Positions 1 through 64,000 of a DNA stretch of 64,000 bases are shown here, in pieces. The notes under the pieces were generated by a model, which had not been told where the DNA came from, did no database searches, and saw only the letters and a list, made by a program, of their open reading frames with translations. The stretch spans positions 22,325-86,324 of the forward strand of contig JABDIV010000025.1 in NCBI GenBank assembly GCA_013003555.1, in the 5' to 3' direction. Position 1 is the stretch's first letter; every line of letters starts with the position of its first letter. The DNA comes from Flavobacteriaceae bacterium (lineage in GTDB: Bacteria > Bacteroidota > Bacteroidia > Flavobacteriales > Flavobacteriaceae). The position numbers and the translations under genes were made by a program.

Positions 1-522
1 TTAAGAAGTGAGATCTCGTGGAATAAAACCAAGTTGGATCATTTTGGAGAATGGGTCCGGCCCGATAAAACGAGCCCGAATGCCGATCGTCTTCGAGCGC
101 ATAGCGGTGAGGCGAATAATTTTGACATCGGAATGCAGTTGGAATATTTTCCGAAAAGTATTCGCTCCTTTCAGGCATTCAGCTATAAATTCGCGCCTTT
201 TGTGAGTTTAGGTGTTCATTATACCGCCTACAGTCCAAAAGCGTCAACGACTTATGGTGATCAGAACATTCAAAACGCCAGTAATTTTTACTCTTATTGG
301 GATCCCGGATCAGTCAACCCACAAAATGGTTCTGTTTTTTCTATGGTGACCAGTGTTGGTGTGCGCTATAAGCTTACTGTCCTTTCCGATCTAATGTTAG
401 ATCTCAGATGGCAATTGTATTTTGACGATTGGGTTGATGGATTTAATCACCAGTTAAGTTTTAACAAATATAACGATTGGTTGCTTTGGCTTAATTTCGG
501 GTATATTTATTACCTCGACTAG
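1..522 (+). CDS. THC0290_0291-like family protein, 3' part (5' end outside window)
   Basis: The frame is open from base 1 and reads into the ORF that the track starts at an internal TTG (34), so this is the C-terminal ~173 residues of a gene that begins upstream. The text is rich in Trp, Tyr and alternating polar/hydrophobic stretches and ends in an aromatic strand (FGYIYYLD), as in outer-membrane beta-barrel proteins. I recognise the pattern (EISWNKTKL, FAPFVSLGVHY, DLRWQLYF) from memory as a flavobacterial family named THC0290_0291; its function is unknown to me. The convergent metB gene ends 8 bp after the stop. The family call is moderately sure; the partial status is certain. Confidence 0.7.
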   Translation, partial: LRSEISWNKTKLDHFGEWVRPDKTSPNADRLRAHSGEANNFDIGMQLEYFPKSIRSFQAFSYKFAPFVSLGVHYTAYSPKASTTYGDQNIQNASNFYSYWDPGSVNPQNGSVFSMVTSVGVRYKLTVLSDLMLDLRWQLYFDDWVDGFNHQLSFNKYNDWLLWLNFGYIYYLD

Positions 523-529
523 AAAACAG

Positions 530-1669
530 CTATTGCATCGCCCGTTCAAGATCGGCGATAAGATCGTCGATATCTTCTATCCCAACACTTAAACGGATTA
601 ACGAATCGACAACTCCCGATTTTTCCCGCTCTTCTTTTGGGATACTCGCATGAGTCATACTTGCCGGATGACCTGCAAGAGATTCCACACCTCCCAACGA
701 TTCGGCCAGAGTGAAGATTTCAAGTCGCTCAACAATTTTAACAGCCTCTTCATAGTCGTTGCCCTTCGTTGTAAAAGATAACATGCCGCCAAAATCCTTC
801 ATTTGCCGCTTCGCAACCTCATGATTAGGATGATGATCAAATCCGGGCCAGTAAACATTCTCAATTTTCGGGTGATTCAACAGAAATCGTGCGACTTTAT
901 GGGCATTCTCACAATGTCGTTGCATTCTAACATGTAAGGTTTTTATCCCTCGCAACATTAAAAAACTATCGATCGGACCGCAAATGGCTCCGCTGGCATT
1001 TTGAAGAAAATAAAGTTTATCAGCCAGATCATCATCATTTACGATGAGCCCTCCCATTATTACATCACTATGTCCTCCCAAATATTTAGTCGCTGAATGC
1101 ATCACAATATCGGCACCCTGCTCAAGTGGCTTTTGCAGATAAGGAGTAGCAAAAGTGTTATCTACAGCAAGCAGGAGATTATGATCCTTTGATAATTTTG
1201 CCATGGCTTGTATATCGATAATATTTAGCATAGGATTGGTAGGTGTCTCGACCCATATCAATCTTGTCCGTTCATTTATCAATGATCTCAGGGCTTCGGG
1301 ATTAGACATACCCGTGAAGTGAAACTTAATACCGAATTTTTCATAAACCTTGGTAAATAATCGGTATGTCCCGCCATAGAGGTCATTTGTTGAAATCACT
1401 TCATCACCAGGCTCAAGGAGTTTAATCACAGTATCGATTGCAGCCATTCCCGACCCAAAAGCCAATCCGTATTTGCCACCCTCAATGCTGGCAAATGCCT
1501 TTTCAAGTGCATCTCTTGTCGGATTGTGAGTTCGCGAATACTCATAGCCTTTATGCCCGCCCGGTGTACTTTGAGCATAGGTTGATGTTTGATATATCGG
1601 TGGCATTACTGCGCCGTAGGCCGGATCGTGTTGTTGACCGCCATGTATGGTCTTTGTGTTAAATTTCAT
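530..1669 (-). CDS. metB: Cystathionine gamma-synthase / trans-sulfuration PLP enzyme
   Basis: This is a Cys/Met-metabolism PLP enzyme of 379 residues, the usual family length. The PLP lysine lies in SATKYLGGHSD (K195), the YEYSR-NPTR substrate/PLP motif is near residues 43-52, and the DNTFATPYLQ aspartate is at 170. These enzymes join O-acyl-homoserine and cysteine to cystathionine (MetB) or cleave it (MetC/CGL), and sequence alone does not separate the activities well. In Flavobacteriia this ortholog is normally called cystathionine gamma-synthase. The start is an ATG 21 bp downstream of a good promoter, and the gene appears monocistronic. Confidence 0.88.
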   Translation of the reverse strand: MKFNTKTIHGGQQHDPAYGAVMPPIYQTSTYAQSTPGGHKGYEYSRTHNPTRDALEKAFASIEGGKYGLAFGSGMAAIDTVIKLLEPGDEVISTNDLYGGTYRLFTKVYEKFGIKFHFTGMSNPEALRSLINERTRLIWVETPTNPMLNIIDIQAMAKLSKDHNLLLAVDNTFATPYLQKPLEQGADIVMHSATKYLGGHSDVIMGGLIVNDDDLADKLYFLQNASGAICGPIDSFLMLRGIKTLHVRMQRHCENAHKVARFLLNHPKIENVYWPGFDHHPNHEVAKRQMKDFGGMLSFTTKGNDYEEAVKIVERLEIFTLAESLGGVESLAGHPASMTHASIPKEEREKSGVVDSLIRLSVGIEDIDDLIADLERAMQ

Positions 1670-1689
1670 GGATGTTCAATTTGATGAAA

Positions 1690-1720
1690 CAAATTTAGAC
1701 TTTAATTCGTTCTATTCAAA
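1690..1720 (-). promoter_or_regulatory. Promoter of metB (TTTG-N19-TAAATTTG)
   Basis: On the minus strand TTTG (1720-1717) is followed after 19 bp by TAAATTTG (1697-1690). This matches both boxes and the spacing of the Bacteroidota sigma consensus (TTTG, 17-23 bp, TAnnTTTG). The expected transcription start is about 4 nt further, giving a leader of ~17 nt before the metB ATG at 1669. It is the best full promoter match in the window. Confidence 0.7.
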
Positions 1721-1763
1721 TGCAATATGATATCTTTAATTCATCAATAAATCATATGAGAAT

Positions 1764-2483
1764 ATGAGATCCTTCTTATCCCTTTTCGCTTTTACTTTTT
1801 TGTTTTTTTCATGTGAAGAAGAAGCCTTGGTAGCTTTTTCGGAACGAATCGAAATTTATGATGAAAATGCTATCATAGAAATTAATATTCCTAAGGCAGA
1901 AGGCGATTCAGAATTAAGCCGTTCAATTAATGAAACGCTTGAGAACCATATTGCGAATATGTTGAATTTTGGAGAGGAAAACCTCGATTCTGTAAGTCTT
2001 GATGAGGCCATTAGAATGTTCGACTCCGAATACAACCAGTTCAAATCTGATATGGAAGAAAGTGGCCTGACGTGGGAGGCTATTTTTGATGCAGAGGTTA
2101 TTTACCAGTCACATGAAGTTATTTGTTTGGCAATAAACGGATATATGAACACGGGAGGTGCACATGGCAATATGAATATCACGTTTTATAACTTCGAAGG
2201 TGAAACCGGGAGAATACTCCAGATCGACGATATTCTTACCGACAAAGAAGCATTTACCGAATTTGTTAAACCTTATTTCGAGAAGGCGATAGAATCGAAA
2301 GAAGGCGAGAAACTGTCTGACTATTTTTTTGGCGATCCTTTTCATCTTCCAGCCAATATCGGGATAAATGAAGACGGCATCTTGATGCTCTATAATGTTT
2401 ATGAAATCGGTTCATACGCCCAGGGGATAACCGAATTTACCATACCATTTGAGGAGGTTGAGGCTTATCTTAAATTGAAATAA
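1764..2483 (+). CDS. RsiV-like (DUF3298/DUF4163) lipoprotein
   Basis: A predicted lipoprotein of 239 residues. A hydrophobic N-terminus is followed by a lipobox-like FFSC (Cys17), so the mature protein should be anchored to a membrane in the periplasm. The middle holds the DUF4163/DUF3298 signature region: a GGAHGN motif near residue 132, followed by the RILQIDDIL stretch. This fold is shared with RsiV (lysozyme-binding anti-sigma factor) and PdaC-type proteins. No anti-sigma transmembrane helix or cytoplasmic domain is present, so sigma regulation is not supported. It stops exactly next to the stop of the convergent antiporter gene (zero-base gap). Its molecular role is unknown. Confidence 0.8.
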   Translation: MRSFLSLFAFTFLFFSCEEEALVAFSERIEIYDENAIIEINIPKAEGDSELSRSINETLENHIANMLNFGEENLDSVSLDEAIRMFDSEYNQFKSDMEESGLTWEAIFDAEVIYQSHEVICLAINGYMNTGGAHGNMNITFYNFEGETGRILQIDDILTDKEAFTEFVKPYFEKAIESKEGEKLSDYFFGDPFHLPANIGINEDGILMLYNVYEIGSYAQGITEFTIPFEEVEAYLKLK

Positions 2484-3728
2484 TCAAGATTCTCTTGTGA
2501 GATACCTAATAATCGGCTCAACACTTAAGCCTTGTCCTATTATTGAAAAGATCACAATTACATAAGTTATAACCAAAAACAGTTCGCGACCCATTTCGTT
2601 CGTTAAACTGAGGGCCAGGGCAATTGAAATGCCCCCTCTGAGTCCTCCCCATGTCATAATCAAATTTGTTCGTGGCACGAAATCAAGCCGTTTGGTGAAA
2701 TATTTTATTGGCAGCCACAGCGATACGTATCGGCAAATCAAAACTACCGGGATTGCTATTAACCCAGCAAGTATGTAATACTTTTCAAATTGCAGGACCA
2801 GAATTTCCATTCCTATTAAAATGAATAAGACGGTGTTCAGTAATACATCGATAAGTTCCCAGAATTTATCCACATACATTTCGGTTGTTTTCGACATGGC
2901 TGCGTCACGCGTTGTATCATTACCAATTATCAGGCCGGCCGTTACCATGGCCAGAGGTGCAGAAAGATGCCAATGATGAGCCAGGACCGTTCCTCCCATC
3001 ACGGCAGCCAGGGTGAGGATAACTTCTATTTCATAATTATCGATGGAGCGCATCAATAGAAAAGTGATATAACCTAAGATAAGACCCAATCCAACGCCGC
3101 CTATCACCTCAAGGCCAAAAAGTTCGACAATATCTAAAATCTCGATCGCGCCATTCGCCGATGAGGCAATACTATAAATAGTAATAAAAACCACCACACC
3201 CACACCATCATTGAAAAGAGACTCTCCAACAATTTTGGTTTCCAGTTTTTTCGGGGCTCCGGCTTTTTTCAAAATACCCAAAACAGCAATTGGATCGGTT
3301 GGTGATATCAAAGCTCCAAATAAGAGACAATAAATAAAACTAATTTCAAATCCAAGCCACTGCAACACATAATACATAATGGTACCAACCAAAACCGTTG
3401 AAAACAACACGCCTTTAGTCGCAAAAATTAAAATCGGCCAGCGTTGGACTTTCAGTTGTGCAAAATTAGTATGTAATGCTCCTGCAAAAAGGAGAAAACT
3501 CAGCATAATGTCTAATAAGACCGCTTTAAAATCAATCGTCCGAATAAATTCTTTTTCCCGAAGTAGTAAAGTATCATCAAACTGACCAATTCCAACAACA
3601 ATCAAAGTCAAAAGAAGGCTTATCATCATAAGGCCTATGGTGATTGGAAGCTTCAAGAATCTGACATTTAAATAGCCGAACCCTGCCGATAATACCACCA
3701 AAATAGTCGCTATTGAAAAGTAATCCAT
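2484..3728 (-). CDS. CPA1-family cation:proton antiporter (NhaP type)
   Basis: An inner-membrane Na+(K+)/H+ exchanger of 414 residues with about 12 hydrophobic segments. Signature motifs are SPTDPIAVLG (ion-binding TDP, near residue 140), GESLFNDGVG (the ND pair of electroneutral CPA1 exchangers) and TWGGLRGGISIALAL near residue 360. There is no cytoplasmic C-terminal regulatory domain: the protein ends ~20 residues after the last helix. It would serve pH and sodium homeostasis, which fits a marine habitat. The start is the ATG at 3728, preceded by a TACATTTA that is one base from the -7 consensus. Cation preference cannot be read from sequence. Confidence 0.88.
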   Translation of the reverse strand: MDYFSIATILVVLSAGFGYLNVRFLKLPITIGLMMISLLLTLIVVGIGQFDDTLLLREKEFIRTIDFKAVLLDIMLSFLLFAGALHTNFAQLKVQRWPILIFATKGVLFSTVLVGTIMYYVLQWLGFEISFIYCLLFGALISPTDPIAVLGILKKAGAPKKLETKIVGESLFNDGVGVVVFITIYSIASSANGAIEILDIVELFGLEVIGGVGLGLILGYITFLLMRSIDNYEIEVILTLAAVMGGTVLAHHWHLSAPLAMVTAGLIIGNDTTRDAAMSKTTEMYVDKFWELIDVLLNTVLFILIGMEILVLQFEKYYILAGLIAIPVVLICRYVSLWLPIKYFTKRLDFVPRTNLIMTWGGLRGGISIALALSLTNEMGRELFLVITYVIVIFSIIGQGLSVEPIIRYLTRES

Positions 3729-3795
3729 GCTTTTGATTAATTGGCTAAATGTACTTAAATTTCACTAAAATTTATAAGGTCTATAAACCATCAAT

Positions 3796-4149
3796 ATGTT
3801 CAGAGTCTATTATTTAAAAACCTGCAATACCTGCAACAGGATAATTAAGGAACTCGATCTACCCGATCACTTCCAATTTCAAGAAATCAAAGAGGAAGAA
3901 ATCACGGTTTCGGATTTGGACCAGTTAAAAAATCTCTCGGGAAGTTACGAAGCATTATTTAGCAAAAGAGCCAAATTATACAAGGAAATGGGACTGAAAG
4001 ACCAATCCTTAAGCGACGAGGACTACAGACACTACATTTTAAGTCATTATACCTTTGTAAAACGGCCAATTATTGTAGTTGGGGACACTGTATTTGCAGG
4101 TAATTCAAAAAAGGTAATTGAAGCGGCCTATAAGGCGATTCACAGCTAA
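3796..4149 (+). CDS. ArsC/Spx-family thioredoxin-fold protein (arsenate reductase-like)
   Basis: A 117-residue protein of the ArsC/Spx/YffB family. The N-terminal strand is followed by CNTCNR (Cys10, Cys13), the active-site loop of glutaredoxin-dependent arsenate reductases and YffB-like proteins. The C-terminal part has RPIIV (residues 94-98) before the last strand, the conserved cis-proline region. Many Flavobacteriia carry this as a single housekeeping copy away from any ars operon, as here, so true arsenate reduction is doubtful. A thiol-dependent reductase role is equally possible. Confidence 0.78.
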   Translation: MFRVYYLKTCNTCNRIIKELDLPDHFQFQEIKEEEITVSDLDQLKNLSGSYEALFSKRAKLYKEMGLKDQSLSDEDYRHYILSHYTFVKRPIIVVGDTVFAGNSKKVIEAAYKAIHS

Positions 4150-4159
4150 CTTTTTAGCT
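4142..4159 (+). terminator. Possible weak terminator hairpin after the ArsC-like gene
   Basis: CAGCTAA and TTAGCTG form a perfect 7-bp stem with a 4-base loop and overlap the stop codon of the ArsC-like gene. The following tract is only moderately T-rich, so termination would be weak. Confidence 0.4.
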
Positions 4160-4253
4160 GCTTCCTTATTTTATGTTAAAATTATAGCGGTTAACAGTAA
4201 AATATTAGATCGATTGATTAGTTTAACACCTAAATCGAGGATAACCCTTCAAT

Positions 4254-5417
4254 ATGAGTGTTCTAAAACCGAAGTTTTACTCCTCAGTTGATCAGATCGA
4301 GAGCAGCTGTTGGCAAGCCTTAGGATGTGGTGATAACGTGTATTACACTCCCGAGTTTCTCAAAACTTTTGAAGCGGCCAACCATGATATCGAGTTCAAT
4401 TACATTGTCGTTTTCCGGGGTGATGAACCAATTGCCTTCGCGAACACACAAATTGTGACCATTGGCATTGAAACTATCACGAAGAACATCAAAATCAATC
4501 CTTCCTTAAAAAACATTATCAATAAAATATTCAGGCGAAGTCATATCAGAGTATTGTTTTGTGGAAATATTTTTTTAAGCGGTGAATATGGAACGTTTCT
4601 TCGCCACGGAGAAGATAAAATTGAAGCCTTTAATGCCCTGGCTTCGGCTGTGTCGATTTTGTCAAAAAAAACAAAAAAACTTCATGCTATTTTCGTTAAA
4701 GATTTCATGGAGGAGTCATTGTATATAACCCGTTTATTGGAGGATTATAATTATTCGGCCATGCATGTTGAACCTAATATGATCATTCATCTCGATACCG
4801 AATGGCAGTCTTTTGAAGATTTTAAAAACGATCTGAAATCAAAGTATCGCGTTAAGGCAAACAAGGCAGACTCACAAAGTAATAGCCTTAAAGCTAAGAT
4901 ATTAGACCATAACGATATCTTGAAATACATGGATGAGTTACAGATTCTTTATGAGAATACCATCGCAAATGCAAATTTCAACGCCCAGATACTTGATCTA
5001 AATACATATTCATATTTGAAATCAACTTACAATGAAGAATTCATTGTTCGTGGTTATTTTTATGACGGACATCTCGTTGGATTCTTATCTGCTATGATTA
5101 ATGGGAACAATCTCGATGCACATTTCATCGGATTGAACTACGAATTGAATAAGCGACTCGCCATCTACCCCAGAATTTTGAATGACTATGTCAGGTTGGG
5201 TATTGAACACCAAAGTCGTCAAATCAATCTGGGTCGTACAGCCTCTGAAATAAAAAGCACCTTAGGGGCAATCCCTGAAGATCTGACTTGTTATATAAGG
5301 CTTAAACGATGGCTTCCGAATAAAATAATTCAGCCATTCATAAAATCCGTAAAGATTAAGACATACCGGCAGCATCAGCCATTTAAAACAAAAAAAGAGG
5401 CCATATCAGCCTCTTAA
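4254..5417 (+). CDS. GNAT-fold acyltransferase-like protein
   Basis: A 387-residue soluble protein with the layout of the Acetyltransf_6 / FemX-like GNAT families. A variable N-terminal half is followed by the C-terminal core GYFYDGHLVGFLSAMINGNNLDAHFIG (quoted in parts: FLSAM, AHFIGL), then YPRILNDYVRLG and the NLGRTASEIKSTLGA loop. Paralogs of this type transfer acyl or aminoacyl groups from CoA or tRNA donors; no substrate can be named here. The last codons (KKEAISAS) overlap the stem of a terminator used by the convergent DUF1761 gene. It stands alone with no obvious operon. Confidence 0.68.
   Translation: MSVLKPKFYSSVDQIESSCWQALGCGDNVYYTPEFLKTFEAANHDIEFNYIVVFRGDEPIAFANTQIVTIGIETITKNIKINPSLKNIINKIFRRSHIRVLFCGNIFLSGEYGTFLRHGEDKIEAFNALASAVSILSKKTKKLHAIFVKDFMEESLYITRLLEDYNYSAMHVEPNMIIHLDTEWQSFEDFKNDLKSKYRVKANKADSQSNSLKAKILDHNDILKYMDELQILYENTIANANFNAQILDLNTYSYLKSTYNEEFIVRGYFYDGHLVGFLSAMINGNNLDAHFIGLNYELNKRLAIYPRILNDYVRLGIEHQSRQINLGRTASEIKSTLGAIPEDLTCYIRLKRWLPNKIIQPFIKSVKIKTYRQHQPFKTKKEAISAS
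5395..5415 (-). terminator. Terminator of the DUF1761 gene, lying inside the GNAT-like coding end
   Basis: AAGAGGC and GCCTCTT (7 bp, 7-base loop) are followed on the minus strand by a run of seven T. It is therefore a good intrinsic terminator for the minus-strand gene ending at 5441, although it is fully inside the last codons of the plus-strand gene. Confidence 0.65.
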
Positions 5418-5440
5418 TTTTCTGAATATTCTCTTGTGAA

Positions 5441-5881
5441 TCATACCCAGGCATTGATCAATCCACCCATTAAAGCCATGGTTATTACCCAATAACCGAC
5501 ATTGATCAGTACATATTTAAATGTTTTCTGCTCAAACAAAGCGTTGGTGGCCAAAACAGGAAGTGCAACGAAAAGTCCTAACATTGAACCATGCAAAGCA
5601 CCATGCTTAAAAGTTAAAAACGGTTCAACTCCATGCGGCATGTCAGGTGCTCCGCCTAGAAATACCTGAGGCCATATAAAAAAAGCGAGTAAAAATGCCA
5701 TGACAACAGCAAGACCATAGGTTTTGGCAGGATTCATCTCTTTGGCTTTTTCTTCGGTCATGCCGGTTTCCTTCATCCACGCCGTTCCAAATACTTTGGG
5801 ATTATACCAAATAAAACCTGTAACAAGGGGCAGGATTGCGGCCACGATCAACGCCAGCCAATTAATATCCATTTCTTCCAT
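5441..5881 (-). CDS. DUF1761 family membrane protein
   Basis: A 146-residue integral membrane protein with four hydrophobic helices. The N-terminus (NWLALIVAAILPLVTGFIWYNP) and the W-x-K-E-T-G-M segment near residue 36 match the DUF1761 pattern. The family's function is not established. The start ATG has a second near-in-frame Met (MEEM) and either could be used. The gene is isolated between the GNAT-like and thioesterase genes and ends at the strong hairpin at 5395-5415. Confidence 0.78.
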   Translation of the reverse strand: MEEMDINWLALIVAAILPLVTGFIWYNPKVFGTAWMKETGMTEEKAKEMNPAKTYGLAVVMAFLLAFFIWPQVFLGGAPDMPHGVEPFLTFKHGALHGSMLGLFVALPVLATNALFEQKTFKYVLINVGYWVITMALMGGLINAWV

Positions 5882-5948
5882 TTTTGAATTAAATTAAGTT
5901 AGTTTTTGTTAATCCAAATTACACAAATTTATCTAAATGAAGCCTTTA

Positions 5949-6422
5949 TCACAGATCCTTGGGCCTTATTCCGTCTTTACGTATATTGGATTTAGTCAGG
6001 ATGTTAAACCTTTCCGACTTGGGAAAAGTCGCTAGTTTAGCTCTTAATTCGGGTGATAGTCTGCCTAGTTTCCGTGTTTTTAAATCAATCCAGGAAAACA
6101 AGATTTCACTAAAGGCAAGATTTTGACCAGATTGGTTATAAAAATTGTGTTCAATCTTTATAAATTGGGCGTCCTCTGTCCATCCTACGATCTCCAGACT
6201 TACCCTAATCTGATCATTGAGGTCCATTTCCCTGAAATAATGAATATGTTCATAAAGGGCTATCGGGCCCAAACCCATTCCTCTCATCGCTTCGAGACTT
6301 AAGCCCTGCTTCGAAAAAAACGACATTCTCGTGTGGCTCATAAAAGCGATGTAGGAGGCATTCCCGAGATGCCCGTTGGCGTCGAGGTCACCCCAGCGAA
6401 TTTCAAATTCTTTAAAAAACAT
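5949..6422 (-). CDS. Acyl-CoA thioesterase, hotdog fold (4HBT)
   Basis: 157 residues with the 4HBT/YbgC-type signature RWGDLDANGHLGNASY near the N-terminus; the Asp and the NGHLGN segment form the usual active-site helix start. These soluble enzymes hydrolyse acyl-CoA thioesters, and the natural substrate cannot be inferred. The C-terminus is slightly extended and basic compared with YbgC (~130-140 residues). It is transcribed away from yicC, with about 110 bp between the two starts. Confidence 0.82.
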   Translation of the reverse strand: MFFKEFEIRWGDLDANGHLGNASYIAFMSHTRMSFFSKQGLSLEAMRGMGLGPIALYEHIHYFREMDLNDQIRVSLEIVGWTEDAQFIKIEHNFYNQSGQNLAFSEILFSWIDLKTRKLGRLSPELRAKLATFPKSERFNILTKSNIRKDGIRPKDL

Positions 6423-6483
6423 CTGTTTTAAGGTTTATTCCAAAGGTACAATTCTGTCTTTTATGAACTCTCCTGGAATTCAA

Positions 6484-6511
6484 TTTGCTTGGCTGATTTT
6501 GGTTATCTTTG
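6484..6511 (+). promoter_or_regulatory. Promoter of the yicC-gmk-nadD operon
   Basis: TTTG (6484-6487) and TATCTTTG (6504-6511) are separated by 16 bp, one short of the usual 17-23 bp. The -7 box is a perfect TAnnTTTG. The leader would be about 17 nt before the yicC ATG at 6532. Confidence 0.6.
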
Positions 6512-6531
6512 ACCAATCTTAAGATTTTCAA

Positions 6532-7389
6532 ATGATACGATCAATGACCGGTTATGGTAAAACCGTTTTACAACTTCCAAATAAAAAATTAACCATCGAG
6601 ATCAAATCACTTAACAGTAAAAATCTCGATCTAAATGCCAGAATGCCATCGGTTTACCGCGGAAAAGAATTGGATATACGTAAGATAATCGCCAAAGCGT
6701 TGGTTCGTGGTAAAATCGATTTCAGCTTATATCTTGAAACCACTGGTGAAGCGACAACATCCGAAGTCAATAAAAATACTGTGTTAGCATATATGCACCA
6801 GCTTCGGGACCTTGTTGAGGCTGAAGAAGTGGATTTGCTTCAAATGGCAATACGGATGCCCGATGCGGTTGTGACCGACCGAAAGGATATCGATGAAGAG
6901 GAATGGGGTGCTATTAAACAAGAAATCGAGAAAGCGTTAGAGAATATCCACGCCTATAGAACCCAGGAAGGGGGAGCGCTTGAAAATGACTTCAGAATTC
7001 GAATAACCAACATTTCTTCCCTTCTGGAAGCCGTAATTGAGATGGACCCCGAGCGCGTTGAAGGCGTTCGTGCACGCATACGAAAAGGTATTGATGAGCT
7101 CAAGGAAAAGATCGATGAAAACCGATTTGAGCAGGAGTTGATTTATTACATAGAAAAATTCGATATAACCGAAGAAAAAGTTCGGTTAAAAAATCATTTG
7201 GAATACTTTAAATCAAGCCTTGATAGTCCGGATTCCAATGGAAAGAAACTCGGCTTCATTTCTCAGGAAATCGGCCGTGAGATCAATACGATTGGTTCTA
7301 AAGCCAATTATGCACCTATGCAAAAACTCGTCATACAGATGAAGGATGAATTAGAAAAGATCAAGGAGCAATTACTCAATGTTCTTTAA
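6532..7389 (+). CDS. yicC: YicC/YloC family endoribonuclease
   Basis: 285 residues, full family length. The N-terminus MIRSMTGYGK is the family hallmark (YicC_N). The C-terminal DUF1732 region includes DENRFEQELIYYIEKFDITEE and ends with KLGFISQEIGREINTIGSKA, the most conserved stretch. YicC proteins are RNases linked in E. coli to sRNA (RyhB) decay, and in many phyla the gene sits directly upstream of gmk, as here (34 bp gap). Its presence is of interest given the sRNA candidates in this window, but no direct link can be shown. Confidence 0.93.
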   Translation: MIRSMTGYGKTVLQLPNKKLTIEIKSLNSKNLDLNARMPSVYRGKELDIRKIIAKALVRGKIDFSLYLETTGEATTSEVNKNTVLAYMHQLRDLVEAEEVDLLQMAIRMPDAVVTDRKDIDEEEWGAIKQEIEKALENIHAYRTQEGGALENDFRIRITNISSLLEAVIEMDPERVEGVRARIRKGIDELKEKIDENRFEQELIYYIEKFDITEEKVRLKNHLEYFKSSLDSPDSNGKKLGFISQEIGREINTIGSKANYAPMQKLVIQMKDELEKIKEQLLNVL

Positions 7390-7423
7390 AAAAAATGACC
7401 TTCAAAACTCAAAATAGTTTTTG

Positions 7424-8017
7424 ATGAATAACGGTAAACTCGTCGTGTTTTCGGCCCCCTCAGGTTCAGGAAAAACAACCATTGTTAAACACTTACTCAA
7501 ACAAGAAGAATTAAACCTTGAATTTTCGATTTCGGCCACTTCACGAGTGAAGCGAGGTGAAGAGATTGAAGGTCAGGATTATTATTTCCTGGACATCGAG
7601 GAATTCAAAGACAAAATCAGAACCGATGCTTTTCTCGAGTGGGAAGAAGTATATCGCGATAATTTCTATGGCACCTTAAAAAGTGAGGTCGAGCGCATTT
7701 GGGCAAATGGTAAGCATGTGATCTTTGATATCGATGTGTCTGGCGGACTTCGGATAAAGCGCAAATTTCCGGATAAAACACTTGCTGTTTTCGTCAGGCC
7801 CCCGAGCATAGACGAATTGAAGATCAGGTTGAAAAAACGGAAAACCGAAGATGAGCATAAAATCAATATGCGAATCGCAAAAGCATCGGCCGAATTGGCA
7901 ACGGCTCCTCTTTTTGATGTGGTAATTGAAAACGATGAGCTTGAAAAGGCATTAGAGGAATCATATCTTACAGTCAGTAATTTTCTTAATTCAAATGGAG
8001 AAGCAGGGGAAAGGTAA
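7424..8017 (+). CDS. gmk: Guanylate kinase
   Basis: Phosphorylates GMP to GDP with ATP. The P-loop SAPSGSGKTT lies at residues 10-18. The GMP-binding segment includes SATSRVKRGEEIEGQDYYF near residues 37-56, and the lid/adenine region has RIAKASAEL. From the ATG at 7424 the protein is 197 residues, normal for the family; the track's TTG start one codon earlier is unnecessary. It lies between yicC and nadD in one operon, and its end overlaps the nadD start by 23 bp, suggesting translational coupling. Confidence 0.95.
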   Translation: MNNGKLVVFSAPSGSGKTTIVKHLLKQEELNLEFSISATSRVKRGEEIEGQDYYFLDIEEFKDKIRTDAFLEWEEVYRDNFYGTLKSEVERIWANGKHVIFDIDVSGGLRIKRKFPDKTLAVFVRPPSIDELKIRLKKRKTEDEHKINMRIAKASAELATAPLFDVVIENDELEKALEESYLTVSNFLNSNGEAGER

Positions 8018-8597
8018 AAAAATAGGTTTGTTTTTCGGGTCATTCAATCCAATACACATCGGTCATTTGGTGATTGCCAATCATCTCGCCGAGTATTCTG
8101 ATCTTGATCAGGTTTGGTTTGTGATCACCCCGCATAGTCCGTTTAAAGCAAAGCGATCCTTGCTTGAGGATCATCATCGCTATCAAATGGTAAACCGGGC
8201 TGTCGAAAATTATCAAAGGCTGAGAGCCTGTGATATTGAGTTTGGCCTGCCGCAACCCAATTACACCATCAATACCATGACCTATCTTCAGGAGAAATAT
8301 CCCAATGACGAATTTGCTTTAATCATGGGTGCTGATAATCTGAAGAGTTTTCATAAATGGAAAAATTATGAGCTTCTTATTTTAGAGCACGATATTTATG
8401 TATACCCGCGTTTGAGTGATCACGGTGAAAAATCAGATCTTTTTGATCATGACCGCGTTAAACACATAAATGCACCAATAATGGAGATATCGTCAACGTT
8501 TATTCGACAAGCAATTAAGGAAGGAAAACAGGTACGACCAATGTTACCTGAAAATGTTTGGGTTTATCTTGATGAAATGAACTTCTATAAAAAATAA
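7995..8597 (+). CDS. nadD: Nicotinate-nucleotide adenylyltransferase
   Basis: Joins nicotinate mononucleotide and ATP to deamido-NAD in NAD biosynthesis. The 200-residue protein has GSFNPIHIGH (residues 15-24), the nucleotidyltransferase HxGH signature, and ISSTFIR near residue 168, the second ATP-binding motif. The start lies inside gmk (23 bp overlap). The stop codon is the first part of a hairpin that also ends the convergent lipoprotein gene. Confidence 0.95.
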   Translation: MEKQGKGKKIGLFFGSFNPIHIGHLVIANHLAEYSDLDQVWFVITPHSPFKAKRSLLEDHHRYQMVNRAVENYQRLRACDIEFGLPQPNYTINTMTYLQEKYPNDEFALIMGADNLKSFHKWKNYELLILEHDIYVYPRLSDHGEKSDLFDHDRVKHINAPIMEISSTFIRQAIKEGKQVRPMLPENVWVYLDEMNFYKK

Positions 8598-8621
8598 ATC
8601 CCGGTTGAAAAAACCGGGATT
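8597..8621. terminator. Bidirectional terminator between nadD and a lipoprotein gene
   Basis: AATCCCGGTT and AACCGGGATT form a perfect 10-bp stem with a 5-base loop. The minus-strand side is followed by TTATTTTTT, so it serves best as the terminator of the minus-strand lipoprotein gene. It may also end the yicC-gmk-nadD operon. Confidence 0.75.
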
Positions 8622-8634
8622 TAGAATTCGTATT

Positions 8635-9222
8635 TTATTTTACAACGGGTTCGTCGTCATCACCTCCCCCAGAAGTACATCCATTTAACAGGGCTTCAAC
8701 AAACATCGCCCAGCTATTGCCGTCGAACTCTGTACCCGAAGCCCAGGCGGTCTCACCTCCTGTTGGTCCGGTGACTTCAGCGTGTGCCGCAAAACAGAAA
8801 TCCTCTAGCAGATATTCAATCGGGAATTCATAAACCACTTCATTCACGCCTTCTGAATGTTCAGAAGAATGCTCAAAATGGCCGATTTTTGGATTACCAG
8901 ATCCGGTTGTTGGAATCTGCTCACATTCGCCAAGGCTTAAATGGGTGGCTCCAATGGTCCAGTCGGGGCCGGCCGAATAGGTAATTTTCAATAGGCCATC
9001 GATGGTTTCGGCAGTAACCAAGCCTGCAATATGATTTTGTCCGGCAATCAATTCAACCTCGAGACAATTCTCGCCTTCACGTGTTAAGGCATTATCTACC
9101 TTAGCTTCATAAACTTTAAATAAATTCTCACTGGTTAATTGGTCGGGCTCAGTTTGCTCGGTTGTGCAACCCATTACCACTATTGCCAAAGATGAGAGGA
9201 TAAAAATGGAAAATTTCTTCAT
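8635..9222 (-). CDS. Secreted lipoprotein with a conserved beta-rich module (family 1, copy A)
   Basis: 195 residues from the ATG at 9222, chosen because it gives a compact signal peptide (MKKFSIFIL) ending in a lipobox VVMGC; the track's longer start adds 12 residues without purpose. The mature part has IAGLVTAETIDGLLKITY, then ATHLSLG, then NPKIGHFEH and FCFAAHAEV, a pattern also seen in the lipoproteins at 9392-9928 and 34516-35811. The protein ends in an acidic glycine-rich tail. I do not recognise a characterised function; surface exposure is plausible. The leader contains a 13-nt segment complementary to the tandem sRNA-like elements at 54.5-54.8 kb. Confidence 0.72.
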   Translation of the reverse strand: MKKFSIFILSSLAIVVMGCTTEQTEPDQLTSENLFKVYEAKVDNALTREGENCLEVELIAGQNHIAGLVTAETIDGLLKITYSAGPDWTIGATHLSLGECEQIPTTGSGNPKIGHFEHSSEHSEGVNEVVYEFPIEYLLEDFCFAAHAEVTGPTGGETAWASGTEFDGNSWAMFVEALLNGCTSGGGDDDEPVVK

Positions 9223-9234
9223 AACTAATATATT

Positions 9235-9247
9235 TAAGTAGGTTAAG
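9235..9247 (-). promoter_or_regulatory. Candidate sRNA-pairing site in the leader of the 9222 lipoprotein gene
   Basis: The mRNA leader carries CTTAACCTACTTA 12 nt before the start codon. This is the exact reverse complement of TAAGTAGGTTAAG, present in both sRNA-like elements (from 54531 and 54768). A near-consensus -7 box (TATGTTTA, 9259-9252) would start the mRNA just before this site. The complementarity is seen; regulation is inferred. Confidence 0.5.
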
Positions 9248-9342
9248 ACTTTAAACATACAACTATATCCGTGAAAAACACTTTTTATTCGACAAACGAA
9301 CCTAAAATGTAAGCGTTTTCTGAATGCGTTTCGATGAAGTAC

Positions 9343-9370
9343 AAAAAAAGCCAGCTAAAAAGCCGGCTTA
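9343..9370 (-). terminator. Terminator of the 9392 lipoprotein gene
   Basis: On the minus strand AAGCCGGC and GCTGGCTT pair with one internal A-C mismatch and are followed by at least six T. It lies 21 bp after the stop codon. Confidence 0.65.
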
Positions 9371-9391
9371 GATTAGTAAACTGTTTATTTA

Positions 9392-9928
9392 TTATTGCTT
9401 CTGAAGGCATTCTTTTGCAAATTCTGGAGCATAACTCATGTCCGAATCTGGTAATTGGATTCCTTCAACAAAAATGGTTTCCTTGATCTTGCCGTTCTTG
9501 ATTATCAATTTAGGCATGAGACAATAAATACCGTTAATATCATCAATTGCAAAATTGAAATCCGCGAGATAAATATCATCATTAAAAGTCTCGGTCTGTA
9601 CATATTTACCCGAGGCAAAAATGTCTGGCTGTTGGGTATCGATTTGAGAAACAGGACCGAAGAACATCTTCGCATCACTAATCTTCCAATACTTTGTCTT
9701 GTACCTAATGGTCAACCAGCCCGTTTTGTGATTAACGAAACTTTCAATAGTACCTCTATAAACGCCTTTCTCGTTTACAAGGTATGCTACAGAGCAAGAT
9801 GCATCTGCCTTAACACTTCTGGTGTTAAGTTCATCCTGACTGTTAAAATCATCATTGTTAATGCTGTCAACGCTGCACGAAGTTACGAATAAGGCAAGCG
9901 CAAAAATGTAAAGTAGTTTTTTCATCAT
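9392..9928 (-). CDS. Secreted lipoprotein, divergent member of the same module family (copy B)
   Basis: 178 residues from the first ATG of an ATG-ATG pair at 9928/9925. The signal peptide MKKLLYIFALALFVTSC has a clear lipobox (VTSC). The mature part keeps the core seen in the neighbouring lipoprotein: GTIESFVNHKTGWLTIRYKT followed by a W-x-I-S-D-A-K-M-F-F-G segment, where copy A has W-T-I-G-A-T-H-L-S-L-G. The second half is less conserved. It is probably an old tandem paralog. Function unknown. A perfect -7 box lies at 9960-9953, so the leader would be only ~20 nt. Confidence 0.7.
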   Translation of the reverse strand: MMKKLLYIFALALFVTSCSVDSINNDDFNSQDELNTRSVKADASCSVAYLVNEKGVYRGTIESFVNHKTGWLTIRYKTKYWKISDAKMFFGPVSQIDTQQPDIFASGKYVQTETFNDDIYLADFNFAIDDINGIYCLMPKLIIKNGKIKETIFVEGIQLPDSDMSYAPEFAKECLQKQ

Positions 9929-9943
9929 ATAGTAAATTTGGGG
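9929..9943 (-). promoter_or_regulatory. Candidate sRNA-pairing site abutting the start codon of the 9392-9928 gene
   Basis: The leader segment CCCCAAATTTACTAT (directly followed by ATG) can pair with ATGGTAGATTTGGGG of the sRNA-like elements over 15 contiguous base pairs. Thirteen are Watson-Crick and two are G-U. Pairing would cover the ribosome landing site. Confidence 0.5.
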
Positions 9944-9952
9944 TTTACAGGT

Positions 9953-9960
9953 CAAAAGTA
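9953..9960 (-). promoter_or_regulatory. -7 box of the 9392-9928 lipoprotein gene
   Basis: TACTTTTG on the minus strand is a perfect TAnnTTTG. Transcription would start near 9949, giving a very short leader. No clear -33 TTTG was found. Confidence 0.55.
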
Positions 9961-10102
9961 CTTCAGGGTTTGAATATCTGTTAATAATTACGATAAGCGG
10001 CTCGAAAATTCGTTAATCTTACACCCTAACAGTCAAATGGAATAAATTAATCGATAATCGGCACCATGACCCAGTAAAGTCCTGTTTTACAGGATATTAA
10101 CG

Positions 10103-10132
10103 AAAAAGGCCGGTATATTTACCGGCCTTTTT
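10103..10132. terminator. Strong bidirectional terminator downstream of kbp
   Basis: AAAAAGGCCGGTA and TACCGGCCTTTTT form a perfect 13-bp stem with a 4-base loop and A/T tracts on both sides. It follows the stop of the minus-strand kbp gene by ~20 bp. Confidence 0.8.
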
Positions 10133-10150
10133 ACTTTATTTTGGTCTTGT

Positions 10151-10636
10151 TTATGCTTTGATATGGGGTATACGTAATACCTGGCCAGGGTAAATCTTAT
10201 CAGGATCACTAAGCATTGGCTTATTAGCCTCAAAAATTACCGGATACTTCATGGGGTCACCATAATATTTTTTGGAGATTTTACTCAATGAATCACCGCT
10301 TACAACAGTATGGAACTGCGCTTCAGGTTCGGTATGCTGGACGCTCATTTGATCGTCAACGGCTGCAATGCCTTCAGAATTCCCGACAACCAGAACGATT
10401 TTTTCACGTGTTGATTGATCATAGGCCGCACCGCGAACCGTCGCCTTATCATCATCGATATGAATATTGAGATTCTCAACTTTTAACTGGAGATCGTGAA
10501 TGGTTTCTTTAAGACGTGCTGCAGCAGCCTCCTCAGCTTTGAGTTCAGCCTCAGCAGCCTTATTGGCTTCTTTCGCGCCTGATTTAACTCCGAATATTGC
10601 TGTTCCCGCATTTTTAATGAATGAAAATAAACTCAT
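10151..10636 (-). CDS. kbp: BON-LysM protein, Kbp (YgaU) family
   Basis: 161 residues. The N-terminus (SLFSFIKNAG) is followed by an Ala/Glu-rich coiled segment (residues ~18-45), a BON domain (VNIHIDD-KATVRG to GIAAVDDQM, quoted in parts, ~52-98) and a C-terminal LysM domain (FHTVVSGDSLSKISKKYYGD to PGQVLRIP, ~107-157). The end, FEANKPMLSDPDKIYPGQVLRIP, is nearly the same as remembered E. coli Kbp, a cytoplasmic K+-binding protein needed for growth in high K+. There is no signal peptide, consistent with that role. The Glu/Ala coil is longer than in E. coli Kbp. Confidence 0.88.
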   Translation of the reverse strand: MSLFSFIKNAGTAIFGVKSGAKEANKAAEAELKAEEAAAARLKETIHDLQLKVENLNIHIDDDKATVRGAAYDQSTREKIVLVVGNSEGIAAVDDQMSVQHTEPEAQFHTVVSGDSLSKISKKYYGDPMKYPVIFEANKPMLSDPDKIYPGQVLRIPHIKA

Positions 10637-10836
10637 ATTATATAGTGTTTAAAGGGTTAATGCTTAATCCTGTAAAGGTCTCAAAAAATAGACTGATTTG
10701 CAATGTTTGTTAACAATTAATAGCGCTTAAATATCTATATCGTAGGAACCCGAATTAAATGATTAAGTCATATAATGAAGAAATGGCCCCGGATACTACC
10801 AAAGGCCAAATCTTAACTAACTAACCAACCAAAAAT

Positions 10837-11781
10837 TTATTTTCTTGTATTTTTCCTTGGATTGTCCTTTTTATCAGTTTTCTGACGTCTCAGCTTATCG
10901 CCAGCCGATTTAGACTTATCCCAACTACCATCGTCTAACCTTAGATATTGGATATATCCTCGGCCGGTAAATTCATAAAACGTTCCTGAATCAGTATGAT
11001 ATAATTCAATTAGTTGATCTGTAATAACATTCAACTCAAAAAATTCATCCGCGAAAAAATCGTAATCCAGGGTGAGCGTTTTGAGATACATATTACCCGA
11101 GATATCGCCCACACCATATACACCGGTATAATCCCAATACAATTCATCGACTGGCGTTCCAACACTATCCTGCGAACTTCTGAACGTTGAATCATTACCC
11201 CCCGCTAAGAATTGAAGAAAATTCTCATAGTCAAATTCATTTATCGCTCCTACATCACTGGTAAATGTTTTTTCCCAGGCCTCATACTCCTGCAAAAAAT
11301 AATGAATGTTCTCATAAAAAACCAGATCATAATCGAAAGTGTTTCTTTGATAGCCATGGAGGAAATAAGAAGTGTCATTAAATGGATTGTACAGTTCTAT
11401 TGTATTAGAGTCGATTTGATAAACATCGAAGGTTTCATAACCGTCCAGATCGTGATAAACATCAAGAATCATATCATAGGCGTCGTAGGTTCCGATTGAA
11501 ATCCCAAATCCACCTCCCTGACTGCCTATTCCAACCAGATTGTTGTTTGCATATACAATTCCATTTCTAAAAGATATTGTGAACGCTTTTTGTAAAAAAG
11601 GCGTTTGTCCATAACCAATTGTTTGATTGATATCGACATACCATAATTCGTAAGAGTTTAGTAATTGATTAAGAGAAATCGATGGTCTGTTATCGAAATC
11701 ATCAACGACAACTTCGGTATAACACGATGTAAATAACAACGAGACCAAAGCTATTCCTGAAAGTAGTTTAATTGTTTTCAT
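10837..11781 (-). CDS. Conserved flavobacterial lipoprotein of unknown function
   Basis: 314 residues with a signal peptide and lipobox (LLFTSCYTE, Cys20). The mature part is aromatic and beta-rich (FQKAFTISFRNGIVYANNN-like stretches, LDYDFFADEFFEL) and ends in a long Lys/Asp/Arg-rich tail (~residues 285-314). I know similar flavobacterial proteins from memory, some mislabelled in databases as nicotinic acid mononucleotide adenyltransferase; nothing here supports that enzyme. Function unknown. The ~200 bp upstream of kbp (10637-10836) holds no gene I can support. Confidence 0.7.
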   Translation of the reverse strand: MKTIKLLSGIALVSLLFTSCYTEVVVDDFDNRPSISLNQLLNSYELWYVDINQTIGYGQTPFLQKAFTISFRNGIVYANNNLVGIGSQGGGFGISIGTYDAYDMILDVYHDLDGYETFDVYQIDSNTIELYNPFNDTSYFLHGYQRNTFDYDLVFYENIHYFLQEYEAWEKTFTSDVGAINEFDYENFLQFLAGGNDSTFRSSQDSVGTPVDELYWDYTGVYGVGDISGNMYLKTLTLDYDFFADEFFELNVITDQLIELYHTDSGTFYEFTGRGYIQYLRLDDGSWDKSKSAGDKLRRQKTDKKDNPRKNTRK

Positions 11782-11897
11782 CTGTTCGCTTTTTATGATT
11801 AATCTTTTAAGATGGATTGATATCTATGTCATTCAAATTGCATGCCAAAAACACAGTTACTTAATTTTCAGACAATTACAAACCCTCATAAAAATTG

Positions 11898-11905
11898 TAC
11901 TTTTG
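11898..11905 (+). promoter_or_regulatory. -7 box of gpsA
   Basis: TACTTTTG, a perfect TAnnTTTG, lies 21 bp before the gpsA ATG. The -33 region has only a partial match. Confidence 0.5.
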
Positions 11906-11926
11906 ACCAAAGAATAGTTAGCAGCC

Positions 11927-12928
11927 ATGGCATCTCAATATAAATATGCTGTTTTTGGAGGTGGAAGCTGGGCAACAGCCATCGTGAAAATGCTTTGTGA
12001 GAATCTTGAAGAAGTTGGATGGTATATGCGCAGTGTGTATACCAAAGAACACTTGGAAAAGCACAGGCATAATCCAAGCTATTTGAGTTCTGTTGAGTTT
12101 AATTTGGAACAATTGAAGCTCACAAATGACATTGACGAAATGGTCAACTATGCAGATATTTTGATATTTGTCATACCTTCTGCCTTCATGCATTCTGAAA
12201 TCGAAAAGATTAGCACTGATTTTTCTTCCAAAATCATTGTTTCTGCGGTTAAAGGGATTATTCCGGAGTCAGGCTTGCTGGTGGGCGAGCATTTCCACGA
12301 CATACATAATATCCCATTCAATCATATTGCGGTTATCGCCGGACCTTGTCATGCTGAAGAGGTCGCCCTCGAACGCCTGTCCTATCTCACTATTTCCTGT
12401 GCCGACCAAGATATTGCTCAGGAAATTGCCAATCAGGTATCCAGCTCCTATATCCGAACAAAAATAAGCGACGATGTTATCGGTATTGAATACGCCGTCA
12501 TGTTGAAAAATATCTATGCTATCGCCGCTGGAATAGCTCATGGCTTAGGGTACGGCGATAATTTTCAAAGTGTATTGATGAGCAATGCCATCAGAGAGAT
12601 GAAACGCTTTATCAATAAAATGCACAAAATGAAAAGGAATATTAATAATTCGGCTTATTTGGGAGATCTCCTCGTAACCGGTTATTCTACATTCTCCCGA
12701 AATCGGATGTTTGGAAATATGATCGGTAAGGGTTATACTGTAAAGTCGGCGATGATGGAAATGAATATGGTAGCCGAAGGTTATTATGCAACCAAAAGCG
12801 CTCAAATTCTCAATCAGAAGAACGAGAGTAAAACGCATTTACCCATTATCAAGGCGGTTTACGAAATTCTCTATGAAGGAAGAAGCCCGAAATGGGTTTT
12901 TCAGAAATTAACCGAAAAACTCGATTGA
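11927..12928 (+). CDS. gpsA: NAD(P)H-dependent glycerol-3-phosphate dehydrogenase
   Basis: Reduces dihydroxyacetone phosphate to sn-glycerol-3-phosphate for phospholipid synthesis. 333 residues. The Rossmann motif FGGGSWATA is at residues 10-18, the second cofactor segment VIPSAFMH near 85, and the catalytic lysine region VMLKNIYAIAAGIAHGLGYGDN near 189-210. The ATG at 11927 places the Rossmann loop at the expected distance. It is convergent with pheS (5-bp gap). Confidence 0.95.
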   Translation: MASQYKYAVFGGGSWATAIVKMLCENLEEVGWYMRSVYTKEHLEKHRHNPSYLSSVEFNLEQLKLTNDIDEMVNYADILIFVIPSAFMHSEIEKISTDFSSKIIVSAVKGIIPESGLLVGEHFHDIHNIPFNHIAVIAGPCHAEEVALERLSYLTISCADQDIAQEIANQVSSSYIRTKISDDVIGIEYAVMLKNIYAIAAGIAHGLGYGDNFQSVLMSNAIREMKRFINKMHKMKRNINNSAYLGDLLVTGYSTFSRNRMFGNMIGKGYTVKSAMMEMNMVAEGYYATKSAQILNQKNESKTHLPIIKAVYEILYEGRSPKWVFQKLTEKLD

Positions 12929-12933
12929 CCCTA

Positions 12934-13953
12934 TTAAAGGGAGGAGCGGAACTGCTTCAAGAATCGTACATCGTTTTCACTCAACAACCGTATATCACTA
13001 ATTTGATGCAATAACAATGCAATACGATCAATCCCCATTCCGAAAGCAAAACCCGAATATGACTTCGAGTCAATACCACAGTTTTCTAAAACATTGGGAT
13101 CTACCATCCCACAACCCATGATCTCAAGCCATCCGGTGCCTTTGGTCATTTTATAATCGGTTTCGGTTTCAAGGCCCCAATACACGTCAACTTCCGCACT
13201 TGGTTCGGTAAACGGGAAGAAAGAGGGTCTCAGCCTGATTTTAGATTTCCCGAACATTTCGGTCGTAAAATACTGGAGGGTTTGTTTAAGATCGGCAAAA
13301 CTCACCTGCTTATCGATATATAATCCTTCCACCTGGTGAAAGAAACAATGAGAACGTGCAGAAATGGCTTCATTCCTATATACCCGCCCCGGTGAAATCG
13401 TTCGAATCGGTGGTTTGTGTTGTTCCATATAGCGCACTTGAACCGAGCTCGTATGGGTGCGTAAAAGCATATCGGGATCAGACTGAACGAAGAAAGTGTC
13501 CTGCATATCTCTGGCCGGGTGATATTCAGGAAGATTTAAAGCTGTAAAATTATGCCAATCATCTTCGATCTCAGGACCTTCACTAACATTAAATCCAATT
13601 CTTGAGAAAATCTCAACAATTTGATTCTTGACTATGGAAATCGGATGCCGCGATCCGAGGGATACCGGCTCACCTGGTCGACTTAAATCACCATACAATC
13701 CATGTGTTTCTGCTTGATTCTCCAGGGCGTTTTTAAGATGGGCAACCTTGTCCTGAGCCCCTTGCTTTAATTGATTGACTGCCTGTCCAAATTCTTTCTT
13801 TTGGTCCTTGGGTACATTCTTGAACTCGGCAAACAACTCGGTTAAAAGCCCCCTCCTTCCCAGAAAGCGAATTCGAAAGGATTCTAATTCTTCTTTCGAT
13901 TCAGTACTAAAGGAATCGACTTCTGCAATAAGTGATTTGATCTTATCTATCAT
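12934..13953 (-). CDS. pheS: Phenylalanyl-tRNA synthetase alpha subunit
   Basis: Catalytic subunit of the (alpha-beta)2 PheRS. 339 residues. The N-terminal coiled-coil (residues ~1-85) binds tRNA. The class II core has HPARDMQDTFF, motif 2 SARSHCFFHQVEGLYID and motif 3 GFAFGMGIDRIALLLH near the C-terminus. It also carries the ETDYKMTKGTGWLEIMGCGMV segment. The beta subunit pheT is not in the window, so the pair is unlinked here, as is common in Bacteroidota. Confidence 0.95.
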   Translation of the reverse strand: MIDKIKSLIAEVDSFSTESKEELESFRIRFLGRRGLLTELFAEFKNVPKDQKKEFGQAVNQLKQGAQDKVAHLKNALENQAETHGLYGDLSRPGEPVSLGSRHPISIVKNQIVEIFSRIGFNVSEGPEIEDDWHNFTALNLPEYHPARDMQDTFFVQSDPDMLLRTHTSSVQVRYMEQHKPPIRTISPGRVYRNEAISARSHCFFHQVEGLYIDKQVSFADLKQTLQYFTTEMFGKSKIRLRPSFFPFTEPSAEVDVYWGLETETDYKMTKGTGWLEIMGCGMVDPNVLENCGIDSKSYSGFAFGMGIDRIALLLHQISDIRLLSENDVRFLKQFRSSL

Positions 13954-13976
13954 TGTTCAATCGGCTAAATAAAACG

Positions 13977-13984
13977 CAAATTTA
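13977..13984 (-). promoter_or_regulatory. -7 box of pheS
   Basis: TAAATTTG on the minus strand, a perfect TAnnTTTG, lies 24 bp before the pheS ATG. No clear -33 TTTG was found. Confidence 0.5.
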
Positions 13985-13991
13985 ACAATTC

Positions 13992-14348
13992 CTAACTGAT
14001 AAATTCGGTCTCGATGAAATAGTTTACGATGGCTTCTTTCATCAAAATACTCTGTTCACCAGCTTTCAACGGAGGCAAGGATGCCATGACAGTATAATGC
14101 GGCCAGCCCTCTTCATCTATGTAATCAAATGTATAGTAACCGTATGGCTCAAGCAATCGGCAAATGGCAATGTGCATCAAATGAACCTTTTCATCCTTTT
14201 TGAACTCCCGATGCAACTGACCCAATTCCTGTATTCCGATCAGGTAAATAATAGAATCAAGATCGAGCTTATCACCCTCCGAAAATTGATTAGTCAACTT
14301 TTTGACTAACATTTCCCATCGCTCTTTAAGTTGTTCGTCTCTTGCCAT
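13992..14348 (-). CDS. Conserved hypothetical protein (118 aa)
   Basis: A small soluble, mostly helical protein without signal peptide or membrane segment. It begins MARDEQLKERWEML and has a conserved-looking IGIQELGQLHREFKKDEKVHLMHIAICRLL core (quoted in parts), then an aromatic YGYYTFDY segment. I remember similar ~115-residue proteins next to pheS or cvpA in Flavobacteriia, but no function. A perfect -7 box sits 8 bp before the start, so the mRNA leader would be extremely short. Confidence 0.75.
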   Translation of the reverse strand: MARDEQLKERWEMLVKKLTNQFSEGDKLDLDSIIYLIGIQELGQLHREFKKDEKVHLMHIAICRLLEPYGYYTFDYIDEEGWPHYTVMASLPPLKAGEQSILMKEAIVNYFIETEFIS

Positions 14349-14355
14349 GTGGGCG

Positions 14356-14363
14356 CAAAGTTA
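14356..14363 (-). promoter_or_regulatory. -7 box of the 13992-14348 gene
   Basis: TAACTTTG (perfect TAnnTTTG) with a TTTG 24 bp upstream on the minus strand. It is divergent from, and close to, the cvpA -7 box. Confidence 0.5.
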
Positions 14364-14396
14364 AACACTAATGAAATACGGACGAAACAAAGTCGT

Positions 14397-14404
14397 TATA
14401 TTTG
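14397..14404 (+). promoter_or_regulatory. -7 box of cvpA
   Basis: TATATTTG, a perfect TAnnTTTG, lies 16 bp before the cvpA ATG at 14421. Confidence 0.55.
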
Positions 14405-14420
14405 TTAAACACGCTTACCG

Positions 14421-14939
14421 ATGAATATCATAGACATATTATTGGGTTCCATCTTACTCTTCGGACTGATCAGGGGATTTTCAAAAGGGCTTTTTGTTGA
14501 AGTCGCTTCTTTGGTGGCCCTGGTAGCCGGAATTTACGGTGCTATACATTTCAGCAACTTTACTGCCGAATTTCTGATGCAGCATGTTGATTGGAGCGAA
14601 CAAACGATTAATCTCGCGGCTTTTGCCTTGACGTTTATAATTATTGTGGTTGCCATTTCACTTGCTGGGAAAGCACTTACCAAATTGGCTGATTTCGCAG
14701 CTCTGGGGATTTTAAATTCAATTCTGGGCGGTGTATTCGGTGTTTTAAAAATCGGATTGATCTTAAGTATCTTCCTCTTGATTTTCAGTAAGATGCAGCG
14801 AAGTATCCCGTTTATAGCTGAGGAAGACCTTGAGGAATCTGTACTGTATGAGCCGGTAAAATCTTTTGCGCCGATGCTTTTTCCTAATTTCATATCTGTT
14901 GAAGATTCAGAGGAATCAACGGCCAAATCAGATTCCTGA
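14421..14939 (+). CDS. cvpA: CvpA family membrane protein
   Basis: 172 residues with four hydrophobic helices. The start MNIIDILLGSILLFGLIRGFSKGLFVE has the family pattern D-x-L-x-x-G-x-x-x-G-F-x-K-G. The family is named for colicin V production in E. coli and is linked to envelope stress and septation; the mechanism is unresolved. A polar acidic tail (SVEDSEESTAKSDS) follows the last helix. It ends 4 bp from the convergent AraC-type gene. Confidence 0.85.
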   Translation: MNIIDILLGSILLFGLIRGFSKGLFVEVASLVALVAGIYGAIHFSNFTAEFLMQHVDWSEQTINLAAFALTFIIIVVAISLAGKALTKLADFAALGILNSILGGVFGVLKIGLILSIFLLIFSKMQRSIPFIAEEDLEESVLYEPVKSFAPMLFPNFISVEDSEESTAKSDS

Positions 14940-14943
14940 CCTG

Positions 14944-15795
14944 TTACGACAAACTTAATATATACTGTTTCGGTGTGGTTCCGTATTTCTTTTTGAATGC
15001 CGATATAAAATGACTCGCTGCACTATAGCCAATTTGATGACTTATCTCGGCCACATTAAAACGTCTTGTAAGAAGTTGTTTTCTGGCATATTCCAATTTA
15101 TAATCCAGTAAAAAATTAAATACCGATTCGCCATATAAGTGTTTAAATCCTTCCTTTAATTTTGGAAGAGGTAGTCCAACCTCATTAGCCAACGCTGTCA
15201 GACCAGGTGGTTCAGCCATGTTGTTGATTATAATTTTCTTCGCCATTTTTATTTTTTCCACATGCTCTTCACTTTCGAGAAACGGACAACTTTGATTATC
15301 ATCTTTGTTCTCTCCAAAATAAAAGCATAAGGATTCGTAAGCTTTTGCTCTCAAATACAATTTCTGCAATGAATTGTGCTTCTGTTCATCCATAATTTGA
15401 TTGAGTACCAAAAGTTCAGAAGGTTCCAGAGCCTTTTCGAGATAATATTTTTTATGCCGGTTTTCATCATTGAGAAAGGGAATATGATCTGATACCTGCG
15501 AAAAAAATGAATGAAAAACCTTAATGCTGAAAATAAAAACCACATAGGACCCTCCCGGATTTAAAAGCAGGTTTATTGGAAGGTCAAGATCGGGATTATA
15601 TAAAAGAAGGGAGTTGTTCTGCTCGACATGTCTTTGGTAATGTGGCCCGAATAGTAAAGTTCCTTGTCCTTTTAAACAAAAGTGCATCTGAATGGACGTC
15701 TTGTCTACTTCTCTGTTGAATGCCAGCTCCTTAGCTTCAGGGTTATTTAATTTAATGACATTAAAACCTTCTTGAACAGTAATTTCATCTATCAT
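14944..15795 (-). CDS. AraC/PchR-like transcriptional regulator of the adjacent TonB-receptor operon
   Basis: 283 residues. The N-terminal ~170 residues form a cupin-like sensor region (CLKGQGTLLFGPHYQRH, quoted in parts). The C-terminus has two HTH units: LTALANEVGLPLPKLKEGFKHLYG, then VAEISHQIGYSAASHFISAFKKKYGTTPKQY, the AraC signature. The layout resembles PchR-type regulators that sense siderophores, inferred from family and context. It is divergent from the TonB receptor, with 176 bp between the starts. One AGCGGTATT repeat lies 5 bp upstream of its own ATG, suggesting autoregulation. Confidence 0.88.
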   Translation of the reverse strand: MIDEITVQEGFNVIKLNNPEAKELAFNREVDKTSIQMHFCLKGQGTLLFGPHYQRHVEQNNSLLLYNPDLDLPINLLLNPGGSYVVFIFSIKVFHSFFSQVSDHIPFLNDENRHKKYYLEKALEPSELLVLNQIMDEQKHNSLQKLYLRAKAYESLCFYFGENKDDNQSCPFLESEEHVEKIKMAKKIIINNMAEPPGLTALANEVGLPLPKLKEGFKHLYGESVFNFLLDYKLEYARKQLLTRRFNVAEISHQIGYSAASHFISAFKKKYGTTPKQYILSLS

Positions 15796-15800
15796 TTTTT

Positions 15801-15809
15801 AGCGGTATT
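15801..15809 (+). promoter_or_regulatory. AGCGGTATT repeat, site 1 (next to the AraC-type start)
   Basis: AGCGGTATT sits 5 bp upstream of the regulator's ATG, in the same orientation as the two copies near the receptor promoter. Binding here would block its own transcript or translation start. Operator role inferred. Confidence 0.5.
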
Positions 15810-15829
15810 TATTTGAATTATTTTGACGC

Positions 15830-15849
15830 AATGACATCCTCTTGTCATT
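15830..15849. promoter_or_regulatory. Perfect 7-bp dyad in the AraC/TonB-receptor intergenic region
   Basis: AATGACA, six bases, TGTCATT. It could be a dimeric repressor site (for instance a Fur-type protein) or a chance palindrome. The sequence does not say which. Confidence 0.35.
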
Positions 15850-15909
15850 ATTATATTTCAAAATTACTGATTATACGGGAGTTTATTCATAATAACACCG
15901 AAATTTTTT

Positions 15910-15918
15910 AGCGATATT
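15910..15918 (+). promoter_or_regulatory. AGCGATATT repeat, site 2
   Basis: One base different from sites 1 and 3, in the same orientation. It starts exactly 21 bp (two helical turns) before site 3, placing both on one face of the DNA, as expected for an AraC-family direct-repeat operator. Confidence 0.55.
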
Positions 15919-15930
15919 AAAAAAACTTAT

Positions 15931-15939
15931 AGCGGTATT
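15931..15939 (+). promoter_or_regulatory. AGCGGTATT repeat, site 3, overlapping the -33 region
   Basis: Ends 19 bp before the TAATTTTG -7 box, so it occupies the place where a -33 TTTG would be; none is present. This is the geometry of an activator-dependent promoter. Confidence 0.55.
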
Positions 15940-15958
15940 TTAGTCTTTTAAAGCAGCG

Positions 15959-15966
15959 TAATTTTG
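15959..15966 (+). promoter_or_regulatory. -7 box of the TonB-receptor operon
   Basis: TAATTTTG is a perfect TAnnTTTG. The ATG of the receptor is at 15972, so the expected start of transcription (~15970) would leave almost no leader. Confidence 0.5.
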
Positions 15967-15971
15967 TATAT

Positions 15972-18068
15972 ATGAAAAAATCTACAGTTGCTCTTTATTT
16001 CTTAAGCGTCCTGTTGTTGAGTTTCGTTAGTATCGAATCAATTCATGCACAGGAGGAGGATGAGGAGACTGAGAAAACCATTTTAACAGAAAATCTTCCG
16101 GAAATAATCCTTTCAGCCACCCGGACCTTACGGCAATTATCTTCATTACCTCTACCAGCACAACTCATTAAACAGGAAGAGATCAAAAACATAAATGCAA
16201 TTCGACTTACCGATCTGCTCAGTGAGCAAACCGGATTGATCACAGTGCCTGATTTCGGCGGAGGAGAGGGGATACAGCTCCAGGGATTAGACTCACAGTA
16301 CACCTTAATTCTGATAGACGGGGTGCCGCTTATCGGCCGCTCTGCGGGCACCTTAGACCTTAACCGTATTTCGGTTGGAAACATTAAACAGATTGAAGTT
16401 GTTAAAGGCGCATCTTCAAGTTTGTATGGTAGTGAAGCCCTGGGTGGTGTCATTAACATTATAACCGAACAACCAAAATCGGGATTCAAGGGTGAGGTTT
16501 TTCATCGTTCGGGCACGTTTAATTCAAACGACACCGGTTTAAATCTAAACTACAAAAAGGATAAAATAGGGGTCAACGCTTTTGTTAACCGTTACGAAAC
16601 CGATGGTTTTGATCTTAATTCTTCAGACCCGCTAAATACAGTAGATGCTTATACAAATTATACTTTGAGCGGATCTTTTAACTATCAGCTGAGCGACAAT
16701 ACGAATATTATCCTTACCGGGCGATATTTTACCCAGGATCAGGATACCAGAGCAACCGAATCGTTCAGTGGTGAAAGCAGTGTAAATGAATGGAACTCAA
16801 AATTCCTGATGTCCCATAAATTTAATTCGAAGTGGAATAGCCAACTTGAATTATACGGGTCCAGATATAAAGCTACCGAGTTTCTTGATGATAGCGAAGG
16901 AAATCTTTTAAGTGAGAGTGATTTTAACCAGTTACTGCTCCGTCCCGAGTTGAGATTAACTTTTAACCCTTCCAAAACAAGCGGTTTTATCGGTGGATTG
17001 GGTATGAACCATGAACGCTTAGAACGCACCGATTTTTCATCTGAACCTAACTTTAATTCCCCTTACATCTTCTTGCAATGGGATACATATTTGAATGAAA
17101 AATTAAACATGATTCTCGGAGCGCGTTTTGATGCCCACAGCGAATACAAATCACAATTCAGTCCGAAACTGGCTTTGCGTTATGACCTTATAGACCATGT
17201 TGCCGTTAAAGGATCTGTGGGTTATGGGTTTAAAGCTCCCGATTTCAGACAATTGTATTTCAACTTTTCAAATGGCGTAATCGGGTATACCATTTTAGGC
17301 TATAACGCGGTAAATACTGTAATCCCAGAGTTGGAAGCCCAGGGGCAAATCGCCAATATTCTTGTTCCGCTGTCGGAATTCGATGGTCAGCTCTCACCTG
17401 AAAACTCAATCGGGATCAACCTCGGTATTGATGTCAAGCCCACCAGCACCCTGTCGATGAATTTGAATTTATTCAGAAATACTATCGATGATCTTATCGA
17501 TACAAGGATCATTGCCAATAAAAATAATGGGCAAAACGTCTTTAGCTATTATAACATCAATTCGGTTTATACCCAGGGTCTGGAATATGGAGTAAGTTGG
17601 AAAATAATAAAATCGCTGAGATTATCGGCAGGTTATCAGCTCCTATATGCAAAAGACAAGGATGCGGAAATGGCGTTTGAAAATGGAGAAGTATTTGCGC
17701 GTGAGAGTCCGACCAGCCCCGCTTTCCAACTTGATAAATCGGATTATTTCGGGCTGTTTAATCGTTCACGTCATACGGCCAATTTCAAGATCTTTTATCA
17801 GATCTCCAAGTGGAATGCCAATGCGAATATCAGGGCGACCTATAGAAGCAAGTTCGGACTGTTTGACACCAATGGCAATGCTTATCTAGATAGTTATGAT
17901 GATTTTGTTGATGGCTATTCCATATGGGACATCGCCTTTAACAAAACAATATTTAAAAACTACGAATTAGGTATTGGTGTTGACAACCTTTTCGATTTTA
18001 CAGATCCGCAGAATATATCGAATATCGCGGGACGCATTATTTATGGAACATTTACTTTAAATTTTTAA
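15972..18068 (+). CDS. TonB-dependent outer-membrane receptor (iron/heme or siderophore type)
   Basis: 698 residues. Signal peptide ~1-26 (ending IHAQ), a plug domain ~45-165 (LSATRTLRQLSSLP, GEGIQLQGLDSQYTLILIDGVP, IEVVKGASSSLYGSEALGGVINI in parts), then a beta-barrel to the C-terminal aromatic strand YGTFTLNF. It lacks the SusC-type N-terminal CarboxypepD_reg domain, so a metal-complex receptor fits better than a glycan receptor. The region GFKAPDFRQLYFNF resembles the FRAP box of heme receptors, but the NPNL motif is not evident. It is followed by a HmuY-like lipoprotein (10-bp gap) and preceded by an AraC-type regulator. Confidence 0.9.
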   Translation: MKKSTVALYFLSVLLLSFVSIESIHAQEEDEETEKTILTENLPEIILSATRTLRQLSSLPLPAQLIKQEEIKNINAIRLTDLLSEQTGLITVPDFGGGEGIQLQGLDSQYTLILIDGVPLIGRSAGTLDLNRISVGNIKQIEVVKGASSSLYGSEALGGVINIITEQPKSGFKGEVFHRSGTFNSNDTGLNLNYKKDKIGVNAFVNRYETDGFDLNSSDPLNTVDAYTNYTLSGSFNYQLSDNTNIILTGRYFTQDQDTRATESFSGESSVNEWNSKFLMSHKFNSKWNSQLELYGSRYKATEFLDDSEGNLLSESDFNQLLLRPELRLTFNPSKTSGFIGGLGMNHERLERTDFSSEPNFNSPYIFLQWDTYLNEKLNMILGARFDAHSEYKSQFSPKLALRYDLIDHVAVKGSVGYGFKAPDFRQLYFNFSNGVIGYTILGYNAVNTVIPELEAQGQIANILVPLSEFDGQLSPENSIGINLGIDVKPTSTLSMNLNLFRNTIDDLIDTRIIANKNNGQNVFSYYNINSVYTQGLEYGVSWKIIKSLRLSAGYQLLYAKDKDAEMAFENGEVFARESPTSPAFQLDKSDYFGLFNRSRHTANFKIFYQISKWNANANIRATYRSKFGLFDTNGNAYLDSYDDFVDGYSIWDIAFNKTIFKNYELGIGVDNLFDFTDPQNISNIAGRIIYGTFTLNF

Positions 18069-18078
18069 TTATACAGTT

Positions 18079-18711
18079 ATGAATATTTTGAAATTATTAT
18101 CACTTATTACCTTAGTTGTTGTTTTTAGCTCGTGCAGTTCAAACGATGATGGTCCCGAAGTACTTCAGGTAGAGTCGAGTACAGTCAGTAATTTATTTGC
18201 ACCTCAATCTGGAGGTCAGGGAGAGCCGGTTTCAGGACCGTTCACCAAATTCGATTTTGAAACAGGGGCGCCAACTTCAAGTACAACCGAATGGGATATC
18301 GCCTTCAGAGGGACTACCATTATTGTAAATGGCGGGGTTTCTCTCGGAACGACCGATGAGCCGGAACGAACCGGAAACGGAGGCGCCTACATTGAAACAG
18401 GAACATTTGCAAATATTGGTTCTGTTGATCCTTTGGCATTTGTCCAGGATTCCAATAGTGGATATGCGATCGCTTCTGGAAGTGGAAATGGTTGGTATAA
18501 CTATAACTTTGCTTCCAACACCATCGAGCCTATTCCCGGACGGGTTTTGGTTTTCAAAACTCGAGACGGCAAATATGCCAAGATAGAGGTCCTGAGTTAT
18601 TATAAGGATGCTCCCGAAGATATAACTCCTGAAATTGCCGCTAATGATCTACGGTATTTCACATTTAATTATGTGTATCAGCCTAATTCAGGAGAAATTG
18701 CATTTGAATAA
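18079..18711 (+). CDS. hmuY: HmuY-family lipoprotein lacking His and Met in the mature part
   Basis: 210 residues with signal peptide and lipobox (FSSCSSN). The mature part has the HmuY pattern: FTKFDFETGAPTSSTTEWDIAFRGTTIIVNGG (in parts) near residues 55-90, ending in FTFNYVYQPNSG. HmuY proteins are surface hemophores that hand heme to the partner TonB receptor; known members ligate heme with two His (P. gingivalis) or two Met (related oral species). The supplied translation has no His at all and no Met beyond the start, so neither mode is possible. Substrate therefore uncertain. Confidence 0.82.
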   Translation: MNILKLLSLITLVVVFSSCSSNDDGPEVLQVESSTVSNLFAPQSGGQGEPVSGPFTKFDFETGAPTSSTTEWDIAFRGTTIIVNGGVSLGTTDEPERTGNGGAYIETGTFANIGSVDPLAFVQDSNSGYAIASGSGNGWYNYNFASNTIEPIPGRVLVFKTRDGKYAKIEVLSYYKDAPEDITPEIAANDLRYFTFNYVYQPNSGEIAFE

Positions 18712-18725
18712 AGCCATTTAAAAAC

Positions 18726-19433
18726 ATGTCAGATATCATTGACTTTATCCCTATTGCAACCACAATTTTTTCATTCTTTTTCTTAAGAGAAATAGTCAGT
18801 CACTATAATGAAAATAAGACGTCTTACCTGCTTTGGTGGAGTATTGGCGTACTTACTTTCGGCCTTGGTACGCTGGCAGAAAGCATCCATGCGATTTTCG
18901 GCTGGTATGAGATTAATCTTCGGCTTTGGTATATCGTAGGCGCACTGCTTGGCGGTTTTCCATTAGCACAAGGATCGGTTTTTCTCTTGATGCGCAAGTC
19001 ATTTGCCCGAATAACAGCAACAATTATTGTAAGCCTTATTATTTTGGCTTCGATATTTGTGCTTCTTACGCCGGTCGTCTTGCCAGAAGGATTTGATTAC
19101 AGGTTGACGGGATCGGTATTTGAATGGAAATGGGTACGTTATTTTTCACCTTTTATTAATCTTTACGCATTTATTTTTCTTGTTGGCGGAGCATTATACT
19201 CTGCCAGGAAATATTATGGATTGAACGACAAACAGGCGCATTTTAAAGGTAATATCCTTATCGCAATTGGGGCATTATTACCTGGAATCGGTGGAACTTT
19301 TACAAGAATGGGTTATGTTGAGGTCTTGTTTATTACCGAGTTAATCGGACTTGTTCTCATTTACGCAGGGTACAGGACGATTAAAATCAAGAACAGAGAA
19401 GTACGCCTGGTCAATGCCATAGTCGACAATTAA
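18726..19433 (+). CDS. Seven-TM membrane protein of unknown function in the hmuY operon
   Basis: 235 residues with seven hydrophobic segments, for example YLLWWSIGVLTFGLGTLAES and FKGNILIAIGALLPGIGGTF, and a short basic C-terminal tail. It has no recognised family motif. It follows the HmuY-like gene by 14 bp and ends at a strong terminator, so it belongs to the receptor operon and may be an inner-membrane partner (permease, reductase or sensor). Several Trp, Tyr and charged residues lie between helices, but I see no heme-binding His pair typical of cytochrome reductases. Confidence 0.68.
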   Translation: MSDIIDFIPIATTIFSFFFLREIVSHYNENKTSYLLWWSIGVLTFGLGTLAESIHAIFGWYEINLRLWYIVGALLGGFPLAQGSVFLLMRKSFARITATIIVSLIILASIFVLLTPVVLPEGFDYRLTGSVFEWKWVRYFSPFINLYAFIFLVGGALYSARKYYGLNDKQAHFKGNILIAIGALLPGIGGTFTRMGYVEVLFITELIGLVLIYAGYRTIKIKNREVRLVNAIVDN

Positions 19434-19460
19434 AAAAAGCCGCTTAAAGCGGCTTTTTTT
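19434..19460. terminator. Bidirectional terminator between the hmuY operon and carbonic anhydrase
   Basis: AAAAAGCCGCTT and AAGCGGCTTTTT form an almost perfect stem with A/T tracts on both sides. It separates two convergent operons in a 27-bp gap. Confidence 0.85.
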
Positions 19461-20093
19461 TTATAGTAGTTCAACACGTCCTGAAGATAGTTTGTAAACA
19501 CCTCCGACCATGGAAATTTCTTCATTTTTGTCCATTTCTTTCAAAATCGGACTTCTTTCCCGAATGCGATCAATTGTCATCAAAACATTGTTCTTAATGG
19601 ATTGATCAACGAATGCATTGTTCGATGAATTCATCTCACCATCCACTTCTTCAGAAGCCTTACGAACGGCGGGCATGATATTATCAAGCATAGCGGTAAT
19701 ATTTCCCAATTGAACCTCATCACAAGCTGCCTTCACGGCTCCACAACTCTCATGACCCAATACCAAAACCAGCTTACTGCCGGCAACTTTACATGCATAC
19801 TCGATACTTCCAAGAATGTCGGTGTTTTCAAAATTTCCAGCTACACGAGCAACAAAAACATCTCCTATTGCCTGGTCAAATACAACTTCTACCGGAACTC
19901 TTGAATCAATACAAGATAGTATAACCGCTTTAGGGTGTTGTCCCGATATCGTTTGTTCAACGAGTGCGGCATGATCGGTTGTTTGCATGTTATTTGACAC
20001 GAATCGTTCGTTTCCTTTCATAAGATCGCTAAGCACACCTTCAGGTGTCAGGCTATCTTGAATGTCCTTTGTAATGGCTTTATTTTTTATCAT
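19461..20093 (-). CDS. Beta-class carbonic anhydrase
   Basis: Interconverts CO2 and bicarbonate. 210 residues with the zinc and active-site set C61-x-D63-x-R65 (CIDSRVPVE) and H114-x-x-C117 (HESCGAV). No signal peptide, hence cytoplasmic. It overlaps the 3' end of the SulP gene by 4 bp (ATGA type), so the two are translationally coupled: SulP imports bicarbonate (or another anion) and the enzyme equilibrates it. Such SulP-carbonic anhydrase pairs are common in marine bacteria. Confidence 0.92.
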   Translation of the reverse strand: MIKNKAITKDIQDSLTPEGVLSDLMKGNERFVSNNMQTTDHAALVEQTISGQHPKAVILSCIDSRVPVEVVFDQAIGDVFVARVAGNFENTDILGSIEYACKVAGSKLVLVLGHESCGAVKAACDEVQLGNITAMLDNIMPAVRKASEEVDGEMNSSNNAFVDQSIKNNVLMTIDRIRERSPILKEMDKNEEISMVGGVYKLSSGRVELL

Positions 20094-21961
20094 AACTCTG
20101 GCTTTTTATTATTAATATTTACTTTTATCCAATCCATACATTCCTTGAAATTTGAAAAAATGTGTTCAAGCGGGATCAGGTCAGGAATAATATCAATCCG
20201 TTCCATCATATACCTGGGCTGATCGAGAACATTTACCAGAAGAACGGATATTCCTTGTTGTTCCAAATCAACTAAAATATCCTCCAGTGCATACAGCCCA
20301 GACTGATCTACGTATTGCATGCGGCCCATCCTGATTATCACCGCCTCAGCTGTTGGTGGTATTTGTTTGGCCAACTGCTGAAAGTTACTCGTACTCCCAA
20401 AGAAAAGTGGCCCTTTTATATGCTTAATGAAAACTCTCTCCTTTAAATATTCAGGGAAATCAGCCTCATCTTTCCAAGCTTCTTCCTTCAGTGGCTTAAC
20501 ATCAGAACGCTCACCGGTAAGGTCACCGATCTTTTTCATAAACATCAATGACGCTATCACGAGACCAATGCCGACCGCATATACCAAATTCCAAACCGAG
20601 GCCAATATCAGGACCACAAGCATAATTAAAACTTCTGAACTCAACCGAATAGGTCCGATTTTCATGTCCTTTGGTAAACTCGGAATTGCCTTAAGTCCTT
20701 TATAATCCATAACGCCAATTCCTACTGTGATAAGAATTCCGGCTAAAACAGCCGCAGGAATTCTCGATGCCACGGGGCCAAGAACAAGTAAGATAAAAAG
20801 TAACATCACACCAGCTATCATTCCTGAAAGTCGGGTCTTCCCACCTGAATTGATATTGACAACCGTTCGAATGGTAGCCCCGGCTCCGGGAATCCCACCG
20901 AACATGGCTCCGATACTATTTCCAATACCCTGCCCAACTAATTCTTTGTTAGGATTGTGTTTGGTTTTAGTCATATTGTCGGCCACAACACTCGTTAGTA
21001 ACGAATCTATAGCACCCAGTAACGCTAAGGTCAGGGCAGTAAATACATATGGGGTTATGTTTCCGAGCTTAAATCCTGTAAATATTTCAACAACCGGGTA
21101 AGGAAATCCTTCCGGGATCTGTTCAATCGGCTTGTAATTAATTCCAAAGCCTATGGCTATTCCCGAGACCACGATTAAAGCAACCAATGTGCTCGGAATA
21201 ACTTTTGTAACTCGCTTGAATCCATATATAATAAAGATTGTTGACAAGGCTAAGATCAATTCAAGCCAGTTGACATTTTTTAACGCCCTTGGTAACATCT
21301 TGATCGTTCCAATAACACCAGAAGCTTCAGTAGATGCAAGAGTTTTGGCTTCCGTCATGATTTGATCTTCTGTTATCCTTTCAGCTCGATTGATGGTTTC
21401 CCTGAAATCTTCGAGTACCAGAATACCCTCTCCGGCTTCTTCAACAAGAATGTTTTCAAGAATGATCTCTTCAGCCTGGGCTTTAAACTGATTTACAAAC
21501 TCAACATCTTCTTTGGTGTTATAACCAACCGAAGGGAGGATTTGCGTAACGAGGATAATTACGCCAATAGCTGTCATAAACCCAGAGACGACAGGATAAG
21601 GGATAAACCGAATATATTGTCCCAGTCCAATAATCCCTAGTCCTATTTGCATTAATCCGGCAAGCAGAAATACCGTTAAAATCGCTGGCAAGGCTTTATT
21701 CACATCCCCGTCATTTGCCGCTACAATACCTGCTATAACCACCATACTAACTGCAGTCATAGGAGCTGTAGGGCCAGATATTTGAGTATTGGTACCGCCA
21801 AAAAGGGCAGCGAAAAAACTGATGAAAATCGCTCCATATAGCCCTGCACTGGGGCCAAGTCCGGAAGACACACCAAAAGCAAGAGCTAATGGAAGAGCAA
21901 CAATACCAGCGGTAATTCCACCAAAGGCATCGCCTTTTATATTAGAAAATAATTGATTCAT
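20090..21961 (-). CDS. SulP-family anion transporter with STAS domain (probable bicarbonate transporter)
   Basis: 623 residues. The N-terminal membrane domain has ~10-12 helices with family stretches such as GLYGAIFISFFAALFGGTNTQISGPTAPM (in parts) and NPNKELVGQGIGN. The C-terminal STAS domain runs ~residues 510-610 (FGSTSNFQQL, YVDQSGLYALED). A hydrophilic, acidic insert of ~65 residues lies between membrane segments near 155-220; I recall a similar insert in flavobacterial homologs. Coupling to carbonic anhydrase argues for bicarbonate rather than sulfate, but selectivity is inference. Confidence 0.9.
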   Translation of the reverse strand: MNQLFSNIKGDAFGGITAGIVALPLALAFGVSSGLGPSAGLYGAIFISFFAALFGGTNTQISGPTAPMTAVSMVVIAGIVAANDGDVNKALPAILTVFLLAGLMQIGLGIIGLGQYIRFIPYPVVSGFMTAIGVIILVTQILPSVGYNTKEDVEFVNQFKAQAEEIILENILVEEAGEGILVLEDFRETINRAERITEDQIMTEAKTLASTEASGVIGTIKMLPRALKNVNWLELILALSTIFIIYGFKRVTKVIPSTLVALIVVSGIAIGFGINYKPIEQIPEGFPYPVVEIFTGFKLGNITPYVFTALTLALLGAIDSLLTSVVADNMTKTKHNPNKELVGQGIGNSIGAMFGGIPGAGATIRTVVNINSGGKTRLSGMIAGVMLLFILLVLGPVASRIPAAVLAGILITVGIGVMDYKGLKAIPSLPKDMKIGPIRLSSEVLIMLVVLILASVWNLVYAVGIGLVIASLMFMKKIGDLTGERSDVKPLKEEAWKDEADFPEYLKERVFIKHIKGPLFFGSTSNFQQLAKQIPPTAEAVIIRMGRMQYVDQSGLYALEDILVDLEQQGISVLLVNVLDQPRYMMERIDIIPDLIPLEHIFSNFKECMDWIKVNINNKKPEL

Positions 21962-22041
21962 ATAATAATTTTTTAAATTTTATTCAATCACTGGTGTTCG
22001 TGATTGATGAAAGAATGCTTAAAAAGCTAAGGAATGATTCG

Positions 22042-22353
22042 CTAAGAGGCCATGGATTCCGGAGGAGGAAGAATAATTTCCTTAAAACTGGAAGGCATTC
22101 TTAAACAATATTCAAAATTTAAAGAATTGTCCCGGAACCCAATATGAAGATATTGCCCGGATAATTGATTGATCAGATTTATTTCAACGTCGATAAGTGT
22201 TTTTATGCCTTTGGTCTCTTCTTCTTCGCTAGAATCGAAATATGCCGATATTTCAATATCGCTATCCATATAAGACATAATACATGGAGCTATTACAAAT
22301 ACCTGAAAAAGTATAGCAAGTATACAAACATTATATTGGCGTTTTAGAATCAT
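22042..22353 (-). CDS. Small membrane-anchored protein, unknown (103 aa)
   Basis: From the ATG at 22353 (the track's TTG start adds six residues) the protein has one N-terminal hydrophobic segment (CILAILFQVFVIAPCIMSYM). A short acidic stretch (SSEEEE) and a soluble tail ending in LPPPESMAS follow. It has its own perfect -7 box. It lies directly upstream of the SulP and carbonic anhydrase genes on the same strand (80-bp gap) and may be the first gene of that operon. No family recognised. Confidence 0.6.
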   Translation of the reverse strand: MILKRQYNVCILAILFQVFVIAPCIMSYMDSDIEISAYFDSSEEEETKGIKTLIDVEINLINQLSGQYLHIGFRDNSLNFEYCLRMPSSFKEIILPPPESMAS

Positions 22354-22368
22354 GGTTAGCGTTGCTTG

Positions 22369-22376
22369 CAAATATA
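22369..22376 (-). promoter_or_regulatory. -7 box of the small membrane protein gene (possible SulP operon promoter)
   Basis: TATATTTG on the minus strand (perfect TAnnTTTG), 15 bp before the ATG at 22353. Confidence 0.55.
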
Positions 22377-22409
22377 TCGTATCAACCCGGTAGAAACGTT
22401 AAATAAAAA

Positions 22410-23177
22410 TTAAAAAACTTTCAATAATTTAATGTCCTCACTGGCTATCCAACCAGTTTTACCATCATCCAGTTTAATTTTTGACCAATTCTCATCATAA
22501 TCTTCCAATACCTGGACCTTAGTTCCTTCATGTAAATTAAATACCGTTTCACTCCTTAAATTTGGATCGGTATGCACCTGGGTTTCCTGGGCAAAAACAA
22601 TAGCCGGATTATCTTGCTTTTCATATTGATAATTTTGAAATGCAAAGCTCAGGGAGATAAGTGCTAACGCGAGGCAACTAAAGCTTCCGAGAAACAGAAC
22701 CCTTTTTCTTGCTGTGGAAATTGAAAAGTAATACATAAGGAAAAACAAAACGAAAAGCACCATCATAGCGATCGACAATATTGCCCACACTTCGAAATCA
22801 TAAATCTGAATCATGTTTTTTACAACTCTTTTGAGGCCAACCTGAGGCAAAGGTTCAATGGCATCTACAGTCATGTTCTTTGCGAAACTCAGGTTATTCT
22901 GTATGTCTACATCATCAGGATTGAGTTGCAAAGCCCTTTCATAATAATAAATACTCGGTGCTACCTGATTTGATTTATAATAGGCATTCGCCAGGTTAAA
23001 ATAAAGATCTGAAGAGTGCAACTTTTCATCGAGGATTGATTCATAAAGTTGAATCGCTTCCTCATATCGGCCTTCATTATAAGTCGAATTGGCTTGTTCA
23101 AATACAAGAGACTCTTGTGCTACAACTTGTAAAAAGCTCAGCATTAGAACCATAATAAACAGAAACCTCAATTTCAT
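22410..23177 (-). CDS. batE: BatE: TPR and SH3-type protein
   Basis: 255 residues from the ATG at 23177, chosen because it begins a normal signal peptide (MKLRFLFIMVLMLSFLQVVAQ); the longer track ORF only adds charged residues. TPR units follow (YNEGRYEEAIQLYESILDE, LYFNLANAYYKSNQ). Then come two transmembrane helices (~residues 130-200) and a C-terminal bacterial SH3 domain (VQVLEDYDENWSKIKLDDGKTGWI in parts). This is the BatE layout, the last gene of the Bat operon. The Bat system was linked to aerotolerance in Bacteroides, but its biochemical role is unsettled. Confidence 0.85.
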   Translation of the reverse strand: MKLRFLFIMVLMLSFLQVVAQESLVFEQANSTYNEGRYEEAIQLYESILDEKLHSSDLYFNLANAYYKSNQVAPSIYYYERALQLNPDDVDIQNNLSFAKNMTVDAIEPLPQVGLKRVVKNMIQIYDFEVWAILSIAMMVLFVLFFLMYYFSISTARKRVLFLGSFSCLALALISLSFAFQNYQYEKQDNPAIVFAQETQVHTDPNLRSETVFNLHEGTKVQVLEDYDENWSKIKLDDGKTGWIASEDIKLLKVF

Positions 23178-23193
23178 TTTTTTATCTTTCGGT

Positions 23194-24975
23194 TTAACGT
23201 ATTTGCTTATCCATCTGGGCAATAACATCTGCTGCTCGATTGTAATCGCTTTGCATTTCGGCTTTCGAACTCGGCGTAAAGCGAGCTAACTCACAACTTT
23301 TTAAAAGCATAATGAAGCCGTCAATAACATTTCCCTTTACCTTGCATGCCGTGAGAAGTTCTTTGATCTTTTCCTTACTGAATTCAGTCGTTTCAATACT
23401 TATTTTGGCCTTGAGATAATTGTGTAGGGATTTGTGCAACGCTTCATAGAAATGGTCTTTATCACCCATATTTTTCTTGGCATCACTTAAATACCGGCGT
23501 GCTAATTTATCGGCCTGACGTTTTCTATTCCCTAAAATATCATTTTCAAGGGTTTGCTGACGGCGTCTGAACAAGATCGCTACTGGAATAGCCAATAATG
23601 GGCCGAGAAGACTGCTCCAAAATAATTTCGATTTAAAAAACTGTCTTGATTCCATGCTTTCTAGCGTCGTTCTCGTCTTAAAAGAAGCAAATTGATTTCC
23701 GCCTGTTATCAACTGCTTTTGATTTCCCTGTGATACAACAGGCGAAACTGTTTTATTAACCGGGCCTTCTGTGACATTGATAAAGAGTTCATCAGAGGCA
23801 ATTGTCTCGTATTGTTCCGTTCTCGGATTAAAGTATGAAAATGAAATACTAGGAATTGGATACTTGCCCTGGTAGGAAGGAACTATAGTATATGAATCTG
23901 CAATCTTCCCTTGCATTCCGCCAAGATTCGTGCTAACACGCTCATCGTGCTCGGGTTCATACACTTCTAATGAACTGGGGATGGTAAGCTTCGGAAGTTT
24001 GAACAATTTTAAATTTCCCTTACCTGAAACTTCCACCGTAGCAATCAATGCCTCAGTCGCCTTTAATTCATCTTTTGAAGTCGTCACCTGGAAGGAAAAA
24101 TCTCCAACGGCGCCACTAAAATTAGCTGGCCTATCCGACTCGGGAAGGGGTTTTACATTAATTGTCCTGCTTCCGGCCGCGACCGTTTTATTAACCGACT
24201 TCATCAATCTACCCCCAAATATATCACGTCGATTTGTTGGAACCTCAACGGTTATATCCAATGCTAAAGGCTCAATATTAAGTTTCCCGGTTTTTTGCGG
24301 GTAGAGCACTGTTTTTCTCAAGACCACAAATCGATAATCTTCCCCTTTGTAGGTTCCGTTTTGGACTTTAAGTCCTTTCATATCGATGTTCTGACTCCAA
24401 AAATCATTATACCGCGGATTATCGATCTCTTTCCAGTTACTCACTCCGGTATTAGGCGAGACATATAATTTGTAGACCACATTAATCGCCTCATTCAAAT
24501 AGGGATTGGTATTTGACACCTCGGCGATCAAATGAATATTTTGAGAAACAATATAGTCTGGATCATTAGGATCCTTAGGTCTCGTAACAGCCGCAGTTAC
24601 CTCCACTTTTATAGGAATCGTTTTAAAAATATTCCCGTTTATTTCAATGGTGGCCTGGCCAATTGTAAATGTTCCTCTTTTTTTTGGTGCCAGGAAATAG
24701 CTATAGGTCTTCGAATAGGAGCGTTTACCATTAATCCAGGAATTGCTTATAGAACTGTTAGGACCACCAACAACTGTGAAATTTTCAAAACTAGGTGGAT
24801 TAAAGTTATCGCCGTCCTTATTCATAACGAAATCCACTCGAAGGCGTTCATTAATCCCCAGGGAATTCTTACTCAGTTTCGTTTCGAATTTAACCCCGTC
24901 TATTTCGTCCTGAGCTAAACCGGGCTGGGTTATCATGAGTAATCCAAAAAGTCCTATTATACCTAAGAATTTCAT
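23194..24975 (-). CDS. batD: BatD protein
   Basis: 593 residues. Signal peptide (ending GLAQ), then a large periplasmic Ig-like region of the BatD family: VDFVMNKDGDNFNPPSFENF, FLAPKKRGTFTIG and YRFVVLRKTVLYPQKTG are family-typical. One transmembrane helix lies near residue 450 (SSLLGPLLAIPVAILF), followed by a cytoplasmic helical C-terminus. It sits between batC (3-bp gap) and batE in the conserved order. Probably works with the VWA proteins in the envelope. Confidence 0.9.
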   Translation of the reverse strand: MKFLGIIGLFGLLMITQPGLAQDEIDGVKFETKLSKNSLGINERLRVDFVMNKDGDNFNPPSFENFTVVGGPNSSISNSWINGKRSYSKTYSYFLAPKKRGTFTIGQATIEINGNIFKTIPIKVEVTAAVTRPKDPNDPDYIVSQNIHLIAEVSNTNPYLNEAINVVYKLYVSPNTGVSNWKEIDNPRYNDFWSQNIDMKGLKVQNGTYKGEDYRFVVLRKTVLYPQKTGKLNIEPLALDITVEVPTNRRDIFGGRLMKSVNKTVAAGSRTINVKPLPESDRPANFSGAVGDFSFQVTTSKDELKATEALIATVEVSGKGNLKLFKLPKLTIPSSLEVYEPEHDERVSTNLGGMQGKIADSYTIVPSYQGKYPIPSISFSYFNPRTEQYETIASDELFINVTEGPVNKTVSPVVSQGNQKQLITGGNQFASFKTRTTLESMESRQFFKSKLFWSSLLGPLLAIPVAILFRRRQQTLENDILGNRKRQADKLARRYLSDAKKNMGDKDHFYEALHKSLHNYLKAKISIETTEFSKEKIKELLTACKVKGNVIDGFIMLLKSCELARFTPSSKAEMQSDYNRAADVIAQMDKQIR

Positions 24976-24978
24976 CTG

Positions 24979-25821
24979 TTACCAGTCCTTTTCCGTTTTT
25001 ATCTTAACTCCTTTGGTCTTTTTTGCATTGATTTTTTCCTGAACTTTTTTCTCTTGATTGTTCATGGCCTCCAACAAGTTTTTCACCTGCTGAGGAGATA
25101 GCTTCCCAGGTTGCTGCTGTGGTTTCTTTTTACGGTCTCCGGGTTGATCATCTTTCTTTTCATCTTTTTCATCGCTGGGCTTGCCTTGATCATCGTCTTT
25201 ATCCTCGCCTTCATTTTTATCTTCCTTATCATCACCTTCTCCATCATTTTCTTCATTTTGATCACCCTGATCCTTCTCTTCTTCGTTGTTTTCGTTCTCA
25301 CTTTCCTTGTTTTCATCTTCATTCTTCTCATCACTATCTTCATCCTGACCATCGCCTCCGCCTTGTTCTTTTGCACATTCCTGTGCCAAAACAAGGTTAT
25401 ATCTCGATTCATCATCGGAAGGATTATTCCTCAAGGCATTTTTATAGGCCTCAACTGCTTCTTTGCACAATTTCTGGTCCATCAAAATATTGCCCACATT
25501 ATGAAAAGCAGCATGTCGTTCTTGCTTGTTAGTGGCATTTTTCACAGCTTGCAAATGACGCTGTAATGATTCATCTAAATGACCCGAATTATAGTATGCG
25601 TGAGCTAAATTGTAACTTCCAACAGCATTGGCAGGAGCCTTCGAAATGGCTTTGCGATATTCCTTTTCTGCAGATATGAAATCATCGTTAACAATTTCAT
25701 TGCCCTCATAAATCAACTGATTGGATTCGGCCAAGGAAGGATCCTTCTCCTGAGCTAAGGTATTGGTACATGCCAGGAGAACGAGCAAAATCGCTATGTT
25801 CAATTTCCATAAAATGTTCAT
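24979..25821 (-). CDS. batC: BatC: TPR protein with very acidic low-complexity tail
   Basis: 280 residues from the ATG at 25821, where a signal peptide begins (MNILWKLNIAILLVLLACTNTLAQ). A start at 25875 would overlap batB by 4 bp and cannot be excluded. TPR repeats (~residues 30-140: GSYNLAHAYYNSGHLDESL, ALRNNPSDDESRYNLVLAQ) are followed by ~90 residues of Glu/Asp/Lys/Asn and then a basic KKPQQQPGKLSPQQV segment. The low-complexity stretch produces long spurious ORFs in the other frames. Confidence 0.85.
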   Translation of the reverse strand: MNILWKLNIAILLVLLACTNTLAQEKDPSLAESNQLIYEGNEIVNDDFISAEKEYRKAISKAPANAVGSYNLAHAYYNSGHLDESLQRHLQAVKNATNKQERHAAFHNVGNILMDQKLCKEAVEAYKNALRNNPSDDESRYNLVLAQECAKEQGGGDGQDEDSDEKNEDENKESENENNEEEKDQGDQNEENDGEGDDKEDKNEGEDKDDDQGKPSDEKDEKKDDQPGDRKKKPQQQPGKLSPQQVKNLLEAMNNQEKKVQEKINAKKTKGVKIKTEKDW

Positions 25822-25871
25822 GGTCGTTGATGATTGGTAAGCGAATATTAATAATTTTTTACGGTTTAGAT

Positions 25872-26909
25872 TCATAAGTTTTCGTTAAATAAATTCAACC
25901 GTCTTAACCAGGCAGTTTTTCGTTCAAGAAGGAATACATCCAGAAAGAGGAAGAAAAAAGCAAATCCGACAAACCATTGAAACTGGTCCTTGAACTCGGC
26001 AAATTGCTTGGCTTCGAATTCCGTTTTATCCATTCTGTTTAAGATCTCCCTGATGGTCTCAACCACCTCAGTTGTATTTCTTCCATTTATATACTGACCG
26101 TCCGTTTCCTTTGCGATTTCTATTAGGGTATTTTCATTAAGCCTTGTAATAACCGTTTCACCATTGTTATCTTTCTTGTAGTTCAAAACTATATTATTGC
26201 GCTTTATCGGGATTGGCGCACCTTTGGTATCACCTACACCAATGGTAAATATTTTTATGCCTTCCTCGCCGGCTGCTTCAGCAACATCTACCGAAATATT
26301 GCTATGGTCCTCACCATCTGAGATAATTATAAGGACCCTGTTTGTTTGATTATCGTCATCATAATAGGTGCGTGATAATTGTATAGCTTCATCAATTGCC
26401 GTTCCCTGGGAAGAAAGCATTTCGGTATTCATGCTCTGTAAAAACATCTTTGCGGAAGCATAGTCTGTCGTAATTGGTAACTGTGGAAATGCTTTCCCGG
26501 CGTATGCAATAATGCCCACCCGATCACTGGCCAGGTTATTGATGATCTGAGTCACCAATTGCTTGGCTTTCTCCAATCGATTGGGTGCAATATCTTCAGC
26601 CAACATACTTTTTGAAACATCAACGGCAAAGACAATATCAACTCCCTCTCGCTTTACCGTTTCAAGCTTGGTTCCAATTTTTGGATTGACCATCGCTAGT
26701 GTTAAACAGCCGAAAGCCATAACGAGCATCAGAACCTTCAATGTTGATTTGAATAGAGATCTGCTCGGACTCAACCGATCCAGCAAATGGCTTTCTGCAA
26801 AGCGGCGTTGGGTACGATTACGCCATAGTAAGAGAATCCCATATATTATGAGGATCACCGGAATGATGATCAAAGCCCAAAACCATATTTTTTCTTCTAA
26901 TTGATACAT
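25872..26909 (-). CDS. batB: BatB: membrane-anchored VWA protein
   Basis: 345 residues. Two N-terminal transmembrane helices (~8-28 and ~55-75) precede a von Willebrand A domain with the MIDAS motif DVSKSM and the DGEDHS segment; a third helix lies near the C-terminus (FVGFAFFFLFLDVFLL). It starts 2 bp after the batA stop. VWA proteins beside MoxR ATPases are thought to be chaperone partners; the Bat targets are unknown. Confidence 0.9.
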   Translation of the reverse strand: MYQLEEKIWFWALIIIPVILIIYGILLLWRNRTQRRFAESHLLDRLSPSRSLFKSTLKVLMLVMAFGCLTLAMVNPKIGTKLETVKREGVDIVFAVDVSKSMLAEDIAPNRLEKAKQLVTQIINNLASDRVGIIAYAGKAFPQLPITTDYASAKMFLQSMNTEMLSSQGTAIDEAIQLSRTYYDDDNQTNRVLIIISDGEDHSNISVDVAEAAGEEGIKIFTIGVGDTKGAPIPIKRNNIVLNYKKDNNGETVITRLNENTLIEIAKETDGQYINGRNTTEVVETIREILNRMDKTEFEAKQFAEFKDQFQWFVGFAFFFLFLDVFLLERKTAWLRRLNLFNENL

Positions 26910-26910
26910 C

Positions 26911-27915
26911 TCAAATAAAACTTCTGAAAAGGGTGAACCGCAATAACAATTCTAAAAGCAACAATAGTCCAGCAAGTAAAACTAAAGGGCGGTACTTTTC
27001 TTCATAATTATAAAACTTAAACTCTTCAACATCGGTCTTTTCAAGTTTATCGATCTCTTTGTATATCTCTATTAATTTTCTATTATCGGTAGCCCTGAAA
27101 TATTGGCCTCCTGTGGCTTCTGCTATTTCTTTCAACAGGTCTTCATCAATCTCAACTTGTACACGTCCATATTGAAACTTGCCATCACGTGAAAGGGCTA
27201 CTGGTGATAGAGCCATTCCGTTTGTCCCCAAACCGATCGTATAGGTTTTTATCCCATATTCAACCGCAAGTTCGCTTGCAGTTATGGGATCGATAAAGCC
27301 CGAATTGTTTACCCCGTCTGTTAACAAGATTATCACCTTACTTTTCGCTTTGCTGTCTTTTATACGATTAACCGCCGTAGCCAATCCCATCCCAATTGCT
27401 GTTCCGCCTTCGATGATGGTGTTGTATTTGATCTCCTTTAAGGAGCGAAGTACAATGGCTTTATCACTTGTGATCGGGGTTTTTGTGTAGCTTTCTCCGG
27501 CATATTCTACAAGTCCAATTCTGTCGTTGGGTCGTCCCTGAATAAAATCAGCGGCTACCAGTTTAAGGGCTTCCAACCGATTTGGCTTTAAATCTTTAGC
27601 AAGCATACTCGCCGATACATCTATTGCCATAACGATGTCGATACCCCTGGTAGTTTTCGTTCGAGTAGAAACATCAACGGTTTGGGGCCTGGCCATGGCC
27701 GTAATCAACATTGCAAGGCCCAGTAATCTTAATGCAAACAAAGCATGTTTTAAGTGAGGCAGCAATGACTTTGAGGCCTTAAAACCACTCAGGCTTGATA
27801 TTTTGAGTTCCGGAGTTTGTTTTTTGAATTTTAAAATGTGCCAAAGAATTGCCAATGGCAACAATAGGAAAAGCCAAAACCACTCTTTATTTAAAAACTC
27901 TATTCCTTCTAACAT
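26911..27915 (-). CDS. batA: BatA: membrane-anchored VWA protein
   Basis: 334 residues with the same plan as BatB: two N-terminal helices, a VWA domain with intact MIDAS DVSASM and TDGVNNSG, and a C-terminal hydrophobic helix (PLVLLAGLLLLLELLL). BatA and BatB share the M-LA-(K/E)D-(L/I)-x-PNRLE stretch and are clear paralogs. The gene begins on the base after the previous stop, indicating tight coupling. Confidence 0.9.
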   Translation of the reverse strand: MLEGIEFLNKEWFWLFLLLPLAILWHILKFKKQTPELKISSLSGFKASKSLLPHLKHALFALRLLGLAMLITAMARPQTVDVSTRTKTTRGIDIVMAIDVSASMLAKDLKPNRLEALKLVAADFIQGRPNDRIGLVEYAGESYTKTPITSDKAIVLRSLKEIKYNTIIEGGTAIGMGLATAVNRIKDSKAKSKVIILLTDGVNNSGFIDPITASELAVEYGIKTYTIGLGTNGMALSPVALSRDGKFQYGRVQVEIDEDLLKEIAEATGGQYFRATDNRKLIEIYKEIDKLEKTDVEEFKFYNYEEKYRPLVLLAGLLLLLELLLRFTLFRSFI

Positions 27916-29595
27916 CTATTCGTCTTCTTCTAAGGTTATCAACTCGATTGATTTTAAAACCCGATCTATTATCTCATCAGCGTAATTATCGTCTTCTTGC
28001 CAGGCCAATATGACTTGTTGCAATACGTTTTCGGCTGTAAATCCTAAATGAACATATTTACCCGGCATGAAATCACCAGAGTCCAAGGGGAAATCGGCAG
28101 TACCAAATGTTTTCAGCCCTTCCTGACCATTGGGTGTAATAAATTGCTCATTTTTCGTAATGATATTTTGAACCCCTAACCCTTCCAGAGTAACCAGGGT
28201 TCCTTCTGCTGCCTGCCTTAAATCTATTGCGGGTTGGCCTGAATCAGACTCACCCGACGCTTCGGCTTGCAACTCTGGATTTATCTTTGTCGTACTAACC
28301 GTGATATATAAATTTGACCCTAATTTGCCATAACCAAAAGTTACTTTTTGAACCTTGCCTTCCAGTTCGGGAGATAATTCCCCTGACTGTCGTTCTAGAA
28401 CTTCAGGGGTTGATATTGTCACCCCTGGTGCTCCGTATTCACTCCTTACCCAGTCACGGTTTTCCAGAAGGGTTTTAGTCGGGTGGCCAAAAACAGTATC
28501 CTTAACATAAGTAAATCCATACCGAAGACCAAAACCTACAACTGTCGCTGCAAGAATAAATATTACAAGAGCTACAGTAATCAGTATTTTCTTCTTTCTT
28601 TTTCGCTTTGCCAGTTCCTCCTTATATCTCAAATCGGCCAGACGTTCCTCCTCTGTTGGTTCAGGAAGTGATTCTTTTACATGATCGATCTCCATGTCTA
28701 TAGTGCCAAGATCTAATTTTGCCAATTCCGGATCTGGTTTTGATTTTGCGAATTTTACAAGATCTGCACGCCTTAAAATAGTTTCAATATTCGAGATCGT
28801 TTTATTGTCCAGTTCAATTTGATTCCCGTCTTTTAGCAACATAAGTCGGCCTATCAATTCGTTGGTAGTACTTTCTAAGGAGTGGTCATAGACTTTTTCA
28901 TCCAGATATTTTCTAATGATAAGGGTGAGATCTGAATAAAACGCCTTGAGCTCATTACGTTCGAGATAATCGGCCTTATCCAATTCCTTTAGTGCCAGTT
29001 TAGCCCGTTCATAGGGAGGAAGAATCGCAATACGCTCTTCAAGGGTCATAGGTTTCTTTCGCCAAACAAACCAATAAATCAAGGCCGTTATCGCCGCAAT
29101 GATCAATAGGATAGAAATCAAGTACACCCACCAGCTTGACGGTCCTTTATCAACCTGGATGATCGGTTTTATATCATAGAGTTTTTGCTTGGTAGTGTCA
29201 ACAGCAACTCCCATAATTTCAACGTCTAGAGAATCGGTAAAAACAACTTTATCTCCTATTACAACTTTTTGTCCTGGAATGGTATATCGTCCCGAATCGA
29301 ATTGCGTAAGACCATATTTTTTTATCAGACGATAACGATCATTTTGTTTAAAGCTATCGGTTTTAAAAGATTCAATGACTTCCAGGGGCATAAAGGTTTG
29401 CCCTTCCGGAAAGATGACCAATTGAGAAGAATCTGCCTCGACCTGCATTTCATAAGTGATTTGCTCACCGATACGAGCCTTTACAGAATCGACTGCCACC
29501 TCAACCTGAGCAAAAACAACCGAAGGGATCAACCCACATAATGCCCAAAGGATATGTAATTTTATGGTTTTTATCTTTAAAGTGATGTCGTTCAT
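27916..29595 (-). CDS. BatD/DUF4381-like membrane protein of the bat operon
   Basis: 559 residues. Signal peptide (ending VVFAQ), an Ig-like N-terminal domain (EVAVDSVKARIGEQITYEM), a transmembrane helix near residue 155 (WWVYLISILLIIAAITALIYW, in parts) and a cytoplasmic helical region of the DUF4381 kind (LPPYERAKLALKELD). A second helix near ~350 precedes a C-terminal domain found in flavobacterial homologs. It sits between the DUF58 gene and batA, where Bacteroidota bat operons carry an extra gene of this type. Function unknown; probably part of the same envelope complex. Confidence 0.75.
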   Translation of the reverse strand: MNDITLKIKTIKLHILWALCGLIPSVVFAQVEVAVDSVKARIGEQITYEMQVEADSSQLVIFPEGQTFMPLEVIESFKTDSFKQNDRYRLIKKYGLTQFDSGRYTIPGQKVVIGDKVVFTDSLDVEIMGVAVDTTKQKLYDIKPIIQVDKGPSSWWVYLISILLIIAAITALIYWFVWRKKPMTLEERIAILPPYERAKLALKELDKADYLERNELKAFYSDLTLIIRKYLDEKVYDHSLESTTNELIGRLMLLKDGNQIELDNKTISNIETILRRADLVKFAKSKPDPELAKLDLGTIDMEIDHVKESLPEPTEEERLADLRYKEELAKRKRKKKILITVALVIFILAATVVGFGLRYGFTYVKDTVFGHPTKTLLENRDWVRSEYGAPGVTISTPEVLERQSGELSPELEGKVQKVTFGYGKLGSNLYITVSTTKINPELQAEASGESDSGQPAIDLRQAAEGTLVTLEGLGVQNIITKNEQFITPNGQEGLKTFGTADFPLDSGDFMPGKYVHLGFTAENVLQQVILAWQEDDNYADEIIDRVLKSIELITLEEDE

Positions 29596-29602
29596 ATCGG
29601 GG

Positions 29603-30469
29603 CTATCCTCTTTGTTTAAAATATCCCAAAAGTTTTTTCACATAGCTCTCATCAACACGACAACTGATGGTTCCTGCTCCTGATTTCGCGAAACTATCTT
29701 TGAAATAATCAAAGCGTTCACGATGATACCTGGCATAGTTTTGCCTCATTTTTTTTGATGAGGTATTGACTAACCTTAACTCACCAGATTCTTCATCCAG
29801 CATATTGACCATCCCGAGATTAGGAATGTGCTCCTCGTGCTTATCAAAGACCCTAATCCCGGTAACGTCATGTTTACGTGAGCTTATTTTTAATGTATGC
29901 TTGTAGTCATCACAGATGAAATCAGACATGATGAATACGATGGATCTCTTTTTCTGAACGTTCGACAAAAACTTAAGCGCTTCGGTGATATCAGTCTTAC
30001 GACTGGTTGGTTCAAATTCTATTAACTCACGAATAATTCTCAATACATGTGAGCGTCCTTTTTTAGGCGGAATATAAAGTTCAATTTGATCGGTAAACAA
30101 AATGAGCCCGATCTTATCATTATTCTGTGTGGCAGAAAAAGCAAGAGTTGCCGCGATTTCGGTAATGATCTCTTTTTTAAATCGGTTGGACGTTCCGAAC
30201 AGTTCCGAACCAGAAACATCTACCATTAGCATCATGGTCAGTTCTCGTTCCTCTTCGAAAACCTTAACAAAGGGTTCGTTGTATCTTGCCGTAACATTCC
30301 AATCGATAGAACGCACATCATCACCATACTGGTATTGCCTCACCTCACTAAAGGTCATACCTCTTCCTTTGAAGGTTGAATGATATTCTCCTCCAAATAT
30401 ATGATCAGACAGTCGCCTTGTCTTGATCTCGATTTTTCGTACGCGTTTAAGTAATTCTTTAGTATCCAT
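29603..30469 (-). CDS. DUF58 domain protein of the bat operon
   Basis: 288 residues, soluble. Has the DUF58 hallmark GRGMTFSEVRQYQYGDDVRSIDWN (in parts, residues ~36-58) and a VWA-like MVDVSGSELFGT segment. DUF58 proteins are regular partners of MoxR ATPases. It lies 43 bp after moxR and 7 bp before the next gene, so it is co-transcribed. Confidence 0.9.
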   Translation of the reverse strand: MDTKELLKRVRKIEIKTRRLSDHIFGGEYHSTFKGRGMTFSEVRQYQYGDDVRSIDWNVTARYNEPFVKVFEEERELTMMLMVDVSGSELFGTSNRFKKEIITEIAATLAFSATQNNDKIGLILFTDQIELYIPPKKGRSHVLRIIRELIEFEPTSRKTDITEALKFLSNVQKKRSIVFIMSDFICDDYKHTLKISSRKHDVTGIRVFDKHEEHIPNLGMVNMLDEESGELRLVNTSSKKMRQNYARYHRERFDYFKDSFAKSGAGTISCRVDESYVKKLLGYFKQRG

Positions 30470-30512
30470 AGTTGTGTTCTACAAATTTCATTTGCACCAA
30501 ATTGGTCACTGG

Positions 30513-31517
30513 CTATGGCACTTCGATCTCGTTAACGATTTTATTGATAATATCTTCGGAGGTTACATTTTCGGCTTCAGCTTCATAGGTTATACCAATT
30601 CGATGACGAAGTACATCATGAACAATGGCCCGAACATCTTCAGGAATAACATATCCACGTCGTTTGATAAAGGCATAGCACTTCGAAGCCAATGCAAGGT
30701 TTATACTGCCTCTGGGCGAAGCCCCAAAAGAAATCAAGGGTTGTAATCCGGCGAGTTTGTATTTTTCAGGATATCTGGTCGCAAAAACGATATCCAGAAT
30801 ATATTTTTCAATTTTTTCATCCATATATACCTCGCGAACAGCAGCCTGAGCTGTTAAGATTTGTTGCAATGAAACGACAGGTTTGATCGCCTCCATCCCG
30901 GCCTTAAGGTTCGCGCGAATAATCATTTGCTCATCATCCATGTTTGGATAATCGATAATTGTTTTCAGCATAAAACGGTCAACCTGTGCCTCTGGCAAGG
31001 GGTACGTCCCTTCTTGTTCTATTGGGTTTTGGGTCGCCATTACTAAAAACGGTCTATCCAGGATAAAAGTTTCATCGCCTATGGTTACTTGTTTTTCCTG
31101 CATAGCCTCTAAAAGCGCAGATTGAACTTTCGCCGGCGCTCTGTTTATCTCATCTGCCAGAATAAAATTTGCGAAGATCGGTCCCTTCTTTATTGAGAAA
31201 TCATTTTGTTTAATATTGTAGATCATGGTCCCAACGACATCAGCTGGTAAGAGATCGGGAGTGAACTGAATACGGCTAAAACTGCCATCAACAGCCTGTG
31301 ACAAACTATTTATCGCCAAAGTTTTTGCAAGGCCGGGAACACCTTCCAAAAGGATATGACCTTGTCCTAATAGCCCAATAAGCAGCCGTTCGACCATATG
31401 TTTTTGTCCAACGATTACTTTTTTCATTTCCATCGTTAACAAATCAACAAAGGCACTTTCCTTTTCTATTTTTTCGTTAATCTGTTGAATATCTACCGTC
31501 TCTTTTTCTCCTGTCAT
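30513..31517 (-). CDS. moxR: MoxR family AAA+ ATPase
   Basis: 334 residues. Walker A GVPGLAKT (residues ~58-65), Walker B ILADEINRAP (~118-128), sensor 1 ATQNPIEQEGTYPLPEAQVDRF (in parts) and a C-terminal lid with FGASPRGSINLA. MoxR ATPases act as chaperones that mature or assemble partner complexes together with VWA proteins. First gene of the eight-gene operon running to batE. Divergent from the aldo/keto reductase gene; no perfect -7 box was found in the 157-bp gap. Confidence 0.93.
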   Translation of the reverse strand: MTGEKETVDIQQINEKIEKESAFVDLLTMEMKKVIVGQKHMVERLLIGLLGQGHILLEGVPGLAKTLAINSLSQAVDGSFSRIQFTPDLLPADVVGTMIYNIKQNDFSIKKGPIFANFILADEINRAPAKVQSALLEAMQEKQVTIGDETFILDRPFLVMATQNPIEQEGTYPLPEAQVDRFMLKTIIDYPNMDDEQMIIRANLKAGMEAIKPVVSLQQILTAQAAVREVYMDEKIEKYILDIVFATRYPEKYKLAGLQPLISFGASPRGSINLALASKCYAFIKRRGYVIPEDVRAIVHDVLRHRIGITYEAEAENVTSEDIINKIVNEIEVP

Positions 31518-31674
31518 TTTCGATTTTTTAGGTTGTGAATGTATCGCTATTAATTAACCTCCGCAAATTGTTAAAATATTTGATGTGGCGCTGTTAATAA
31601 TTGGTTAAAAAATCCAGTGTTTAAAAGACTTTTTAAGCATTTGAAGTGCTATTTTTAATGCCAAATTTGAGAGT

Positions 31675-32547
31675 ATGAGCCAGCTGAAATTTTCAAAAAT
31701 TATATCTGGAGCTATGACCTGGGGGCGTTGGGGTAAATCCCTTGATTCCGACGGCATGATCGCTTTAATGAATAAATGTCTGGAGATAGGAATCGACAGT
31801 TTTGATCATGCCGATATTTACGGCGGCTATACGACAGAAGCTGATTTTGGTAATGCTTTTTCAAAAAGCAGAATTGACCGCGAGAACATAAAATTAATAT
31901 CTAAATGCGGTATTCAATACGTTTGTGAGCAACGACCGGTAAAGGTCAAACACTATAATTACAACAAAGATTATATTATAAAGTCGGTTGAAACTTCCTT
32001 AAAAAATTTAAATACCGACTATTTGGATCTTTTTTTATTACATCGCCCGAGTCCACTCATGCACCCCCAGGAAGTTATGGAGGCTGTTGCAAAACTCGGT
32101 CAGGAGGGTAAGATCATCGATTTTGGTGTTTCTAATTTTACCACGTCACAAGTCGAATTGATAGCGAGTGAAGTCCCCGTCTTGGTAAACCAGGTTGAAT
32201 TCTCCCTGAGTCAATTCAATGCCATGCATGACGGAACACTTGATCAAATGATAAGACTAGATATGATCCCGATGGCCTGGTCACCACTGGGCAATCTTTT
32301 TCGCGAGGAAAATGAACAGGTAATTCGCATTCACCAGGCCATGGAAGAAATAATGGAGAAGTATGATGCCACGGCAGACCAGTTGGCATTAGCCTGGATA
32401 ATGAAACATCCGGCAGGCATTCATCCGGTTGTTGGTACGACAAATATGGAACGATTAACCCGGGCGCAGCAAGCCATATCAATCGATATGGAATTAGAAG
32501 ATTGGTTTACTTTATTAGTTGCCAGCCAGGGGCATAAAGTACCCTGA
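31675..32547 (+). CDS. Aldo/keto reductase, YdhF-like
   Basis: 290 residues, a TIM-barrel NADPH oxidoreductase. Catalytic tetrad pieces are visible: FDHADIYGGY (Asp, Tyr), LISKCG (Lys) and LFLLHRPSPL (His). The start (ISGAMTWGRWG) and overall pattern resemble E. coli YdhF. The physiological substrate is unknown. It is followed by an SDR gene 20 bp downstream, so both may belong to one carbonyl-reduction or detoxification unit. Confidence 0.88.
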   Translation: MSQLKFSKIISGAMTWGRWGKSLDSDGMIALMNKCLEIGIDSFDHADIYGGYTTEADFGNAFSKSRIDRENIKLISKCGIQYVCEQRPVKVKHYNYNKDYIIKSVETSLKNLNTDYLDLFLLHRPSPLMHPQEVMEAVAKLGQEGKIIDFGVSNFTTSQVELIASEVPVLVNQVEFSLSQFNAMHDGTLDQMIRLDMIPMAWSPLGNLFREENEQVIRIHQAMEEIMEKYDATADQLALAWIMKHPAGIHPVVGTTNMERLTRAQQAISIDMELEDWFTLLVASQGHKVP

Positions 32548-32567
32548 AACATTTATAGACTAAATTC

Positions 32568-33320
32568 ATGAAACAAACAGCATTAATTACCGGAGCGACA
32601 AGCGGCATTGGTTGGGCTGCCGCAAAAACGCTTGCAAGGCACGAAATCCGACTTATATTATGTGGCAGAAGGCAGGATCGACTCGATCAGTTACATTCAG
32701 AATTGTCGGCATTTACCGATGTCCTAACCTTAAATTTCGATGTACGAGACAGAGATGAGGTATCGGAAGCGATAAGCTCAATTCCCGAGGCCTTTAAACA
32801 GATCGATATTTTGATCAATAATGCTGGTAATGCCCATGGCCTTGATCCTATTCAAGATGGTCAACTCGACGACTGGGATGCCATGATAGATATCAATGTA
32901 AAGGGCTTATTGTATGTAAGTAAGGCTGTAATTCCTCAAATGGTGAGTCGTGGTTCGGGTCATGTTATAAACATTGGTTCGTCTGCCGGAAAAGAGGTCT
33001 ACCCAAAGGGAAATGTGTATTGCGCAAGCAAGCATGCTGTCCTTGCCCTTACAGATGGTATGCGAATTGATTTGAATCCCTATGGAATCAAGGTATCTGC
33101 CATCAATCCCGGCATGGTAGAAACAGAATTTTCTGAAGTACGCTTTAAGGGAGACCCCGATGCCAACAAGGTTTATAAGGGTTACAAGGCGCTTCAGGCT
33201 GAAGATATTGCTGAAATTATTTATTTTACAATTAGTCGCCCTCCTCATGTAAATATTGCAGACCTGCTCGTTTTTCCAACTGCGCAAGCCAATAGTGTTA
33301 CTGTGAAAAAAGATCTGTAA
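32568..33320 (+). CDS. Short-chain dehydrogenase/reductase (YdfG-like)
   Basis: 250 residues, classical SDR. Cofactor motif TGATSGIGWAAA (residues 7-18), LINNAGNAHG near 85, and the Ser-Tyr-Lys active site GSSAGKEVYPKGNVYCASKHA near 143-162. The pattern LDPIQDGQLDDWDAMIDINVKGLLY (in parts) is typical of YdfG / serine 3-dehydrogenase-like SDRs acting on hydroxy acids. The stop codon is directly followed by the next gene's ATG. Confidence 0.9.
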   Translation: MKQTALITGATSGIGWAAAKTLARHEIRLILCGRRQDRLDQLHSELSAFTDVLTLNFDVRDRDEVSEAISSIPEAFKQIDILINNAGNAHGLDPIQDGQLDDWDAMIDINVKGLLYVSKAVIPQMVSRGSGHVINIGSSAGKEVYPKGNVYCASKHAVLALTDGMRIDLNPYGIKVSAINPGMVETEFSEVRFKGDPDANKVYKGYKALQAEDIAEIIYFTISRPPHVNIADLLVFPTAQANSVTVKKDL

Positions 33321-34460
33321 ATGATCAATAAACGCCTGCTTATTAAAAATCTCCTTGCTCATAATGATGAGAACAGCTTTTACGATAAAAAACGAAAGGT
33401 CGATATCAGTCAGAAGGAGGGCAAGGCGAAATTTCTTAAGCACATTTGTGCCTTATCCAACAGCAATCCTGTAAACAATTCCTATATCGTTATTGGGGTT
33501 GAAGATGAAGACAATCGTATTGTGGGTGTTGACTTTTTTGATGATAGTAAAATTCAAAACCTGATTAATGCGTACCTAGCAAATCCGCCAATCGTTCAAT
33601 ATGAAAATATTCCATTCCCGCATTTATCAGACGATAAGGTTGTAGGCCTCGTTACAATAAGGTCAAAGGACGACGGTTCTGTCACTTCTCTGAGGCGAAA
33701 CATCTGGAAGTATTTCGGTGGTTCGGTATTTATTCGGGAAGGTAGTATGAGTGTTCCAAAAGTTTTTGATATTCGTATAAAAGATGTCAATTCACATATT
33801 GTCAGGTCAATTGAAAGCCATGCTCAAAATAATATTCAGTATACACTTGACGGGGTTTTTGATTTCATGAATAAACGCCGAGATTTCGATCCACGCTATT
33901 TAATTTTTAAGGAGTATTTTGTTGTATGCTGGGCCGGACTTAAAAAAGAGGTGGGTAATGAGGTGTTTTTCTCCCGTGTCGATATTGAACTGATTAATGA
34001 ACAGGTGCGTTTATTTTACTCAGCTCTTGATGAGGTGTCAATCGTTTTTGACGAACACACCTTTACCATTGTTGAGTATGTGAATCTCGGCCTTCAAAAT
34101 CAAGATAAGTACTTCACCCTGGAAGAAACCATTATTCGGTTCGACAATAATGCCAATTATAGTATCGACACAACACTGATTTTTGAACCACCCCAATACG
34201 ATAAGACCGTTTTGCACCATATTTATAATGCCAATAATGCTCTTTTAGTTAAGCTTAAAGCTGGCCAAAAATTGCGTAAAGATGAGGAACGCGATCTGAG
34301 AAATCTGGCGGTAACCTACCTCATTTGTTATTTCAACGGTTTTGAAGTGGCCCTTGAAAAACTTCGGGAAGCGAAACCTTTCCTTAAAAACTATCATCCG
34401 GAAATATGGGAGTCGTACAAGGAGGTTGTAAGAATCATGAGAAAAGTAAAATACAACTAA
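33321..34460 (+). CDS. AlbA_2 (Schlafen-type) domain protein
   Basis: 379 residues, soluble. Residues ~10-140 match the AlbA_2 domain: KFLKHICALSNSNPVNNSYIVIGVEDEDNRIVGVD (in parts) is the usual core, otherwise described as a divergent ATP- or nucleic-acid-binding fold. The remaining ~240 residues have no motif I recognise. The ATG immediately follows the TAA of the SDR gene, so it is co-translated with it. Some AlbA_2 proteins act in regulation or phage defence, but this one looks housekeeping in context. Ends at a strong terminator. Confidence 0.78.
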   Translation: MINKRLLIKNLLAHNDENSFYDKKRKVDISQKEGKAKFLKHICALSNSNPVNNSYIVIGVEDEDNRIVGVDFFDDSKIQNLINAYLANPPIVQYENIPFPHLSDDKVVGLVTIRSKDDGSVTSLRRNIWKYFGGSVFIREGSMSVPKVFDIRIKDVNSHIVRSIESHAQNNIQYTLDGVFDFMNKRRDFDPRYLIFKEYFVVCWAGLKKEVGNEVFFSRVDIELINEQVRLFYSALDEVSIVFDEHTFTIVEYVNLGLQNQDKYFTLEETIIRFDNNANYSIDTTLIFEPPQYDKTVLHHIYNANNALLVKLKAGQKLRKDEERDLRNLAVTYLICYFNGFEVALEKLREAKPFLKNYHPEIWESYKEVVRIMRKVKYN

Positions 34461-34490
34461 AAAAAGCATGCCCGAAAGGCATGCTTTTTA
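34459..34490 (+). terminator. Terminator of the AKR-SDR-AlbA_2 operon
   Basis: AAAAAGCATGCC and GGCATGCTTTTT pair perfectly (12 bp) with a 5-base loop. It is bidirectional in form and also lies 25 bp after the stop of the minus-strand lipoprotein gene. Confidence 0.85.
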
Positions 34491-34515
34491 AATTTTATTC
34501 ATTTAAGAAAAATTA

Positions 34516-35811
34516 TTAGTCACATTCTATGGCTAACATGTAAGCTCCTTTAACATCAAGTGAGGCGCAAATTTCACCACCACCATCAATAAGTAATGCA
34601 TAGACTTCAAATCCTGTTGTAACACCTATCTGAACACCGCTTAAATCTAATGTTGCAGGATCATAAACCAAAGTATGGATGGTATATTGACCAAGTGCAT
34701 TAACTTCGAAAGTCGGTTCGGTGTTTACTGCTTCAATGATTAATTCTTCGCCCGATGTAAGTACATAAAGAACTTCGTATCCATCAGGGACAAACATATC
34801 ACCTTGCGGCAATGCTGTAAATACAGCAGCTCCGTCAACGAAACAGTTGGTTGCTGGATTACCGATAATAGATCCGGCATCAGCCACGCATTCTACAACA
34901 CAAAATTCAATTTCTACTGAAGAGCCGGTAACGTCAAGGGAAGCACAAATGTCTCCACCGCCATCGATAAGAAGTCCATAGACATCCCCTCCTGTTGTAA
35001 CGCCTAATTCAACACCTGAAAGATCAAGCGTATTCGGATCGTAAACAAGGGTGTGCACCGTATAAAGGCCTTCCATATCGACAACAAAGCTAGGATCGGA
35101 ACTTGCGTCAACAATAACAAGGTCAGCACCTTTTGTCAATACATAAAGAACTTCATAGCCTTCAGGAACGTTTGCATCTCCACCTGGTAATCCGGTGATC
35201 GTAGCTCCATTATCTCCAATACAATCTGCTTCTGCTTTTATAGTACCTGCATCAGCTTCGCATTCTTCTTCCATAGGACAAACAACAGCATGAGCGATAA
35301 TATAAATATCACCTTCTAGCCCTTCAATGGTATAGGAGTCACTTGAAGATCCTTCTGAAAATTCGTTTTGATTACCATATTGCCCGGGAGCAACAGTTGG
35401 TTTACCTTTTTTGTTTTTCGGAAATTCATCATTACCCGCATAAAGATGCGTTTCGTAGAAAGCATAACCATCTTCGGCCTGGTAGTCAACGGTTAAAGTA
35501 CCATCAACATAATTCACCTCAATGGTTCCAACATACTCGCCTTTTTCAGTATTACATTTTCCTGCTCCGGCATAAAGATCGAAGCTTCCACTAAAACCAT
35601 CACTTAATGGCCCAATATTCCAGCCCCAGCGATTAAATCCATAACCGCTATCGATAAAGCAGCCGTCCTCATAATAGGCGAAAGCCGTTTCACACTCATC
35701 CTCAGATGATTTGTTCGTAGCGTCCAAATTCGAATCGTTCAGATTGTCGACATTACAACTGACGATTGCGAATAAAAAAACAAGGGAAAATACCCTTAAC
35801 AATAATTTCAT
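34516..35811 (-). CDS. Repeat-containing secreted lipoprotein (family 1, copy C)
   Basis: 431 residues. Signal peptide and lipobox (IVSCNVDN). Residues ~40-180 carry the module shared with the lipoproteins at 8635 and 9392: GTIEVNYVDGTLTVDYQ, ETHLYAGNDEFP, then YIIAHAVVCP. After it come two tandem repeats of ~115-120 residues (each with EGYEVLYVLT- or DGYEVLYVLT-, YT(V/I)HTLVYDP, LDLSGV, LLIDGGG(D/E)ICASLDV). All repeats are acidic and low in Lys, as in surface adhesin-like proteins. Function unknown. About 700 bp from the DUF1501 gene body, with a 114-bp gap between them. Confidence 0.75.
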   Translation of the reverse strand: MKLLLRVFSLVFLFAIVSCNVDNLNDSNLDATNKSSEDECETAFAYYEDGCFIDSGYGFNRWGWNIGPLSDGFSGSFDLYAGAGKCNTEKGEYVGTIEVNYVDGTLTVDYQAEDGYAFYETHLYAGNDEFPKNKKGKPTVAPGQYGNQNEFSEGSSSDSYTIEGLEGDIYIIAHAVVCPMEEECEADAGTIKAEADCIGDNGATITGLPGGDANVPEGYEVLYVLTKGADLVIVDASSDPSFVVDMEGLYTVHTLVYDPNTLDLSGVELGVTTGGDVYGLLIDGGGDICASLDVTGSSVEIEFCVVECVADAGSIIGNPATNCFVDGAAVFTALPQGDMFVPDGYEVLYVLTSGEELIIEAVNTEPTFEVNALGQYTIHTLVYDPATLDLSGVQIGVTTGFEVYALLIDGGGEICASLDVKGAYMLAIECD

Positions 35812-35925
35812 AGTTTAAAATTTTGATTAATAGCTAATAATGGAGAAAGTTATGAAATCTTGATCTATGATTTCAGTAATTAGGATGAATGACCAAAAAA
35901 CTCGAAGAATTGAATACAACTTAGA

Positions 35926-37116
35926 CTAAACCAAAGTTATTGGCGGAAAATCTCCCGAAATAACAGACTCAACATCAGCTCTCATCCAATCCCTGAGTAT
36001 GCTAGAATAAATGGCGCGAAAATCGATTTCGTATTTTATGTCACCATTGGTATCAAGGTCGGTCAGGTTTGATGGCTCATTAAAAATGCCAGGTTTTTTG
36101 AGATTTTCTCCAAGAATAAAAACCGAATTGGCAGCGCCGTGATCGGTGCCCTGAGCAGCATTTTGTTTAACACGTCGACCGAATTCAGAAAACACCATAA
36201 TAAGGGTGTCTTCAAAGGTTCCGGCTTTTTTAAGATCGATGACAAATTTTTCAAGATTTACAGCAAAGTTTCCCAGTAATCTTGCCTGAGTTTGCTTTTG
36301 ATTGGCATGGGTGTCATACCCGTTCTGGGCCACATAAAAAACTCTGGTTTTTAGCCCAGAATTTATAAACTGTGCTGCTGATTTCATTTGACGACCAAAA
36401 GAACCCTTGGAATATTCCTCATTTGAGCGTTTTGTTTTTGATTTTTCATAGATATACTTGGCTGATGACTCTGCACTGATAAGGGTTCTGTATAAATATC
36501 CCAGATTATGCTCTCCTAAATGATCATCGAGTTGATGCTTAATCAATGTTTTGAAGTAAGGGTCTTGCGCCGTTCGGTATAAAAGTTGGGCGTTATTTGT
36601 CGCCATCCCATTTCTTACTTGTCCTTTCAAGGCCAGGGAAAGTTTTTCGTTTAACTCGATGGCATTGTATGGTTTTTCGCCATTGGCATCCAGGTAGCGT
36701 CCAATCCAGCCTGTCTGCAGATATTCATGGGAATGACTTGCGGTATGCCAGATATCCATAGACCGAAAATGAGACCGATCGGGATTGGGATAACCCACAT
36801 TATTTAAAATGCTAACATATCCTTTTTCATAAAGCCGCATAAAGGGGGTTAAACTGTTATGAAGAGCTAACTCATCATTTAGGGCAATCAGATTATTTGA
36901 ACGAAGGGCGAGGTTTGGTCTGCTCGAGTAATAAATGTCATTTCTATAAGGAACGATCGTGTTTAATCCGTCATTTCCGCCGGATAATTGAATAACCACT
37001 AAGCGTCGATAACCGGAGGCGGAGGTTACAAGATCATCAAACGCCTGAATAAAGCGTGGGACAAGCAACAGACTGCTGACTAAAGATGTTTGTTTTACAA
37101 ATTCTCGTCGTTTCAT
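35926..37116 (-). CDS. DUF1501 family secreted protein (Tat signal)
   Basis: 396 residues from the ATG at 37116, where MKRREFVKQTSLVSSLLL forms a twin-arginine signal; the longer ORF would overlap the previous gene. The fold is alkaline-phosphatase-like. Family stretches are LVVIQLSGGNDGLNTIVPY, NPDRSHFRSMDIWHT and VFSEFGRRVKQNAAQGTDHGAAN (in parts). DUF1501 is almost always paired with DUF1800, as here (2-bp gap). The function of the pair is not established; export to the periplasm is likely. Confidence 0.9.
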   Translation of the reverse strand: MKRREFVKQTSLVSSLLLVPRFIQAFDDLVTSASGYRRLVVIQLSGGNDGLNTIVPYRNDIYYSSRPNLALRSNNLIALNDELALHNSLTPFMRLYEKGYVSILNNVGYPNPDRSHFRSMDIWHTASHSHEYLQTGWIGRYLDANGEKPYNAIELNEKLSLALKGQVRNGMATNNAQLLYRTAQDPYFKTLIKHQLDDHLGEHNLGYLYRTLISAESSAKYIYEKSKTKRSNEEYSKGSFGRQMKSAAQFINSGLKTRVFYVAQNGYDTHANQKQTQARLLGNFAVNLEKFVIDLKKAGTFEDTLIMVFSEFGRRVKQNAAQGTDHGAANSVFILGENLKKPGIFNEPSNLTDLDTNGDIKYEIDFRAIYSSILRDWMRADVESVISGDFPPITLV

Positions 37117-37118
37117 AT

Positions 37119-38495
37119 CTAACACATTTGAAATTCGGGGAGTGACATAAGTTGAATGCAATACTCCTGTTTTGTTGGATGAGCGTAATCGGAAATCATA
37201 AGCATTGTTCCTTTAAGTGCACGCGGTTGTATTATATATTCATGCATTTCTTCTATGCCTATTTCATTAAAGTTTTTTTCGAAAATTTGCCAGTTCGCTT
37301 CTACCTCAAAACGATTCCTGGGTTTCATTTTTGATCTCATTCTATGATAAATATTATTATCAAACTTGCGATTTTGATGAGATACGATATACCCGTTATT
37401 TAATAACAGAGACGGCAATTTTAAACGAAAAAGTAAGCTATTCACATCAATCCAACTTCGTCCGCCCTGCCATCCTGCTACATTTGAAGGAAATAATAGA
37501 ATCTGTCCCATTAAGCGCTGCAAAGCAATTAACTTTTCGCGAGTATTGAACTTAAGAGGAACAATGGTGTTGATTCCGACAAGCAACTCAATTGGTGATT
37601 TAATTTTGGTTCCAATATTCGCTCTATTATAAAACCAGTCCGATTCAAATACGAATCGCATAAGTTCATCGATTCGGTAAGATGGATAGAATACCTGAAC
37701 CATCTCTCCAATATGATTTTCATTTATTGTTTCATTAACAAAATATTTATAGATTTTTCTGCACAGGAAAGCAGCACATTCCGGTTGGTTAAGAATAATA
37801 TCAATGATATCATCTCCATTCAAATTACCACGTCGCCCCATGAATCTCTTTCTTCCAAAATCATGATGCTTCGGTCTTATTATAAAGCGCCCTTTAAAAT
37901 CATGGAAATAACCGGTGAATGCTCTTGCTGATTCCTTAATGTCTTTTTCGGTATATTGACCTGTTCCAAGAGTAAATAATTCCATCAGTTCTCGTGCAAA
38001 ATTTTCATTCGGGCTGGTCTTAACATTTTGCTTATTATTTAGGTATTTCAGCATGGCCGGTTCCTTTGAAATAGCCTTTACGAAATGCCCGAAATGCCCT
38101 AAGGCGTGTCGTCTTAAGGTATTGTTGTATTGCTGAACAAAAAATATATTATTATCGCGACATGAAAAGTGGTTAGCCCAAAATAGCACCATGCGTTCTC
38201 TTAATGATTCGGGATTATCCAAGAGACGCTTTATCCAGATCATATTATAATCTCTTAAACGATCCTGACTGATTTCAAAGAATTTTTTAATAGAGAGCTT
38301 ATCAGGCCTCTTCATGCCCGGTCTTTTATACTTAAGATCGGAAAGATCTAAGGTCAAAGGATTTAAATTTCTTGATGAATTGAATAATTCATCAACTATT
38401 TCCCTTCTATCCCGATTGCCAATCTTGATTAATTTCAAGGGGGATATTCCTAAACCCGCCCTCTGATATAAATGTTGAATCTCTTTTCTTGTCAT
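37119..38495 (-). CDS. DUF1800 family protein
   Basis: 458 residues. Family hallmarks are WANHFSCRDNN near 103, NENFARELMELFTLG near 165 and GTKIKSPIELLVGI near 295. No obvious signal peptide. Upstream partner of the DUF1501 gene in a two-gene operon. The family is uncharacterised. Confidence 0.9.
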   Translation of the reverse strand: MTRKEIQHLYQRAGLGISPLKLIKIGNRDRREIVDELFNSSRNLNPLTLDLSDLKYKRPGMKRPDKLSIKKFFEISQDRLRDYNMIWIKRLLDNPESLRERMVLFWANHFSCRDNNIFFVQQYNNTLRRHALGHFGHFVKAISKEPAMLKYLNNKQNVKTSPNENFARELMELFTLGTGQYTEKDIKESARAFTGYFHDFKGRFIIRPKHHDFGRKRFMGRRGNLNGDDIIDIILNQPECAAFLCRKIYKYFVNETINENHIGEMVQVFYPSYRIDELMRFVFESDWFYNRANIGTKIKSPIELLVGINTIVPLKFNTREKLIALQRLMGQILLFPSNVAGWQGGRSWIDVNSLLFRLKLPSLLLNNGYIVSHQNRKFDNNIYHRMRSKMKPRNRFEVEANWQIFEKNFNEIGIEEMHEYIIQPRALKGTMLMISDYAHPTKQEYCIQLMSLPEFQMC

Positions 38496-38598
38496 TACTG
38501 TTAAGACTGAATAATCACTCTTTCGTTTAATTAGCCTACAATAATGATTCCAAACTTTTTAAGACAATTCAAACACAATTTAAAAATGAATGATATCG

Positions 38599-39972
38599 CT
38601 AAATACTGATGTATTCCTTATAAATAGAAATTGGAATCAAAGCGGTCCATCCGCAAAAGTCTTTTTTTGCTGGCATTCCATAGGAAATAAGATCTGGCGC
38701 ATAGTTTTCCCAAAATGTTCCTGTTGCTTCAAAAACGATCGCAACATTATTGTAAACTTTTTTAGCAAGTTCACGGGCCAGTTCATCTTTCCCATTCACT
38801 GAAAGACCTTTAAGCACCATATATACAGTCGGTGCCCAAACACCCCCCAACCAATAATCGCCCCATCCTGTATAATCAGGATCTGAAGCTGATAGTGCAG
38901 GCAAAGGTGTTTTTCGGTAGAATTCATCAGGATCGCTAAGATGAGCTAGAAATCCTTCCAATCGCTCTTCTGGAACAACCTGCCCCAACAAGGCCCAATA
39001 CATCCCAATATGGCGCCGCGGGATTTGCTTGTCGTACCCGAGATCGTAATAAAAGGCATCCTCGTCATTCCAACATTTTTCATTTAACCCCGCCTTAATG
39101 CGCTGATGTATCCTTTCAAAATGTTCGATGTCATCATTAAATCCTGTTAGAACGGCTATTTGTTTTAATTGTATGGCAAACATGGCCATTTGAGAGGAAA
39201 AATCAACCAAACGCCCCTGCTTATTCCAAACGCCTTGTTTGGTGCCCACATACTGTTCTATAAAAAAGCTTAATTTTTCCTCATCCGATACATTAAGGGA
39301 GGCAAGCTTATTTCCGAGTTCATGGTGTGTCATCCCATTGCCTTCTTCAGGCTCCCAATCACGGGGTGCCCTTGGAATATTATCCATGCCCATCCCAAGT
39401 GTATCGCCATAAAATAAATCATCCTCCAACATATAAGTATTTATGTGGAATTCGAAATTCTTCTTTAAAGTCGGGTATACGTCTTTCAAACGTCTCAAAT
39501 CCTTGGTAACCGAATATATTTCGAGTTCAGCAAAGGCCAGTAATGGTGGATTAATAGACACGGGGTGGGTTTTAGACCAAAGCGGTCTTCCGTTGGCTCG
39601 ATACTCCCGGCATATATAACCATCTTTTTCCATCCTGCTATAAAAATTATCCAGGGCCTGGTATACAGGGAGTTCATCTGTATGGTATTTGGCAAAACAG
39701 CACATGAAGCAGGTATCCCATAAAAAGATATTCTCAGAAAAGGCCGCATCGATAAAAGGTTTTTTAAAAAAGAGCTCTTTATCCCCACCTCGTATTTTTT
39801 CCTTGGTTATCTCCAGCGCCTTGTCGTACATACGTTGGGCCAAATCATCGGTTACCTCAAAATTGTCTGAGATGACTGCCTTTGCTTCCTTACCATTGCA
39901 AGCCATCACTGTACTGATGCCGAGGGCCCCGGAAGCTAAACCTATCTGTTTTGCAAAATCACGTCGTTTCAT
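38599..39972 (-). CDS. Tat-exported lipoprotein glycoside hydrolase, trehalase/GH63-like (alpha/alpha)6 fold
   Basis: 457 residues. The N-terminus MKRRDFAKQIGLASG is a twin-arginine signal ending in a lipobox-like VMAC (Cys25). The catalytic domain looks like the MGH1/GH63-GH37 clan: FLWDTCFM (residues 83-90), NPPLLAFAE (141-149), LGMGMDNIPR (Asp197 is the likely general acid) and FWENY near 420 (likely general base Glu), with GWGDYWLGGVWAP between. The sugar substrate cannot be read from sequence; alpha-glucosides or alpha-mannosides are typical of the clan. Confidence 0.82.
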   Translation of the reverse strand: MKRRDFAKQIGLASGALGISTVMACNGKEAKAVISDNFEVTDDLAQRMYDKALEITKEKIRGGDKELFFKKPFIDAAFSENIFLWDTCFMCCFAKYHTDELPVYQALDNFYSRMEKDGYICREYRANGRPLWSKTHPVSINPPLLAFAELEIYSVTKDLRRLKDVYPTLKKNFEFHINTYMLEDDLFYGDTLGMGMDNIPRAPRDWEPEEGNGMTHHELGNKLASLNVSDEEKLSFFIEQYVGTKQGVWNKQGRLVDFSSQMAMFAIQLKQIAVLTGFNDDIEHFERIHQRIKAGLNEKCWNDEDAFYYDLGYDKQIPRRHIGMYWALLGQVVPEERLEGFLAHLSDPDEFYRKTPLPALSASDPDYTGWGDYWLGGVWAPTVYMVLKGLSVNGKDELARELAKKVYNNVAIVFEATGTFWENYAPDLISYGMPAKKDFCGWTALIPISIYKEYISI

Positions 39973-40001
39973 AAATGGTTAGTTAATGTTTAAAAATAAA
40001 A

Positions 40002-40025
40002 AAACCGTTTCAATTGAAACGGTTT
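40002..40025 (-). terminator. Terminator of the ALDH7 gene
   Basis: AAACCGTTTC-AATT-GAAACGGTTT (10-bp stem) is followed on the minus strand by TTTTATTTTT. It separates the aldehyde dehydrogenase from the downstream glycosidase gene. Confidence 0.75.
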
Positions 40026-40048
40026 GTTGTACGTACAATTTACGACCT

Positions 40049-41602
40049 TTACAAATCAAACTTGATTCCTTGTGCCAATGGTAAATCGGTTGTATAATTA
40101 ATCGTATTGGTTTGACGCCTCATATAGATTTTCCAGGCATCACTGCCAGATTCACGACCACCACCTGTTTCTTTTTCGCCACCAAACGCACCTCCGATCT
40201 CGGCTCCTGACGTTCCAATATTAACGTTAGCAATGCCACAATCGGAACCGCCATGTGAAAGGAAGCGTTCTGCTTCACGAAGGTTATTGGTCATAATGGC
40301 CGATGATAAACCTTGAGCTACTCCATTTTGAATGGCAATGGCGTTATCGACATCGCCAGTATATTTCAAAAGGTAAAGAATTGGAGCAAAGGTTTCATGC
40401 TGAACGATTTTGAAATGGTTTTTGGCCTCGGCAATTGCGGGTTTTACATAGCACCCGCTTTCATAGCCTTCACCACTTAAAACACCGCCCTCAACGATTA
40501 TTTTTCCACCTTCATCTTCTACAGCTTCAAGAGCTTTCAAATACATGTCTACCGCTTCTTTATCGATTAGTGGTCCAACATGATTTGATTCATCTAAAGG
40601 GTTCCCAATTTTCAATTGGTTATAGGCGTCGGTCAAAGCAGTTTTTAGTTTGTCATAAATGCTTTCATGTATGATAAGGCGACGTGTAGAGGTACAACGT
40701 TGCCCACAAGTTCCAACAGCTCCAAAAACAGCCCCGATAATGGTCATTTTTATATCGGCGTCTGGTGTCACAATTATGGCGTTATTTCCGCCTAATTCCA
40801 ACAAGGCACGTCCGAGACGCTCTCCAACCGTCCGTCCAACAATTTTTCCCATCCGAGTCGAACCTGTCGCCGATATCAAGGGCACACGATTATCACTGCT
40901 TAGCATTTCTCCAACCCGGTAATCGCCATTAACCAGACATGAAATTCCTTCCGGTAAACCATTTTCTTTGAAAACCTGGGCTGCGATATGCTGACATGCA
41001 ATACCACAAAGTGGTGCTTTTTCGGATGGTTTCCATACACAAACGTCACCACATATCCATGCTAAAGCTGTATTCCATGACCAAACTGCAACCGGGAAAT
41101 TAAAGGCTGAAATAATACCAACTATACCCAGCGGATGATACTGCTCATACATGCGATGGCCGGCGCGTTCACTATGCATGGTAAACCCATGAAGTTGTCG
41201 AGAAAGGCCGACAGCAAAATCACATATGTCGATCATCTCCTGAACTTCGCCAAGTCCTTCTTGATATGACTTCCCCATTTCATATGAAACCAGCTTACCA
41301 AGGGGTTCTTTTAATTCTCTTAGTTTATCCCCAAATTGACGCACGATTTCCCCACGCTTTGGAGAAGGCATCAGTCTCCACGATTTAAAGGCCTCAGTTG
41401 CTGTTTGTATGACGCGTTCGTAATCTTCTTTGGTCGTTGACCGAACCGAACCGATCAACTGGCCGTCAACCGGCGAATAGCTTTTAATGATGTCGCCATT
41501 CCCGAACCAATTATCCCCGGTTGAGGTACCGTCATTTATCGTTTGAACGCCTAATTTCTTTAAGGCCTCCATCATGCCGAAATCTGTTCCGACTGCTTCC
41601 AT
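40049..41602 (-). CDS. amaB: Aldehyde dehydrogenase, ALDH7 / alpha-aminoadipate-semialdehyde dehydrogenase type
   Basis: 517 residues. NAD-binding and catalytic motifs are LLELGGNNAIIV (general base Glu, near 268) and GTCGQRCTSTRRL (nucleophile Cys, near 302). The C-terminal GGAFGGEKETGGGRESGSDAWK is typical of the antiquitin/ALDH7 group. ALDH7 enzymes oxidise alpha-aminoadipate semialdehyde in lysine breakdown. The neighbouring genes do not belong to a lysine pathway, so the assignment rests on sequence pattern only. Monocistronic. Confidence 0.83.
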   Translation of the reverse strand: MEAVGTDFGMMEALKKLGVQTINDGTSTGDNWFGNGDIIKSYSPVDGQLIGSVRSTTKEDYERVIQTATEAFKSWRLMPSPKRGEIVRQFGDKLRELKEPLGKLVSYEMGKSYQEGLGEVQEMIDICDFAVGLSRQLHGFTMHSERAGHRMYEQYHPLGIVGIISAFNFPVAVWSWNTALAWICGDVCVWKPSEKAPLCGIACQHIAAQVFKENGLPEGISCLVNGDYRVGEMLSSDNRVPLISATGSTRMGKIVGRTVGERLGRALLELGGNNAIIVTPDADIKMTIIGAVFGAVGTCGQRCTSTRRLIIHESIYDKLKTALTDAYNQLKIGNPLDESNHVGPLIDKEAVDMYLKALEAVEDEGGKIIVEGGVLSGEGYESGCYVKPAIAEAKNHFKIVQHETFAPILYLLKYTGDVDNAIAIQNGVAQGLSSAIMTNNLREAERFLSHGGSDCGIANVNIGTSGAEIGGAFGGEKETGGGRESGSDAWKIYMRRQTNTINYTTDLPLAQGIKFDL

Positions 41603-41721
41603 ATATCAAATTTTGTTTTGTGGATTATCTGTGTTGCGAAGATACTAATTTATTGTGTGTTGGGATCCAGATTTCAGCTGGAAAATAGTAACTTTAAACC
41701 CAATCAATCCCATAATAAATT

Positions 41722-42792
41722 ATGAAATATCTTTCTATTTTCGTTTTGAGTTTTTTATTGCTGACCGGGTGTAAGAATGAGGCTGAGTCAACCCAGGCTA
41801 ATGCAACTTCAGCATCGCAAGAGTCAAGTACCGAACAGGCCGATTTTGCCATAGTAATCCATGGTGGTGCCGGGACGATACTCAAGAAAAACATGACTTC
41901 GGAAAAAGAGGCAGCTTACAAGGTGGTTTTGGAAGAAGCTATTCGAACTGGATATAATATTTTGAAAAGTGGGGGTAGCAGCCTGGATGCAGTGACTAAA
42001 ACCATTAACGTGATGGAGGATTCACCTCTTTTCAATGCCGGTAAAGGGGCTGTTTTCACCAATGCCGAAACCAATGAGCTGGATGCATCGATTATGGATG
42101 GTGCAACTTTAAATGCGGGAGCATCGGCAGGGACAACTACGGTTAAAAACCCCATAGATCTGGCACGCGCTGTTATGGATAATTCCCCGCATGTGATGCT
42201 GGCCGGTGCCGGAGCAGAAGAATTTGCTAAAGAACAAGCTTTAGAACTTGTTGACCCTTCCTATTTCTTCACCGAAAACCGATTCAACAGCTTGAAGCGC
42301 ATCAAAGATTCCGAAAAAGTCGAATTAGATCACGATAATAAGCAGGCTTTTTTCGATTCGGAGATCAATGATTATAAATTCGGAACAGTGGGTTGCGCTG
42401 CCCTTGATAAAAACGGTAATCTCGCTGCGGGAACGTCTACAGGTGGTATGACCAATAAACGCTGGGGGCGAATTGGTGACGCCCCGATAATTGGAGCTGG
42501 CACCTACGCCAATAATGCGAGTTGTGCTGTATCAAGTACAGGCTGGGGTGAATATTTTATACGGGCCATGGTGGCACATGATATTTCTGCCCTGATGGAA
42601 TATAGAGGTATGAGTCTGGCAGAAGCTGCACGAACCGTTATCCATGATAAGGTTGGCGGACTTGGAGGTGATGGCGGTATTGTTGCCGTTGATCACCAAG
42701 GTAATATGGTTTTTGAATTCAATACTGCAGGCATGTACAGGGCCTCAATGAATGATAAAGGCGAGCTGATCATCAAAATCTATCGCGACTAA
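41722..42792 (+). CDS. iaaA: Isoaspartyl peptidase / L-asparaginase (Ntn hydrolase), lipoprotein form
   Basis: 356 residues. Signal peptide with lipobox LLTGCKN (Cys16), so the enzyme is exported. Family stretches are VIHGGAGTI (near 48) and the autocleavage site KFGTVGCAALD; Thr222 is the expected N-terminal nucleophile of the beta subunit, followed by GTSTGGMTNKRWGRIGDAPIIGAGTYA (in parts). It cleaves isoaspartyl dipeptides and asparagine. The periplasmic form is common in Bacteroidota and would salvage peptides. Confidence 0.92.
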   Translation: MKYLSIFVLSFLLLTGCKNEAESTQANATSASQESSTEQADFAIVIHGGAGTILKKNMTSEKEAAYKVVLEEAIRTGYNILKSGGSSLDAVTKTINVMEDSPLFNAGKGAVFTNAETNELDASIMDGATLNAGASAGTTTVKNPIDLARAVMDNSPHVMLAGAGAEEFAKEQALELVDPSYFFTENRFNSLKRIKDSEKVELDHDNKQAFFDSEINDYKFGTVGCAALDKNGNLAAGTSTGGMTNKRWGRIGDAPIIGAGTYANNASCAVSSTGWGEYFIRAMVAHDISALMEYRGMSLAEAARTVIHDKVGGLGGDGGIVAVDHQGNMVFEFNTAGMYRASMNDKGELIIKIYRD

Positions 42793-42895
42793 CATTTAAG
42801 ATAGGATTAACAGTACAAGAAAGTCTGGTTACTGGAATACGTCCGTAATTAATAATAAAGGGGTGTCCCGAATTATTAATTAAACTCATATTTCC

Positions 42896-43753
42896 ATGAA
42901 AAATCTAAATCTTCTATTGCTTCTGCTCATCGTTCCCCTTTTTGGTGTTTCTCAATCAATGTATTACGTTTCAGCCGAAAATGGACTCTTTGCACGCTCA
43001 GCGCCCGACCGCGGAGCACGTACAATAACCAAATTACATTACGGCACTAAAGTTCAAATTACCGAACAAACGGATTTAAGATTAGATGTTCTTGATCATG
43101 GCAAAAAGATCTCAGGACAATGGGTAAAGGTAAATGCATACCTGCCTTATGACACTATTGAAGCCTACGTGTTTGACGCCTTCCTGACCAATAAAATTCT
43201 TGAGCCACGAACACATGCCAAATTCGATAATGTTACCGTCGCTTTGCATAATTTAGAGCTGTGGGAAACCGAAGGTCAAAGTTTTGAGAGCAAGCGCGAC
43301 ACCTTAAGATACTATGCGGAGTTAGGTGTCAGCCCAGAAGAAAAAATCATCGTTTTAAAACCTCAGCAAAACTACAAACGACTGGCTGTATATCAAGCCT
43401 ATGAGACCAGTCTTACCGTTATGAATGAAGGGCCGCATTGCGATTTGATTGACTGGAAACATTATCAATCTGCCTGGCTGCCATTGAAACATATCGAAGA
43501 GCAAACTTATCAAACCCTGTCTTATTCGCAGGATGATTGGTCTGAATTCGTGACAGTCGATATGGACGATCTGAAATCGGCAGTCAGGGAACATTGTGGT
43601 GATGGGTATGCTGAATTGATAAAATCATTAAAAACTATTGATTATCCTGCTGCTGTATCGATTAGCATTATTTATTTGAAGGTCATAATGATTGATATGG
43701 ATGACAAAGTTATAGAACGAATAATTGCCTTCGAAATACCCATGGGATGTTGA
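42896..43753 (+). CDS. Secreted SH3-domain protein, otherwise uncharacterised
   Basis: 285 residues. The signal peptide ends near FGVSQ. A bacterial SH3 domain follows (YYVSAENGLFARSAPDRGARTITKLHYGTKVQI in parts, residues ~22-90). The remaining ~190 residues have no motif I know and contain several Trp/Tyr/His residues. The SH3 domain suggests contact with peptidoglycan or a partner protein. Lone gene, in the same direction as the isoaspartyl peptidase 100 bp upstream. Confidence 0.68.
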   Translation: MKNLNLLLLLLIVPLFGVSQSMYYVSAENGLFARSAPDRGARTITKLHYGTKVQITEQTDLRLDVLDHGKKISGQWVKVNAYLPYDTIEAYVFDAFLTNKILEPRTHAKFDNVTVALHNLELWETEGQSFESKRDTLRYYAELGVSPEEKIIVLKPQQNYKRLAVYQAYETSLTVMNEGPHCDLIDWKHYQSAWLPLKHIEEQTYQTLSYSQDDWSEFVTVDMDDLKSAVREHCGDGYAELIKSLKTIDYPAAVSISIIYLKVIMIDMDDKVIERIIAFEIPMGC

Positions 43754-43819
43754 CGGTGGGAGATCTCACGCACTCTATATTTGATTATCTTGTAAAAAAT
43801 ATAAATCTATTATATCAGA

Positions 43820-44143
43820 ATGCACAAAAATCTTGATAGGAGGGATCATTATGCTGTGATTTTTACATCAAAGTTGAAACATCCCGCTCATGGATATGAG
43901 GAGATGGCCTTTCAAATGGAAGAACTAGCTAAAAAACAACCAGGTTTTCTCGGTGTTGAGTCGGCAAGATCCGATTTAGGAATTACAGTGAGTTATTGGA
44001 CCGATCAGGAAGCTGTCAAGAATTGGAAAGAGCAGCTGGAACATCTCAAGGCGCAGGAACTGGGCAAATCAAAATGGTACGACTGGTATAAGGTTCATGT
44101 CTGTAAAATTGAACGCGCCTATCAATTTACTTCCACCGATTAA
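43820..44143 (+). CDS. Antibiotic biosynthesis monooxygenase (ABM) fold protein
   Basis: 107 residues with the dimeric ferredoxin-like ABM pattern: YAVIFTSKLKH at the start, KKQPGFLGVESARSD in the middle, and SYWTDQEAVKNWK before the last strand. Such small proteins act as quinol or heme-degrading oxygenases or have unknown roles; no specific substrate is suggested. It faces the CYTH gene tail to tail with a 21-bp gap. Confidence 0.82.
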   Translation: MHKNLDRRDHYAVIFTSKLKHPAHGYEEMAFQMEELAKKQPGFLGVESARSDLGITVSYWTDQEAVKNWKEQLEHLKAQELGKSKWYDWYKVHVCKIERAYQFTSTD

Positions 44144-44164
44144 ATAGTCAAAGAGGAGATCGAA

Positions 44165-44635
44165 CTAAGACCAGCGGTTATAGGGTTTTAAATATAAACT
44201 GGAGTTGTAATATTTTATTTGGCCAGTGACCTCATCACCAAGCCAATCGGGTTTTTCAAAATGCTCATTTTCGTGCGTCAATTCAACCTCGGCAATGACG
44301 AGACCGGAATTATCTCCTTCAAACTCATCGATCTCGAACGTATGGGTGCCAAACTTCACTTCAAACCGTTTTTTAACCACCAATTCAAGTTCGCAAAGTT
44401 TGAGTAATGCCATGGCATCTTTACTCGAAATTTCAGTTTCCCATTCAAATCGACTTAATCCATCATTTGAAGACATCCCTTTTATTGTCAGTTCACCTTT
44501 ATTGTTTTTCAGGCGTACCCTTATGGTACGCTTCGGATCGGTGCTCAAAAAACCCTGGATAATCCTAGTATTTTTAAAGGATAACTCACGATATTTTGTG
44601 GATAGAACAAGGAATTTTCGCTCAATTTCAATCAT
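44165..44635 (-). CDS. CYTH domain protein (triphosphate tunnel metalloenzyme)
   Basis: 156 residues. The EIERKFLV signature at residues 3-10 defines the CYTH family, followed by basic and acidic strand residues (RTIRVRLKNNKGELTIKG, WETEIS). Bacterial homologs of this size are usually tripolyphosphatases rather than adenylate cyclases. It is divergent from dinB, with only 34 bp between the starts. Confidence 0.87.
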   Translation of the reverse strand: MIEIERKFLVLSTKYRELSFKNTRIIQGFLSTDPKRTIRVRLKNNKGELTIKGMSSNDGLSRFEWETEISSKDAMALLKLCELELVVKKRFEVKFGTHTFEIDEFEGDNSGLVIAEVELTHENEHFEKPDWLGDEVTGQIKYYNSSLYLKPYNRWS

Positions 44636-44669
44636 ATATTAATTGATATAGAAGTCCTAAATTTACGAG

Positions 44670-45782
44670 ATGCCAGAAGAATTACCAATCAGAAAGATTA
44701 TTCATGTTGATATGGATGCCTTCTACGCTTCGGTTGAGCAAATGGATAAGCCCGAATTAAGGGGGAAACCTGTTGCCGTTGGAGGCGGTGAGAAACGTGG
44801 TGTCGTAAGCGCCGCTAGTTATGAGGCACGCCGTTTTGGTGTTAAAAGTGCAATGACCGGAATTCAGGCGAAAATAAATTGCCCGGAAATTATTTTTGTT
44901 CCACCTCGCTTTGCGCGTTATCGTGAAATCTCTAGAAAGGTTCAAACCATTTTCTATGATTACACCGATCTGGTAGAGCCTCTTTCTCTTGATGAAGCTT
45001 ATCTTGATGTGACCATAAATAAAAAAGGGAATCCGAGTGCAACGCTTATTGCAAAGGAAATAAGAAATCGGATCTTTACGGAAATCGGACTAACGGCATC
45101 GGCAGGTATTTCAATCAATAAATTTATTGCCAAGGTAGCCAGTGATTATAATAAACCAAACGGTCAAAAAACGATTCCTCCCGAAAAAGTTATTCCATTC
45201 CTCGAAAAACTTGATGTTCGTAAATTCTATGGTGTTGGAAAGGTAACTCGTGAGAAAATGTATGAGCTGGGTATCTTTACCGGAGCCGATCTTAAATCGA
45301 AGTCAATTGAATTTCTGGAAAGCCATTTCGGTAAGTCCGGATCAAATTACTTTTTCATTGTTAGGGGTACTCATAACAGTCCCGTCAAACCAGACCGGAC
45401 ACGAAAATCTCTGGCTGCAGAACGAACGTTTAACGATAACATTTCGAGTGAGATCTTTATGTTGGAGCGGCTCGATAAAATTGCTGATGAGGTGGTTTCT
45501 CGACTAAAAAAGAGCAAAGTTTCTGGTAAAACGGTAACATTAAAGATAAAATACAGCGATTTTAGTCAACAGACCCGGAGCAAGACGATTGATCGTTATT
45601 TCAACGATAAGGATACGATTCTGAACTTGACTAAAAAACTATTATACCAGGAAAAACCTAAAGAATCGGTCCGATTATTGGGTATTTCTATTTCGAATCT
45701 ACATTCTTCTGAATCGGATGATAAAAAGAATTTTACAAAGACCGATCAAAAGGTTAGTGTTCAACTTAAATTTGAATTTTAA
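44670..45782 (+). CDS. dinB: DNA polymerase IV (Y family)
   Basis: Error-prone translesion polymerase. 370 residues. Catalytic carboxylates lie in HVDMDAFYASVEQMD (residues ~12-26) and PLSLDEAYLDVT (~104-115); the thumb HhH region has KFYGVGKVTREKMYELGI. The C-terminal QLKFEF resembles a Qxx-hydrophobic-aromatic clamp-binding peptide (inference). The stop overlaps the stop of the convergent pyk gene by 4 bp with no terminator between. Confidence 0.95.
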   Translation: MPEELPIRKIIHVDMDAFYASVEQMDKPELRGKPVAVGGGEKRGVVSAASYEARRFGVKSAMTGIQAKINCPEIIFVPPRFARYREISRKVQTIFYDYTDLVEPLSLDEAYLDVTINKKGNPSATLIAKEIRNRIFTEIGLTASAGISINKFIAKVASDYNKPNGQKTIPPEKVIPFLEKLDVRKFYGVGKVTREKMYELGIFTGADLKSKSIEFLESHFGKSGSNYFFIVRGTHNSPVKPDRTRKSLAAERTFNDNISSEIFMLERLDKIADEVVSRLKKSKVSGKTVTLKIKYSDFSQQTRSKTIDRYFNDKDTILNLTKKLLYQEKPKESVRLLGISISNLHSSESDDKKNFTKTDQKVSVQLKFEF

Positions 45783-47224
45783 AAGGTACAGGTTGTTATT
45801 TCAGTAACACGAAGGGTATTGACCATACCCTTTTCGGCCATCGGCATTGCTGCAAGGCTAACCAACATATCACCGACGTCTAAATAGCCTTTTTTGCAAG
45901 CAATCGCATTAACATCTTCTATGGTTTCATCGGTACTTACAAACCGGTCATAATAAAAAGCCTTCACGCCCCATAGCAAATTGAGTTGTGTAAGAATACG
46001 TTTGTTTGACGTAAAAACCAGAATGTGAGAAGCGGGTCGCCAGGCCGAAATTTGAAATGCTGTATAACCGCTATTCGTCAAGGTTGAAATAGCTTTTGCG
46101 TCAATCTCATTAGCCATATTGGCGGCATGATAACAAATGGCTTTTGTAATATATCGTTTCGTTCTTATATGAGGCGGAGATTGTGGAACATTGATAAGGT
46201 GGGAATCTTCAACGCTGTTAATGATATCTGTCATTTTCTGAATAACCTGAACAGGGTAGTTTCCAACAGACGTCTCACCCGACAACATAACCGCATCCGC
46301 ACCATCCATGACCGAGTTGGCGACGTCATTAACTTCGGCTCGTGTTGGTGTCAAGCTCGTAATCATCGATTCCATCATTTGGGTAGCGATAATTACAGGG
46401 ACACGTGCTTTTTTTGCCCGAAGCACCAATTGTTTTTGAATAAGCGGAACCTCCTGGGCAGGTATTTCAACCCCAAGATCACCTCGAGCCACCATGATCC
46501 CGTCACAATATGCTACAAGTTTATCAATATTCACAACAGCTTCAGGTTTTTCAATTTTAGCAATAATCGGAATTTTATAATCGGAATGCTCGGAGATCAA
46601 TTCTTCAAGTTGCATAAGATCTTCAGCATGTCGCACAAACGACAATGCTATCCAGTCTACTTTAAGCTCAATAGCAAAAAGTGCATCCTCACGGTCCTTT
46701 TCTGTTAAGGCCGGTTGCGAAATATTCGTGTTCGGTAAATTAACACCTTTTTTAGAGCGTAGCGGTCCGCCCTGGATAACTTTAGCCAATACTTTACTTT
46801 TACGATCGGTTTTCACGGTTTCGAAAATCAACTTTCCGTCATCTAACAAGATGCGTTCTCCGGGATTTACATCTCTCGGAAAATTATCATAGGTCATATA
46901 GATCCGCTCCTTTGTTCCCTTGAACTCCTTACCTGTTTCAAAATAGATCTCATCCCCTTCATTGACAACAACTTCATGGTCCATAACACCCACGCGTAAT
47001 TTCGGACCCTGGAGGTCGGCGAGAATAGCCGTATTATAACCAAATTCATCATTGAGTTCACGCACCAATCGAACCCGCTCCTTTACGTCATCATACTTGG
47101 CATGCGAGAAATTTACGCGAAACACGTCAGCGCCTTCGTCGATCATGGCCTTTAATGTGGCCTTATCCTGGGTTGCCGGTCCGAGTGTAGCAACAATTTT
47201 TGTTTTTTTCTTCTTGTTCGGCAT
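45779..47224 (-). CDS. pyk: Pyruvate kinase
   Basis: Last step of glycolysis (PEP + ADP to pyruvate + ATP). 481 residues from the ATG at 47224. Motifs: KIVATLGPATQ at the N-terminus, IIAKIEKPEAV (active-site Lys/Glu) near 220, GDLGVEIPAQEVPLIQK near 245 and MDGADAVMLSGETSVGNYP near 290. The ATG shares its A with the TGA of the upstream IPExxxVDY gene (TGATG), so they are coupled. The track's TTG start lies one codon upstream and is not needed. Confidence 0.95.
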   Translation of the reverse strand: MPNKKKKTKIVATLGPATQDKATLKAMIDEGADVFRVNFSHAKYDDVKERVRLVRELNDEFGYNTAILADLQGPKLRVGVMDHEVVVNEGDEIYFETGKEFKGTKERIYMTYDNFPRDVNPGERILLDDGKLIFETVKTDRKSKVLAKVIQGGPLRSKKGVNLPNTNISQPALTEKDREDALFAIELKVDWIALSFVRHAEDLMQLEELISEHSDYKIPIIAKIEKPEAVVNIDKLVAYCDGIMVARGDLGVEIPAQEVPLIQKQLVLRAKKARVPVIIATQMMESMITSLTPTRAEVNDVANSVMDGADAVMLSGETSVGNYPVQVIQKMTDIINSVEDSHLINVPQSPPHIRTKRYITKAICYHAANMANEIDAKAISTLTNSGYTAFQISAWRPASHILVFTSNKRILTQLNLLWGVKAFYYDRFVSTDETIEDVNAIACKKGYLDVGDMLVSLAAMPMAEKGMVNTLRVTEITTCTF

Positions 47225-47706
47225 CAATTAAATATTAAGTTTTCCCTTGATTTTAGTTCATAACTATCCACTGAATAGGCAGCTGCAACCTGGGGAATTG
47301 CATGTATTTTACTTAGAATGGTCTTTTCATTTATGGGCTTTCCATCATTCTGAATCTTCAAGAAATAATCTACCTGGCCCATTTCAGGGATCAGGTTAAA
47401 TGATGCGATATTTTTCATAGGCAACTCAAATAAAGAGCCTGAACTTACCAGTGCATCTTCCTCGCGTTTACAAATATTAGCGACAAGATTCCAAGTCATT
47501 TGACGTTGTTCATCATCCCATTCAAAAATCGCATAGGAAGCCTTGATATAATTAAAATCAACATCGTGTTGGTTGCGCTTCAGTCTGATTTTAAGGGCCT
47601 GGTTAAGGAGGTAGGCCAGGCGATAATCTTCGAGAGAACAATGTATCGCAACGAGAGAATACGGGTCGTCATCAAAGTCATCGACAAAAAGTTTATGCAT
47701 GGCCAT
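47224..47706 (-). CDS. IPExxxVDY family protein
   Basis: 160 residues. Carries the name-giving motif IPEMGQVDY near residue 110 and the N-terminal pattern MHKLFVDDFDDDPYSLVAIHCSLEDYRLAYLLN (in parts). The family is restricted to Bacteroidota, lies between rnc and pyk, and has no known function. ATG at 47706 (GTG one codon earlier; another ATG at 47700). A 20-bp dyad touches the start codon. Confidence 0.92.
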   Translation of the reverse strand: MAMHKLFVDDFDDDPYSLVAIHCSLEDYRLAYLLNQALKIRLKRNQHDVDFNYIKASYAIFEWDDEQRQMTWNLVANICKREEDALVSSGSLFELPMKNIASFNLIPEMGQVDYFLKIQNDGKPINEKTILSKIHAIPQVAAAYSVDSYELKSRENLIFN

Positions 47707-47734
47707 CACATCTTCTTTCAGATGTGTAAATATA
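47707..47734 (-). promoter_or_regulatory. Dyad CACATCT-N6-AGATGTG and -7-like box before the IPExxxVDY-pyk genes
   Basis: A perfect 7-bp inverted repeat (47707-47726) directly abuts the ATG. It is preceded by TATATTTA (47734-47727, one mismatch to the -7 consensus). It may be an operator over the transcription start or a leader hairpin. Confidence 0.4.
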
Positions 47735-47826
47735 GTACTTTAGACGTATACGCTAAGCCCGGGAATCATATTCTTTATTCCCTAAAATAACGAAAACGAT
47801 ATCGCCTCAGAGATATATGAAGGAAG

Positions 47827-48567
47827 TTAAAAAGCCTTGGAAATCTGGTTTTGATATGCAAAGAACGCCCGCTTTGAAGCTTTCTCCTCTGCTTTTTTCT
47901 TTGAAGTTGCCCGTGCTTTGGCAATAACCTTTTCGTTAATAGATAGTTTTACAGAAAAATGTCGAAGTGCATCATTACCGGTATCTTCATAGACGTAATA
48001 GTCGAATGTATTCTTTTCTTTCTGGCACCATTCGATAAGCAGGCTTTTGTAACTGATTACCTTTCCTTCCAATTTCTCGATATCAACATGTGGTAAAATA
48101 ACTTTATCAAAAATAAATTTTTCGCAATATGTATAGCCACGGTCCAGGTAGATAGCACCGATCAATGCTTCAAAAAGATTACCATAAATGTTCTTGCCAA
48201 AATTGTCTTTCGGTATTTTACTTTCAACATAATCAACAAGTTCCAGTTCCTTACCCAACTCATTAAGGTGTTCACGGCTTACAATTTTCGATCGCATTTT
48301 AGTCAGGTAGCCTTCATCGCCCTGCGGCACTTCATTGTAGAGGTGAGTAGCTATTATAGCGCTAAGCATAGCATCTCCCAAAAATTCTAAACGTTCATAA
48401 TTTATAGGGTTCCCTTCATCATCCCGTTTATTCAGTGATCGATGCGTAAAGGCAACTTTATAGACCGAAAGTTTTTTGGGTTTAAATCCTAAAATAGCTT
48501 TTAATCGAACAAAAAAATTCCCGTCTTTATCAGAACGGGAATTTAATATGTTTCGAATGTTAGGCAT
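47827..48567 (-). CDS. rnc: Ribonuclease III
   Basis: Cleaves double-stranded RNA in rRNA and mRNA processing. 246 residues. The nuclease signature ERLEFLGDA lies at residues 58-66, a second carboxylate region FEALIGAIYLDRG near 132, and the C-terminal dsRBD ends in KKKAEEKASKRAFFAY. It starts 8 bp after the fabF stop, in the conserved acpP-fabF-rnc order. Confidence 0.95.
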   Translation of the reverse strand: MPNIRNILNSRSDKDGNFFVRLKAILGFKPKKLSVYKVAFTHRSLNKRDDEGNPINYERLEFLGDAMLSAIIATHLYNEVPQGDEGYLTKMRSKIVSREHLNELGKELELVDYVESKIPKDNFGKNIYGNLFEALIGAIYLDRGYTYCEKFIFDKVILPHVDIEKLEGKVISYKSLLIEWCQKEKNTFDYYVYEDTGNDALRHFSVKLSINEKVIAKARATSKKKAEEKASKRAFFAYQNQISKAF

Positions 48568-48575
48568 TCGTATTA

Positions 48576-49826
48576 TTAATCTAATTTTTTAAATAATACA
48601 CATGCGTTATGACCTCCAAATCCAAAAGTATTACTCATCGCTACTTTGACATCTCGTTTCTGAGCCTTATTCAAGGTCAGGTTTAACTGTGGATCAATGG
48701 TCTCATCAACAGTAGTATGATTAATAGTAGGAGGCACGATGCCATGCTCCATCGAAAGAATGGAGGCAATAGCTTCAATAGCTCCCGCGGCACCGAGCAG
48801 GTGTCCGGTCATGGATTTGGTAGAATTAATATTAATTGATTTTGCATGCTCACCGAAAACTTCTGATATAGCTTTCAATTCGGCGACATCACCGAGAGGC
48901 GTAGACGTACCATGAGTATTAATGGTATCCACAGCTTCAGGTTCTAAACCGGCATCCTTCAAACAATTCTTCATTACGGCAATTACACCGATCCCTTCAG
49001 GGTGCGGTGCAGTCATATGATGAGCATCAGACGATAATCCACCGCCTACCACTTCGGCATAAATCTTAGCTCCCCTTGCCTTTGCATGTTCATATTCTTC
49101 TAATATAAGCGCTCCTGCACCCTCTCCTAAAACAAAACCATCACGGGTTGCGTCGAACGGGCGTGATGCCGTTTCCGGACTTTCATTTCGTGTAGATAAG
49201 GCGTGCATGGAATTAAATCCACCCATTCCTGCAATGGTCACTGCAGCTTCACTTCCACCGGTTACAACAACGTCGCAATGACCAATTCGAATGTAATTCA
49301 ATGCATCGATCATCGCATTCGCTGAAGATGCACAGGCCGAAACTGTCGTATAGTTAGGCCCCATAAAACCATGTTTTATAGAAATGTTTCCTGGTGCTAT
49401 ATCAGCGATCATCTTGGGAATAAAGAATGGATTGAATCTCGGGGTGCCATCACCATTAGCAAAATTAAGAACCTCATCCTGGAAGGTCTCAATACCGCCA
49501 ATTCCAGCTCCCCAAATAACGCCAACTCTCATCTTATCAATCGTATTTAAATCCAGTTTGGCGTCTTGGATAGCCTCATCTGAGGCTACCATTGCATATT
49601 GAGCGAACTTGTCCATCTTACGGGCTTCTTTCCTATCGAGATAATCGGTGGCTATGAAGTCCTTAAGTTCGCAGGCGAATTTTGTCTTAAATTTCTCAGT
49701 ATCGAAATAGGTTATTGGAGCGGCTCCGCTTTTTCCATTGATCAGGCCTTCCCAATAGGTATCCTTGGAATTTCCAATTGGCGTAAGTGCTCCTATTCCG
49801 GTAACTACAACTCGCCTTAAATTCAT
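48576..49826 (-). CDS. fabF: Beta-ketoacyl-ACP synthase II
   Basis: Elongation condensing enzyme of type II fatty acid synthesis. 416 residues. Nucleophile Cys in VSACASSANAM (near 165), His residues in NTHGTSTPLGD (near 305) and STKSMTGHLLGAAG (near 340), and the glycine-rich SNTFGFGGHNA end. It starts 13 bp after acpP, its substrate carrier. Confidence 0.96.
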   Translation of the reverse strand: MNLRRVVVTGIGALTPIGNSKDTYWEGLINGKSGAAPITYFDTEKFKTKFACELKDFIATDYLDRKEARKMDKFAQYAMVASDEAIQDAKLDLNTIDKMRVGVIWGAGIGGIETFQDEVLNFANGDGTPRFNPFFIPKMIADIAPGNISIKHGFMGPNYTTVSACASSANAMIDALNYIRIGHCDVVVTGGSEAAVTIAGMGGFNSMHALSTRNESPETASRPFDATRDGFVLGEGAGALILEEYEHAKARGAKIYAEVVGGGLSSDAHHMTAPHPEGIGVIAVMKNCLKDAGLEPEAVDTINTHGTSTPLGDVAELKAISEVFGEHAKSININSTKSMTGHLLGAAGAIEAIASILSMEHGIVPPTINHTTVDETIDPQLNLTLNKAQKRDVKVAMSNTFGFGGHNACVLFKKLD

Positions 49827-49839
49827 AAAATATGAGGCT

Positions 49840-50073
49840 TTATTTTGCGTCTTCTATGTAAGAAATAGCTTGACCGACAGTAGCGATATTTTCGGCTTGA
49901 TCATCCGGAATCTGAATATCAAATTCTTTTTCGAATTCCATAATAAGCTCAACAGTGTCTAATGAATCTGCTCCTAAATCGTTGGTGAAGCTAGCTTCGC
50001 TAACAACTTCGTTTTCATCGACACCTAATTTGTCTACAATTATCGCTTTTACACGTGATGCAATGTCTGACAT
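49840..50073 (-). CDS. acpP: Acyl carrier protein
   Basis: 77 residues, acidic. The phosphopantetheine site is Ser37 in GADSLD. Carries acyl chains for FabF and the other fatty acid enzymes. First gene of the acpP-fabF-rnc group; divergent from purN. Confidence 0.97.
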
Positions 50074-50104
50074 AATCTTTAAATTTTAAGTTTTAATTAG
50101 GTCG

Positions 50105-50112
50105 CAAAAATA
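50105..50112 (-). promoter_or_regulatory. -7 box of acpP-fabF-rnc
   Basis: TATTTTTG on the minus strand (perfect TAnnTTTG), 31 bp before the acpP ATG. No -33 TTTG at the right distance. Confidence 0.5.
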
Positions 50113-50255
50113 AAAAACTTTATTTTAAAACGCACTGTTACATCAAAAATGTGAATGTAATTTAGTCATTTTAGGTTGAAGAAAATCCTTTTTGCTTCTA
50201 ATTGTTAATAATTATTCTTTCTTTTGTCTGAACAACGACAACGGTGCTTTTGTTT

Positions 50256-50837
50256 ATGAAACGAATTGTAATTTTTGCGTCCGGTTCGGGTTCTAATGCT
50301 GAAAATTTAATTAGGTTTTTTCAAAACAGTTCAAATGCTGAAGTCGTTCAGGTGCTCACTAACAATCCCCGTGCCAAAGTTATAGATCGCTGCAATCGAC
50401 TAAATGTTAGTTGTTTAGTGTTTAATAGAGCTGCGTTCTATCAATCGAATGATGTGCTTGATTTTTTATCATTAAAGAATCCCGATCTCATTGTGCTGGC
50501 CGGCTTCCTCTGGAAAATCCCCGAGAGTTTCATCAAATCCTTCCCAAATAAAATAATTAACATTCATCCGGCTTTATTGCCAAAATATGGCGGAAAAGGC
50601 ATGTATGGCATGCATGTTCATAATGCTGTAATCGCCAATAAGGAGGCCGAATCAGGAATAAGTATACATTGGGTCAATGAACACTATGATGAAGGCGCTA
50701 TAATTTTTCAGGCGCGATGTAGGATTAGTCCAGAGGATTCTGCCGATGACCTGGTGGCCAAGATCCATGAACTCGAAATGACTCATTTTCCCAAGGTTGT
50801 CGAATCCTTATTATTTCCAGTACATGGCAGTGAATAA
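50256..50837 (+). CDS. purN: Phosphoribosylglycinamide formyltransferase
   Basis: Formyl transfer from 10-formyl-THF to GAR in purine synthesis. 193 residues from the ATG at 50256 (the track's start adds four residues). GSGSNAENL (residues 10-18) binds phosphate, NIHPALLPKYGG holds the catalytic His104, and the Asp lies in HYDEGAII (Asp145). Its end overlaps the RNase H gene by 14 bp. purF is two genes downstream, a partial purine cluster. Confidence 0.94.
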   Translation: MKRIVIFASGSGSNAENLIRFFQNSSNAEVVQVLTNNPRAKVIDRCNRLNVSCLVFNRAAFYQSNDVLDFLSLKNPDLIVLAGFLWKIPESFIKSFPNKIINIHPALLPKYGGKGMYGMHVHNAVIANKEAESGISIHWVNEHYDEGAIIFQARCRISPEDSADDLVAKIHELEMTHFPKVVESLLFPVHGSE

Positions 50838-51462
50838 ACAGAAATATTATGTGGTATGGAAGGGACATAAACCGGGAATTTATTTGAGTTGGGAGGCGTG
50901 CCAGAAACAGATAAAGGCCTTTAAAGGTGCTCAATATATTTCATTTGATTCAGAGGAAGCAGCCAAAAAAGCATTTGGAAGAAATTACAAGGATTACATA
51001 TCAAAAAAGCCAAAAAAGAAATCCTTAACCAGAGAGCAGTTGCTCAAAATTGGTCAACCCAATACGAATTCTATCGCCGTTGATGCAGCTGTTGGTGGAA
51101 ATCCCGGAAAATTGGAATATCGCGGCGTTGATGTTAAAAGCGGCAAACAGATCTTTAAGCAAGGTCCGTTTGAATCGGGAACCAATAATGTTGGGGAATT
51201 TCTGGCCATTGTTCATGGTCTGGCCTGGTTAAAAAAGCGAAAATCTTCTCAAATTTTATATTCCGATTCGCGAACGGCAATAGGGTGGATCAAAAAGAAA
51301 CATTGCAATACCAAGTTAGAGAGAACCGCTTTGAATGAAGAACTTTTCGATTTGATTAAACGGGCCGAACACTGGTTGAAAATCAATTCATATTCCACCG
51401 TAATTGTTAAATGGGAGACCGCTGCCTGGGGTGAAATTCCTGCTGATTTCGGACGAAAATAA
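50824..51462 (+). CDS. Viroplasmin-domain ribonuclease H
   Basis: 212 residues from the ATG at 50824, which gives the usual start just before KYYVVWKGHKPGIYLSW. Residues ~6-50 are the caulimovirus viroplasmin / RNase H1 N-terminal hybrid-binding domain. From ~75 on a type I RNase H fold follows, with Asp in SIAVDAAVGG, Glu in NNVGEFLAIVHGL and Asp in ILYSDSRTAI. Removes RNA from RNA-DNA hybrids. Translationally coupled to purN; followed by its own terminator. Confidence 0.88.
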   Translation: MAVNKQKYYVVWKGHKPGIYLSWEACQKQIKAFKGAQYISFDSEEAAKKAFGRNYKDYISKKPKKKSLTREQLLKIGQPNTNSIAVDAAVGGNPGKLEYRGVDVKSGKQIFKQGPFESGTNNVGEFLAIVHGLAWLKKRKSSQILYSDSRTAIGWIKKKHCNTKLERTALNEELFDLIKRAEHWLKINSYSTVIVKWETAAWGEIPADFGRK

Positions 51463-51481
51463 ATTAATGGATTCGTGAACA

Positions 51482-51509
51482 CCGTATGCTTTCATGCGGG
51501 GGTTTTTTT
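51482..51509 (+). terminator. Terminator of purN-RNase H
   Basis: CCGTATG and CATGCGG pair (one T-G wobble) with a 4-base loop and are followed by GGG and seven T. It lies 4 bp before the -7 box of the next gene. Confidence 0.65.
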
Positions 51510-51512
51510 ATG

Positions 51513-51520
51513 TAAGTTTG
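51513..51520 (+). promoter_or_regulatory. -7 box of the PfkB-type kinase gene
   Basis: TAAGTTTG (perfect TAnnTTTG), 22 bp before the ATG at 51543. Confidence 0.55.
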
Positions 51521-51542
51521 TACTGAATTCTTTACGGTCTAT

Positions 51543-52469
51543 ATGAGCAAATTACTTATTGTTGGAACTGTGGCATTTGATGCAATAGAAACACCATTCG
51601 GGCAAACCGACAAAATCCTTGGTGGTGCGGCCACGTTTATCGGTTTGGCGGCTTCTCAGTTTAAAGTTGAATCGGCTATTGTATCGGTCGTTGGAGGTGA
51701 TTTTCCAAAAGATTATCTCAGGCTATTGTCTGATCGCGAGATCGACATCTCAGGCATTGAGGTTATTGAATCGGGAAAAACATTTTTCTGGAGTGGTCGA
51801 TATCATAACGATATGAATACCAGAGACACATTATCTACAGAGTTGAATGTCTTAGCCAAATTTGATCCTAAGGTCCCTGTTGCATATAAGAATGCCGAAA
51901 TACTGATGCTGGGAAATCTGCATCCTAAAATACAAAAGCAGGTTCTAGACCAGATGGAAGTCAAACCAAAACTAACCATTCTTGATACAATGAATTTCTG
52001 GATGGAGCATTCGCTTGATGAATTACATCTCATCTTAAAAGAAGTCGATGTTATTACAATAAATGATGAAGAGGCCCGACAATTGACCCATGAGTATTCC
52101 TTAGTTGTTGCAGCCAGGAAAATCCATGAAATGGGGCCGCGTTATGTAGTGATTAAAAAGGGTGAACACGGTGCGCTGTTGTTCCATGATGAAAATGTGT
52201 TTTTCGCTCCAGCTTTACCGCTTGAGGAGGTCTTTGATCCCACCGGAGCAGGCGATACCTTTGCCGGAGGATTCGCAGGTTTTCTTGCAAAAACTTCTGA
52301 TCTAACATTTGAAAATATTAAAAACGCTGTAATATATGGTTCGACCATGGCTTCATTTTGTGTTGAGAAATTTGGGGCCGAGCGTATGCTTAACCTGACC
52401 GGAGACCAGGTTTATAAAAGACTGCAGCAATTTAAGAACCTGACACAGTTTGAAATAGAATTATCGTGA
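51543..52469 (+). CDS. PfkB-family sugar/nucleoside kinase
   Basis: 308 residues. Signature 2 DPTGAGDTFAGGFAGF (near 232-247) holds the catalytic Asp and anion hole; the N-terminal GGAATFIGLAAS (near 29-40) is the substrate-side glycine pair. The family phosphorylates ribose, adenosine, fructose and similar compounds; nothing here fixes the substrate. Its place between purN/RNase H and purF, conserved in Flavobacteriia as far as I recall, hints at ribose or nucleoside salvage. Confidence 0.88.
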   Translation: MSKLLIVGTVAFDAIETPFGQTDKILGGAATFIGLAASQFKVESAIVSVVGGDFPKDYLRLLSDREIDISGIEVIESGKTFFWSGRYHNDMNTRDTLSTELNVLAKFDPKVPVAYKNAEILMLGNLHPKIQKQVLDQMEVKPKLTILDTMNFWMEHSLDELHLILKEVDVITINDEEARQLTHEYSLVVAARKIHEMGPRYVVIKKGEHGALLFHDENVFFAPALPLEEVFDPTGAGDTFAGGFAGFLAKTSDLTFENIKNAVIYGSTMASFCVEKFGAERMLNLTGDQVYKRLQQFKNLTQFEIELS

Positions 52470-52474
52470 TGAAG

Positions 52475-52497
52475 CGCGTCTATACAGACGCGTTTTT
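52475..52497 (+). terminator. Intrinsic terminator just upstream of purF
   Basis: CGCGTCT-ATAC-AGACGCG followed by five T. It ends 11 bp before the purF start codon, leaving no room for a promoter between hairpin and start. Confidence 0.7.
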
Positions 52498-52508
52498 AGA
52501 ATTATAAA

Positions 52509-54407
52509 ATGAGTGATTTCATAAAACACGAATGCGGGATTGCCCTAATCAGGTTGCTTAAACCATTGTCGTACTATAAAGAGAAGTATGGCAGTGCCTA
52601 TTACGGTATACATAAAATGTACCTGATGATGGAAAAGCAACATAACCGCGGCCAAGATGGTGCGGGTTTTGCCAGCATTAAATTAAATATGAGTCCGGGG
52701 GAACGCTACATCAGCCGTGTGCGCTCTATTCAGGCTCAGCCCATTCAGGATATTTTCTCGCAAATCAATTCTCGTATCTCTCAATCGCTAGCCGAACGTC
52801 CTGAAATCAAGGATGATGTCGAGCAGCAAAAGAAAGAAGTTCCTTATTTGGGAGAACTTTTATTGGGCCATGTGCGATACGGAACGTTTGGAAAAAACAG
52901 TGTTGAAAGCGTTCACCCATTCTTAAGGCAGAATAACTGGATGCATCGAAATTTGATCTTGGCAGGGAATTTCAATATGACCAATGTTAAGGAATTATTT
53001 AAAAACCTTGTTGATCTGGGGCAGCATCCTAAGGAATATACCGATACCATAACCATCATGGAAAAAATTGGTCATTTTCTGGATGATTCGGTTCTTAAAA
53101 TGTACAAAGACCTTAAAAAAGAAGGATATAGTAAAAGTGAGTGCTCACCGCTTATCGCCGAGCGACTGAAGGTTGCAAAAATTCTGAAGCGAGCTGCTAA
53201 GAACTGGGATGGCGGTTACGCCATGGCTGGTTTATTGGGACACGGTGATTCATTCGTCCTCAGAGATCCGGCGGGAATCCGTCCGGCCTATTATTACAAA
53301 GATGAGGAAATTGTGGTCGTTGCATCAGAGCGGCCGGTTATTCAGACGGTTTTTAATGTTCCCTTTGAAGATGTACATGAACTCGATCGGGGGCATGCTA
53401 TAATTACGAAGAAGTCCGGAGAAGTTAAAATTAAAAAGATTCTTAAACCGCTTGAGCGCAAAGCGTGCTCCTTTGAAAGAATTTATTTTTCCCGGGGCAG
53501 TGATGCCGAGATCTATCAGGAAAGGAAGCTTTTGGGTAAGCTTATTGTTCCGAGAGTACTTGAGTCTATTGACCATGATATTGAGAATTCTGTGTTTTCA
53601 TTTATACCTAATACGGCCGAAACATCTTTTTTCGGGATGATTGAAACCGTAGAAGCATATTTAAATGAAAAGAAAACCAAAGCTATTTTAAATGGAAAGC
53701 GCTCCCTTTCAGCTGCCAGGGTCAAGGAAATTTTATCGGTAAGACCTCGAATTGAAAAAATTGCAATCAAGGACGTCAAACTTAGAACTTTTATTACAGA
53801 AGACAGCAGTCGGGATGATTTGGTTGCTCATGTATATGACGTCACTTATGGCGTTGTAAGGCCAGAAGATAATTTAGTAATAATAGATGATAGTATCGTT
53901 CGCGGAACAACCTTGAAAAAGAGCATCCTCAAAATGATGGACCGCCTCAACCCTAAAAAAATCGTAGTGGTTTCATCGGCCCCTCAAATTCGATATCCCG
54001 ATTGTTATGGCATCGATATGGCGAATTTAGGAAGTCTTATCGCATTCAGGGCGGCGCTCGAATTATTGCGTGATCAAAACAAATATGGACTTGTTGATGA
54101 GGTATATGCTAAATGCAAATCACAGGTAAAGTTAAACGATAATAAGGTGAAGAACTATATCCGAGAAATTTACGATCAATTCACAGCCGATGAAATTTCA
54201 AAGAAGATTGCACAACTCTTAAGCAACAATGAGCTTGGAGCTGAAGTCGAAATCATTTTTCAAACCATTGAAAACCTTCATATGGCCTGTCCCCTGAATC
54301 TTGGAGATTGGTACTTCACCGGTCAATACCCTACTCCAGGTGGTAACCGGGTTGTCAACCAGGCATTTATCAATTTTTACGAAGGAAATCAGGGTAGACC
54401 ATATTAG
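52509..54407 (+). CDS. purF: Amidophosphoribosyltransferase, long Bacteroidota type
   Basis: First committed step of purine synthesis (PRPP + glutamine to phosphoribosylamine). 632 residues, about 130 more than the usual ~500. The Ntn nucleophile is Cys9 (HECGIALIRL), so eight residues must be removed to expose it. Glutaminase stretches are EKQHNRGQDGAGFA and HVRYGTFG; the PRPP loop is VIIDDSIVRGTTLK near residue 455. The extra length lies partly in the glutaminase domain and in a C-terminal extension after the PRPP domain. I remember a ~627-residue ortholog in Bacteroides. Confidence 0.9.
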   Translation: MSDFIKHECGIALIRLLKPLSYYKEKYGSAYYGIHKMYLMMEKQHNRGQDGAGFASIKLNMSPGERYISRVRSIQAQPIQDIFSQINSRISQSLAERPEIKDDVEQQKKEVPYLGELLLGHVRYGTFGKNSVESVHPFLRQNNWMHRNLILAGNFNMTNVKELFKNLVDLGQHPKEYTDTITIMEKIGHFLDDSVLKMYKDLKKEGYSKSECSPLIAERLKVAKILKRAAKNWDGGYAMAGLLGHGDSFVLRDPAGIRPAYYYKDEEIVVVASERPVIQTVFNVPFEDVHELDRGHAIITKKSGEVKIKKILKPLERKACSFERIYFSRGSDAEIYQERKLLGKLIVPRVLESIDHDIENSVFSFIPNTAETSFFGMIETVEAYLNEKKTKAILNGKRSLSAARVKEILSVRPRIEKIAIKDVKLRTFITEDSSRDDLVAHVYDVTYGVVRPEDNLVIIDDSIVRGTTLKKSILKMMDRLNPKKIVVVSSAPQIRYPDCYGIDMANLGSLIAFRAALELLRDQNKYGLVDEVYAKCKSQVKLNDNKVKNYIREIYDQFTADEISKKIAQLLSNNELGAEVEIIFQTIENLHMACPLNLGDWYFTGQYPTPGGNRVVNQAFINFYEGNQGRPY

Positions 54408-54521
54408 TCTTAATTTTCATTTTTTGTCAGTTTATCTATAAAATTTGCCGTTTTAACTAAAAAATGTGCATTTCATCTAATATTTATACCCAGTCAGATA
54501 AAAACCGCATACTTTAGTAGA

Positions 54522-54594
54522 ACCATAACATAAGTAGGTTAAGTTCATGGTAGATTTGGGGCAAAAAAAGGTGAACTCTTGTTCACCTTTTTTT
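54522..54594 (+). ncRNA. Small RNA-like element, copy 1, with built-in terminator
   Basis: Core ACCATAAC..GTTCATGGT can fold as ACCAT/ATGGT (5 bp) plus AAC/GTT with a one-base bulge, exposing the loop ATAAGTAGGTTAA. The single strand AGATTTGGGGC follows, then the terminator hairpin GGTGAAC-TCTT-GTTCACC with a T tract. A one-mismatch -7 box (TACTTTAG, 54510-54517) lies upstream. Copy 2 is identical over 45 of 46 core positions. No same-strand gene follows before the next terminator, so this looks like a free-standing sRNA, not a riboswitch. Confidence 0.72.
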
Positions 54595-54746
54595 ATTTGC
54601 TATTGCGAAATAACGATTTTACTCTCCTTTTTAAAAACCCATCTCAGTAATTTATCCAATTGATCTTCAAATGCACGTATTTAAACGCTTAGACTAATTT
54701 ATGAGTCGTTTGTCTAATAAATTTAAATGTTTAAAAGAAGCTACGT

Positions 54747-54754
54747 TATATTTG
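54747..54754 (+). promoter_or_regulatory. -7 box of sRNA-like copy 2
   Basis: TATATTTG (perfect TAnnTTTG) ends 4 bp before the conserved core begins. The RNA would start almost exactly at its 5' stem. Confidence 0.65.
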
Positions 54755-54758
54755 TTTC

Positions 54759-54833
54759 ACCATAACATAAGTAGGTTAAGTTTATGGTAGATTTGGGGCA
54801 AAAAGGTGGACGCAAGTTCACCTTTTTATTTTT
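54759..54833 (+). ncRNA. Small RNA-like element, copy 2, with built-in terminator
   Basis: Same core as copy 1 with a single C-to-T change at the bulge (GTTTATGGT). The terminator stem is kept as GGTGGAC/GTTCACC (A-U replaced by a G-U pair) while the loop changed from TCTT to GCAA. Flanking DNA is not conserved between copies, so the similarity is limited to the transcribed unit. Candidate mRNA targets are the leaders at 9235-9247 and 9929-9943. Confidence 0.75.
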
Positions 54834-54851
54834 AAGGAACTATACGAAATA

Positions 54852-54880
54852 AAAAAGCCGATTCTTAGAATCGGCTTTTT
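54852..54880. terminator. Terminator of superoxide dismutase (bidirectional)
   Basis: AAAAAGCCGATTC-TTA-GAATCGGCTTTTT, a perfect 13-bp stem with A/T tracts on both sides, 18 bp after the sod stop on the minus strand. Confidence 0.85.
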
Positions 54881-54898
54881 GCATATTTGTACTTATTA

Positions 54899-55507
54899 TT
54901 ATTTACTCAAGGCATATCGTCTTTCTGCCTCATTCCAATTGATCACGTTAAAAAAGGCTTGAATATAATCAGGACGTCTGTTCTGATAATGGAGATAATA
55001 CGCATGTTCCCAGACATCAATTCCTAGAATGGGCGTTCCGCCGCATCCAACATCTGGCATTAGGGTATTGTCCTGGTTAGGGGTTGAGCAAACCTCAACG
55101 GCTCCACCTTTATGAACACATAACCAGGCCCATCCAGATCCGAAACGCGTTGCGGCTGCTTTGCTAAAGGCTTCCTTAAAGCCATCAAAGGAACCAAATG
55201 CGTTCATAACGGCATCACGCAATTCCCCCGAAAGGCGACCTTTATCTTCAGGGTTCATAATTTCCCAGAACAAGGCATGATTATAATATCCACCTCCATT
55301 ATTCCTGACGGCCATATTACTCATATCAAGGCCGGTTAATATATCTTCTATGCTCTTATTTTCTAGAGCAGTCCCTTCAATAGCAGCATTCAATTTAGTC
55401 GTATAACCGTTATGGTGTTTAGAATGATGTATTTCCATTGTCCGAGCATCGATGTATGGCTCGAGTGCATCATATGCATATTTTAATTTTGGTAATTCAA
55501 ATGCCAT
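54899..55507 (-). CDS. sodA: Superoxide dismutase, Mn-type pattern
   Basis: Dismutates superoxide in the cytoplasm (no signal peptide). 202 residues. Metal ligands are His27 (EIHHSKHH), the His in [13 protein letters not shown], and Asp/His in [11 protein letters not shown]. The GGG before YNH and the Gln of PNQDNTLMP are the combination seen in Mn (or cambialistic) enzymes; Fe enzymes place the Gln next to the second His. Divergent from the AddA-like gene, with its own promoter. Confidence 0.92.
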
Positions 55508-55543
55508 AATTTTTTATTTTATTCATTAATAAATTAATTCTTT

Positions 55544-55576
55544 CAAATTTACGACAAAGGTTACAATACTATCAAC
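55544..55576 (-). promoter_or_regulatory. Promoter of sodA (GTTG-N21-TAAATTTG)
   Basis: A perfect -7 box TAAATTTG (55551-55544) has a three-of-four -33 match (GTTG, 55576-55573) at 21 bp. Leader ~32 nt. Confidence 0.6.
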
Positions 55577-55623
55577 AGAAGTTATTAAGAATACTTATTT
55601 TGCTATAAAATAAATTTAGAACC

Positions 55624-58600
55624 TTGAACACCTCCGAATTTCACATCTTCAATGCCTCAGCCGGGAGTGGAAAAACCTATTCATTGGTTCGGCTGTACCT
55701 AAATAGATTATTTTCATCCCCATTGCAAAATCCGTATCGTCGTATCCTTGCCATTACATTCACAAATAAGGCAGTTGGTGAGATGAAATCACGCATTTTA
55801 GAGGCCTTAAAAGCATTTTCCGCTCATGAAAATTCTAAGAACCCGAATGACTTGCTAAATCTAATTTGTGCCGATTTAAAAATTTCCGAAGCGGAACTCA
55901 AAAGATTATCACAAGAAAAATTAGACTCAATCCTCCACGATTATGCCGCTTTTGATGTGCTTACTATCGATAAATTCAATCAGAAACTTATTCGAACCTT
56001 TTCGAGGGATTTAAAGTTGAATTCTGATTTTTCTGTTGAATTGGAAACCGAGGAAGTTTTGTCAAAGGCCGTCGATCAATTGATTTCAAAAGCAGGTTCA
56101 GATAAACTATTGACCGGTGTACTAGTAGATTTTGCTCTTGAGAAAACCGAAGATGATAAAAGTTATAACCTGGCATATGATTTCAACCGTATCGCCAAAC
56201 TGCTTATTAACGAGAATCATTTCCGGCATCTTAAAGAGTTAGAAGGTAAATCATTAAAGAACTTTTCTGATCTAAAAAAACTATTGAACAAAAGGATTAA
56301 AAAGATTGAGGTAAAAATTTCCGAAGACTCTGGCAAGATCCTGAAACTAATTGCAGATCACGATATTGATCACAACGATTTTAAAGGGCCAGGTGGGAGT
56401 GTCCCAACATATTTTAAAAAGCTGCAGGATAGGCATTATAAAATAAACTTTGATCGGGTCTGGATGGAAGCGATTGAAACCGACACCCTATATCCAAAAT
56501 CTCTGAGTCCTGAAAAAGGTGAGCAGATCGACTCGATTCAACGGGATATTGCTCTGGTATTTAATAAAACCAGAAGAGCGTTCCATGAACGAAAACTCCT
56601 TAAATCAATGCATAAGAATTTAATACCGGTCTCGGTATTGAATCTCATTTATCAAGAGGTAGAGCTAATTAAATCGGAAGAGAATCTCGTATTGATATCA
56701 GAATTCAATTCCATGGTTTCTGAACATCTGAGAAATCAGCCGGCAGCATTTATCTATGAACGAATCGGTGAAAAGTATAAGCATTTTTTTATCGATGAAT
56801 TCCAGGATACTTCAGTTTTACAATGGGAAAACCTCATTCCTCTAATCGATAATGCACTTTCTGGCGAAAATGCAACGGCCACCTTAGTAGGGGATGCTAA
56901 ACAGGCTATATACCGATGGCGGGGTGGTCGTGCAGAACAATTCATCAAACTGTTCGAAAAGGAAGACAACCCCTTTCAAATTAATCCTGCCATACATAAT
57001 TTAGAATTCAATTACAGGAGCCACAAAGACATCGTTGAATTCAACAATGACTTTTTCCAGCATCTGTCCGACACCCTTTTTAATAGTTCAATTTATCGGT
57101 CGGTTTATTCCAATTGTAATCAGATTGCAAAGAGCGATCTGCCCGGATACGTACATCTTTCATTTCTTGAATATGAAAAAGCTGCCGATTCTCATCCGCT
57201 CTATGGCCAGGTTGTTGCAGAGACGATAAATGAGTGCCTGATTGATGGATTTAAACTGCGAGACATTTGCATACTGACCCGAACAAGAGAACAAGGCATT
57301 CATGTCGCTTCCTATTTAAGCGAAAACACCACATATAATTTCGTTTCATCAGAAAGTCTGTTATTGATAAATTCATCCAAGGTCCGATTTGTGATCGATC
57401 TTTTAGAATTATTGAATGACACTTCAAATCTTGAAGTGAAGTTCGAGGTATTGTATTTTCTTTCGGGCCTATTGGTTAAAGAAGACAATCGCCATGAATT
57501 CATTTCTCAAAATATCAGCCTTGACATGAACATGATATTTGAGAACCTTAGACCTCTTGGTGTTGAATTCAGTTTCTCTGAAGTCATGAATCTCCCGCTT
57601 TATGAAGCCCTTGAATATATCCTCTATGAATTTTCGCTTATAAAGGAATCGGATACCTACCTTCAGGCCTTACTCGATGAAGCCTATGATTTTGCATCCA
57701 GCAAACCAAAATCAAAATCTGGTTTTGTCGATCATTTTAGGTCAAGAGCTCAGAAACTTAGTATAAAATTCCCATCTGAAGTCAATGCCATTCAAATCAT
57801 GACAATCCATAAAGCAAAAGGGCTTGAGTTCCCTATAGTAATTCTCCCTTACGCTGACCTCGAATTGTACCGTGAAAAAGATGCTAAGGCCTGGTATCCT
57901 GTCGACCCGTTAGAGTATGATGGTTTTGACCGGGTATATGTCGATTTTAGTAAATACTTGTCTGAGCTCGATGATACTGGTCAAGCTATTTATAATTCGC
58001 GCAGGATGGAAATGGAGCTCGATACCATAAATTTACTGTACGTCGCCTTTACGCGACCGATTGAACAATTGCACATCATCTGCAAAAAGCGGATAAATTC
58101 GAAAGGAGAGGCGTCTAATACTTCGACAGCTGGCCTATTGATCAGGTATTTAAAAGGTAACGGGATTTGGAATGATCACACATTGGAATATTCCTTTGGA
58201 AAGAGACAAGGTGCGAGATCCCATACCGATGAAAAGCATCATACGCTTGAGCAGGGTGATTTTGCGATTAACCCGAAAAAAAATCTTGCGCTGTCTATTT
58301 CAACCCGTGCAGGATCTCTATGGGATTCAAGACAGGAGAAGGCTATTGAAAAAGGTAATCTCATTCATGATATCATGGCAACGATCAAAACGAATTTTGA
58401 TGTCGAACCAGCCCTGGATCACAACCTACGAACCGGGGCCCTGTCAGGAGAACAGGCGAGCGACTTAAAATTATCCATTGATCAAATCATTACACATCCA
58501 TTAATAAAGGACTATTATACCGATCGTTATTCCATTTATAACGAGCGTCAAATAATTACTTCGAAGGGTAAACTTTTGCGTCCTGATCGGGTGGCAATTT

Positions 58601-58767
58601 CTTTTAAAGATGACGTAACTATCATCGATTATAAAACGGGCTCTGAAAATGAAGAGCATGTAAAACAAATCGTGGAATACTCTGAAGCTATTGAAGAAAT
58701 GGGGCTATTGGTAGAGCATCGTTATTTGGTTTATATTGATACGGCTATTCAGGTAAAAGAAGTTTAA
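55624..58767 (+). CDS. AddA/RecB-like UvrD helicase-nuclease
   Basis: 1047 residues. The Walker A site [12 protein letters not shown] starts at residue 10. The start must be the TTG at 55624, because an in-frame TAA lies 18 bp upstream and no ATG precedes the ATPase loop. Helicase motif [12 protein letters not shown] is near 390, motif [17 protein letters not shown] near 421, and [12 protein letters not shown] near 724. The C-terminal VTIIDYKTG near 1001 belongs to a PD-(D/E)XK nuclease. It would process double-strand breaks together with the AddB-like protein encoded from 61535. Confidence 0.9.
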
Positions 58768-58772
58768 CTTTG
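58765..58772 (+). promoter_or_regulatory. -7 box of kbl
   Basis: TAACTTTG (perfect TAnnTTTG) overlaps the stop codon of the AddA-like gene, 14 bp before the kbl ATG. kbl can thus be transcribed apart from it. Confidence 0.5.
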
Positions 58773-58786
58773 CAATAAAATTAGAT

Positions 58787-59980
58787 ATGTACGGCAATTT
58801 AAAAGAACATTTGCAGGATGAATTAGTAACGATTAAAGAAAGTGGGCTATTCAAAGAAGAGCGGATAATAACGTCTCAGCAAGGTGCCGAAATAACATTA
58901 AACACAGGAAAAACAGTGTTGAATTTTTGTGCCAATAATTATCTGGGTTTATCATCGCATCCCGATGTCATCCGGGCTGCTAAAAATACTCTCGATAGTC
59001 ATGGTTTTGGTATGTCGAGTGTCAGGTTCATATGCGGAACTCAGGACATCCATAAAGAGCTGGAAGCAAAGATCGCGGAATTTTACGGCACGGAAGACAC
59101 CATATTATATGCAGCGGCCTTCGATGCCAACGGGGGTGTTTTTGAGCCTTTATTTGGAAAAGAGGACGCTATTATTTCCGATGCCCTGAATCATGCTTCC
59201 ATTATAGATGGTGTTCGCTTGTGTAAAGCAGCACGGTATCGATATGCGAATAATGATATGGAGGACCTTGAAAAGCAATTACAGGAAGCAAGTAATAATG
59301 GAGCGCGGTTTAAGATCATTGTTACCGATGGTGTTTTCTCCATGGATGGTATCGTTGCATCTCTTGATAAAATATGTGATCTGGCTGATAAATATGACGC
59401 CCTTGTAATGATTGATGAATGTCATGCTACCGGGTTTATCGGACAAACCGGCCGAGGCACCCTTGAAGAAAAAGACGTTATGGATCGCATCGACATTATT
59501 ACCGGAACTTTAGGAAAGGCTCTGGGAGGCGCTATGGGAGGTTACACCACAGGGAAACGTGAAATAATTGAAATGTTACGACAGCGGTCACGACCATATT
59601 TATTTTCCAATTCATTGGCTCCTGCCATTGTTGGTGCATCGATTAAAGTCTTTGATTTACTTGCCAACGATACAAGCTTGAGGGATAAATTAGAATGGAA
59701 TACAAATTATTTCAAGTCCGGCGTAAAGGCAGCCGGGTTTGATGTGATCGACGGCGATTCCGCCATTGTTCCCGTAATGCTTTACGATGCTAAATTATCA
59801 CAAACTATGGCGAACATGTTGCTCGAAGAAGGCATTTACGTTATTGGATTTTTCTTCCCGGTCGTACCCAAAGAAAAGGCCCGTATTAGGGTGCAACTCT
59901 CGGCTGCGCACGAAAAAGAACATCTCGATAAGGCAATCGCTGCCTTCATCAAAGTTGGTAAAGCACTTGAAATCGTTTAG
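58787..59980 (+). CDS. kbl: Glycine C-acetyltransferase (2-amino-3-ketobutyrate CoA ligase)
   Basis: PLP enzyme of threonine breakdown: 2-amino-3-ketobutyrate + CoA to glycine + acetyl-CoA. 397 residues, exact family length. Motifs are [16 protein letters not shown] near 46, [16 protein letters not shown] near 210 and [15 protein letters not shown] near 240 (PLP Lys). The partner threonine dehydrogenase (tdh) is not in the window. Alpha-oxoamine synthases such as KAPA synthase are related, but the pattern is that of Kbl. Confidence 0.92.
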
Positions 59981-60028
59981 AAAGCCTTTAAACCGTACAA
60001 TTTATCTATGAAAAAAGTAATATTTTTC

Positions 60029-60036
60029 TATATTTG
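60029..60036 (+). promoter_or_regulatory. -7 box of the OmpA-family gene
   Basis: TATATTTG (perfect TAnnTTTG), 68 bp before the ATG, implying an unusually long AT-rich leader for this genome. Part of that leader (60058-60069) is weakly complementary to the sRNA loop. Confidence 0.5.
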
Positions 60037-60104
60037 TCTTTGTTAATAACATTTAACAACTTACTTTTGCTTACAATTAACACTTAAAAATTAAATTATT
60101 TAAT

Positions 60105-61466
60105 ATGAAAAATCTTAGCAGATTAATGTTCGTATTGTTGTTATTAATTGGTTTTAACAACGTTAACGCACAAGACGAAAATAACCCTTGGGCTATATCC
60201 GTTGGGTTTAACGCGGTGGACGTTTATCCGGTAGGTGAAAATCTTCCTCAGGGAGACTATTTCGATGAATACTTTAACGTAACTGACCATTGGAATATTT
60301 TACCTGTATTATCAACGTTTACTGTTTCTCGATATCTCGGTGATAATTTCTCACTCGGTGTAACCGGTGCTATCAATAGAATCGAAAAATTTGGTAGTGT
60401 GGCTGTGAGTGACTTTACTTATTTCTCAGCTGACGGTACCATTACTTATGATGTAGGTAATGCGCTAAATACCGGCCGAATCGATCCTTATATCGGTGTA
60501 GGAGGGGGTTATACCTGGGTTGATGCAATCGGCGCAGGAACACTTAATGGATCACTTGGAATCAATTTCTGGTTAAGTGAGCAATTTGGTGTTACCGCAC
60601 AATCAACTTACAAGCACTCTTTTGAAAATTATCTGACTAAGCATTTTCAACACTCTCTGGGAGTTTCATTTACCTTTGGTGGTAAAGATACCGATGGAGA
60701 TGGTATATACGATAAAGACGATGCATGTCCTGAAGTTGCTGGATTGGAAGCTTTCAACGGTTGTCCTGACAGTGACGGTGACGGCATCCAGGATAGCGAA
60801 GATGCATGCCCGAATGAAGCTGGTTTAGCCGATTTCAACGGATGTCCGGATAGCGACGGCGACGGTGTTGCCGATCCTAACGACAACTGTCCAAATACAC
60901 CAGGTGTTGCCGCTTTAGGCGGATGTCCTGATGCAGATGGTGATGGTATTGCCGATGGTGACGACCAATGTCCTAACGAAGCTGGTCCTTCAGCAAACAA
61001 CGGATGCCCATGGCCTGATGGTGATGGCGACGGTGTACTTGACAAGGACGATATGTGTCCGGACAAAGTAGGTACTGTAGCCAATAACGGTTGCCCTGAG
61101 GTAACTGCAGCTGTTGCAAAAACATTGAACGATTACGCAAAAACTATTCTGTTTGATACCGGCAAAACAACAATTAAATTCGAATCTGCTGAAATTCTTT
61201 CTAATATCGCAGGTATCCTTAAAGAATATTCATATTCTAAATTTAACATTGACGGTCATACCGATAGTGTTGGTAGTGAAGCAACCAACCAAAAATTATC
61301 TGAGGGTCGTGCCCAGGCGGTAGTTGATTGGTTAGTGGAAAACGGGATTTCGAGAGATCGATTGAGTGCTCGTGGATTTGGAGAGTCTAATCCAATTATG
61401 GATAATAGAACAAGAGACGGTAGAGCACGTAACCGTCGTGTTGAGATCAACCTGATCAAAAACTAA
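60105..61466 (+). CDS. OmpA-family outer-membrane protein with thrombospondin type 3 repeats
   Basis: 453 residues. Signal peptide ~1-22 (ending NVNAQ) and an N-terminal 8-stranded-barrel-like domain (~23-190). Then five to six Ca2+-binding TSP3 repeats (D-x-DGDG-x-x-D-x-x-D-x-CP, ~195-325) and a C-terminal OmpA domain binding peptidoglycan ([23 protein letters not shown] in parts, ~380-453). It ties the outer membrane to the cell wall and is usually among the most abundant envelope proteins of Flavobacteriia. Ends at a strong terminator. Confidence 0.93.
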
Positions 61467-61492
61467 GAAAACATATTACAAGCATAAGTTTT

Positions 61493-61524
61493 AAAAAACG
61501 CCTCGGAAATCCGAGGCGTTTTTT
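61493..61524 (+). terminator. Terminator of the OmpA-family gene
   Basis: AAAACGCCTCGG-AAAT-CCGAGGCGTTTT with flanking A and T runs. It ends ~10 bp before the start of the AddB-like gene. Confidence 0.85.
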
Positions 61525-61534
61525 ATTTTTACCT

Positions 61535-64000
61535 ATGCCAAGCTTTATACAGGATGTCCTTACGTATTTAAATGAAAACAAAGACGACTTAAGTCGTTTA
61601 ACATTTGTTCTTCCGAGTAAGCGTGCCGGGGTTTTTCTTTTAAAGGAATTATCCCCCTTCTTTGCAAAGTCACATTTTGCCCCTGAAATATTTAGTGTTG
61701 AGGAGTTCATTGAAGAACTTGCACAGCTAAAATCAATTTCCAATACTGAAATAATATTCCATTTTTATCAGGTTTATAAATCGATTGATAACGTTCAAGA
61801 TCATGATTCATTCCACGACTTCTTAAGTTGGGCCCGAATACTCCTTCATGATTTTAATGAGATAGATCGCTATTTAGTAGATCCCGATGCTATTTTCGGG
61901 TACCTAGAGGCTGTTAAAGACTTAAATCATTGGTCTATGATGAGAGACCAAACAGGATTGGTGAAAAACTACATGAGGTTCTGGAAATCTTTTAAACCCC
62001 TTTATAAATCACTAAGTGAATCATTGATCGAAAATGGATTCGGGTACCAAGGACTTCTCTACAGAGAGGCTGTAAATAACCTTGAAACTTACATTGAACA
62101 GCATAGCAATCGTCACCACATCTTTATGGGATTTAATGCGCTGAACACAGCCGAATCGACAATTATTCAAGAGCTTGTCCAAAATGACCTGGCCACTACG
62201 TTTTGGGATATCGATGATTGGTTCTTAGATCATAATACACATAGTGCTGGTTACTTTATCAGACAGTACAGAAAGCGTTGGCGCTATTTTGAAGGTTCTC
62301 CCTTTTATTGGAGCCACGATCATTACAGATCCAAAAAAGCTATTCATGTTATCGGAACCACCAAAAATATCGGCCAGGCAAAACATGTAGGAGATCTTAT
62401 TTCCAAAGAACTGAAGCAACAGAGGGACATCAAAAAAACTGCTGTTATTCTCGGAGATGAGACAATGCTTATTCCTGTTCTTACGGCTATGCCTCTTGAC
62501 CTTCAGGCGTTAAACGTGACCATGGGATTAACCTTAAAGCAAATTCCATTAGCCAATCTATTTGAGTCCTGGTTTTCCCTACATTTAAAAAAATCTTCTC
62601 AACTCTATTATAGAGATGTTCTAGAATTAGTCTCCCATAGCACCATTAGAAGTTTGTATATGCGGCATGATCGCAATGAGGCCGATCAATTGATTAAAAC
62701 CATAAAGGATAAAAATCTCACGTTTATCGGGCTTCAACAGCTCATTGATCTGGCGCCGGCTAATGCACATTTAACGGCTTTAATATTTGAATCCTGGGAA
62801 AATAATCCCGAAAAGGCCATTGACAATATCCTGGATTTAATTCATATGATCAAGTCATTTTATGACGAAGACAAAGAGCATAACAAATTACCTTTAGAAT
62901 TCCTCTATAGATTTTATCAGCTCTTTAATAGCATTAAAATCCTCATGAAAGATTTTCCGTTTATCGATTCAGTCAAAGCATTACAAAGCCTGTATCGTGA
63001 TCAGTTGAACAAAGAAGCTCTTAATTTTCAGGGAGAACCATTGCAGGGTCTACAGATCATGGGAATGCTTGAATCAAGAACACTCGATTTTGAAACCGTC
63101 ATAATTACTTCCGTTAATGAAGGTATATTGCCTTCAGGACAGTCTGCACAATCCTTTATTCCTTATGATTTAAAAAAAGAATATGGCCTTCCTACTTCGC
63201 GTGAAAAAGATGCAGTCTATGCGTATCATTTTTACCGATTGATTCAACGCGCGAAAACGGTTTACCTTTTATATAACACCGAGCCAGATGTTTTAAATGG
63301 CGGTGAGATGAGCCGGTTTATTACGCAATTAGAGGTGGATGGTTTTCATGATGTCAGGCACGAGATCATTCAACCCAAATTACCTCAACTGTTTGAACAT
63401 GAAAAATTGGTTAAAAAAGGCCCTGAAATCATTTCTAAGATCAAGTCCTTGTATGAATATGGAATTTCACCATCGGCCTTGTTGCAATATGTTAGGAATC
63501 CCATAGATTTTTATGCTAAATATATCGTCGGAATAGAAGAAGCCGAACAAGTTGAAGAGATTGTTGCTGCCAATACCCTGGGAACGGTCATTCATGAAAC
63601 GCTTCGTGAACTATATAAGCCCTTTTTGGATAAGGTTTTAACGATAAAGGGTCTTGAGGATGCTAAAATAAAATCGTCTAAATTGATCTTACACCAATTT
63701 AAAACATATTACAAAGAAGGCGATTTGAAGCGAGGGAAGAACTTGATTATCCTTGAAATCGCGAAGCAATATGTTTCGAAGTTAATCGATCAAGACAAGT
63801 TGAGTATTGAGGCGGGTAATAAAATTAAACTCCTCGGTGTCGAGAAATCTATAAAATGCTCCGTCAGGATTAAAGGTGTTCCTTTTAAAATTAATTTAAA
63901 GGGCCAAATCGATCGAATCGATGATTTTAACGGAACGACTCGTGTAATCGATTATAAAACCGGACAAGTGTCCTCAGATCAGGTCGAAATTGTGGAATGG
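61535..64000 (+). CDS. AddB-like PD-(D/E)XK nuclease, 3' end outside window (not in the ORF track)
   Basis: The frame is open for 822 codons from the ATG at 61535 to the window edge, so the track missed it for lack of a stop. It begins MPSFIQDVLTYLNENKDDL, then TFVLPSKRAGVFLLKEL, typical of the inactive-helicase AddB/RexB-like proteins of Bacteroidota. ITSVNEGILPSGQSAQSFIPYDL is near residues 525-547. A C-terminal PD-(D/E)XK core (GTVIHETL, then GQIDRIDDF and VIDYKTGQ) begins near residue 685. Partner of the AddA-like gene at 55624, separated from it by kbl and the OmpA gene. Confidence 0.88.
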   Translation, partial: MPSFIQDVLTYLNENKDDLSRLTFVLPSKRAGVFLLKELSPFFAKSHFAPEIFSVEEFIEELAQLKSISNTEIIFHFYQVYKSIDNVQDHDSFHDFLSWARILLHDFNEIDRYLVDPDAIFGYLEAVKDLNHWSMMRDQTGLVKNYMRFWKSFKPLYKSLSESLIENGFGYQGLLYREAVNNLETYIEQHSNRHHIFMGFNALNTAESTIIQELVQNDLATTFWDIDDWFLDHNTHSAGYFIRQYRKRWRYFEGSPFYWSHDHYRSKKAIHVIGTTKNIGQAKHVGDLISKELKQQRDIKKTAVILGDETMLIPVLTAMPLDLQALNVTMGLTLKQIPLANLFESWFSLHLKKSSQLYYRDVLELVSHSTIRSLYMRHDRNEADQLIKTIKDKNLTFIGLQQLIDLAPANAHLTALIFESWENNPEKAIDNILDLIHMIKSFYDEDKEHNKLPLEFLYRFYQLFNSIKILMKDFPFIDSVKALQSLYRDQLNKEALNFQGEPLQGLQIMGMLESRTLDFETVIITSVNEGILPSGQSAQSFIPYDLKKEYGLPTSREKDAVYAYHFYRLIQRAKTVYLLYNTEPDVLNGGEMSRFITQLEVDGFHDVRHEIIQPKLPQLFEHEKLVKKGPEIISKIKSLYEYGISPSALLQYVRNPIDFYAKYIVGIEEAEQVEEIVAANTLGTVIHETLRELYKPFLDKVLTIKGLEDAKIKSSKLILHQFKTYYKEGDLKRGKNLIILEIAKQYVSKLIDQDKLSIEAGNKIKLLGVEKSIKCSVRIKGVPFKINLKGQIDRIDDFNGTTRVIDYKTGQVSSDQVEIVEW

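Follow-up and report, generated by a model that had tools for sequence, protein, structure and literature searches.

Two short tandem RNA genes in the window (the whole 64,000-nt stretch of Flavobacteriaceae DNA analyzed here) most likely specify a trans-acting antisense sRNA that represses the translation of lipoprotein and microprotein mRNAs within a LytTR regulon—a reading to which we assign a probability of roughly 0.8. Each of the two sRNA copies, transcribed from a separate promoter, would consist of a 5' hairpin, a single-stranded G-rich tail and an intrinsic terminator, with loop and tail pairing, separately or jointly, with very short leaders, at the start codon or immediately ahead of it. 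The putative targets comprise three lipoprotein genes of one family, two of them in the window and the third at another locus, together with a microprotein gene, for which the predicted pairing is strongest. Since the target leaders are about 20-40 nt long and pairing reaches up to or across the AUG, occlusion of the start region, and thereby a block of translation initiation, would be the simplest reading. The expression of the sRNA, the repressive direction of its action, the identity of the box-binding protein and the physiological role are what we infer from these features.

The sRNA gene and its family

The original prediction spoke of a tandem sRNA-like core, and this core turned out to belong to a real gene family, with 275 copies at 133 loci, each accompanied by a −7 box and a terminator. 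In the window, the 46-nt core occurs twice on the plus strand, at 54522-54567 and 54759-54804, 237 nt apart and with one base different. Copy 1 of the sRNA spans 54520-54596 (+) and is conserved in relatives; copy 2 spans 54757-54832 (+). In the predicted fold of each (z −4.3 for copy 1, −4.4 for copy 2), the unpaired GATTTGGGGC tail separates a 5' hairpin from the terminator. The hairpin loop of copy 1 reads ATAAGTAGGTTAAG, and the terminators lie at 54563-54594 and 54800-54827 (both +). Two seeds matter for what follows: seed 1 in the loop, TAAGTAGGTTAAG (54531-54543 in copy 1 and 54768-54780 in copy 2, +), and seed 2 in the tail, ATGGTAGATTTGGGG (54547-54561 and 54784-54798, +). Upstream of the copies are −7-like boxes of the form TAnnTTnG, TACTTTAG at 54510-54517 and TATATTTG at 54747-54754 (both +), whose distance from the core is fixed across the 275 copies. 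Farther upstream, a direct-repeat promoter box with LytTR-type spacing, CGTTTTAACTA..GCATTTCATCTAATA, precedes copy 1 (54449-54482, +; 10.3 bits), and its counterpart CGCTTAGACTA..CGTTTGTCTAATA precedes copy 2 (54686-54719, +; 4.2 bits). This anatomy identifies the tandem element as two copies of a discrete, predicted sRNA gene of ~75 nt, both equipped with a promoter and an intrinsic terminator of their own.

Across the 275 copies, the core ACCATARCATAAGTAGGTTAAGTTYATGGTA(A)GATTTGGGG is almost invariant, and tandem copies are spaced by about 207 nt. A perfect hairpin of at least 6 bp was found in 272 of 273 unique terminators, which together hold 85 different inner stems; the hairpins were counted sequence by sequence because the terminator arms slip in a MAFFT alignment, and a column-based covariation analysis was dropped for the same reason. 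By blastn, the core was present in 29 of 60 relatives, commonly as arrays, and the matches were confined to one family except for a single weak partial match. In an exact pattern scan, the matches listed for named genomes all belonged to Flavobacteriaceae or to unclassified Bacteroidota/Flavobacteriia bins. The locus is syntenic, sitting between purF-like and superoxide dismutase (SOD) genes: the former was found at 117 of 132 loci, and the latter within 2.5 kb at 105 of 132. Collections of phage, plasmid and viral sequences gave no match to the sRNA, and we rejected an origin from such elements. Taken at the level of sequence, the sRNA is very probably a regulator across the family Flavobacteriaceae. 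A second tandem array, on contig C21 of the same assembly, which also carries an SOD gene, was discarded as a paralog: its sRNA region is identical to that of another genome in our set (G002), so the contig is probably a contaminant of the assembly. Separately, an sRNA-like tail (AATAGGTTGAGTTAGGTAGATTTGGGAGCCAGCAC plus terminator) was seen within a 3' UTR, downstream of a gene with an hsp20-like C-terminus (contig C34, 79000-80700, minus strand near 79696).

No Rfam family matched the sRNA at the gathering threshold, and relaxed matches (MicX, STnc RNAs) were set aside as terminator look-alikes. The nearest known kind is that of the FopS / GibS sRNAs of Bacteroides (Rfam RF04319)—multicopy paralogous sRNAs of Bacteroidota with a terminator, of which FopS has a single-stranded 5' stretch and a seed that binds mRNAs of outer-membrane proteins close to their start codon and inhibits their translation, as shown for susC (PMC11697453). 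The present sRNA is likewise multicopy, terminator-bearing and predicted to pair near start codons; however, it falls short of the gathering score of 56 with 22.4 bits, has a predicted extra 5' hairpin that presents one seed in its loop, occurs in tandem arrays, appears to target lipoprotein and microprotein mRNAs, and belongs to Flavobacteriaceae rather than Bacteroidaceae. FopS targets SusC start regions, and no SusC was recognized among our top start-proximal matches (40% of the genome). The tail, within 54538-54597 of the window, weakly resembles the seed of Bacteroides FopS (UUCAUGGU..AGAUUU); the two may be remote homologs or may have converged on complements of the start codon. Another conserved flavobacterial trans sRNA, Rfp18 of Flavobacterium psychrophilum, has at least three stem-loops, pairs through the third and targets metalloproteases (PMC9723704); the present sRNA, with two predicted hairpins and other putative targets, appears to differ from it in architecture. 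One of the other Rfp RNAs in that study, which reported 85 new RNAs of F. psychrophilum, may nevertheless be the same molecule. The sRNA was not described in the literature searched (open-access text only).

Lipoprotein leaders and the two seeds

The two lipoprotein genes of the window lie on the minus strand. The first, P0001 (8635-9222, −), encodes 195 amino acids with no Pfam or NCBIfam family above the cut-off. A longer ORF begins at 9258, and the start at 9222 is supported by the lipoprotein signal and by an ortholog (G002) without an upstream start. An exact 13-nt complement of the sRNA loop had been claimed for this leader, and it is indeed there: TAAGTAGGTTAAG at 9235-9247 on the plus strand, i.e., CTTAACCTACTTA on the mRNA strand, at −25 to −13 from the ATG. 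Upstream follow a −7-like box, TATGTTTA (9252-9259, −), and the promoter box TCGTTTGTCGAATAAAAAGTGTTTTTCACGGATA (9266-9299, −), whose score of 10.9 bits is reached by 0.65% of background upstream regions. The second gene, P0002 (9392-9928, −; 178 amino acids), has a −7-like box TACTTTTG at 9953-9960 (−), and its leader carries CCCCAAATTTACTAT (9929-9943, −), ending at the ATG at 9928. As predicted, this stretch pairs over 15 bp, with two G-U pairs, with ATGGTAGATTTGGGG in both sRNA copies, and copy 2, holding a T where copy 1 has a C, extends the pairing to the A of the ATG.

Whether such matches exceed chance was also part of the original prediction, and this argument held only partly. The expected number of matches to the 13-mer in the window is 0, as argued, and genome-wide it occurs only in the sRNA copies and the P0001 leader; yet the reversed control pattern has three genome matches, so the 13-mer count alone is indecisive. 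In a scan of 1.26 Mb (40% of the genome, 1115 ORFs), total complementarity to the sRNA did not rise above 20 shuffles, and with no bulk excess, genome-wide k-mer enrichment was abandoned as proof of targeting. Sites scoring at least 30 near a start codon, by contrast, numbered three versus a shuffle mean of 0.3; besides the P0001 and P0002 leaders, they comprise one site overlapping a −7 box. A purK-like gene, the top start-proximal match, was rejected as a target, its match being largely the −7 box TATTTTTG. Complementarity is thus not common in unrelated leaders across these 1115 ORFs. When 17 leaders of three lipoprotein groups, hand-trimmed beforehand to roughly the transcribed stretch, were scored together, the summed pairing score was 427 versus 271 ± 19 for shuffled sRNAs, and none of 1000 shuffled sRNAs reached this value.

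Conservation in other genera decides the question, as both the sRNA and the leader sites are kept there. Some P0001 orthologs carry complements of the loop seed: CTTAACCTACTTA in G002, as in the window's own genome, TAACCTACTTA in G019 and G014, and TTAACCTAaTTA in G010. Other P0001 orthologs carry a complement of the tail seed instead (CCCCAAATTT in G007, GTCCCAAATCT in G026), and one homolog, one of two in G014 (L196), has no good sRNA site. Orthologs of P0002 retain CCCCAAATTTA. A third paralogous lipoprotein, distant and weakly matched by P0001, is encoded elsewhere in the genome (contig C9, 135121-136182); its leader holds CCCCAATTCTATCA, and its three orthologs keep a tail site. Judged by these leaders, orthologous lipoprotein mRNAs switch between the loop seed and the tail seed of one sRNA. 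The claim that one sRNA would address a lipoprotein family through two seeds thereby gains support from the ortholog seeds and the third paralog. Chance complementarity of the sRNA to two AT-rich leaders draws on the reversed control and the lack of bulk enrichment, but we consider it barely credible, because the window's complementarity recurs in orthologs of other genera and in the third paralog, and because of the shuffling result (0/1000). Conserved complementarity to the leaders of unlinked mRNAs is one mark of a trans-acting base-pairing sRNA, which the present element would accordingly appear to be. Elsewhere, in G036 (contig C2, 542300-544000), a secreted-protein gene (MTKYYFKLSIVC..) with a promoter box has the leader CCCAAATCTACCAT and is likely a further target.

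A microprotein mRNA as the most conserved partner

The strongest partner of the sRNA lies outside the window: an unannotated gene for a protein of 26-42 amino acids, whose leaders first surfaced as antisense sequences among extra blastn matches to the sRNA core. Of 121 family genomes, 55, from 54 genera, carry the microprotein, which has the conserved end ..LLKSxxYLTKKVFML and matched nothing in Pfam, NCBIfam or PHROG. Differences by codon position numbered 596/223/1062 among pairs pre-selected at 60% or more protein identity—an excess at third positions indicating that the gene is coding. One to four complements of the sRNA occur in its leader, the extra ones often upstream and inside the first codons. 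A site scoring at least 30 was present in 26 of 30 orthologs, the longest extending over 32 bp (TTTGCCCTAAATCTACCATGAACTTAGCTTAT, in G002), and two of the four orthologs without one owe this to a start annotated too far upstream. The leader of shorter, more distant microproteins is essentially TCCCAAA..AACTTAACCTACTT-ATG. The leaders of the window lipoproteins pair over 13-15 bp only. Net cofold energies with the sRNA are about −12.5 kcal/mol for P0001, −17 to −19.5 for P0002 and −32 to −34 for the microprotein, the copy in the window's own genome lying at about −34. On sequence conservation and predicted pairing, the microprotein, not the lipoproteins, is the most conserved partner of the sRNA.

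An antisense RNA over the translation start of a small-peptide mRNA is the arrangement of a type I toxin-antitoxin system. IstR-1/TisB exemplifies an unlinked antisense RNA of this kind acting on the leader of a small-peptide mRNA, and the present pair resembles it in this respect. Under such an interpretation, the microprotein would be potentially toxic, the sRNA its unlinked RNA antitoxin and the lipoproteins secondary. The microprotein is small, cationic and amphipathic, with a hydrophobic/cationic C-terminus (..LLKNVLYVAKKVFLLM) and a coding signature; the antisense complementarity is very long and in some leaders includes the start codon; and the sRNA was present in all 43 additional genomes with the microprotein. 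We nevertheless regard this interpretation as unlikely: the sRNA is chromosomal, multicopy, kept family-wide and unmatched in phage, plasmid and viral collections, its loci and those of the microprotein are unlinked, and conserved lipoprotein targets exist as well, setting it apart from IstR-1/TisB.

The multiplicity of sites also raises the possibility that the microprotein mRNA, together with other antisense transcripts, titrates the sRNA as a sponge, with the lipoproteins as the regulated output. Up to four tandem sites per leader would suit such a role, as would four short terminator-bearing loci that begin with a complement of the sRNA tail (L353 in G003, L397 in G020, L396 in G034 and L399 in G036), which we consider candidate anti-sRNA sponges from their sequence. 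The main microprotein site, however, falls on a start codon whose reading frame shows selection as a protein-coding gene, which is the position a target would have, and we take titration as the chief function of this mRNA to be possible, though rather improbable.

Variation within the sRNA itself bears on the nature of the shared sequence. In some genera, the sRNA reads GGTAAGATTT in place of GGTAGATTT; antisense matches outside the sRNA read CTTACC in genomes of the GGTAAGATTT subtype and CTACC in those of the GGTAGATTT subtype. The candidate sponges are matched accordingly, with CTTACC in G003, G020 and G034 and CTACC in G036. The same holds for a repeated, structured element of ~130 nt (TGCGC..GGCGCA ends) that is preceded by an sRNA complement: CTTACC in the four elements of G028 (L337, L347, L354, L395), CTACC in the two of G009 (L384, L406) and the one of G033 (L405). 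One genome, G029, has both sRNA subtypes, and its microprotein leader reads CTTACC. The subtype insertion is thus mirrored in candidate sponges, the repeat element and one microprotein leader, albeit in few independent events, a pattern consistent with pairing between RNAs rather than with a DNA motif. A DNA-binding site of some protein could account for identical words at several promoter-proximal loci without any RNA pairing; but the mRNA strand of the leaders is always complementary to the sRNA, the position of the site tracks the ATG rather than the promoter, terminators vary with their pairing retained while the core stays fixed, and the partners mirror the insertion. We consider a DNA site very improbable, and antisense pairing remains the preferred reading.

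A shared promoter box and a LytTR regulator

We scanned 1.26 Mb with a 34-bp matrix built from the microprotein promoters, in which two half sites resembling TTTCATCGA lie about 21 bp apart. The best upstream match, at 27 bits, belonged to a response regulator with receiver and LytTR domains (contig C80, 221893-222585, minus strand), and the second best, at about 20 bits, to the third lipoprotein; subsequent matches reached only about 10-13 bits. The leaders of both top genes are complementary to the sRNA. In the regulator, which keeps 93-99% identity across the 16 closest genomes, the leader holds CTTAACC, and in several orthologs the leader match consists of CTTAACC only. The box was seen at the LytTR regulator, lipoproteins, microprotein and sRNA with varying strength, P0002 and several P0001 orthologs matching it weakly. 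Regulator and sRNA were both present in 27 of 37 family genomes and both absent in eight, with two discordant cases (Fisher p 2e-6, genomes treated without phylogeny). Its domain, its autoregulatory position and the repeat spacing lead us to infer that the LytTR regulator binds the direct-repeat box. With the box common to sRNA, targets and regulator, this protein would probably drive sRNA and targets alike, as the two arms of an incoherent feed-forward loop. Searches of the open-access literature returned nothing relevant on a LytTR binding site in Flavobacterium or on flavobacterial antisense systems.

Tandem sibling sRNAs such as Qrr, OmrA/B and LhrC also combine near-identical copies, several envelope targets and two-component control, a pattern that the present sRNA resembles. 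They occur in other phyla, the classical cases being Hfq-linked, and the predicted pairing here is far longer (32 bp with the microprotein leader). More tentatively, and somewhat short of an even bet, the components may form a near-invariant Flavobacteriaceae regulon: a loop-and-tail sequence of ~32 nt in the sRNA would be antisense to a multi-site microprotein leader, the microprotein mRNA and further short transcripts would act as target and sponge at once, one LytTR regulator would govern the whole, and lipoproteins would have been recruited by gaining either seed.

The classical sRNA chaperones are missing from Bacteroidota (PMC11697453). In the literature searched, we came across no flavobacterial sRNA that has a comparable conserved target set. 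Few studies have dealt with post-transcriptional control in Flavobacteriaceae, and here an sRNA family, its most conserved target, its probable regulator and candidate sponges can be named from sequence alone. Moreover, lipoprotein orthologs that appear to swap the seeds of one sRNA would represent a clear case of regulatory turnover.
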